IMG/VR virus record: IMGVR_UViG_3300022223_000286
Span: 1-31,221 of that record
Direction: 5' to 3' (one strand)
DNA length: 31,221 nt
Origin: a virus
Under the pieces are notes generated by a model, which saw nothing but the letters and a program-made list of their open reading frames with translations, ran no database searches and was not told the origin of the DNA. This document shows positions 1-31,221 of this stretch, piece after piece (positions within the stretch are counted from its first letter, which is position 1; each line of letters starts with the position of its first letter). Both the position numbers and the translations under genes were made by a program.

Positions 1-1044
1 CTAGTCGACCTCGATTTTTATTTTCTGGCCTGTACCGGGAACCGATATCTCGTAAGGCCCGAAGCTAATAACCTCCTCGCCAGCCCAGGCGTTAAAGTCT
101 TTCATTCTCTCCTGCAATGGCAACAACTCATTACGCGCGAACACACGCGCCGCCTTTTCGATATCGCCAAAGCCGCCGGCGTTATTCGGAACGATCCCCA
201 TTAACTGAGGCGGGACGCGATGCGCGGCGAGCACGTCGTCGCGCGATACGTTTTTGATATTAAAAAATTCGTCTTTAGCCTGAACCTCGGCGATTGGGAT
301 TATTTGAATCCCGTCTTTTTTCCCGTTCGGCGAATACATGAACAGATTGCGAAAATTGCCCGGCCCTTTGGCCTCTTTCAACGCTGCGCGGATATTGTCG
401 ACGTCTTTAATGTCTTGCGCCGGATCTGTCATATAGAAAACAAAACCGGCGTGGCTGCCGTTTAAATAATATTTTCGGCGAAACAAGGTCGCGGCCTCGT
501 TAAGCCATGCGCTTTGTAAGCCCGACAAATAATCCGGCGCGCCGTAAATATCCTGATTAATGTCCGGCTCAATCAAGTGATAGATTGACCCCGATTTAAA
601 GGGATAACTATCGTAATAATTCGGGATGTATAAATATTCGCCATTTTTGCCGGCGCGGACGAACTTCGACAACGGCGACTCGTATCGCAACACGCCACCG
701 AGCGCGTTTTCGATTTTCTCGAGATAACTATTGCCGAAAACAATTTGCTCTAATGCGAACCGCTCGAACTGTTGGCGACTTAGTTTTTTGTGAGGGATAA
801 ATGCGCTCGAGATAATGTTGCGCTTTACCTGGATCGCGCTCGAGTGGTGAGGGTTTGCCCTGTAACTTTTCGCGAGCGACGCCACATTAAACGGCGGCTC
901 GTAGTATCTGCCATTCCAGGACGACTCGAAGTATCCCATAAGGTCGCGCGCCTCCATAACCGGAGTCGGATCGCCAAACGTAAAAACCTCAACCGCGCCC
1001 GAGCCTGTTGCTTTGGCATTGTTTTTTTGTGTCTTGCTTTTCAT
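1..1044 (-). CDS. Q: Phage portal protein (P2 gpQ, PBSX family)
   Basis: This is the portal protein, which forms the dodecameric ring at the unique head vertex, docks the terminase and lets DNA pass in and out. The 347-aa length is typical of P2 gpQ. Family-like segments include the N-terminal YYEPPFN and SLAKSYRANPHH stretches, and near the C-terminus the GGFGDIEKAARVFARNEL block followed by LLPLQERM. The ATG is at 1042-1044, and only one nucleotide separates it from the stop of the upstream terminase gene, so the two genes form a minus-strand operon. In P2 the Q-P pair is likewise divergent from O-N-M. The window begins at the stop codon, so nothing beyond the gene (cos region) is visible. 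The call rests on both sequence and gene order. Confidence 0.95.
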   Translation of the reverse strand: MKSKTQKNNAKATGSGAVEVFTFGDPTPVMEARDLMGYFESSWNGRYYEPPFNVASLAKSYRANPHHSSAIQVKRNIISSAFIPHKKLSRQQFERFALEQIVFGNSYLEKIENALGGVLRYESPLSKFVRAGKNGEYLYIPNYYDSYPFKSGSIYHLIEPDINQDIYGAPDYLSGLQSAWLNEAATLFRRKYYLNGSHAGFVFYMTDPAQDIKDVDNIRAALKEAKGPGNFRNLFMYSPNGKKDGIQIIPIAEVQAKDEFFNIKNVSRDDVLAAHRVPPQLMGIVPNNAGGFGDIEKAARVFARNELLPLQERMKDFNAWAGEEVISFGPYEISVPGTGQKIKIEVD

Positions 1045-1045
1045 G

Positions 1046-2806
1046 TCAGAAAATCTCCACTATGGAACATTGACTCGCCGCGCCGCCAGCATCAATGGCG
1101 GTTAGCGGCTCAAGGTCGAGCGCGTGCATTGTTGCCCAGGCAAGGTCGCCATGCCCGAACTCGTCGGATCTTACCGACTCATAAGTTATGGCGTTCCCCG
1201 ACTTTGTTATTGTCTTGCGTATCGACATAAACGCGCCGGCGACGTCTTTATATTCCGCGTCAAACTCTAGCCGGCCGCCCTCGATGATCGATTGCGCTTT
1301 AAGTACGAGCCGGGTTTTTACCTCGGGGCTATAGTTGAGCCCGATCGCCGTCGGGAAAAACAATCGCACCAAATCAAACACCCCGAGCCCTATGGAGTTT
1401 GTATCGATCGACATTTTCTCGACGTTATATTTTTGCGTGAGTTTTTTTATTTCCTCGGCTTGCAAATCAAATCGCATGTTTTGAAATTTAAGCCGCTCAA
1501 TTATGCGAAACTTGGCGCCGGCAGACACGGGCGGCGCGAGCACAGCAACGGCGGCGGCGTCTCTTGTCCGGCTTGGGTCGTAACCGATCCAAACGCGTTT
1601 ATTGCCATAAGGCCTCTCGGCGAGAGGCCTTATGTCACGCCAAACAACCCACGAGTCGACCAGGCATTTCTCCAAATGAGCGAGCGTAAATATCGACATT
1701 GAGTCATCGATAAACTCACATAAAAACAAATTACGAAACTCGTCGTCGGTATAATCCAGGCGCAACTCATCAAGATCGAACAAGTCGCAGCCGCCGGCAA
1801 TCGCGTCGTTAATGTTTACGATTTGTTTCCATTGCCCATCCTCACAAAGCCGGCCCGCCTTTAATGCTTTATGCGAGACGTCTATTTTAATTTTATTATC
1901 TTTTGAGCGGCCTTTGTTTAGTCGGTCGCCGGTCCAGAACGAATAAGCCTCATGAGTCAAGGCCGACGGCGTCGACAAGTATGTTTGACGCCATTTTTTG
2001 TGGACCGCCATCCCCGACGCGACTTTACGGAACTCGGAAAACCGCGGGATCCAGAAATACTCGTCCATGTATATATTGCCGTGATAACTCTGCGCCGTCC
2101 TGGCGTTTGTTCCCAGGAAATACAACGTCGCGCCATTCCATAAAACGATAGGATCGCCGGACAGCTCGACGCCCGTTACCTCATAGACGAACGCGAGAAT
2201 ATACAATTTAAAAACGTGCGCCTGGGCCTTTGATGCCGAGAGAAAAATTTGATTACGGCCAGTCTCGCAAGCATCGACAAGCGCCTCGCGCGCGAAATAC
2301 CACGTCGCGCCGATCTGCCGGCTTTTTAAAATGTTGCGGATCCGGTTATTGGTGCCGGCGCCTCTCCATTGGCGCTGATAACCAAAAAGAGAAGTTTCGA
2401 ACGCTTCAACAAGCGCGGCGACCTGGTCCTCGTCGAGGAAGTTTTTTTGCTTTTTGCGATTTTTCTTTTTGTTGGCGAGCTTTGGATTGAGGTCGGATTC
2501 CTTTCCGGTCTCGTCGTACTTTCGCACCCGCGCAGCACGTTCGAGCGCGCGCATTAAACAGTCGATCTCGTTAAGGTCGCGCTCAGTTTTGTTGTTTTTA
2601 TTTACGAGCAGGGCGAGCCGGGCGTCGATGCTTGCTTTTACTCGATCAATGGGCGAGACGTCGTCCCACTGGTCGCGACGCTTCCACGACGCGACGGTCG
2701 ATTTTGATTCGCCCAGCTCGCGCGCGATCTCAGTCGTCCCGTATCCCTGAAAATACAGGAGCGCGGCCTCTCGCCTGGTCGGGTTTTCTGTTGCTTCGAT
2801 TGCCAT
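1046..2806 (-). CDS. P: Terminase large (ATPase) subunit (P2 gpP)
   Basis: This 586-aa protein is the packaging motor of P2-like phages: it hydrolyses ATP to translocate DNA through the portal, with gpM as partner. An N-terminal helix-turn-helix (about residues 20-48, GTTEIARELGESKSTVASWK) fits the Terminase_5 family. The P2-type Walker A variant KSRQIGATW lies at residues 161-169 and Walker B, YMDEYFW, around D248/E249. The nuclease half carries acidic motifs in VWIGYDPSRTRDAA, MSIDTNSIG and the C-terminal GHGDLAWATMHAL. The gene starts the minus-strand P-Q operon and is divergent from O. One oddity is a 29-nt perfect palindrome inside the gene (1606-1634), encoding roughly residues 391-401 at the linker between the ATPase and nuclease halves. 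Confidence 0.95.
   Translation of the reverse strand: MAIEATENPTRREAALLYFQGYGTTEIARELGESKSTVASWKRRDQWDDVSPIDRVKASIDARLALLVNKNNKTERDLNEIDCLMRALERAARVRKYDETGKESDLNPKLANKKKNRKKQKNFLDEDQVAALVEAFETSLFGYQRQWRGAGTNNRIRNILKSRQIGATWYFAREALVDACETGRNQIFLSASKAQAHVFKLYILAFVYEVTGVELSGDPIVLWNGATLYFLGTNARTAQSYHGNIYMDEYFWIPRFSEFRKVASGMAVHKKWRQTYLSTPSALTHEAYSFWTGDRLNKGRSKDNKIKIDVSHKALKAGRLCEDGQWKQIVNINDAIAGGCDLFDLDELRLDYTDDEFRNLFLCEFIDDSMSIFTLAHLEKCLVDSWVVWRDIRPLAERPYGNKRVWIGYDPSRTRDAAAVAVLAPPVSAGAKFRIIERLKFQNMRFDLQAEEIKKLTQKYNVEKMSIDTNSIGLGVFDLVRLFFPTAIGLNYSPEVKTRLVLKAQSIIEGGRLEFDAEYKDVAGAFMSIRKTITKSGNAITYESVRSDEFGHGDLAWATMHALDLEPLTAIDAGGAASQCSIVEIF
1606..1634. repeat. Perfect 14-bp inverted repeat with 1-nt centre inside P
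   Basis: The left arm CATAAGGCCTCTCG (1606-1619) is the exact reverse complement of the right arm CGAGAGGCCTTATG (1621-1634), with a single G between them. A 14-bp perfect arm is not expected by chance in 31 kb, even with GC bias. It lies wholly within the terminase gene, where the encoded segment (DIRPLAERPYG) looks like ordinary family sequence, so the gene is not disrupted. Possible origins are template-switch perfection of a quasipalindrome, a protein-binding site, or a hairpin in the P-Q mRNA. No T-run follows on either strand, so an intrinsic terminator is unlikely. Confidence 0.9.
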
Positions 2807-2953
2807 TGCAAGAGAGTAAACGGCGCGACTTTATAGATATTCTCGGCCGGCGAGTAAAAATCCGAATTACCCCTCCGGCGCGTTGATAAAAAAGCCGAGG
2901 TTATCGACTCTCTCGTCTATCACATTCACGCACCGACAAAGCGAGATCGAACA
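2807..2953. promoter_or_regulatory. Divergent P/O late promoter region
   Basis: This gene-free 147 bp lies between the divergent starts of P (minus) and O (plus), the position of the P2 late promoters PP and PO. On the minus strand TATAAA (complement at about 2832-2837) is a plausible -10 for P-Q, but no good -35 is visible. On the plus side, an imperfect inverted pair TTGATAA / TTATCGA lies at about 2883-2906. I found no TGT-N12-ACA element of the kind bound by the P2 Ogr protein, so the activator probably differs. The promoter role is inferred from gene arrangement; exact start sites cannot be assigned. Confidence 0.5.
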
Positions 2954-3781
2954 ATGAAAAACCTTTTGTCCAAATTTTTCCGCGTTGCCCTGGAGGGCGC
3001 CACGACTGACGGCCGCGAGATAACTCGCGAATGGATCGAGCAAATGTCTGCAAGCTATGACCGCACAAAATACGGCGCGCGGATCTGGCTCGAACACTTC
3101 CGCGGCATTTTGCCCGACTCGCCGTTCGCCGCCCTGGGCGACGTTTACGCGCTGGAGTCGCGAGTCGAACCTGACGGCAAGCTCGGCTTGTATGCGCAAA
3201 TTGTCCCGACCGCCGGGCTTGTTGCGATGAATCAGGCAAAACAAAAAATTTATACCTCGATCGAGGTCGACGATAATTTCGCCGAATCCGGGCAAGCGTA
3301 CCTGGTCGGCCTGGGCGTTACTGATTCGCCGGCCTCGCTCGGAACTGAGGCGCTACAATTTAGCGCCGCGGCAAAAGCGCCGATTTTTGCCGAACGCAAA
3401 CAGAAGCCGACGAACCTGTTTTCGTCCGCCGTCGAGATTGCGCTCGAGTTTGACGAGGTTTCCGACCCGGAGCCGTCCATTTTTACCAAGGTTAAAAACC
3501 TGCTGTCGGCGCAAAGCTCCGACCACGCCGAGCGCTTTGGCGCTATCGAAAAGAGTGTCGCAGCAATCGCCGAGGCGCACGCCTCGACAAGCGAGAAAAA
3601 TGCCTCGTTTGCTGCCGCGGTCGCCGAGCTGCAAAAGCAGGTTAAAGCCAGCGCCGACCAGTATTCGGAACTATTGAGCAACTTTAACTCGTTAAAGGCG
3701 GCGCTCGAAAACACACCGGCAAACCACGCCCAGCGCCCGCCCATTACCGGCGGCGACGGGCATGTGCGCGCCGAATATTAA
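2954..3781 (+). CDS. O: Capsid scaffolding protein with serine protease (P2 gpO)
   Basis: This is the internal scaffold and maturation protease of the prohead. It guides gpN assembly through its C-terminal helical region, and its N-terminal protease then cleaves N, the portal and itself. The 275-aa length fits. The P2 catalytic triad (Asp19, His48, Ser107) is matched by D19 in ATTDGRE, H48 in WLEHFRG and S102 in YTSIEVDD; the small offset for serine is an indel. The following block GLGVTDSPASLGTEAL is family-typical. The C-terminal third (about residues 180-255) is Ala/Glu/Lys-rich and predicted coiled coil. It is the first gene of the rightward morphogenesis operon. Confidence 0.95.
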   Translation: MKNLLSKFFRVALEGATTDGREITREWIEQMSASYDRTKYGARIWLEHFRGILPDSPFAALGDVYALESRVEPDGKLGLYAQIVPTAGLVAMNQAKQKIYTSIEVDDNFAESGQAYLVGLGVTDSPASLGTEALQFSAAAKAPIFAERKQKPTNLFSSAVEIALEFDEVSDPEPSIFTKVKNLLSAQSSDHAERFGAIEKSVAAIAEAHASTSEKNASFAAAVAELQKQVKASADQYSELLSNFNSLKAALENTPANHAQRPPITGGDGHVRAEY

Positions 3782-3819
3782 TCCAGCGGCAATTATTGAA
3801 CAGTTACGGAGACGGACCA

Positions 3820-4881
3820 ATGCTCGAATTTACCCGCCAGCAATACAACCAATTTCTCGCCGATCAGGCGCAAAACAACGGCATAGTCGACGCGACCAAA
3901 AAGTTTGCCGCGACCCCGAGCGTCGAGCAGAAGCTCGAGACGCGGATCCAGCAAAGCGCGGGATTTTTGAAGCGCGTTAACTTTATCGGCGTTAATGACC
4001 AGTCAGGGCAAAAAGTCGGGCTGTCTATCGGCTCGACCATTGCTGGCCGCACCGACACAGACACCACAGACCGCGCGACGCAGGATCCGAGCTCGCTCGA
4101 TCCGAACCAATACGATTGCAAGCAAACGAACTTCGATACACATGTAAAATACGCACTCCTCGACGCCTGGGCGAAATTCCCCGATTTTCAAATCCGGCTC
4201 CGCGATGCGCAAATGCTGCAGCAAGCGCGCGACCGGATTATGATCGGCTTTAATGGCACGAGCGCGGCCGTGCAGACCAACCGCGTCACCAATCCGCTAC
4301 TCCAGGATGTTAACGTCGGCTGGGTCGCCAAGCTGCAAGCCGAGGCTCCCGCGCGTTACCTGACCGAAGGCGGCAAGGCTGCCGGCGAGATCCGCGTCGG
4401 CGCGGGTAATGGCACGACACTCCTACCCGATTACACCAACCTCGACGCCCTGGTTTACGATATGCGCTCGAGCTTGCTCGATCCGTGGCACGCGCGGGAC
4501 AATACTTTCGTCGCGATCTGCTCGTCCGACCTGGTCGACGAAAAATATTTCCCGATGATCGAAACGTTTGCCGAGACACCAACCGAAGCCAATGCGCTCG
4601 ATTTGATGGTCTCGCACAAAAAGCTCGGCGGAGTCATGGTCGCCGAGGCGCCGTTTTTCCCGGCAAGAACGATCATGATAACGCGTCTCGGCGAGAACGA
4701 TTCGTCGAACCTGTCTATCTACTACCAGAACGGCAAGCGTCGATTGATGTATATCGACAACCCCAAGCGCGACCGAATCGAAACCTATGAAAGCGCAAAC
4801 GAGGCCTATGTTATCGAGGATCTCGGCGCGTGCTGCGTGGCGGTTAATATCAAGATCTGGGACGGTACCGCCTTTAACTAA
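3820..4881 (+). CDS. N: Major capsid protein (P2 gpN)
   Basis: This major head protein is 353 aa, the usual gpN size. In P2 about 31 N-terminal residues are removed by gpO during maturation. Family-like sequence includes MLEFTRQQYNQF at the start, QKVGLSIGSTIAGRTDT, FPDFQIRLRDA, and the C-terminal half with LDALVYDMRSSLLDPWH and RRLMYIDNPKRDRIETYES. I chose the ATG at 3820 because a GGAGAC-type ribosome-binding site precedes it by a few bases and homologues begin this way; an in-frame TTG at 3796 gives an atypical extension. The stop codon TAA overlaps the ATG of the next small ORF (TAATG), implying translational coupling. Confidence 0.95.
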   Translation: MLEFTRQQYNQFLADQAQNNGIVDATKKFAATPSVEQKLETRIQQSAGFLKRVNFIGVNDQSGQKVGLSIGSTIAGRTDTDTTDRATQDPSSLDPNQYDCKQTNFDTHVKYALLDAWAKFPDFQIRLRDAQMLQQARDRIMIGFNGTSAAVQTNRVTNPLLQDVNVGWVAKLQAEAPARYLTEGGKAAGEIRVGAGNGTTLLPDYTNLDALVYDMRSSLLDPWHARDNTFVAICSSDLVDEKYFPMIETFAETPTEANALDLMVSHKKLGGVMVAEAPFFPARTIMITRLGENDSSNLSIYYQNGKRRLMYIDNPKRDRIETYESANEAYVIEDLGACCVAVNIKIWDGTAFN

Positions 4882-5057
4882 TGCCGAACACGCCAGCAAA
4901 GCAGCACTTTAACAACACGGCCGGAACAGCTCCGGCCGGCGTTGTTAATTCTGTCGTCACGCCCGCGCGCAACCCGCGCGCCGGCGAGCTGGGTCGGTTT
5001 GTTGTGGCGCTAATCATTTTTATTGCCGGACTTGTCGTCGGGCTATTTGTGAAATAA
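4881..5057 (+). CDS. Small membrane protein sharing the gpM N-terminal signature
   Basis: This 58-aa ORF is coupled to the capsid gene by a TAATG overlap. Residues 1-10 are MPNTPAKQHF, nearly identical to the start of the following terminase subunit (MPNTPAKKHF). About 29 of the first 32 nucleotides are identical at 4881 and 5068, so this is a recent duplication. The C-terminal part (about residues 39-57, GRFVVALIIFIAGLVVGLFV) is one clear transmembrane helix. A strong hairpin is embedded in codons 10-23. I do not recognise a family. It could be a membrane-tethered copy of the gpM leader, a lysis-related protein, or a by-product of a duplication carrying a regulatory hairpin. That the frame stays open through hairpin and membrane segment supports real coding. 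Confidence 0.6.
   Translation: MPNTPAKQHFNNTAGTAPAGVVNSVVTPARNPRAGELGRFVVALIIFIAGLVVGLFVK
4909..4948 (+). terminator. Strong hairpin just after the capsid gene (terminator- or processing-like)
   Basis: The stem pairs TTAACAAC (4909-4916) with GTTGTTAA (4941-4948) and CGGCCGGA (4918-4925) with TCCGGCCG (4931-4938), with a 1x2 internal loop and the 5-nt loop ACAGC. That is 16 base pairs. No proper U-run follows, so full intrinsic termination is doubtful. Attenuation or an RNA processing/stability role for the abundant capsid mRNA is possible. It lies inside the small coupled ORF. Confidence 0.5.
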
Positions 5058-5067
5058 GGGGGCATAA

Positions 5068-5742
5068 ATGCCGAACACGCCAGCGAAAAAGCACTTTGAA
5101 CGGACGACCGCCGAACAGCAAAACAAGGAGGTCGCCGAACACGGCCGCACCCGCGCCAATGCGTCGCTCTATGAGCTGCAGCTCTTGAAAATTGCCCAGC
5201 ATCGCGGCGAGCTGCGCGCCATTAAAAGCCAGGAAAAGAAAGCCGAGCGAAAGCGTGATTTTATCGACACCTATCGCGACTATATCGACGGCGTGATCGC
5301 CTCCGATACCGGCACCGAGGACGAGGTCGTAATGACTGTTTTTGTCTGGATGATCGACGCCGGCATGATTGTCGACGCCGTGCGCCTGGCCGAGTATGCG
5401 CTAAAACATAATTTGCCAATGCCGGACAAATTCCGCCGCGATTGCGCGACCGTGCTCGCCGAGGAGATCGCCGACCATGTCTTGCGATCAAAAAATGATT
5501 TTCCGGATGTTGCGCTATTGCTCCAGGTTAAGACACTAACCGACGAGCGCGACATGCACGACCAAGTCAGGGCGAAGCTCTTTAAAGCTATCGGCGTCGC
5601 CTTTGATGCGCTCGGTAATTTTGCCGAGGCGGGCAACTATTACCGCCGGGCGCTTGAGCTGGATCCGAAAGGATCCGGCGTTAAAAAAATGATAGAGCGC
5701 GCCGACCGCGAAGCCGAGAAAGCCGGCCAGCTCGCTCGATAG
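5068..5742 (+). CDS. M: Terminase small (endonuclease) subunit (P2 gpM)
   Basis: This small terminase subunit (224 aa) works with gpP to recognise and cut cos. The N-terminal TPAKKHFERTTAEQ matches the conserved start of the gpM family (P2 gpM has SPAQRH there). The central block FIDTYRDYIDGVIASDTG, then EDEVVMTVFVWMIDAG and DAVRLAEYALKHNLPMP, are diagnostic. The C-terminus contains a TPR-like helix pair (GNFAEAGNYYRRALELDPKG). The ribosome-binding site is AAGGGGGC just upstream of the ATG. The gene is bracketed by two hairpins (4909-4948 and 5763-5810), which may lower its expression relative to the capsid gene. Two GGATCC sites occur 10 bp apart near the 3' end. Confidence 0.93.
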   Translation: MPNTPAKKHFERTTAEQQNKEVAEHGRTRANASLYELQLLKIAQHRGELRAIKSQEKKAERKRDFIDTYRDYIDGVIASDTGTEDEVVMTVFVWMIDAGMIVDAVRLAEYALKHNLPMPDKFRRDCATVLAEEIADHVLRSKNDFPDVALLLQVKTLTDERDMHDQVRAKLFKAIGVAFDALGNFAEAGNYYRRALELDPKGSGVKKMIERADREAEKAGQLAR

Positions 5743-5762
5743 TGTTGCACCCCCAGCGACGG

Positions 5763-5814
5763 GCATACCGGCGCGGCAGCGATCAAAAATCAAACCCGCG
5801 CCGGCTATGCTTTT
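5763..5814 (+). terminator. Terminator-like stem-loop between M and L
   Basis: The left arm GCATACCGGCGCGG (5763-5776) pairs with the right arm CCGCGCCGGCTATGC (5796-5810): 14 bp with one bulged base and an 18-nt A-rich loop. It is followed directly by TTTT (5811-5814) and then the ribosome-binding site of L. The form suggests an intrinsic terminator or attenuator inside the late operon. The loop is longer than usual and the T-tract short, so partial termination or a processing site is more likely than a full stop. Confidence 0.55.
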
Positions 5815-5825
5815 AAGGTGAGACA

Positions 5826-6299
5826 ATGCCTAACATTTTTGCGCCGACTGCCGACCCGAACAACACAAGCGACCAAGCGGTCGCAAACAACGGCTTTTTT
5901 CCTGACCAAACCGTCGCCGCGTTTAAAGCGTCGACGCGCACCGTCGACACGGTCACCGATCAGCGCGTCGTCGATGCGCTGAGCCAATCAATAATCGAAA
6001 CAAACCGCGCGCTCGCCGACTGGCAAGCCGCGCACGAGCTTCTAGGCATTACTCGGCTCGCCGATGTTGACTCCGGCGTAATAAATGGCGAGTCGGAGCT
6101 TGTTATTTCTTATCGCGCCGCGGTATTCGCGCGCGCCAAGGCATTAATAATCGACAAACTGCGCGACATTGACACAAGCCGCGAAGGCGATGCACGCGCC
6201 AATGAATACGAGAACACCCGCGACGGCTACTTGCGCGAAGCAATTAAAAATGTGCTCGCCATTATGGGCCGCCAAACGTTAACGGTAGAGTTAATTTAA
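5826..6299 (+). CDS. L: Head completion/stabilization protein (P2 gpL)
   Basis: The product is a head completion protein that binds the portal vertex after DNA packaging and prepares it for tail joining. The 157-aa length and segments such as FFPDQTVAAFKASTRTVDTV, VDALSQSIIETNRALADWQ and YRAAVFARAKALIIDKLRDID are typical of gpL. The ribosome-binding site AAGGTG lies about 6 bases before the ATG. The TAA stop is directly followed by the ATG of X. The gene sits downstream of the M-L hairpin. Confidence 0.92.
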   Translation: MPNIFAPTADPNNTSDQAVANNGFFPDQTVAAFKASTRTVDTVTDQRVVDALSQSIIETNRALADWQAAHELLGITRLADVDSGVINGESELVISYRAAVFARAKALIIDKLRDIDTSREGDARANEYENTRDGYLREAIKNVLAIMGRQTLTVELI

Positions 6300-6503
6300 A
6301 TGATCGTAACCGCACAACAAGGCGACACCGTCGAGCGGATTTGTGATCGCTATCTCGGCACAACCGCCGGCATTACCGAGGAGGTTTTGCGCACAAACCC
6401 GGGCGTCGCCGCCCTGGGGCCGGTACTGCCACGAGGCACGCGACTCGAGATCCCGAGCGCGCCGCCGGCGAGGGAAAAAAAGGTAGTTAATTTATGGGAC
6501 TGA
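6300..6503 (+). CDS. X: Tail protein X (P2 gpX, LysM-like)
   Basis: This is a 67-aa tail protein of the gpX family, a small LysM-like protein needed for P2 tail assembly. The N-terminal half (VTAQQGDTVERICDRYLG) shows the LysM-like start, followed by TEEVLRTNPGVAALGPVLPRGTRLEIP, which is characteristic. The start codon abuts the L stop. Its 3' end overlaps the next gene (ATG at 6494), giving coupling into the lysis cassette, the same order as P2 (X then lysis genes). Confidence 0.92.
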   Translation: MIVTAQQGDTVERICDRYLGTTAGITEEVLRTNPGVAALGPVLPRGTRLEIPSAPPAREKKVVNLWD

Positions 6504-6814
6504 AAATCATGAGCGAAACACCCCGCCCCGGCGCTTTCGAGCGGCATGTGCAAACGATCGCGGTAACTATGATCGCCGGGCTTTTGTACTGGGTCGGCGA
6601 ATCCATTAACGACGCCGGCAAAGAAATTATTTTATTAAAAGAGCGCGTCGCCGTGCTGAGCGAGAAGCTCGCCGAAGTGAGCACAATGTCGAGCTCGATT
6701 GTTGCCATGCAAAGGCGCGTCGACGAGATCGACTTTCGGCTAAAAGTGGTCGAAGGCCGCCCGCGTAAGGCCTCGCCCTGGATCAACAAACGCACCGAAG
6801 GGGGCGAAGAATGA
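6494..6814 (+). CDS. Small membrane protein with coiled coil, probable lysis-cassette (holin/antiholin-type) protein
   Basis: This 106-aa protein has one hydrophobic helix near residues 21-35 (TIAVTMIAGLLYWVG) followed by a long amphipathic or coiled-coil stretch (about residues 44-90, IILLKERVAVLSEKLAEV...). The tail is Lys/Arg/Glu rich. It occupies the position of the P2 holin Y, directly before the endolysin, and its TGA stop overlaps the endolysin ATG. That context suggests a holin or antiholin; the sequence alone does not prove it. An internal ATG at 6509 (start MSETPRPGAF) is an equally good start, and a dual start would be a known style of holin control. Confidence 0.7.
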   Translation: MGLKIMSETPRPGAFERHVQTIAVTMIAGLLYWVGESINDAGKEIILLKERVAVLSEKLAEVSTMSSSIVAMQRRVDEIDFRLKVVEGRPRKASPWINKRTEGGEE

Positions 6815-7356
6815 GCGCGATTAGGGATTCCGCAATTAATCACGTTATCGAGATCGAGGGCGGCTATGTCAACAACCCGAACGACTCCGGCGGCGAGACG
6901 TGCTGGGGCATTACCCGCGCCGTCGCCATTGCAAACGGCTATACCGGAGCAATGCAGTCGCTACCGCGCGACCTGGCGTTTCGAATTTATGTCGACAAAT
7001 ACTGGGCCGCGCTTCGCCTCGATGAGATCGAGCGCGAGGCTCCACTTGTCGCCGCCGAGCTCGTCGACTCCGCGATTAATGCCGGCACCGTGCGCGCCGG
7101 ATCCTGGCTGCAGCGATCGCTAAACGTGCTCAACAATCGCGGCGCGCTGTATGCCGACATTGTTGCCGACGGCAAGATCGGCGACAAAACGCTCGCCGCC
7201 TTTGTCGCGCTACTTGATGCCAGGGGGCAAGCCGGCGCCGACGTGCTGTTTAAAATGCTGAACGCTTTGCAGGGCGCGTTTTACATCGAGCTCGCCGAGC
7301 GCCGGGAAAAGGACGAGACCTTTGTTTTTGGCTGGTTTAAATGGAGGGTTAAGTAA
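6811..7356 (+). CDS. Endolysin, GH108-type N-acetylmuramidase
   Basis: This 181-aa endolysin cleaves the beta-1,4 MurNAc-GlcNAc bond of peptidoglycan. The N-terminal glycoside hydrolase 108 signature IEGGYVNNPNDSGGETCWGI is present, with E16 of the EGGY motif as catalytic acid. The second half (AGSWLQRSLNVLNNRG, ADGKIGDKTLAAF) matches the peptidoglycan-binding domain (PG_binding_3) that usually follows. There is no signal peptide or SAR helix, so export should require a holin, consistent with its neighbours on both sides. It overlaps the upstream gene (ATGA) and the downstream one (TAATG). Confidence 0.92.
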   Translation: MSAIRDSAINHVIEIEGGYVNNPNDSGGETCWGITRAVAIANGYTGAMQSLPRDLAFRIYVDKYWAALRLDEIEREAPLVAAELVDSAINAGTVRAGSWLQRSLNVLNNRGALYADIVADGKIGDKTLAAFVALLDARGQAGADVLFKMLNALQGAFYIELAERREKDETFVFGWFKWRVK

Positions 7357-7877
7357 TGGCGTTTAACTGGAAAGAATTACTCGGCGCCGTTGCGCCAACA
7401 CTCGGCGCCTCGCTCGGCGGGCCCGTCGGCGCGCTTGCCGGCAAGTTAATCGCGCAAGTTGCCACCGGCGACGAAAACGCCGACGAGAAACAGGTCGAGC
7501 AAGCGCTTAAACATGCGTCGCCCGAATTGCTGGCAGGACTCAAAAAAGCCGACCAAGATTTTAAAAAACGCATGGCCGAGCTCGACATTGATCTCGAGCG
7601 TATTAATGCCGGCGATCGTGACTCAGCGCGCGCGATGCAAAAAGAAAACAAAAGCCGCATCGTGCCGGTTTTGGCGACGCTGACGGTAACGGGATTTTTT
7701 GTTGTTGTATTCTGGATCCTAAACGGCAAGATCAGCGCCGACTCGACGCTCGCCGGTTTTGTACTCGGCCAGGTATCCGCCAAGGCCGAGCAGGTCTATA
7801 ACTTCTTTTTCGGATCCAGCGCCGGCAGCAAACAAAAAACCGACGCGCTCGCAAAATTGAACAATGCAAAAACTTAA
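7356..7877 (+). CDS. 3TM-type holin
   Basis: The 173-aa protein matches the 3TM holin family (GTA_holin_3TM type). It has a Gly/Ala-rich N-terminal amphipathic segment (about residues 8-33, LGAVAPTLGASLGGPVGAL), a polar helical middle with conserved SPELLAGLKKADQDFKKRMAE and GDRDSARAM, then hydrophobic segments near residues 103-123 (IVPVLATLTVTGFFVVVFWIL) and 130-150. It would form the membrane lesion releasing the endolysin. Its 3' end overlaps the start of R by 14 nt. With the protein at 6494 also membrane-bound, the cassette may hold a holin plus a regulator. No Rz/Rz1 spanin pair was seen. Confidence 0.82.
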   Translation: MAFNWKELLGAVAPTLGASLGGPVGALAGKLIAQVATGDENADEKQVEQALKHASPELLAGLKKADQDFKKRMAELDIDLERINAGDRDSARAMQKENKSRIVPVLATLTVTGFFVVVFWILNGKISADSTLAGFVLGQVSAKAEQVYNFFFGSSAGSKQKTDALAKLNNAKT

Positions 7878-8325
7878 ATCGCTCCGCGAGCATATCCTCT
7901 CAATCCCTGGCGAGATCGAGCTCGATGCGGGCAACCTTATTACTCAGGCGCGCGCCGGATCCCTAATCTCTCTCGCCGACGGGACAAATAATCATTTTCG
8001 ATGGCAGTACCGCGCGACGATTATCATTACTGACTTTGTCGGCGACTTTGACAAGCTGAGCTTTTGGGTGTTGTCCTGGTTAAAACAAAACCAGCCGGAC
8101 CACAAACAAGAGGCCGGCCGTTTTGAGGCCGACATTATCGACGCGCACAAGAGCGACATAGAGCTCGAGCTTGATCTCGAGGAAACGGTCCAGGTAGAAC
8201 AAACCGTCGACGGGATCCGGTTAATTCATATCGGCGAGCCCAATGTCGAGCCGGTTATATTAAGCGCGGATCAGTGGTCGCTCTACATTGAGCCGGGAGA
8301 CGGCAGCCCCGTCGCGATCTGGTAG
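7864..8325 (+). CDS. R: Tail completion protein (P2 gpR)
   Basis: This 153-aa protein is needed to finish the tail and make it competent for head joining. The start MQKLKSLREHILSIPGEIEL, the central WQYRATIIITDFVGDFDKLS and the Trp-rich SFWVLSWLKQNQPDH are typical of gpR. It lies directly before S, as in P2. The ATG is inside the end of the holin gene, and the stop (TAG at 8323-8325) is two bases before the S start. Confidence 0.9.
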   Translation: MQKLKSLREHILSIPGEIELDAGNLITQARAGSLISLADGTNNHFRWQYRATIIITDFVGDFDKLSFWVLSWLKQNQPDHKQEAGRFEADIIDAHKSDIELELDLEETVQVEQTVDGIRLIHIGEPNVEPVILSADQWSLYIEPGDGSPVAIW

Positions 8326-8327
8326 GT

Positions 8328-8777
8328 ATGGACGCCGTCGACCAGTTAACGGCCTGGCTCTCGCCGACACTCGCCAGGCTCAAGCCCGCCGCCCGCGCGA
8401 AGCTATTGCGCCACATTGCGACCGGGATCCGGCGCCGAAACATGGACAGGATCCGCGCACAAAAATCGCCGGACGGCGCCAGCTGGCCGGCACGCAAACA
8501 ACGACCCGCCCGCCGCCACGGCATAAAGCAGAAAAAACAAATGTTTTTAAAGCTGCGCCAGGCGCGACACTTTCGAATTAACAAAACACCCGAAGGCCTG
8601 GCGATCGGTTTTTTTGGTCGAGTGGCGCGCATTGCTCGCGCACACCACGAGGGGCAATTTGATCGCGTATCACCCGACGGGCCGTTTTATCAATACCCCA
8701 GGCGCGAGCTAATCGGCTTTAGTGCCGACGATATGCGCTGGATCGAGCAAGCCGTCGCCCAGTTTCTAAGCGAGTAA
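8328..8777 (+). CDS. S: Tail completion protein (P2 gpS, virion morphogenesis)
   Basis: The product is the partner of gpR in tail completion (Phage_tail_S family, 149 aa). Typical features are an N-terminal helical part (QLTAWLSPTLARLKPAARAKLL), the basic block IRAQKSPDGASWPARKQR, and the C-terminal segment SPDGPFYQYPRRELIGFSAD with a helix DDMRWIEQAVAQFLSE. It is followed by a 52-bp gap before V. Confidence 0.9.
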   Translation: MDAVDQLTAWLSPTLARLKPAARAKLLRHIATGIRRRNMDRIRAQKSPDGASWPARKQRPARRHGIKQKKQMFLKLRQARHFRINKTPEGLAIGFFGRVARIARAHHEGQFDRVSPDGPFYQYPRRELIGFSADDMRWIEQAVAQFLSE

Positions 8778-8829
8778 ATCCACGCGTTACCGACCCGGCA
8801 AGCATCGGCCACGCCCGCGCTAAATCATA

Positions 8830-9453
8830 ATGCCAGGCATGAACGAGCCAAACACTCTCGAGCTACTCCAGCGAATCGAAAACATATTGCGCCCCGGCGT
8901 TATTGCTGAGGTCGATCATAATGCCGCGCGCGCACGCGTGAATTATGGCGAGAACCCGGACGGCACGCCGGCCGCCTCCGCCTGGCTGCCCTGGTTTGCT
9001 CGCGCCGGCAACGATTCGACATGGTTTCCGCCTGAAGTCGGCGAGCAGGTTTTTATATTATCGCCTGGCGGCGAGCTCGCGCTCGGCGTGATTTTGTGCG
9101 GCCTATATCAAGACGCCAAACCCGCGCCGAGCACCGGCGCCGACATTCGCCTCGTTAAATTTTCAGACGGAAGCTTTGTCGAGTACGATCGCGCCGCCCA
9201 CAAAATGACGGCAAGCATTACCGGCGGCGACCTGGTTGCCAATGCGACCGGCAATATCGTCGCCGATGCCGGCGGCAATATCGACGCCACCGCCGGCGCC
9301 GACATTAACGCCAGCGCGACCGGCGCCGTCAACGTCACCGGCGCACAAATAAACCTGAATAACGGATCGCCGGTCGTGACTTGCGGGAATATTTGCGCAT
9401 TTCTCGGCACCAATCACCCGCACGGATCCGCAACCGTTAACGCCGAGGCTTAA
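8830..9453 (+). CDS. V: Baseplate central spike (P2 gpV)
   Basis: This is the trimeric membrane-piercing spike at the tip of the tail tube. The N-terminal OB-fold (about residues 15-100) has RPGVIAEVDHNAARARVNYG, SAWLPWFARAGNDSTWFPP and GEQVFILSPGGELALGV. A beta-helix region follows, with Gly/Asn/Ala repeats such as ATGNIVADAGGNIDATAG. The apex carries the HxH motif (NHPHGS), which in P2 gpV binds an iron ion through six histidines of the trimer. At 207 aa the length fits. Two start codons are possible, 8830 or 8839 (MNEPNTLELL), and neither has a strong ribosome-binding site. The preceding 52-bp gap (8778-8829) is where P2 has its PV promoter, but I see no clear motif there. Confidence 0.92.
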   Translation: MPGMNEPNTLELLQRIENILRPGVIAEVDHNAARARVNYGENPDGTPAASAWLPWFARAGNDSTWFPPEVGEQVFILSPGGELALGVILCGLYQDAKPAPSTGADIRLVKFSDGSFVEYDRAAHKMTASITGGDLVANATGNIVADAGGNIDATAGADINASATGAVNVTGAQINLNNGSPVVTCGNICAFLGTNHPHGSATVNAEA

Positions 9454-9455
9454 TT

Positions 9456-9659
9456 ATGGCAATGAATCACGCCACGCTAACCGCCGAGATCCTCGCCGCC
9501 CTCAATGGCGCCGGCTTTAACACAGCAAACCCTTATTCCAGGCTCGACGACTTTGTCGCGATTGTTGTCGAAAAAACAATCGCGCACATACAGACAACGG
9601 CCGAGATCCAGACCACGGCGGGCGCGCCGGACGGCGAGCATACGGGAATTATTACTTAA
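9456..9659 (+). CDS. Small protein between V and W, function unknown
   Basis: This 67-aa ORF is tightly packed between the spike and gpW genes, with its TAA overlapping the W start (TAATG). It is small, mostly helical by composition (HATLTAEILAALNGAGF, DFVAIVVEKTIAHIQTTAEI), and ends GAPDGEHTGIIT. Hydrophobicity is too low for a membrane segment. I recognise no family. The position suggests a baseplate or spike-associated role, but this is inference only. Confidence 0.7.
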   Translation: MAMNHATLTAEILAALNGAGFNTANPYSRLDDFVAIVVEKTIAHIQTTAEIQTTAGAPDGEHTGIIT

Positions 9660-10018
9660 TGAAAGGCATGAACGAACACACCGGCCGCGCGGTATCCGGT
9701 CTCGATCACTTGAGGCAATCGATAAAGCGATTATTTTCGACGCCGATCCGCTCGCGGGTTATGCGTCGCGATTACGGCGCCAATATTTTCGGCTTGATCG
9801 ATCATCCAGGCAACGAGCTCGGCCTTGCCAAAATGCGCGCCGCCGGAATTATCGCGCTTGTCCGGCACGAGCAACGCATTATCCCGACGCGCTTGCAGAT
9901 CTACGCCGGCGACGAGCCCGGCCGATTTGTTGCGGATCTGGCCGGCGTCGCGGTATCCGGAATCGATGAAATTGCACCAGGCGAGTCGATTGCCTTGCAA
10001 GTGTCGTTTGAGGTGTAG
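9659..10018 (+). CDS. W: Baseplate wedge protein (P2 gpW, T4 gp25-like)
   Basis: The 119-aa product is a gp25-like baseplate wedge component. The sequence LDHLRQSIKRLFSTPIRSRVMRRDYGA and the following IFGLIDHPGN are diagnostic; the RRDYG motif is conserved in the family (gpW_gp25). The C-terminus is the expected beta structure (EIAPGESIALQVSFEV). The start overlaps the upstream stop; a second ATG at 9668 is possible. The gene order V-(small)-W-J-I-H is that of P2. Confidence 0.93.
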   Translation: MKGMNEHTGRAVSGLDHLRQSIKRLFSTPIRSRVMRRDYGANIFGLIDHPGNELGLAKMRAAGIIALVRHEQRIIPTRLQIYAGDEPGRFVADLAGVAVSGIDEIAPGESIALQVSFEV

Positions 10019-10020
10019 CC

Positions 10021-10926
10021 ATGCCCATAGATTACCAAGCGCTCGCGCCCGCCCCTGTTATCGCCGAGATCGATTATCAGACCGAGCTCGATCAGATGAA
10101 AGCCGAGCTCGTTACAAAAGACGGCACACTCGCCGAGGTCCTGGACAATCCCGCCGAACCGCTAACCATGTTGTTAGAGGTTGCGGCATATCGACTCATG
10201 ATTAAAAGCCAGGAGCTTAACGACCGCGCCCAGGGCTTGTTATTGGCCTATGCCACCGGCGCGGATCTCGATCATATTGGAATTACTTATTTTCGCACCC
10301 AGCGCCTTGTAATTGATGCCGGCGACCCGCTCGCCGTGCCGCCGGCCGGGCCAACCTATGAGACCGACGACGATTATCGCGCACGCTGCGCCATTGCTGA
10401 GGACGCGTTTAGTACGGCCGGACCGAGGGCAGCGTATGTTTATTTTGCAAAGTCGGCGAGCGGCGAGGTTAAAGACGTCGGCGCCATATCGCCGAGCCCG
10501 TCAAATGTTACCGTCGCCGTTTTATCTCACACCGGCGACGGCACCGCCTCTAGCGCTTTATTGCAAGCCGTAACCGATGCGCTCGACGATTCTCGCCGGC
10601 CGATGACTGACAATTTAACAATACAATCGGCAACGATAAAAAGTTACACAATCAACGCCACAATAAAAACCTATCCGGGATACAACCGCGAAGTCGTGCG
10701 CCAGGCCTCCGAGGCTGCCGGCGTTGCGTTTGGCAGCAATAACCACAAGCTCGGGCTCGACATTGTGCTCGTCCAGCTCACAAAAGCGCTCGCCGTGCCT
10801 GGCGTGATGGATATCACGCTAAACAACACGATCGCCGGCGACATAGTGTCGAACATTGTTAACAACGACACCGAAGCGGCCTATTGCGCCGGCGTTACTG
10901 TCGCGCTCGGGGCGGTCGATGAATAA
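10021..10926 (+). CDS. J: Baseplate assembly protein (P2 gpJ)
   Basis: This 301-aa protein is a gpJ/T4 gp6-like ring component at the edge of the baseplate. Characteristic segments are LDNPAEPLTMLLEVAAYRLM, AQGLLLAYATGADLDHIG, ETDDDYRARCAIAEDAFSTAGP and AYVYFAKSASGEVKDVG. Its final codons overlap the start of I, indicating translational coupling. Confidence 0.93.
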   Translation: MPIDYQALAPAPVIAEIDYQTELDQMKAELVTKDGTLAEVLDNPAEPLTMLLEVAAYRLMIKSQELNDRAQGLLLAYATGADLDHIGITYFRTQRLVIDAGDPLAVPPAGPTYETDDDYRARCAIAEDAFSTAGPRAAYVYFAKSASGEVKDVGAISPSPSNVTVAVLSHTGDGTASSALLQAVTDALDDSRRPMTDNLTIQSATIKSYTINATIKTYPGYNREVVRQASEAAGVAFGSNNHKLGLDIVLVQLTKALAVPGVMDITLNNTIAGDIVSNIVNNDTEAAYCAGVTVALGAVDE

Positions 10927-11452
10927 GCTCACGCCGCCCAACGCGACCGCGCTCGAGAACAATGTCGACGAGACTTTGTCTCGTATCGGCAATATTAATC
11001 TAACCAATGTTGGCAAGCTCTGGAATCCGGATACATGCCCCGAGCCATTGCTCCCGTTTTTAGCCTGGGCCGAGTCCGTGCCGGAATGGTCTAGCGACTG
11101 GCCGATCGCCGTCCAGCGCGCCGCGATTAAAGTCCGGCGCAAAGTCCGGCGCACCCGCGGCACAAAAAAAGCCGTCGTCGATTCGATTAACGCGTTTGGC
11201 GGAGCCGTTGTCATTGCTGAGTGGTTTGAGCAGTCACCGCCCGGCGACCCGCGGACGTTTAACGTAATACTTGCGGCCAACGACAGTTACGTCGACGAAG
11301 GCTTGCAGGACGCAATGAAAAACACCATCGACGAAGTGAAACCGCTCAGCGCGCACTATGTTCTCGGCGTCGGCTTGTCTGCCGTCGCAGCGGTCGGCGT
11401 CACCGGCGGCGCGCTTGCGGTTAATTATGCGCGTATAGAGCTAGAGGGATAA
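10919..11452 (+). CDS. I: Tail/baseplate protein (P2 gpI)
   Basis: The product (177 aa from the chosen start) is gpI, a baseplate protein linking the wedge to the tail fibre. The start MNKLTPPNATALENNVDETL and the block LWNPDTCPEPLLPFLAWAES followed by VPEWSSDWP are diagnostic. RTRGTKKAVVDSINAFGG is also conserved. I take the ATG at 10919, which overlaps the J stop. An upstream in-frame start at 10856 would add residues that merely shadow J. Confidence 0.93.
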   Translation: MNKLTPPNATALENNVDETLSRIGNINLTNVGKLWNPDTCPEPLLPFLAWAESVPEWSSDWPIAVQRAAIKVRRKVRRTRGTKKAVVDSINAFGGAVVIAEWFEQSPPGDPRTFNVILAANDSYVDEGLQDAMKNTIDEVKPLSAHYVLGVGLSAVAAVGVTGGALAVNYARIELEG

Positions 11453-11456
11453 TACT

Positions 11457-13229
11457 ATGCCAGCCTTGCAACTGATAATCACCGACGCCGGCCGCGGCGC
11501 GATTGCTGACGAAACGGCAAGCGCGACGCTGCCGGTAACCATTACCGAGGCCGCGCTCGGCTCCGGGAAGTGGTCACCCGACGCAACCGCGACCGCTCTC
11601 GCCGCGGAGATCAAGCGCATAAGCGCGACCGATATCGGCGCGATCGCCATTGCCGATGATGCGTTTCACGTTACCATCACCGACACGAGCGCCGATATCT
11701 ACTCGCTTGGCGAGATCGGGTTATACACCGACACAGGAATTTTATTTGCTATTTATTCCAGCCCGGCCGGCATTACTGACAAGGCCACGAGCGCCTGGCT
11801 TATGCTTGCCGCCGACGTTGTCTTTACGTCAGTAACGCCGGGATCGATCACCATTACCGGCGCCGGCTTTGTTAACCCGCCAGCGACCGAAACCGTCGCC
11901 GGCGTGCTCAGTCTTGCCACGACTGCCGAGGCCGTTGCCGGCGCGCTAACAAATAAAGGCGTTACACCGGCGACACTGGCAGCGGTGCTGGCCTTTTTTG
12001 GCAAACTGGCCAGCGCTAACACATGGACCGGGGAAAACATATTCAATGGCGGCATAACCGTTGATGGCGTGGCGCAAGACATCAGGCAAGATGAAGGCAG
12101 GTACGGCACCGCCGCCTTTAGAATTCAGCCAAAGTCCGGCAATAATAACGGGGTGCTGACCGCGATGCCAAGCGGGTCCGCTACTGCGTCACTTTTTGGC
12201 TTATACAATAGCTCAGACCCGGTGAATACTTCGCGCCTGAATATCAGCCTGACTGGCAACGTGTTTGACATCAATGCCGCTACGTTTGGAACGGGCACGC
12301 CAATCACCAGCTTTAACCTTCAGGGCAGCAAAATCTGGACTGCTGGCAATGATGGCGCAGGCTCCGGCCTTGATGCCGACTTGCTGGATGGCGTACAGGG
12401 CGCAGGCTATGTAAGAACAGATGGCAGCAACGCCATTTCCGGGACGCTGCGCATAGAATCAAATGCGCCGGTTTTTTCCTTTAAAGAGCTAGATGCCTTG
12501 TTGGATAATAAATATTGGCGCTTTGTTGCTGATGGCTCTAATTTTACGCTGCGCGCCTATAATGACGCATTGTCCTCGTATGGCGTCGCGTTCTCTATAT
12601 CCAGAACGGGTACCACAGTAAATTCCCTCAATGTTCAGGCCACATACTTAAATCACAATGGGGATAAGGTCTGGACCGCTGGCAACGATGGCGCAGGCTC
12701 CGGCCTCGATGCCGACACCTGGCAAGGATTCAGCCCTTCACAATTTTTGCGCGCCGACGCAGGCGACACCAAAACAGCCGGAAACTTGAATTTTGCTGAC
12801 GGGGTTTTAGCTGTTTTTGGTGCAAGCAATGATTTAAAGATTCAACATAACGGCGTCCATTCATATATACAGAAAGGCGGAATAGGCCATTTCTATATTG
12901 ATGCAACACTAGCAACAAACAATATTTATCTTCGCGGACAACAAGACGGGGTAGGCCTGCAACAAGCCGTTGATGTTATATCGGGGTCCAGCGTCTATGC
13001 AAACTTGCGGCATAACAATCAAATCAAACTCCAGACTAAATCAACCGGCGTGGCTGTCACTGGCACGCTTGAGGCTGGCAACGTAACGATTTCCGGCAAT
13101 CAAGTCTGGCACGCTGGCAATGATGGCGACGGCTCCGGCCTCGATGCCGACAAACTGAACGGGCGCAAGATCAGCGTCCAAGCGACGGAACCAGTTGGCG
13201 CAACTGCCGGCGACTTGTGGGTATGGTGA
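11457..13229 (+). CDS. H: Tail fibre protein (P2 gpH-type, tail-collar fibre N-terminus)
   Basis: This is the tail fibre, which binds the host receptor. Residues about 1-175 match the tail-collar fibre domain (DUF3751), starting MPALQLIITDAGRGAIADET and including SLGEIGLYTDTGILFAIYSS. This part keeps the phage's GC-rich codon style. From roughly 12000 to 13100 the codon use changes (more GAT, GCT, AAT, lower GC), which marks a horizontally acquired receptor-binding tip. That part carries three copies of a 16-residue unit, xWxAGNDGxGSGLDAD (12333-12380, 12669-12716, 13104-13151). The C-terminus ends SVQATEPVGATAGDLWVW, a common fibre ending. At 590 aa it is a medium-length fibre. Confidence 0.9.
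   Translation: MPALQLIITDAGRGAIADETASATLPVTITEAALGSGKWSPDATATALAAEIKRISATDIGAIAIADDAFHVTITDTSADIYSLGEIGLYTDTGILFAIYSSPAGITDKATSAWLMLAADVVFTSVTPGSITITGAGFVNPPATETVAGVLSLATTAEAVAGALTNKGVTPATLAAVLAFFGKLASANTWTGENIFNGGITVDGVAQDIRQDEGRYGTAAFRIQPKSGNNNGVLTAMPSGSATASLFGLYNSSDPVNTSRLNISLTGNVFDINAATFGTGTPITSFNLQGSKIWTAGNDGAGSGLDADLLDGVQGAGYVRTDGSNAISGTLRIESNAPVFSFKELDALLDNKYWRFVADGSNFTLRAYNDALSSYGVAFSISRTGTTVNSLNVQATYLNHNGDKVWTAGNDGAGSGLDADTWQGFSPSQFLRADAGDTKTAGNLNFADGVLAVFGASNDLKIQHNGVHSYIQKGGIGHFYIDATLATNNIYLRGQQDGVGLQQAVDVISGSSVYANLRHNNQIKLQTKSTGVAVTGTLEAGNVTISGNQVWHAGNDGDGSGLDADKLNGRKISVQATEPVGATAGDLWVW
12333..13151 (+). repeat. Three spaced copies of a 48-bp unit in the fibre gene
   Basis: Units lie at 12333-12380, 12669-12716 and 13104-13151, all in frame, encoding (I/V)W(T/H)AGNDG(A/D)GSGLDAD. 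They are nearly identical at the DNA level, differing at a few third positions. Spacing is 336 and 435 bp, so each unit punctuates one fibre segment. Such units are typical joints between shaft repeats and allow homologous exchange of fibre modules. Confidence 0.9.
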
Positions 13230-13232
13230 CGC

Positions 13233-13757
13233 ATGTTTGGGCGACATAACGGCACAGCGTTTCAAAGCGCGCAAACACTCAAGCGCCACGACGGCGCGGG
13301 GTTTGTTGATGTTAATTACGTCGGCCGACACGACGGCGCCGGGTTTAAACAAGCCTGGCCCGTTGTCGCCGTGGCGGATACCTCGGCAAATGGGTACTCG
13401 CTCGCCGCCGGCACGGCATACGCCGAGATCGGCTTGTTGGCCGACGGCCGCATATATAGAAACGCCCAGGGCGTGATTACTTACCCCGGCAACTGGATCG
13501 ATCCCGTTACGCGCGCCAGCGGCACTTATTCAGTCTATGGCGCGATACGCGGCGGCACGCATGAGGTCATCACCGGGCCGATTAACTCATGGCACGCCCT
13601 GAGCGCCTCGGCAGTCTGGCGAATAGCAACCGCCGGCCCAGGCTTAACGGACATTACATCGATTATCGATATCCAGATTCGCAACAACACGACACTCGAG
13701 ATCCTGGATACCGCCGCGCTGACAATCCGCGCCACTTTTGATCCGAACACGGGCTAG
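13233..13757 (+). CDS. Fibre-associated protein in the place of P2 gpG
   Basis: This 174-aa protein follows the fibre gene by three bases. Its N-terminus has a repeated motif: RHNGTAF (residues 4-10), RHDGAGF (about 23-29) and RHDGAGF (about 37-43). The rest is beta-rich (YAEIGLLADGRIYRNAQG, TYSVYGAIRGGTHEVITG, LEILDTAALTIRATFDPN). It is not similar to the gpG/Tfa fibre chaperones I know. Position suggests a fibre tip, a fibre assembly protein, or a separate adhesin. The GC-rich codon style matches the phage backbone rather than the fibre tip. Confidence 0.75.
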   Translation: MFGRHNGTAFQSAQTLKRHDGAGFVDVNYVGRHDGAGFKQAWPVVAVADTSANGYSLAAGTAYAEIGLLADGRIYRNAQGVITYPGNWIDPVTRASGTYSVYGAIRGGTHEVITGPINSWHALSASAVWRIATAGPGLTDITSIIDIQIRNNTTLEILDTAALTIRATFDPNTG

Positions 13758-13769
13758 ACCGGCCGGTAA

Positions 13770-13859
13770 ATGCGCGAGTTACCTCGCCGGCGCGTTGCGG
13801 CGATCCGCAAACTGCCCGAGGCTTGGGAGCAATTACACGCACACATCAAGGAGCGCTAG
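13770..13859 (+). CDS. Possible 29-aa basic peptide upstream of the sheath gene
   Basis: This short ORF, MRELPRRRVAAIRKLPEAWE followed by QLHAHIKER, fills the otherwise empty 104-bp gap between the fibre-associated gene and FI. It is Arg-rich and helical. No ribosome-binding site is evident before its ATG, but its last codons (AAGGAG at 13848-13853) form the ribosome-binding site of FI, so its translation could couple to or tune the sheath gene. It might also be a non-coding leader. Confidence is low because of the size. Confidence 0.4.
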   Translation: MRELPRRRVAAIRKLPEAWEQLHAHIKER

Positions 13860-13861
13860 TC

Positions 13862-15250
13862 ATGCCCGGCTATCATCACGGCGTAAGAACGATTGAGAAC
13901 ACCGAGGGCGCCCGCCCGATTCGCACTGTTAACTCCGGCGTTATTGGCGTCGTTATTACTGCGCCGAAAGGCCCGGTTAACACGCCGGTTTTGATTGCCG
14001 GCGACCGCACCAAGGCGGCGGCAACGTTCGGCAAGGGCATCGGCACCGCCGGCCAGGTATTCGACGCCATTTTTAAACAAATCGGCGCGATGATTGTTGC
14101 CGTTAACGTGCTGGATCCAGCCACGCATAAAACCGCGGTCGCCGCCGCCGAGTACACGTTCGACGCCGTGACCAACTCGCTCGAAGTGGTCGACGACTAT
14201 ATTTATAACGTCGTCGTAAAATCAGCCGATAACGTGACAACCTACATCGCCGGCACCGACTACACCGTCGACAGCGATACCGGCGTTATTACCCGCGTTG
14301 ACTCCGGCGCCATTGGCGCCGGCGCGGCGGTAAATGTTAACTATGACATCCCCGACGCGGCGGCCGTGACCGACGCCGATGTTATTGGCGAGGTCCGCGT
14401 TGCGGACGGCGCTCATACTGGACTGCAAGCGCTACTGACCGCCAAGGCCTCGCTCGGAATCAAGCCGCGCATCCTCGGCGCGCCCGGCCTGGATAGTCAG
14501 ATCGTCGCGACCGAGATCGTCGCTATTGCCGACCAGTTACGCGCCTCGGCCTATGCTTACGCCGCCGGCGCCGCGACCTCGGCCGCGGCGGTTACTTACC
14601 GCAACAACTTCGACTCGCGCCGTCTTATGGTGATCTGGCCGGACTGGGTCGGGCTTAATGCCGACACTGGCGTCGAGTCGAATCTGTATTCCGTTGCGTT
14701 TGCCCTGGGCGTTCGCGCCAAGATAGACAATGTGCTCGGCTGGCATAAGGTTATCTCGAACGTTCCGGTTAATGGTATTACCGGGATCTCGGCCGACGTT
14801 CCCTGGGATCTGCAGGATCCGAACACGATCGCCGGTTACCTCAACGCCAACGAGGTAACGACGTTAATCAATCAAAGCGGCTTCCGGTTTTGGGGCTCGC
14901 GCACATGCTCGAGCGATCCGCTCTATGCTTTCGAATCCGCCGCCCGTACCGCGGACATTCTCGCCGACACCATTGCCGACGCGCACTTGTGGGCAATCGA
15001 CAAGCCGATCTCGAAAACGCTTATTAAAGATATTGTCGAGGGCGTTAATGCGAAGTTTCGCGAGCTGAAAGCCGGCGGCTATATTGTCGACGCGTTTGCC
15101 TGGCTGGATCCGGAAAAGAACACCGACGCCACGCTCGCGGCCGGCAATATAATCATAAGTTATGATTATACGCCGGTCCCGCCGCTCGAGGCGCTGGACT
15201 TTTACCAGACCATAACGACCGATTACCTCGCGCAACTGCGCGCCGCCTAA
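13862..15250 (+). CDS. FI: Contractile tail sheath (P2 gpFI)
   Basis: The product (462 aa) is the tail sheath that contracts on infection. The start MPGYHHGVRTIENTEGARPI and the block VNSGVIGVVITAPKGPVNTP are typical. The C-terminal core has WGSRTCSSDPLYAFESAART, KPISKTLIKDIVEGVNAKF and the final TITTDYLAQL, which are the conserved sheath interface segments. I use the ATG at 13862 because AAGGAG lies 8 bases upstream; an upstream TTG (13823) is out of place. FII follows directly. Confidence 0.95.
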   Translation: MPGYHHGVRTIENTEGARPIRTVNSGVIGVVITAPKGPVNTPVLIAGDRTKAAATFGKGIGTAGQVFDAIFKQIGAMIVAVNVLDPATHKTAVAAAEYTFDAVTNSLEVVDDYIYNVVVKSADNVTTYIAGTDYTVDSDTGVITRVDSGAIGAGAAVNVNYDIPDAAAVTDADVIGEVRVADGAHTGLQALLTAKASLGIKPRILGAPGLDSQIVATEIVAIADQLRASAYAYAAGAATSAAAVTYRNNFDSRRLMVIWPDWVGLNADTGVESNLYSVAFALGVRAKIDNVLGWHKVISNVPVNGITGISADVPWDLQDPNTIAGYLNANEVTTLINQSGFRFWGSRTCSSDPLYAFESAARTADILADTIADAHLWAIDKPISKTLIKDIVEGVNAKFRELKAGGYIVDAFAWLDPEKNTDATLAAGNIIISYDYTPVPPLEALDFYQTITTDYLAQLRAA

Positions 15251-15265
15251 ACTGGAGGTTTATCA

Positions 15266-15778
15266 ATGGCACTTCCAAAGAAAGTTAAAAACTTTAATTT
15301 TTTCGTTGATGGCGAAGGCTACGCCGGCCGCGTGGCCGAGCTGACGCTCCCGAAGCTGGCGCGCAAGGTCGAGGAGTTTCGCGCCGGCGGCATGTCCGGC
15401 CCTGTTGACGTTGATATGGGGCAAGAGAAACTCGAGGCCGAGGCAACGTTCGCCGAGCACGCCGAGACCGTGCTTAAACAATACGGCGCCCCGGGCGTTG
15501 ATGCGATCGGTATGCGCTTTCTCGGCTATGCCGAGAGCGACACCGCCGGCGCCAGTCATAACGCGATCGAGATTGTTATGCGCGGCCGCGTGAAAGAGCT
15601 CGACTTTGGCAGCAACAAGCCCGGCGACGACACGGCATTTAAGGCGAGTTTTAGCCTGTCATATTTCAAATACACACTAAACGGCGCCGACCTGGTCGAG
15701 ATCGATGTAATTAACATGATCGAAAAAGTTAACGGCGTCGACCGGCTGCAAGAGCAGCGCGACGCGCTGGGCGTTTAA
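15266..15778 (+). CDS. FII: Tail tube protein (P2 gpFII)
   Basis: This 170-aa protein polymerises into the inner tail tube. Diagnostic segments are MALPKKVKNFNFFVDGEGYA, AELTLPKLARKVEEFRAGG, and MSGPVDVDMGQEKLEAEATF. The C-terminus contains FSLSYFKYTLNGADLVEIDV and NMIEKVNGVDRLQEQRDALG. A GGAGG ribosome-binding site precedes the ATG. It forms the sheath-tube pair with FI, exactly as in P2. Confidence 0.95.
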   Translation: MALPKKVKNFNFFVDGEGYAGRVAELTLPKLARKVEEFRAGGMSGPVDVDMGQEKLEAEATFAEHAETVLKQYGAPGVDAIGMRFLGYAESDTAGASHNAIEIVMRGRVKELDFGSNKPGDDTAFKASFSLSYFKYTLNGADLVEIDVINMIEKVNGVDRLQEQRDALGV

Positions 15779-15803
15779 CTCTCTATTTTTTTGAGGTGCA
15801 ACA

Positions 15804-16124
15804 ATGACGACAAAAACACCGCATTACTCGGACCCGGTCAAGCTCTCGCCCAAGATCACGCGCGGCAGCGACAAGGGCGATAACAAGGCGCAAAGGATAG
15901 ACGCTGTACGCGTGCGCCGGCCCAGGTCCGGCGAGCTGCGCGGCCTGAGCCTGTCCGAGCTGTTAATCATGAACACCGACCAGATGTTAACACTGTTACC
16001 GCGCATTACTGAGCCGGCGCTGACTGAGCCCGAACTAAGCGACCTGGATCCGAGCTGTTTGCTCGACTTGTCTTTCGAGGTGCTGGATTTTTTAGGCTCG
16101 AAAAAGCTCTCCCCGAATCCGTAG
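15804..16124 (+). CDS. E: Tail assembly chaperone gpE (frameshift donor)
   Basis: This 106-aa protein is the short product of the tail assembly chaperone pair, located between the tube and tape-measure genes. The segment RVRRPRSGELRGLSLSELLI followed by DQMLTLLPRITEPALTE is characteristic of gpE (Phage_TAC). Near its end the codons GAT TTT TTA form a T TTT TTA slippery heptamer (16088-16094). A -1 shift there bypasses the TAG stop (16122-16124) and gives an E+E' fusion of about 148 aa. In P2 the homologous site is T TTT TTG. The ribosome-binding site GAGGTG lies before the ATG. Confidence 0.93.
   Translation: MTTKTPHYSDPVKLSPKITRGSDKGDNKAQRIDAVRVRRPRSGELRGLSLSELLIMNTDQMLTLLPRITEPALTEPELSDLDPSCLLDLSFEVLDFLGSKKLSPNP
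16088..16094 (+). other. -1 programmed frameshift site T TTT TTA (gpE to gpE+E')
   Basis: The zero-frame codons are GAT TTT TTA. Slippage by -1 lets both tRNAs re-pair on TTT TTT, and translation continues AGG CTC GAA into the E' frame without a stop until 16249. The X XXY YYZ form is canonical. The position, about 10 codons before the E stop, is the same as in P2. I see no convincing downstream pseudoknot. Confidence 0.88.
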
Positions 16125-16132
16125 CCGATGCA

Positions 16133-16249
16133 ATGGCCGACATTGCTGTCGTGTTTCACTGGGGACCGGAGTATCTCGACGGGCTGGAGCTGGGCGAGTT
16201 AATGGACTGGCGAGAGCAGGCGGCCAAACGTGCCGCGCCGGACGACTAG
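16133..16249 (+). CDS. E': Tail protein E' (GpE family), expressed as -1 frameshift extension of E
   Basis: The E' frame encodes ADIAVVFHWGPEYLDGLEL followed by GELMDWREQAAKR, which is the P2 GpE family signature (the DIAVVFHWPP...L..WRE pattern). The natural product is probably the E+E' fusion, in which E' coding begins at 16094 right after the slippery site and adds 51 residues. The span given starts at the only internal ATG (16133) and would be a free 38-aa form. No ribosome-binding site is seen at that ATG, which favours frameshift expression. It acts with E as tape-measure chaperone during tail assembly. Confidence 0.85.
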   Translation: MADIAVVFHWGPEYLDGLELGELMDWREQAAKRAAPDD

Positions 16250-16377
16250 CCGGTTTGTTTTTTGCCGGCAAGAGTAACGAGCAGCGCGATAACCGCCCAG
16301 GAGACGAGGAACGCCGGCGAATAACCAAACTCGACGGCGGCATACAAAAAGGCAACTACTCCGACAACGTATCGCAT
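16246..16377 (-). CDS. Possible 43-aa two-helix membrane protein on the opposite strand
   Basis: The 145-bp gap between E' and T is filled on the minus strand by an ORF, MRYVVGVVAFLYAAVEFGYS followed by PAFLVSWAVIALLVTLAGKK and QTG. It contains two hydrophobic helices (about residues 3-15 and 22-37) with a short loop and a positively charged tail. The stop overlaps the E' stop by three bases. No strong ribosome-binding site or promoter is visible, and it opposes the late operon. It may be a small antisense-strand membrane gene (exclusion or lysis-timing type) or a chance ORF. The clean two-helix pattern argues mildly for real. Confidence 0.4.
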   Translation of the reverse strand: MRYVVGVVAFLYAAVEFGYSPAFLVSWAVIALLVTLAGKKQTG

Positions 16378-16394
16378 AAAACGAGTTTAGCATA

Positions 16395-18425
16395 ATGTCA
16401 TTGTCTCTTGCCCTGGTTTTATCTCTTGCCGACCGCGTATCCGGGCCGGCGGCGCGCATCGACAAGCGCACAAAATCGCTCGCCTCAACCATCAAGGCAA
16501 CACAAACCGAAATCGCCGGACTCAAGCGCCAGGCCGGCGGCATTGAGCAATACAAGCGCCTCAGCGCCGCCCTGAGCGAGAACAATAGCAAGCTCGCCGC
16601 CTCGCGCGAGCGCGTGAAAGCGCTGCGGCGCGAATATGCCGAGGCCGCCAAGGCCGGCAAGCCACTCAACGCGCTTAAAAAGAAAATGGCGACGGCCGGC
16701 ACAGCCGTCGCGCGACTGTCTGCCAATCAGCAAAAGCTCAGGCAATCGACACACGCGGCGCGGCTTGCGCTCAAGGCTCAGGGCGTCAACACCGGCCGGC
16801 TCGGCAAGGAATCCGAGCGCCTGGCGGCCAGCCTGGACAAGCTCAACCGGCGCGCCGCCGGGCTGGGTACATTGTCGGGCCGGCTGGATAGCTTGCGCGC
16901 CCTCGGCGGAAAGCTGGGCGCCGCGGCGGCGGCGACGCGAAAAGTCGTCGCAAGCGCGGCGATTGTTGGCGTTGCTGGGCTCTCGACGATCGGCGGGATC
17001 GCGGCCGTTCCTATGCGTACCGCCGCCGAGTTTGAGCGCTACGAAACCATTTTAACCACGATCGAAGGCTCGCAAGCCAAGGCTAAAAAAGCGATGGCCT
17101 GGGTCGGCGACTTTGCTGTTACGACGCCTTACCAGCTCGGCCAGGTAAACGACGCCTTTGTTAAGCTGCGCGCTTACGGCCTGGACCCGACCTCGGGGCT
17201 CATGAAAACGCTCGGCGATACGTCCGCGGCAATGGGCAAGCCACTCATGCAGTCAGTCGAGGCGATCGCCGACGCCGTCACCGGCGAAAATGAGCGATTA
17301 AAAGAGTTTGGCATTAAGGCGCGCACCTCGGGCGATTTAATAACCTACGAGTTTTCGGACAAGGCTGGGCGTTCGCGCGAAATGTCAGTCCGGAAAGGCG
17401 ATCGCGCCATGATTCAGCGCACGCTCTCAACAATCTGGAATCAGAAATACTCGGGCGCAATGGATCGCCTCTCGAAAACCTGGGAGGGTATGCTTTCGAA
17501 CGTTGCCGACCAATGGACCCGATTCCAGAAGTTAGTTATGGACTCGGGGCCATTCCAACGCCTGAAAGACTTGCTCCGCGGCGCGCTCGCACAGCTCGAC
17601 GCAATGGCGAAAGATGGCCGGCTTAAACAATGGGCCGATACGGTCGGCGAAAAAATATTGAACTTAATCGACTTTGTGATTGATTTTTCGCGGGCAACGT
17701 ATAGCACTTTCGAGGCGATCCGCCCCGGGCTCTCGCTGGCGGCGAACCTGGTCGGCGGCTGGGGCAACTTTGCCGCCGTGTTATTAACGGTCAAGTTTAC
17801 GCCGATTATCGGCGCGCTAAAAATTCTCGGGTCGCTGGCGTTTAAACACCCGATTTTGGCGCTTGTGACACTTCTCGCCGGCGGGCTGTTGCTGTTAATT
17901 AAAAACTGGGATCAGGTTAGCGCCTGGCTCTCGGCCCTGCCCGAGCGCTTTGCCAATGCCGGGCGCATGATGATCGACGGACTGCGCGACGGGATCCGCG
18001 ACAGACTGCAGGCGCTTAAAGATCAGATTCTCGCGCTCGGCGGCATGTTGCCGGCCTGGTTAAAAGACAAGCTCGGCATCCAGTCGCCGTCGCGCGTGTT
18101 TGCCGCCCTGGGCGCCAACGTTTCCGAGGGGCTCGCCGTCGGGATCCAGCAGCGCGCGCGCGTAGCAACCGACGCGATCGCCAAAGTCGGGCGACAACTG
18201 CCGAGAGCTTTGCCGCCGATTATTGCCGCCGGCGGCCTGGCGGCCGGGCCGGCGATGGCAGCAGCGCCCGCGGGCGGCGGCGTTGTTATCCATGCGACAT
18301 TCCACATCACGCCGAGGCCGTCCGATGATCTGAACGCAATCCAGGCGGCAGTTACTCGCGCACTCGCCCAGGTACAGGCCGAGGCCGAGGCGCGCGTGCG
18401 TAGCCGATTAACTGACAGGGGGTAA
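16395..18425 (+). CDS. T: Tape measure protein (P2 gpT)
   Basis: The product is a 676-aa tape measure that sets tail length and is ejected into the host envelope. The N-terminus MSLSLALVLSLADRVSGPAA with the long coiled coil (residues about 20-170) is typical. It is followed by a Gly/Ala-rich hydrophobic stretch (about 185-210), the PhageMin_Tail-like domain (AEFERYETILTTIEGSQAKA...FAVTTPYQLGQVNDAFVKL), and membrane-like segments at about 450-505. The C-terminus carries LGIQSPSRVFAALGANVSEG and LAVGIQQ, then a beta segment. P2 gpT is 815 aa, so the tail should be shorter than that of P2. The stop overlaps the U start. Confidence 0.95.
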   Translation: MSLSLALVLSLADRVSGPAARIDKRTKSLASTIKATQTEIAGLKRQAGGIEQYKRLSAALSENNSKLAASRERVKALRREYAEAAKAGKPLNALKKKMATAGTAVARLSANQQKLRQSTHAARLALKAQGVNTGRLGKESERLAASLDKLNRRAAGLGTLSGRLDSLRALGGKLGAAAAATRKVVASAAIVGVAGLSTIGGIAAVPMRTAAEFERYETILTTIEGSQAKAKKAMAWVGDFAVTTPYQLGQVNDAFVKLRAYGLDPTSGLMKTLGDTSAAMGKPLMQSVEAIADAVTGENERLKEFGIKARTSGDLITYEFSDKAGRSREMSVRKGDRAMIQRTLSTIWNQKYSGAMDRLSKTWEGMLSNVADQWTRFQKLVMDSGPFQRLKDLLRGALAQLDAMAKDGRLKQWADTVGEKILNLIDFVIDFSRATYSTFEAIRPGLSLAANLVGGWGNFAAVLLTVKFTPIIGALKILGSLAFKHPILALVTLLAGGLLLLIKNWDQVSAWLSALPERFANAGRMMIDGLRDGIRDRLQALKDQILALGGMLPAWLKDKLGIQSPSRVFAALGANVSEGLAVGIQQRARVATDAIAKVGRQLPRALPPIIAAGGLAAGPAMAAAPAGGGVVIHATFHITPRPSDDLNAIQAAVTRALAQVQAEAEARVRSRLTDRG

Positions 18426-18853
18426 TGATGCTCGCGAGCCTGGGTTTATTTGTGTTTCAACTCTCGAGCGCGCCGTTTCATCAGCTGCAACGCTCAACCT
18501 CCTGGAGCTGGTCAAAGCAAACGCGCGTCGGTAAGCGCTCCGCGTTTCAGTTTGCCGGACCGGGTAGCGACGAGATCACGCTCTCGGGCACGCTCGCGCC
18601 GGCCATTACCGGCGGCCGTGCGTCGCTGGATGTATTGCGCACAATGGGCGACTCGGGGCTCGCCTGGCCGCTCGTCGACGGCGAGGGCTATATATACGGG
18701 CTATTTATTATCGCCGATATTAACGAAACACGAACCGAGCTTTTTGCCGATGGCGCCGCCCGCAAAATCGACTTTACGCTAAAGCTCGAGCGCGCGGACG
18801 ACAGCACGATCGACAAGATCGGCGCACTGACCCGGATCGGCCTCGGGCTATGA
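18425..18853 (+). CDS. U: Tail protein (P2 gpU, tail tip/terminator)
   Basis: This 142-aa protein of the gpU family is needed for tail completion. It starts MMLASLGLFVFQLSSAPFHQ, comparable to the MMMALGMFVF start of P2 gpU. It contains WSWSKQTRVGKRSAFQFAGP, SDEITLSGTLAPAITGGRAS and the C-terminal KIDFTLKLERADD, which are the family hallmarks. Two adjacent ATGs (18425, 18428) overlap the T stop; either may be used. Its 3' end overlaps the D start. Confidence 0.93.
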   Translation: MMLASLGLFVFQLSSAPFHQLQRSTSWSWSKQTRVGKRSAFQFAGPGSDEITLSGTLAPAITGGRASLDVLRTMGDSGLAWPLVDGEGYIYGLFIIADINETRTELFADGAARKIDFTLKLERADDSTIDKIGALTRIGLGL

Positions 18854-19833
18854 TTGGCGCGCCGGATTACCGTCTAAGCATTAACGGCGCCGACATTACG
18901 CCGGCGATCGAGGGCCGGCTGGTAAGCCTGGCAATAAACGACCGCAAGGGATTCGAGGCGGACGATTGCTCGATTGTTATCGACGATCACGACGGCCTTG
19001 TCGCCCTGCCCCGCCGCGGCGTCGAGCTGGAGATCTGGCTCGGCTACAAGGGCGAGCCGCTCATTAATAAGGGCGTGTTTATTGTTGACGAGGTCGGGCA
19101 CCAGGGCCCGCCGGATCAAATCACAATCCGCGGCCGATCTGCCGACTTTCGCGCGGACTTGCTCGCACAAAAAACCCGCGCCTGGGATAACGTCACGCTC
19201 GGCGATGTCGTGCAAACCATCGCCGGCAAACACAAGCTCGAGCCCGGCATTGCCGACAACCTGGCCGGCGCCGTGATTAAGCACATAGACCAAACCGACG
19301 AAAGCGACGCGAATTTTTTAACCCGGCTCGGCGTCAGGTATGGCGCGATTGCTACGGTTAAAAATAAAACGCTGTTATTTATGCGCGCCGGCGATGGCAA
19401 AACCAAAACAGGCCAGGACTTGCCAACGATCATTATTAATCGCAGCGACGGCGACGCTTATAACTTTGTCGATCCGGATCGCGAGAGCGCCTTTAGTGGC
19501 GTAACTGCGCGCTGGCTTAATTACGGAACCGGCCAGGTAAACCACACAACCGCCGGCGAGGCGGGCAAGGTAAAAGTAATTAAAAAAACCTTCGCCACCC
19601 AGGACGAGGCCAAGGCGGCGGCCGAGGCAGAATGGAAAGCGCTCGCGCGCGGGAGTAAGCGTTGCAAGATCACGACGGCGCGGGCAATGCTCGACATAAT
19701 TCCCGAGAGCCCGATTAAGATGGTCGGCTTTAAAAGCGAGGTCGATGCGGTCGCCTGGATTGTTTCAGATGTGAGTCATAATTTAAGCGGCGCGCTCACC
19801 TCGTCGCTATCGCTGGAACTAATAAATAGTTAA
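18850..19833 (+). CDS. D: Baseplate hub protein (P2 gpD)
   Basis: This 327-aa protein is the baseplate hub, homologous to T4 gp27 and VgrG N-terminal domains, connecting the spike to the tube. Typical stretches are YRLSINGADITPAIEGRLVS, DRKGFEADDCSIVIDDHDG and ELEIWLGYKGEPLINKGVF. The C-terminal part includes KVIKKTFATQDEAKAAAEAE and MVGFKSEVDAVAWIVSDVSH. It is the last gene of the virion block, as in P2. In P2 the ogr activator gene follows; here there is a promoter and a membrane gene instead. Confidence 0.94.
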   Translation: MIGAPDYRLSINGADITPAIEGRLVSLAINDRKGFEADDCSIVIDDHDGLVALPRRGVELEIWLGYKGEPLINKGVFIVDEVGHQGPPDQITIRGRSADFRADLLAQKTRAWDNVTLGDVVQTIAGKHKLEPGIADNLAGAVIKHIDQTDESDANFLTRLGVRYGAIATVKNKTLLFMRAGDGKTKTGQDLPTIIINRSDGDAYNFVDPDRESAFSGVTARWLNYGTGQVNHTTAGEAGKVKVIKKTFATQDEAKAAAEAEWKALARGSKRCKITTARAMLDIIPESPIKMVGFKSEVDAVAWIVSDVSHNLSGALTSSLSLELINS

Positions 19834-19836
19834 ATT

Positions 19837-19865
19837 TTGCAAAACTAAGGCGAGTAAACTATAAA
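19837..19865 (+). promoter_or_regulatory. Sigma70-like promoter after D
   Basis: TTGCAA (19837-19842) and TATAAA (19860-19865) are separated by exactly 17 bp, a good match to the sigma70 consensus, in a locally AT-rich stretch right after the D stop. Transcription would start near 19872 and read only the following membrane-protein gene before meeting the convergent repressor gene. This gives that gene expression independent of the late operon. Confidence 0.65.
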
Positions 19866-19898
19866 CACAATTTTTAAGCGGTGGCGTTGTATATTGTT

Positions 19899-20225
19899 AT
19901 GCCTGAAATAATACCAATTAAAGCCGCCGCCCCTGTTAGCCGATACGCACAAAGAAAGGCAAACCGGATTTATGTAAACAAGGGCGGCATTATGACAAAC
20001 GGCCTCGTCGACGACGTTCGGATCGCGCTCCGAACGCTTGAGCGCGAATCGGTCGAAAACACGGCGACATTAATTAACTCGCTGGCAGAAAAGCACCTTA
20101 TAACGGCGCGGCGGCGGTTTTTGCAGGGCTTGGCGCTGGGCGGTTTGGCTGGCGTTGTTCTGACGCTGGGCGCGCTGGCGGCTTGGGTTTTGGTGAATTG
20201 CAAAACCTGCCTCGCGCTGATTTGA
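19899..20225 (+). CDS. Moron-like single-pass membrane protein
   Basis: This ORF (108 aa from the ATG at 19899) has a helical polar body (DVRIALRTLERESVENTATL...AEKHLITARRRF) and one C-terminal transmembrane helix (LQGLALGGLAGVVLTLGALA and AWVLVN). No family is recognised. Starts are uncertain: GTG 19881, ATG 19899, or ATG 19992, and the last has the best ribosome-binding site (AAGGGCGG) and would give 77 aa. The gene has its own promoter, lies between D and the repressor, and ends directly against the convergent repressor stop with zero spacing. That is the layout of a moron (lysogenic-conversion gene), possibly for superinfection exclusion, which is inference. Confidence 0.65.
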   Translation: MPEIIPIKAAAPVSRYAQRKANRIYVNKGGIMTNGLVDDVRIALRTLERESVENTATLINSLAEKHLITARRRFLQGLALGGLAGVVLTLGALAAWVLVNCKTCLALI

Positions 20226-21134
20226 TTACGATACTGCCTGGATTACCGCATCGAGGCCGACGCCGTCGGCGACGAGCTCCTCGTAACGATCATAAAGAAC
20301 GATCACGATCTCCGCGATAGCTGCCGGGCCGGCTTTATGTCCCGAGCCTTTTAGCGCTGCCTCGACCGCCTCATATAACCGCCCGAACTTTTCCGGCTCA
20401 AAGTGTACGAGCTGGCTTTCGTCTTGCGTGCGCCCCAGCGCCGCCACAAGCTCGTCGAGCGCATCGCGCACCCTGGGCTCGGCCAGGCGATACCGACTTA
20501 ATAGTGCGCGCTCCTGGTCGTTGTATTGCTCCAGTACGAGCAGGCGCTCGAGTGTTGCGAGCAGGCCGCGGCCGTCGGGCAATGTTTCCAGCAATCCGGG
20601 CGCGCCGTCGTGCGTCAGTAACTCCGGCGGGCCTAGCTCCCCGGTCGCAATGCCGGCGAGGATCTCGGCCGACGCCTGGCGCCAGCGCGTCGCGAGGCGG
20701 GACTCTCTCAGGACGGCAAAGGCCTCGGCACCGACTGGCGCAAATACATCGAGCGAGGTAAAGCGCCCTGACGTGTTGTCGTCGTAATGCTCAACCGCCG
20801 CCGCGCTCACGGCGACAACGACGCGCGCGCCGTCGGTTATGGCGTACACCGTCGCGAGCCGCGTGTCGACCCGCGCCAGAGTATGCGCGAGCTCGGCGTC
20901 GCTGAGCGAATCATTCACAAAATAGGGCGAGCCCTCGCCCAGTACAAGCCAGTCCAGGCGCACATTTTCGGCGCGATGGATCTTTTCCAGCGTCGGCGCG
21001 GTCGGCACCTTGCCGTCGAAAATCGTCGTAATTATCGCGTTTTTCAGCCCGATCGCCTTGCCCCAGGGGTGTTTTCGGCGACCTGCCAAAACTTTATTAA
21101 TGCGCGATAAAAATTCTTTATTATGAATATCCAT
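20226..21134 (-). CDS. CI-type phage repressor (HTH)
   Basis: This is the likely immunity repressor maintaining lysogeny. From the ATG at 21132-21134 (MDIHNKEFLSRINKVLAGRR) the product is 302 aa. Residues about 8-70 are a phage CI-like helix-turn-helix, including the hallmark LDWLVLGEGSPYF that closes this domain family. The C-terminal 230 residues are long and helical (RLLVLEQYNDQERALLSRYR, RVRDALDELVAALG), and I see no LexA/S24 Ser-Lys autopeptidase motifs, so induction may not be RecA-driven. A longer frame upstream is only an open extension through the operator. The gene is divergent from the RHH gene, and its start codon overlaps a palindrome, which suggests autoregulation. Confidence 0.82.
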   Translation of the reverse strand: MDIHNKEFLSRINKVLAGRRKHPWGKAIGLKNAIITTIFDGKVPTAPTLEKIHRAENVRLDWLVLGEGSPYFVNDSLSDAELAHTLARVDTRLATVYAITDGARVVVAVSAAAVEHYDDNTSGRFTSLDVFAPVGAEAFAVLRESRLATRWRQASAEILAGIATGELGPPELLTHDGAPGLLETLPDGRGLLATLERLLVLEQYNDQERALLSRYRLAEPRVRDALDELVAALGRTQDESQLVHFEPEKFGRLYEAVEAALKGSGHKAGPAAIAEIVIVLYDRYEELVADGVGLDAVIQAVS

Positions 21135-21204
21135 AATTTTCGGTTTTACTTTATGAAAATTTGTATTAATTTTTTTAACGCATGTTTTCACGGAGTTTAG
21201 CCGA
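21135..21204. promoter_or_regulatory. AT-rich divergent early operator/promoter region
   Basis: These 70 bp separate the repressor (minus) from the RHH gene (plus) and are far richer in A/T than the genome. Directly repeated TTATGAATAT (21121-21130) and TTATGAAAAT (21151-21160) lie exactly 30 bp apart. TTATGAATATCCATAA (21121-21136) is itself an imperfect palindrome covering the repressor start codon. On the minus strand TTAAAA-N17-CATAAA is a moderate promoter match. These are operator candidates; P2 C also uses direct repeats at this position. Which protein binds which site is not readable from sequence. Confidence 0.6.
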
Positions 21205-21378
21205 ATGTCAGTCAAAAAACCCTCCCCCAAATTGCAAAAGAAAGTGTCCGTAATGATCCGGCTCGAGGAGCCCGATTTTCTCGCGCTCGTCAGGCGGGCA
21301 AAAAGCAACGACCGCCGCGTCGGCCCCGAGGCGCTAAATATCGTTAAGGGCGAGCTCTCAAAACAGCCTAACCAATAA
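21205..21378 (+). CDS. Small ribbon-helix-helix-like regulator in the Cro/Cox position
   Basis: This 57-aa protein, MSVKKPSPKLQKKVSVMIRL..., is read from the ATG at 21205 with CGGAG 9 bases upstream. A beta strand (KVSVMIRL, residues 13-20) is followed by helix 1 (EEPDFLALVRRAKSND), a turn (RRVG) and helix 2 (PEALNIVKGEL). That is the Arc/CopG ribbon-helix-helix pattern. It is the first gene of the early operon and is divergent from the repressor, so it probably serves as Cro- or Cox-like antirepressor or excisionase. P2 Cox is a winged-helix type, so this would be a different solution. The RHH call is from pattern only. Confidence 0.65.
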   Translation: MSVKKPSPKLQKKVSVMIRLEEPDFLALVRRAKSNDRRVGPEALNIVKGELSKQPNQ

Positions 21379-21409
21379 ATCGATAAATCTCGACATGAGG
21401 TTTTAAAAA

Positions 21410-21898
21410 ATGGCACACGCTCACAAATACCCGGCGCACTGGACCCCGGCCCAAACCGCCGCCGCGAATTTCGCGCGCGATTTTTCTTTCGACGGCAATA
21501 CCGGCCCGAAAGCAATGGCGAAGGCGCTCCAAAAAGCCGTTAAACACCTAAACAACGAATTAAACGCCGACTACCCGCGCGCAAAGTTTGGGCTCGACGA
21601 CGCCATAAAGGCCGAGCAGCTCGCCGGGATCGCGCCGATTTTGCACGCGCACGCGCTCATGGTGAGGCATATCTGTCTGCCCCTGCCCGACTACACCCTC
21701 GACGCCGATAACGCCGAAGTCGTTTTGCTGTTTTCACAATGGCAAGGCCGCAATGGTGCGACGTGCGAGGCAATACATCGCGCCTATTCTGACCGGCGCA
21801 TAACCCGGAAAGAGTTAAACGAGATCGTCCATAAAGGGTATGCCGAGATCGCCGCATTTTTGCAGTTTCTCGATTATCTGACTGTTATCGCCGAATAG
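21410..21898 (+). CDS. CII-like phage regulatory protein (CP76 family, tentative)
   Basis: This 162-aa protein lies second in the early operon. Residues about 25-95 read FSFDGNTGPKAMAKALQKAV, KHLNNELNADYPRAKFGLDD and a following helix AIKAEQLAGI, then ICLPLPDYTLDADN. This resembles the phage CII/CP76 regulator pattern, in which a lambda-type HTH with LNNELNP precedes a CLP.P motif. The C-terminal half is helical (RITRKELNEIVHKGYAEIAA). The likely role is activating or tuning lysogeny and early genes. The TAG stop is followed by a GGGG ribosome-binding site for the next gene. The fold call is moderate. Confidence 0.65.
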   Translation: MAHAHKYPAHWTPAQTAAANFARDFSFDGNTGPKAMAKALQKAVKHLNNELNADYPRAKFGLDDAIKAEQLAGIAPILHAHALMVRHICLPLPDYTLDADNAEVVLLFSQWQGRNGATCEAIHRAYSDRRITRKELNEIVHKGYAEIAAFLQFLDYLTVIAE

Positions 21899-21916
21899 TC
21901 GCAACAAGGGGCGCGC

Positions 21917-22174
21917 ATGAATCAATCAAAAATCGAGTCGCTTGTTGAGGTGACTTTTAACGTCTCGCTCGGCTTTGTTGTCTCGCTGGCTTTCTGGACG
22001 TGGTTTGTCGTGCCGGTTTACGAGCTCCCGGTTAAGCCGATGCAGAATCTCGAAATAACAGGCTTATTTACTGCGCTCGCAATCGCGCGCGGCTTTGTTG
22101 TGCGCCGGGTTTTTAACTCCGGCTTGCATCGCGCCGCCCGCAAGGTCGCGGCGCGTATTACGACAGGGGGTTAA
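21917..22174 (+). CDS. DUF7220-type small membrane protein
   Basis: This 85-aa protein with two transmembrane helices (about residues 16-33, NVSLGFVVSLAFWTWFVV, and 47-58) has the pattern SKIESLVEVTFNVSLGF...GLFTALAIARGFVVRRVFN. It fits the DUF7220 phage family, in which xSxxESLxxxxxNxxxGF and the R.FV.RR.FN motif recur. Function is unknown. Members are common in early regions of proteobacterial prophages. Confidence 0.7.
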   Translation: MNQSKIESLVEVTFNVSLGFVVSLAFWTWFVVPVYELPVKPMQNLEITGLFTALAIARGFVVRRVFNSGLHRAARKVAARITTGG

Positions 22175-22176
22175 TC

Positions 22177-22407
22177 ATGTCGGCTTTTTTGCGAAACGAA
22201 AAAGAGTTAATCGACGCCTCACGCGCGCTCGGCTCTATTTGCGAGTCAAATAGTAAATATACGGCCCTTCTCGCGATGAAAGTTTCCGAGCTTGGCAAGC
22301 CGGTCGAAGCGCTTACCGTCGGCGAGCTGGTCGCATTGCACGAGCAAACCGGCGCCGAGTTTAACTCGCGATCGACTCATTGCTCGGGCGCGGCGAGTTT
22401 AGCTTGA
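22177..22407 (+). CDS. Early protein of unknown function
   Basis: This is a 76-aa soluble protein, MSAFLRNEKELIDASRALGS, with a helical middle (YTALLAMKVSELGKPVEALT) and the pattern TVGELVALHEQTGAEFNSRS near the end. The ATG is two bases after the upstream stop, so it belongs to the same operon. No family is recognised. Confidence 0.6.
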   Translation: MSAFLRNEKELIDASRALGSICESNSKYTALLAMKVSELGKPVEALTVGELVALHEQTGAEFNSRSTHCSGAASLA

Positions 22408-22426
22408 AATTATAACGGGGGCGTTT

Positions 22427-22597
22427 ATGTCCATTCTCGATCATTTATCCGACACGGAATTAAAAAAGCATATCCGATTACTTGAGCGGCTCGCCAAAAC
22501 TTCGCGGCCGGCAAAGTGTCGGCGCGTGCTGTCGGCGCTGGATCGCGCTCGCGAAACGCTATCGAGCAGAAACAAACAGCAATCACTCCATTTTTAA
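22427..22597 (+). CDS. Small early protein of unknown function
   Basis: This 56-aa ORF, MSILDHLSDTELKKHIRLLE..., has a CGGGGG ribosome-binding site upstream and fits the operon spacing. It is highly helical and basic (ERLAKTSRPAKCRRVLSALD, RARETLSSRNKQ), which suggests a nucleic-acid- or protein-binding peptide. A 16-nt stretch (22516-22531) encoding CRRVL recurs in frame in the next gene (22809-22824). No family is recognised. Confidence 0.6.
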   Translation: MSILDHLSDTELKKHIRLLERLAKTSRPAKCRRVLSALDRARETLSSRNKQQSLHF

Positions 22598-22644
22598 CAG
22601 TCGGCGCGGGGCGTCGGCAATAACAACATTATCAGGGGTAGCTC

Positions 22645-22992
22645 ATGACAAGCCCGGAAAAAATATTCGTTATCAGTACCGAGAACGAAAAACTCGTCGC
22701 GATTTGTGACAATGCCGACGCCGCCTGGGCGCTGGCGGCGTGCGTGTATGAGCAATTCGAGCTTAATCGCCTTGTTCACGATCTCGACGCCCTACCCTCG
22801 CGCGAGGAGTGTCGGCGCGTGCTGCGCAATGGCTATATAGAAGTTATGCACCGGCGCAAGCGCGGCGGCGCGGCGAAAACCTGTCGCGAATATAACCTAA
22901 CATCGGTCGGCGAAATGGTGGTCGGGATCCACCCGCACAAACTCTATAAGGGCGCGCCGAAAAACCTTATCGCGTCCGAGAGGTGGTGGTAA
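22645..22992 (+). CDS. Early protein of unknown function before the primase
   Basis: This is a 115-aa protein: MTSPEKIFVISTENEKLVAI, then a helix (AAWALAACVYEQFELNRLVH), then the basic segment REECRRVLRNGYIEVMHRRK and a Trp-rich end (SERWW). Its TAA overlaps the ATG of the primase gene, so the two are translationally coupled. It shares the CRRVL-coding 16-mer with the preceding small gene. No family is recognised; an accessory role in replication is possible from position only. Confidence 0.65.
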   Translation: MTSPEKIFVISTENEKLVAICDNADAAWALAACVYEQFELNRLVHDLDALPSREECRRVLRNGYIEVMHRRKRGGAAKTCREYNLTSVGEMVVGIHPHKLYKGAPKNLIASERWW

Positions 22993-25670
22993 TGGCTTTT
23001 GTTGAAATGGATCCCGCGAAGGCCGATCAAATCACGGCGCGACTTGTTGGCGAGTTTGGGTTTAAACATGACGCGCGCGGCTGGCTGCAGCGCGGACGCT
23101 GCCCGAGCTGCGGGAAAAACGAGCTCTATACTCGCGCGAGCGCGCCGTTTGTGATCCGTTGTAACAGGATAAATCATTGCTCATACGAACAGAAAACGCG
23201 CGAGCTCTATCCGGATTTATACGAATCATTCAATAAGCGATACAAGCCCACGCCGGCGGATCCGAACGCCACGGCCGACGCCTATATGCGCCACGCGCGC
23301 GGGTTTGATACTGACAAAATTAAAGGCTGGTATAAGCAGGGCAAATTTTGGCACCCGGACGGCGACAAGGGTACGGCGACGGTCCGATTTTACCTGGACG
23401 ACAACGCCGCGGATCCGGTTTATATGGAGCGATTTGTCGATGCCGTTACCATTACCGACCCCGAGACCGGCGAGAAAGAAACGCGCAAGGCGCACTTTAA
23501 AGGCTCGCACGGCGGGCAATGGTGGCAGCCGCCAAGCCTGGACATTGTCGAGGGCGATACAGTCTGGATCGTCGAAGGCTGTATTGATGCGATCGCGCTC
23601 AATCTTTCGGGCGTTAAAGCGGTTTCGATTCTCGCTTGCCGCAACTACCCCGAGCGGGCACTCGCTGGCTATGCCGGTAAGTCGATTAACTGGATTATGG
23701 CACTTGATAATGACGCCGCCGGCCGCAAGTTTGCACGAAAGCACGTTAAACGGATGCGCGACGCCGGCTTTGTTGTTAGCGCCGCTCAGGCGCCAGGCAA
23801 GGATAAAACAGACTGGAACGATCTCTATAAGGCCGGCAAGCTCACGCCGGCGGATCTCGGCGAATATCTCTATCATGGCGACTTGCTTATTGCCGAGTCG
23901 GCAACACAAAAGGCCTTATTAATATACAGGCACAATGGGCGACGAGAATTTTATTTTAATTATAACAAGCGGGTTTTTTGGTTTGCGCTGGATCTCGAGA
24001 AATACGATAAAGCATACAAAGAGCTCGAATCAGACAAGGCGCTCGATAAAGACGATATTCGCGAGCAGGCCATTAACAAGGCCGGCACGATTACGCCGCT
24101 CGCGAATTGCTTGTTTACTTTTCTTTATTATCAATACGCCCCGCTCACCGACGAAAGCTGGTATTACTGTCGCGTTGATTTTCCGCATGGTGCCAAATCG
24201 ATAAAAAATACTTTTACCGGCTCGCAGCTCTCGAGCCCCTCAGAATTTAAAAAGCGGTTAATAAGCATCGCCGCCGGCTCGATCTTTTCCGGCTCGCCGA
24301 TGCAGCTCGACCGCATTTTGCATGATCAACTCTACGGGATAAAAACCGTCGAAACGATCGATTATATTGGTTATTGCCCCGATCATGGCGTTTATGTATA
24401 TCCCGATATATCGGTTAAAGACGGCGAGCGCTGCGCACTCAATGACGAGGATTTTTTCGAATATAACGACCTGGCAATAAAGTCGCTATCGCGCTCGGCA
24501 GACTTGCACATCGCTAACAATCCGCGCGACTATCATGCCGAATGGATTAATGATTTATGGCGCGCGTTTGGCGCGCAAGGCATTATCGCCGCGGCGTTTT
24601 GGCTGGGCTCGTTTTTCGCTGAGCAGATCCGCGCCACGCACAAAAGCTACCCATTTATTGAAATCGTCGGCGAGCCTGGCGCCGGCAAGACGACAATCAT
24701 AGAGTTTCTCTGGAAGTGTTGCGGCCGGCTGGGGTATGAAGGTTTTGACCCCAGCAAATCAACACCGGCAGCCAGGGCGAGAAACTTCGCGCAAGTGTCA
24801 AACCTTCCCGTCGTGTTGATTGAGTCGGAGCGCGGCGCCGATGGCAAAAATCGCGGCTTTGACTGGGACGAACTTAAAACGCTTTACAATGGCCGCTCCG
24901 TGCGGGCGCGTGGCGTTAAAAACTCCGGCAATGAAACAATCGAGCCGCCGTTTCGCGGCGCGATTGTTATCAGTCAAAACGCCGAAGTCGAGGCGAGCCA
25001 GGCCATACTCGAGCGAATTGTTCATTTACGATTCACAAAAGCCAAGCAAAGCGAGCGGACGCGCGAGATCGCCGAGGCAATATCGACGATCCCCGTCGAG
25101 CGAGTGAGTTATTTTTTGCTTGATGCGATTACGCGCGAGCGCGAGATCCTGGAGGTTATCAAGCAGCGGACGCCAGAATACCGCGCAAGGCTGCACAAAC
25201 TCGCCGGCCTGAATAACGTTCGCATTGTCTTAAATCATGCCCAGCTCTGCGCCCTGGTTGATGCGCTCGCCCTGGTGTTGCCAATCGATAAGCAGGTGAT
25301 AACCGAAGTAAAGCGCGAGCTCGCCGACATGGCGCTCGCCAGGCAGCAAGCCATAAATGCCGATCACCCGCTCGTCGTGCAATTTTGGGAGACGTTTTAT
25401 TTCCTCAACGGCGACACGCACGAGCCGCGGCTCGATCATTCCAAAACACCGACCTCGATCGCGGTCAACCTCAATCACTTTGTAAAACTTGCCAGCGAGC
25501 AAAGGCAGCATATCCCCGACATTGTCGAGCTCAAGCGGCTTTTAAAGGCAAGTAAATCGCACAAATACGTCGGCCAGCGCGCAGTTAATTCGGCCTTGCT
25601 GCGCAATCATGAAGGCACCCCGAAAACTGTTAAATGCTGGATATTCGAAAACCCGGAGGCGGCGCAATGA
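22992..25670 (+). CDS. Primase-helicase (zinc finger, TOPRIM, P-loop ATPase)
   Basis: This 892-aa replication protein combines primer synthesis with a helicase-like ATPase. A zinc finger with C37, C40, C57 and C63 is followed by a TOPRIM domain with EGCIDA (E195) and the DND motif (D239-D241), then PGKDKTDWNDL. The C-terminal half has Walker A GEPGAGKTT (residues 560-568, K566) and a Walker B-like PVVLIESE, with a later motif RGAIVISQNAEV typical of phage DUF927-like or SF3-type ATPases. I chose the ATG at 22992, which overlaps the upstream stop; the GTG at 22983 is less likely. P2 itself encodes the rolling-circle endonuclease gpA instead, and nothing like gpA is seen here. Theta-type or bidirectional replication is therefore inferred. 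Confidence 0.88.
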   Translation: MAFVEMDPAKADQITARLVGEFGFKHDARGWLQRGRCPSCGKNELYTRASAPFVIRCNRINHCSYEQKTRELYPDLYESFNKRYKPTPADPNATADAYMRHARGFDTDKIKGWYKQGKFWHPDGDKGTATVRFYLDDNAADPVYMERFVDAVTITDPETGEKETRKAHFKGSHGGQWWQPPSLDIVEGDTVWIVEGCIDAIALNLSGVKAVSILACRNYPERALAGYAGKSINWIMALDNDAAGRKFARKHVKRMRDAGFVVSAAQAPGKDKTDWNDLYKAGKLTPADLGEYLYHGDLLIAESATQKALLIYRHNGRREFYFNYNKRVFWFALDLEKYDKAYKELESDKALDKDDIREQAINKAGTITPLANCLFTFLYYQYAPLTDESWYYCRVDFPHGAKSIKNTFTGSQLSSPSEFKKRLISIAAGSIFSGSPMQLDRILHDQLYGIKTVETIDYIGYCPDHGVYVYPDISVKDGERCALNDEDFFEYNDLAIKSLSRSADLHIANNPRDYHAEWINDLWRAFGAQGIIAAAFWLGSFFAEQIRATHKSYPFIEIVGEPGAGKTTIIEFLWKCCGRLGYEGFDPSKSTPAARARNFAQVSNLPVVLIESERGADGKNRGFDWDELKTLYNGRSVRARGVKNSGNETIEPPFRGAIVISQNAEVEASQAILERIVHLRFTKAKQSERTREIAEAISTIPVERVSYFLLDAITREREILEVIKQRTPEYRARLHKLAGLNNVRIVLNHAQLCALVDALALVLPIDKQVITEVKRELADMALARQQAINADHPLVVQFWETFYFLNGDTHEPRLDHSKTPTSIAVNLNHFVKLASEQRQHIPDIVELKRLLKASKSHKYVGQRAVNSALLRNHEGTPKTVKCWIFENPEAAQ

Positions 25671-25975
25671 GCAACACAACGGGCGGGCGCTTGGCGCGCT
25701 GTATGGTTTGCAACTGCCCGGAGCGGGCAACAAAGCGCGCGCAGCTTCATATTTACCCCCGGCGCGGGGCGCTGCCTATTGTCGGCATGACGCCGATTGT
25801 CGTATGCGGCAAGCACGCCGACGACGAGCACGGTCGCAGGCTGTTAACCGATAACGCGGCCGGCTGGGAGTGTCTCTCGGCCGCGCTTTTTCCTCTTGAG
25901 CTGGATCGCGAGCGGTCTCGGGTTAAGTGGGTCGACTTGATTGTGCCGGAGGGTTTTTACCGTGGCAGCAACTAA
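25667..25975 (+). CDS. Small Cys-rich protein following the primase
   Basis: This 102-aa product overlaps the primase stop (ATGA) and has GGAGG 7 bases upstream of its ATG. The N-terminal half contains C-x2-C-x-C (RCMVCNCPE) and, about 35 residues later, VVCGKH, which could bind zinc. The C-terminal half ends VKWVDLIVPEGFYRGSN. No family is recognised. It is not a match to Ogr/Delta, which has a different Cys spacing. Confidence 0.7.
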   Translation: MSNTTGGRLARCMVCNCPERATKRAQLHIYPRRGALPIVGMTPIVVCGKHADDEHGRRLLTDNAAGWECLSAALFPLELDRERSRVKWVDLIVPEGFYRGSN

Positions 25976-26282
25976 AGACACCAAAGAAAACGCCGAGCGC
26001 GAGGTTTGTTGTCTTGTTCGTGACCCGCACGCCTGGGCGCCCGATAGCCGGCACAAAACCCGCAGCGCGCCGACAATGCTCAGGCTTGACCGCCTACCGA
26101 AAGCGAGTCGCGAGGCGCTCTGGAACGGAATCCAGGAACAGGCGCCCGAGCTGGCGGATCTCATGGCAAACGATCCCAACGTCGCGGCGCTGCGTGAAAT
26201 GTTCGGGGCGCAATACCTACTCCCCGAGGAGCGCGTCGACGCCCTCCTCGCATTGCAAAAAAAAGAGGTCATTAATGATTAA
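25962..26282 (+). CDS. Small early protein, GTG start, unknown function
   Basis: The 106-aa product is read from a GTG at 25962, chosen because GGAGG lies 9 bases upstream and an earlier TTG lacks a site. The sequence (LRLDRLPKASREALWNGIQE, LADLMANDPNVAALREMFGA, QYLLPEERVDALLALQKK) is helical and acidic to neutral. It overlaps genes on both sides, as is usual in this operon. No family is recognised. Confidence 0.65.
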   Translation: MAATKDTKENAEREVCCLVRDPHAWAPDSRHKTRSAPTMLRLDRLPKASREALWNGIQEQAPELADLMANDPNVAALREMFGAQYLLPEERVDALLALQKKEVIND

Positions 26283-27183
26283 TGCGCGAATCCCTTTTCG
26301 GCATATGTTGGCGATACTGGTCGCGACACTATTAACCCAATGGCACGGCATTAAATTTTGGTCGGGGCTTGTTGGCACCGAGACCGGCTGGGCCTGGTCG
26401 CTCGCGCTCGAGGGCGCGGCGCTTTGGCTTTGGGCGCACCGGGAGCGCCGCCGCGTGTTCGCGGTTATTGCGTCCGGCTTGTTGTTGGCCGGCCCGTTGT
26501 TTCACATCGCCGAGCCGTTGATTGTCGCGGCCGAAACCGCCGAAACAGCAAGTCGAAATCGTGCGCAATCGATCGAAATCACGAGAGCGGAAATCGAAAC
26601 GCTCGAGGCCGCGCTCGCGCGTTCGCTGGCTAATTCGGCGGCGCGCCTGGGCTGGCTGGGCGATATCCAGGCAAGCAAAGCCGAGCTATCCACCGCCCGG
26701 GCAAGGTTGCGCGATCTCGTGAGCGCTCAGGCGCCGAGCGTCGGCTTTTGGGCGGCGGCGCGCGTCATTATGCAGGCGCTCGCCCTGGTTATTGTTTGGC
26801 TTGTGTCGGTGATGGCAATTATCGAAATAACGAAACCGTCGGCCGGCGTTTCGACACAAGCCGGAAACACGGCACCGGCCCGGCCGGCGGCGGCGAAATC
26901 TGCGATCACTGTTTCGAAATCCGCCAGGCCGCCCGAAGCCGACGAGCTGGTCGCCCTGGCGGAGCTTTCCTCGCGCGCCCTCGACGCGCTACTCGCTAAC
27001 AAGGGGATTACTCAAGGAGAATGGTCCGAGCAAAAAGGCCTCTCGCCGAAAAACGTTTCGCTTGTCAAAAACCACGCCCAGCGCAAAGCAGAAGGCAAAG
27101 AGGTCGCCAGCGAGGCGACGATCCGCCGAGTCGCGGCGGCCCTGGGTGTTTCTGTTGTCAACAAACCGGAGGGCGATCAATGA
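26275..27183 (+). CDS. Membrane-anchored protein with C-terminal HTH-like domain
   Basis: This 302-aa protein has an unusual architecture. Hydrophobic helices lie at about residues 10-21, 39-54, 61-85 and 160-184. A periplasmic or cytoplasmic coiled coil (88-150, rich in A/E/R/L) sits between helices 3 and 4, and an Ala/Pro-rich linker follows (186-222). The soluble C-terminal domain (223-296) reads ALLANKGITQGEWSEQKGLS then ATIRRVAAALGVSVV, which looks like a helix-turn-helix. The ATG at 26275 has GAGG 6 bases upstream; the longer open frame from 25927 only shadows two other genes. Function is unknown. A membrane-tethered DNA-binding or sensor protein is inferred. Confidence 0.75.
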   Translation: MINARIPFRHMLAILVATLLTQWHGIKFWSGLVGTETGWAWSLALEGAALWLWAHRERRRVFAVIASGLLLAGPLFHIAEPLIVAAETAETASRNRAQSIEITRAEIETLEAALARSLANSAARLGWLGDIQASKAELSTARARLRDLVSAQAPSVGFWAAARVIMQALALVIVWLVSVMAIIEITKPSAGVSTQAGNTAPARPAAAKSAITVSKSARPPEADELVALAELSSRALDALLANKGITQGEWSEQKGLSPKNVSLVKNHAQRKAEGKEVASEATIRRVAAALGVSVVNKPEGDQ

Positions 27184-27569
27184 GCCGCCATAATCGATAT
27201 ATCAGCAAGCAATCAACAATCCGCGCCACGATCGCCACGACGGCGCGGTTTGTCTTTCAAGGCGCGGCGCACCAATTCACGCCGGAGCAACTGCGCACAA
27301 TGGCAAAAACCGCAGTCGGCGCGCCGATCGAGGTCGATTTTTCGCCGATGCACAAGGTCGGACGCGTTACCTCGGCGCATGTGACTCGCGATAATGTGTT
27401 GCGCATCGAGGCAAGGGTCGAGGCTCAGGCAGTCGAGAGCCCGCAGTCGTGGCGACTGGTCGTCGGCTGGCTGCCCGAGGATGGCTCGCTCGTCTCTGTC
27501 GGCCTGGTTAAAACCTGGGTCGACCCGAACTTGCCGCCGGCCGAAGTGATAAGCGAGGTCGAAGCATGA
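27180..27569 (+). CDS. Unknown protein between membrane-HTH and HerA genes
   Basis: This 129-aa protein starts at the ATG overlapping the upstream TGA, with GGAGG about 8 bases before. The N-terminal half (RATIATTARFVFQGAAHQFT, PEQLRTMAKTAVGAPIEVDF) and the beta segment HKVGRVTSAHVTRDNVLRIE loosely resemble prohead-protease-like beta domains, but no catalytic residues are evident. I would not assign a function. It belongs to the tightly coupled distal early operon. Confidence 0.65.
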   Translation: MSRHNRYISKQSTIRATIATTARFVFQGAAHQFTPEQLRTMAKTAVGAPIEVDFSPMHKVGRVTSAHVTRDNVLRIEARVEAQAVESPQSWRLVVGWLPEDGSLVSVGLVKTWVDPNLPPAEVISEVEA

Positions 27570-27853
27570 GCGCGCGACAAGATCAATCGATTAGCGTTGA
27601 GCAGCTGGACGCATTTTTAACCGACCAAGCCGACGACCTGGGCATGTCACGCCCCAGGCTGGGCGAGTTATTGCTCGTCGAGGCGCGGTCGCTTTTGGAT
27701 ATCCCCGCGGATCTGGCCGGCCGACTGGTTACGGATATTCATTTAAACACCTACGTCGACGACAAGGCCTGGCAGGTCTCAAGCGATCCGGCGATCGGGA
27801 CGCTAATCGACGCCGCGAACTTGTTACGATCGGGCGAGTTTATCAAGGTTTGA
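27566..27853 (+). CDS. Small acidic early protein, unknown function
   Basis: This 95-aa acidic and helical protein (SISVEQLDAFLTDQADDLGM, RPRLGELLLVEARSLLDIPA) overlaps the upstream gene by 4 bases. The tail TLIDAANLLRSGEFIKV is followed after 20 bases by the HerA-like ATPase ATG. Its adjacency to the ATPase suggests a partner or adaptor, which is inference. Confidence 0.65.
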   Translation: MSARQDQSISVEQLDAFLTDQADDLGMSRPRLGELLLVEARSLLDIPADLAGRLVTDIHLNTYVDDKAWQVSSDPAIGTLIDAANLLRSGEFIKV

Positions 27854-27873
27854 GTTTTGCAAAGGGGGCAACA

Positions 27874-29484
27874 ATGAAACAAACAACACTCGGAAAAAGC
27901 CTGAAGGGTAACGTCGACGTCGACGTGATAAAACTCCTCGAAACGCGTCTATTGATCCAGGCCAACTCGGGCGGCGGCAAGTCCTGGGCGTTGCGCCGGT
28001 TAATGGAAATCACCGCCGGCCAGGTGCAACACATTATCATCGATCCCGAGGGCGAGTTTTCCACGTTGCGCGAAAAATTCGATTACATAATCGCCGCACC
28101 GCACGACGGCGACGCCCTGGCGCACCCGCGAACCGCTAAGCTACTCGCGCGGCGATTGCTCGAGACCGGCGCCTCGGCGATTTGTGACATCTACGACCTA
28201 AAGGCTCACGAGCGAATCGCGTTTGTTAAGCTGTTTCTCGACGCCCTGGTTAATGCGCCTAAAAACTTATGGCGCCCTGTTTTGATTGTGCTCGACGAGG
28301 CGCACATTTTCGCGCCTGAAAAGGGCAAGGCCGAAAGTCTCGGCGCGGTAATCGACGTCGCCACGCGCGGCCGGAAGCGCGGCCAATGTTTAATTCCGGC
28401 AACTCAGCGGCTCGCAAAACTGCACAAAGACGTCGCCGCCGAGTGTATTAACAAATTGATCGGCCGCACCGGGCTCGACGTTGATGTTAAGCGCGCCGCC
28501 GACGAGCTCGGCCTAACGGCTAAAGAGGCGGTCCAGGCGTTGAGGTCGCTCGAGCCTGGCGCGTTTTTCGCCTTTGGGCCGGCGATCTCTCAAACTGTGA
28601 TTAAAACAACGGTCGGGCCTGTTGCGACAACACACCCGAAGGCCGGCGGTCGTCTGTTGGCGAAGCCGCCCGCGCCGTCGGCAAGGGTAAAGACGATCCT
28701 CGCCAAGCTTGGAGATCTACCCAAAGAGGCCGAGGCGGAGGCTAAAACCACGCAAGAGCTAAAAAAAGAGATCTCCAGGCTAAAGGCTGAGCTCACGATT
28801 GCCACGAAACAACGGCCCGGCATAAGCGAGGCGGATTGTTTAAAGCGAATCAAGGCGGCGCCGGCGACTGTTGTGTCGACAGCCTCGAGCCACGAGCGGG
28901 AATTGCTCGCCATTAAAAAGATCGTCGACAAGGCGCTCGGCAAATCAGCGCCGGCGACTGGTAGCCCGCAAACCGCGCGCGCGACGACTGCGCCGGCGGA
29001 CGATGCCTCGATTCGGCCTGGCGCGAAAAAGATCCTCGGCGCTCTGGCTGCGCGCTACCCGGCAAAGTACACGCGCGCCCAGGTGGCAACGCTGACCGGC
29101 TTTTCGCCCAGGGGCGGCACGTTTGGGACTTACCTTAGCAATTTGAGGGTCGCCGGTTTTATCGCTGGCGATAATAGCGAACTACAGGCAACCGAGGCCG
29201 GTATAAAAGAGCTTGGCGGCGAGATCCCGGAGGCGCCAAAGACTCGCGACGAGATTATGCAGCAATGGCGGCGGGCGTTAAGGCCTGGCGCGTTTCGGAT
29301 CCTCGAGGTCGTTGTCGATGCCGGCGAGGCCGGGATCTCTCGTCAAGACGTCGCCGAGCTTGTTGGCATGGTCTCGACCGGCGGCACGTTTGGGACTTAC
29401 CTCAGCAACTTGAACACGAACGGGCTAATTAAAAACAACGCCGGCACGTTAACCGCGAGCGACTTACTACTCGAGACCAGTTAG
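27874..29484 (+). CDS. HerA/FtsK-like ATPase with duplicated C-terminal winged-helix-like domain
   Basis: This 536-aa protein has a HerA/DUF87-type motor domain. Walker A is NSGGGKSW (31-38, K36), after the IDPEGE-type block (HIIIDPEGEFSTLREKF); Walker B is VLIVLDEAHIF (D141, E142), and TRGRKRGQCLIPATQRLA follows as the sensor/arginine region. A coiled coil (about 290-320) leads to two copies of a domain: RPGAKKILGALAARYPAK (from 381) and RPGAFRILEVVVDAGEA (from about 470). Each contains GGTFGTYLSNL (414-424 and 503-513) and looks winged-helix. I use the ATG at 27874, preceded by AAGGGGG. HerA usually pairs with NurA nuclease; none is seen here. It is the last gene of the early operon. Confidence 0.82.
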   Translation: MKQTTLGKSLKGNVDVDVIKLLETRLLIQANSGGGKSWALRRLMEITAGQVQHIIIDPEGEFSTLREKFDYIIAAPHDGDALAHPRTAKLLARRLLETGASAICDIYDLKAHERIAFVKLFLDALVNAPKNLWRPVLIVLDEAHIFAPEKGKAESLGAVIDVATRGRKRGQCLIPATQRLAKLHKDVAAECINKLIGRTGLDVDVKRAADELGLTAKEAVQALRSLEPGAFFAFGPAISQTVIKTTVGPVATTHPKAGGRLLAKPPAPSARVKTILAKLGDLPKEAEAEAKTTQELKKEISRLKAELTIATKQRPGISEADCLKRIKAAPATVVSTASSHERELLAIKKIVDKALGKSAPATGSPQTARATTAPADDASIRPGAKKILGALAARYPAKYTRAQVATLTGFSPRGGTFGTYLSNLRVAGFIAGDNSELQATEAGIKELGGEIPEAPKTRDEIMQQWRRALRPGAFRILEVVVDAGEAGISRQDVAELVGMVSTGGTFGTYLSNLNTNGLIKNNAGTLTASDLLLETS

Positions 29485-29489
29485 CCACA

Positions 29490-29515
29490 AGCCCGCCAAC
29501 AAGGCGGCGCGGGCT
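29490..29515. terminator. Hairpin between convergent HerA-like and zinc-ribbon genes
   Basis: AGCCCGC (29490-29496) pairs with GCGGGCT (29509-29515), with an alternative inner pairing CCGCC/GGCGG around an AACAA loop. It lies in the 38-bp gap between two genes that end towards each other, a good place for a bidirectional terminator. No T-run follows on either strand, so the terminator role is uncertain. Confidence 0.4.
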
Positions 29516-29522
29516 GTCAAGG

Positions 29523-29984
29523 TTAACGGCCTCCAGGACAATCGGCCCGCCCCAGCTCGCGGCGGGCCTTATCATTGGCACTCAAAATATGTACGACTCC
29601 CCCTTTTATCCCCGCATCCGTGAGCAGCGAGCACAAATAACCGGCAAACCCATCGCGGCGCGTTGAATCATCAACAACACCGGCGAGCAGGGTCGGCCGA
29701 GTATCGTCTCCCCAGGTTGCGTCTATTATTTTCTTTTCCTGTTTTACAAGCAGCAGCGCATGAGCGAGCGCTCTCGCGTCCGCCGGCGCCGAGGCTTGCG
29801 CCTTTGGTGCTGGTTTGTCGTCAAGCAATGAAGCAATAAGAAAAAAGAAAATAACACCAATAACGAGCAAGCCGGCCGCGAGCTCTTTCTTTTTTTTGCC
29901 CGGGCCGGCGGCGCCGCAAGCCGGACAGGTTTCGGCGAGCGCGTCGATGGCTCCGCCGCAGGATTGACAATTCTTTAAAGGCAT
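29523..29984 (-). CDS. Zinc-ribbon membrane protein, probable moron
   Basis: This 153-aa protein has an N-terminal zinc ribbon with C6, C9, C20 and C23 (NCQSCGGAIDALAETCPACG), a Lys-rich stop-transfer, and a strong transmembrane helix at about 37-55 (LAAGLLVIGVIFFFLIASLL). The C-terminal soluble domain of about 90 residues has two cysteines (GYLCSLLTDAGI, GRADCPG). The start was chosen at 29984, where GGGAG/GAGGG lies upstream; a longer upstream frame runs into the integrase. It is transcribed against the early operon, next to the integrase, a usual site for lysogenic-conversion genes. Function is unknown; expression from the prophage is inferred. Confidence 0.78.
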   Translation of the reverse strand: MPLKNCQSCGGAIDALAETCPACGAAGPGKKKKELAAGLLVIGVIFFFLIASLLDDKPAPKAQASAPADARALAHALLLVKQEKKIIDATWGDDTRPTLLAGVVDDSTRRDGFAGYLCSLLTDAGIKGGVVHILSANDKARRELGRADCPGGR

Positions 29985-30045
29985 CGCCCTCGCTCCCTGT
30001 CTCGTGGTGTAATATATTTTAAAATTATGTAACAACGGGGTCGCA
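29985..30045. promoter_or_regulatory. Divergent promoter region of zinc-ribbon gene and integrase
   Basis: An AT-rich stretch (30010-30032), including the perfect palindrome ATTTTAAAAT (30016-30025), separates the two divergent genes. TATATT and TAAAAT could serve as -10 boxes on either strand, and GGGG before the integrase ATG as ribosome-binding site. Matching -35 boxes are poor, so I cannot fix start sites. The role is inferred from position and composition. Confidence 0.5.
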
Positions 30046-31221
30046 ATGGCAAAGGGTGTAGAGATCCGCGGCGGATCGATCCGCGTATATTTTCGATTCA
30101 ATGGCGAAAAGTGTCGCGAGCGCCTGAACATGGAGCCGACGCCGGCAAATGTTGTTTACGCTGAGCGCATGGTCGAGCAAATCAAGCACGAGATAAAGGT
30201 CGGGGCGTTTGATTATGCAAAACACTTTCCCGGATCCTCTCGCCTGGCCGAGAACAGCCTCGGGCATTACCTGGATCTATTTCTCGAGATCAAGTCGAAC
30301 AAGGTCGCGCCGAGCACATGGGACCTTTATCGCTCAATAATCGAAACCTGGTTAAAACCGTCGTTCGGCGCGCGCCAGGCAAACAGCATAGACTCGATCG
30401 AGCTTGAGCGCTGGATTAGCCAGGATCTCGCGGACCTGTCGAGCAAATACATAAAAGAGGTCGTCGCGGTATTGCGCCAGGCTTTCGGCGTCTATAGAAA
30501 GCGAAATCCGGGCGCCCTGGATCCAACTGAGGGGATTGTCGTCCGGCTGCCCGACGACGACGATCCGGATCCATTCACGCGCGCCGAGATTGAGAGGCTA
30601 CTAAACACGCCGGCGGCCGGCGGCAGGATCCAGGAGTTAAACCTTGTCGAATTTATGATCTGGTCGGGACCCCGAGTCTCGGAGGCGCTCGCGCTCGCCT
30701 GGGAAGACGTCGCCGACCTCGAGGCCGGCGTTATCCAGTTTCGGCGCGCGATCGTTCGCGGACAGTACAAGGCAACAAAAACAAAACGATCTAAGCGCCA
30801 GATTCAGTTATTGAAGCCGGCCCGCGACGCCCTGGTACGACAGCACAAACTCACGGCCGGCCGGGCGCCGATACTCGCCCAGGTGCTCGACCGCGACAAC
30901 CGGACAATAAAAACCGAGAGGATCCGGCCGGTTTTTCTCGATTCGCGAACCCTGGAGCCGCACTATTCGACGAAGGTTTTGCGCGAGTCGTTTTTCTCCA
31001 GGCAATGCGAGGCGGCCGAGGTGAGATATCGCGGGCCGGGCCAATGCCGGCATACGTTCGCCTCGCAGCTGTTAACGACGGGCGCGCTCCCTATTGAGTG
31101 GATCGCTCAACAAATGGGGCATACGTCGACCGATATGTTGCGACGAAAATATGCGACATGGATTAACGAGGACGCTCCAGACGTTGCTGCCGTGGCGAAC
31201 AAAATCCTCGGATTCGAATAA
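30046..31221 (+). CDS. int: Tyrosine-type integrase (DUF3596 arm-binding domain)
   Basis: This 391-aa site-specific recombinase integrates and excises the phage at att. The N-terminal arm-binding domain (about 1-50, VEIRGGSIRVYFRFNGEKCR) fits DUF3596. A SAM-like core-binding domain follows (about 65-160), then the catalytic domain with R210 (GPRVSEAL), a lysine region near 245 (TKTKRSKRQIQL), R335-H336 (GQCRHTFASQLL), H359 (MGHTSTD) and the nucleophile Y369 (RKYATWI). The first H of the usual HxxR box is glycine (G332), a variation I believe this subgroup tolerates. The window ends at its stop codon, so the att site that commonly follows int is not visible. Confidence 0.95.
   Translation: MAKGVEIRGGSIRVYFRFNGEKCRERLNMEPTPANVVYAERMVEQIKHEIKVGAFDYAKHFPGSSRLAENSLGHYLDLFLEIKSNKVAPSTWDLYRSIIETWLKPSFGARQANSIDSIELERWISQDLADLSSKYIKEVVAVLRQAFGVYRKRNPGALDPTEGIVVRLPDDDDPDPFTRAEIERLLNTPAAGGRIQELNLVEFMIWSGPRVSEALALAWEDVADLEAGVIQFRRAIVRGQYKATKTKRSKRQIQLLKPARDALVRQHKLTAGRAPILAQVLDRDNRTIKTERIRPVFLDSRTLEPHYSTKVLRESFFSRQCEAAEVRYRGPGQCRHTFASQLLTTGALPIEWIAQQMGHTSTDMLRRKYATWINEDAPDVAAVANKILGFE
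30063..30084. repeat. Three alternating GATCCGC half-sites at the start of int
   Basis: GATCCGC (30063-30069), GCGGATC (30071-30077) and GATCCGC (30078-30084) form two overlapping palindromes, one of them a perfect 14-bp palindrome (30071-30084). They lie 17-39 nt inside the int coding region. The array could be an operator controlling int, or arise by chance from the coded I-R-G-G-S-I-R. GATCCGC-like words are frequent elsewhere in this genome, which lowers specificity. Confidence 0.5.

Follow-up and report, generated by a model that had tools for sequence, protein, structure and literature searches.

The four open reading frames at 26275-29484 of the window (the whole stretch of DNA that was analysed, 31,221 nucleotides of a virus record in IMG/VR) raise the question of what a HerA-like ATPase with a duplicated C-terminus does in a phage, and with which genes it works. 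The original prediction was a four-gene cassette that could anchor or move phage DNA at the membrane, segregate it, or serve anti-defence or exclusion. Across the window lies a P2-like prophage with portal, terminase, scaffold, major head protein, sheath and tape measure genes, followed by a repressor/CII region and then by an early operon, which includes a primase (22983-25670, a match to phrog_1139) and ends before an integrase. The four reading frames, all on the + strand, are real and tightly spaced as predicted: an orphan membrane protein (26275..27183), an orphan protein of 129 aa (P0002, 27180..27569), an orphan protein of 95 aa (P0003, 27566..27853) and the ATPase of 536 aa (27874..29484), with ATGA overlaps between the first and second and between the second and third. 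The ATPase reading frame starts 20 bases past the third gene and has its own AAAGGGGG ribosome-binding site, and an alternative TTG start at 27850, which would lengthen the protein, is judged less likely. However, the overlap pattern extends upstream of 26275, via small genes at 25962-26282 and 25667-25975, into the primase, showing that 26275 is no natural operon start. Rather than a self-contained cassette, the four genes thus form only the distal part of an extended early operon with overlapping genes.

The company that the ATPase keeps elsewhere bears on the same question. A pattern scan of IMG/VR returned 165 ATPase relatives, of which 80 were fetched, and the genes around the ATPase are highly varied over 82 loci. 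No homologue of any of the three small partners was detectable in these 82 neighbourhoods, and no membrane protein of matching architecture was found there, so that the ATPase travels alone. Relatives of the membrane protein were found neither in 50,697 phage records nor in IMG/VR, and one weak match came from 56 related genomes. No family match was obtained for the 129-aa or the 95-aa protein; in IMG/VR the former gave one weak partial match and the latter none. The membrane protein had been described as carrying a coiled coil and a DNA-binding-like C-terminus. Its hydrophobic stretches (residues ~2-20, 60-87 and 154-192, with a helical segment between) were confirmed, whereas the C-terminal HTH (residues 239-270) is a weak signal that falls below the cut-off (NCBIfam BcepMu gp16, E=0.008), and a single-sequence fold of this protein is unreliable (pLDDT 49).

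A membrane-anchored segregation or exclusion system composed of all four genes would accord with their tight overlaps, and it would have a parallel in Streptomyces TraB, which acts with the membrane DNA-binding protein SpdB2 (PMC4170104). However, such a system is highly improbable given the 82 loci and the upstream extension of the operon, and it is left unsupported because the ATPase occurs independently of the other three genes, the outcome that the original prediction had itself named as contrary to it. The three small partners are best explained as operon passengers rather than as obligate partners of the ATPase, a reading that, jointly with that of the ATPase developed below, is considered probable.

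The ATPase belongs to the FtsK-HerA superfamily by its Walker A, Walker B and C-terminal Q/arginine motifs and its HerA-type fold. The motor domain (residues 1-250, 27874..28623), delimited by invariant columns and predicted secondary structure, carries Walker A SGGGKS (32-37), DPEGE (57-61), Walker B LDEAH (140-144), RGRKRG (165-170) and TQR (177-179), and the Walker and arginine motifs are invariant over 71 ATPase sequences. The HerA-like motor of the original prediction was borne out by Pfam DUF87 (E=1.5e-7), by PDB HerA chains (E=9e-7) and by an AlphaFold2 monomer model from a 71-sequence alignment (mean pLDDT 91.5), whose top Foldseek matches in the PDB are HerA hexamers at E~1e-12 (4d2i, 9x1m, 8xau and HerA-DUF4297). 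In this model the motor starts almost at the N-terminus, with a short beta-hairpin and one helix before the P-loop and no HAS barrel. As had been claimed, NurA is missing: the whole genome of the window has no PF09376, which was detected in 7 of 14 control genomes. The protein therefore shares its motor core with HerA of HerA-NurA end resection but differs in lacking both the HAS barrel and NurA, in the added stalk and twin tail, and in scoring 38.4 bits on the NCBIfam HerA equivalog model against a cut-off of 970. That the ATPase is instead a packaging ATPase or terminase would agree with the match of its motor to PHROG 2666, labelled terminase large subunit, and with a Foldseek fold match to the STIV2 B204 packaging ATPase; however, TerL, TerS and portal are encoded separately in the prophage, and the terminase gene is conserved between two relatives with different ATPase tails (see below), leaving this assignment scarcely credible.

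Behind the motor, the AlphaFold2 model places a helical or coiled-coil stalk (~residues 270-356) and a disordered linker (357-376; together 28681..29016), followed by two winged helices. Winged helix 1 (~residues 382-450, 29017..29223) is predicted with helices at 382-392, 401-408 and 415-426 and a wing at 430-439, and winged helix 2 (~residues 466-533, 29269..29472) with helices at 471-486, 490-497 and 504-515 and a wing at 519-528. Both are predicted at pLDDT >90, in agreement with the twin winged-helix-like tails first noticed. The repeated motif GGTFGTYLSNL lies exactly at the residues originally given, 414-424 (29113..29145) and 503-513 (29380..29412), where it opens each recognition helix (415-426 and 504-515). 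A profile of the tail returned generic winged helices only from Pfam and PDB, and in 397 further genomes from the same phylum it found no tail copies at E<=1e-8.

The repeat goes far beyond chance, since it is kept as a matched pair in 77 relatives. In their recognition helices (motif columns 33-42), identity is 0.88 between the two copies within a protein and 0.29 between proteins, and in 70 of the 77 proteins the two motif copies are at least 80% identical. The sequence of the pair differs from protein to protein, with RSSRDTYLQRL, GGTFNTYLQEL and NGHVNNTLG, each present twice in its protein, alongside the GGTFGTYLSNL of the window. Column by column, identity at most motif positions is 0.86-1.00 within a protein vs 0.16-0.50 between proteins (z 9-21, maximum 20.6). 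Lesser matching also occurs at the N-terminus of helix 1, at two helix-2 positions, in the turn and in the wing, whereas most other exposed tail columns show no within-protein matching. On the predicted fold, the matched columns should outline the face by which a winged helix touches DNA. The original prediction had noted the twin tails, and the matched, exchangeable recognition helices are a property of this ATPase outside that earlier interpretation. Searches of openly licensed papers found no account of a twin-winged-helix phage HerA.

Gene conversion or recent duplication was considered as a family-wide cause of the matching and rejected, because codon agreement is no higher than codon usage predicts: synonymous codons at matched positions are identical in 337 of 742 cases (0.45), vs 328 expected (0.44). 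Agreement at the expected level indicates that the pair is kept alike by selection on the protein, which best explains the helix matching over the family. In the window only, 9 of the 11 codons are common to both motif copies vs 5.0 expected, an excess that may reflect local history such as a recent conversion here. Of 123 motif differences counted over 24 sister pairs, 91 recur as a match in the other copy vs 20 of 482 differences elsewhere in the domain; these counts do not represent independent substitutions since many pairs differ by one whole-tail exchange. In close pairs with conserved tails, single changes also occur in parallel, for example with A replaced by G in the two copies alike (L053/L062) or T by Q (L018/L020).

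Whole-tail exchange is seen between relatives whose motors are nearly the same. The motors of L039 and L043 are 99% identical and their tails 20%, and the corresponding values are 97% and 28% for L039/L064 and 96% and 33% for L045/L054. L039, L043 and L064 carry three different matched pairs (RSSRDTY, GGRFLSD and SKGFANA), and over all pairs tail identity shows essentially no correlation with motor identity (Spearman 0.04). At the DNA level, L039 and L043 have flanking genes in common; their similarity breaks off within the stalk region and is regained past the end of the ATPase gene, and the terminase gene farther on is conserved. Sequence comparison thus indicates that the tail is exchanged as a whole unit among related viruses while the motor stays nearly constant. 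Identical readers, their unit-wise exchange on a constant motor and membership in a superfamily whose pumps are known to be directed by C-terminal DNA-reading domains together suggest a motor aimed at a DNA sequence that can change.

These observations are probably best accommodated by a minimal FtsK/HerA pump for double-stranded DNA that is aimed by two identical, exchangeable DNA readers. A hexamer of the ATPase would translocate double-stranded DNA, and each subunit would present two C-terminal winged helices with the same reading surface, with DNA rather than protein as the putative ligand. Two identical surfaces per subunit imply that each subunit should read the same short half-site twice, in direct or inverted arrangement, and such reading would load or orient the pump at a particular sequence. 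Selection would hold the two readers alike while specificity varies strongly between phages, often by a swap of the whole tail onto a near-unchanged motor. The ATPase gene ends an early operon that includes the primase, suggesting a role in the handling of phage DNA after the onset of replication.

A target site was sought in the relatives up to ~10 kb on each side of the ATPase, a reach within which degenerate sites would escape. In these flanks, no over-represented 6-8-mers followed the type of recognition helix; clustered repeats form arrays in some loci that do not track helix type, and no short noncoding islands shared within same-helix groups did so. A comparison of k-mers between close phages that differ by tail exchange gave no candidate, and neither did 6-bp direct or inverted half-site pairs compared by helix group with permuted labels. 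One dyad, seen in L022 and L034, was rejected as a site, being a partly shared stem in otherwise homologous flanks that is absent from L032. The lack of a DNA site within these flanks would also be expected if the matched helices were protein-docking surfaces, either for the same phage-specific protein or for each other across the ring, in which case repetition or symmetry of the partner would require the pair to match. Some winged helices do bind proteins. However, the matched columns lie on the canonical DNA-contact surface (the recognition helix, the start of helix 2 and the wing), with few elsewhere on the exposed surface, and no conserved partner gene was found near the ATPase in the 82 loci, both of which make docking unlikely.

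The pump reading would be compatible with loading on the phage's own DNA, much as TraB loads on its plasmid, or with aim at host or rival DNA. The latter leads to a role in conflict, in which the pump would target the DNA of the host or of competitors, resembling in this the fast-evolving winged helices of anti-invader HerA and BREX ATPases, and an arms race would underlie the exchange of tails. The high tail diversity on near-identical motors speaks for such a role, as does the result that no self-site was found within the ~10 kb flanks. In addition, the PADLOC HerA (1.4e-11) and mad8 (5e-10) models match the motor, and the rapidly evolving wHTH domains of BREX/HerA defence ATPases have been proposed to recognize invaders (PMC12839542). 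The present ATPase indeed shares the motor core with the anti-phage HerA proteins of SIR2-HerA, DUF4297-HerA and MADS (mad8), but the fold matches cover the motor, the twin tail being an addition here. Moreover, no SIR2, DUF4297, nuclease or other effector gene adjoins the ATPase (P0002 and P0003 match no such family), and the ATPase gene sits in a phage replication operon, so that a conflict role, though a serious contender, is rather unlikely.

Comparison with known sequence-directed pumps places the doubled reader in context. In FtsK and SpoIIIE, the gamma winged helix reads KOPS/SRS. The present ATPase is proposed to resemble them as a pump aimed by a C-terminal winged helix, but it lacks a membrane domain and has a doubled, matched reader of highly variable putative specificity. 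Streptomyces TraB, an FtsK-type plasmid transfer ATPase that reads 8-bp TRS repeats at clt (PMC4170104, PMC5365140), likewise has a C-terminal winged helix behind an FtsK-HerA superfamily motor, and its recognition domain is specific to its own element. In contrast to TraB, the present ATPase is a gene of both phages and plasmids, carries a pair of identical readers instead of a single one in each subunit, and is accompanied by no conserved Spd genes and by no clt/TRS array detected within ~10 kb flanks, where degenerate sites would escape. TdtA of Thermus ICEth1 is a HerA-like hexameric DNA pump that is partnered by NurA and in which no DNA-binding domain has been detected (PMC5365140). It shares with the present ATPase a HerA-like motor on a mobile element, whereas the twin winged helices and the lack of NurA are particular to the latter.

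Other relatives of the ATPase occur in a Rhodanobacter genome, on plasmids and in a phage record annotated 'hera helicase', and twin-tailed plasmid examples are found in Mycolicibacterium and on Clavibacter pCSL1. The relative L010 is carried by a prophage of Rhodanobacter sp. B04. It is conceivable, at somewhat short of an even chance, that phages and some plasmids share one pump family whose target is set by an exchangeable twin-reader tail and diversified by cassette exchange, which would make the family a modular, readily retargeted, sequence-addressed DNA motor. If the pump reading is true, many natural experiments within a single scaffold would connect the sequence of the recognition helix with the DNA site, and the matched pair would be an unusual natural control, since it gives two readings of the specificity of every protein. 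From a few decoded tails a helix-to-site code would follow, as would an explanation for a common, unexplained phage gene that is usually annotated only as 'HerA-like', and it would become testable whether the DNA pumps of phages are directed at their own DNA, at that of the host or at that of competitors. Among the varied neighbours of the ATPase, the commonest are what we take, from its sequence, to be a DUF5131-like protein (14 loci) and a ParB-like protein (12-13 loci), the L039 member of the latter having both ParB_N and HTH_ParB domains by Pfam.

An iteron-like array of AAACGGTCAGGGGTC, with three direct copies and one inverted copy, was found at positions 8930-9007 of L057, one of the loci carrying a relative of the ATPase, and the ATPase gene lies about 1 kb downstream of it. 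This array is possibly either a replication origin or the site recognised by the predicted DNA-reading helices of the ATPase, i.e., its twin winged-helix tail. Iteron-like repeat arrays were also observed in four other ATPase-bearing phages (CCTACAACA at L036:9087-9192, TTTTTGTCCGGTG at L029:1708-1796, AAGTGCGAAGTGACT at L083:1635-2060 and AAAAAGTGTGGGACT at L062:17525-17741), in which the distance from the ATPase gene varies.

The most frequent neighbour of the ATPase, yet a far from universal one, is a DUF5131-like protein (a label read from the protein sequence, without a family search), whose gene is no more than about 1.8 kb away from that of the ATPase in at least 10 phages (L005, L007, L029, L034, L047, L069, L070, L071, L073 and L086). 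Farther upstream, the ATPase operon in the window also encodes a DNA primase (22983-25670, 895 aa, phrog_1139); the relatives that were compared showed no primase homologue in the neighbourhood of their ATPase genes. The space between the ATPase and integrase genes holds, on the opposite strand, the gene of a zinc-ribbon protein with one hydrophobic stretch (29523-29984, minus strand; phrog_7191, phrog_38187). A 44-nt direct repeat, 80% identical (4880-4923 and 5067-5110), lies in the region where the major head gene ends and the terminase small-subunit gene begins.

A Sphingobium replicon encodes, between ppc and a phosphatase gene, a relative of the ATPase motor (L100:5986-7440, ~42% identical) from which the twin winged-helix tail is missing. 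This relative is apparently a cellular version of the motor, either domesticated or ancestral.
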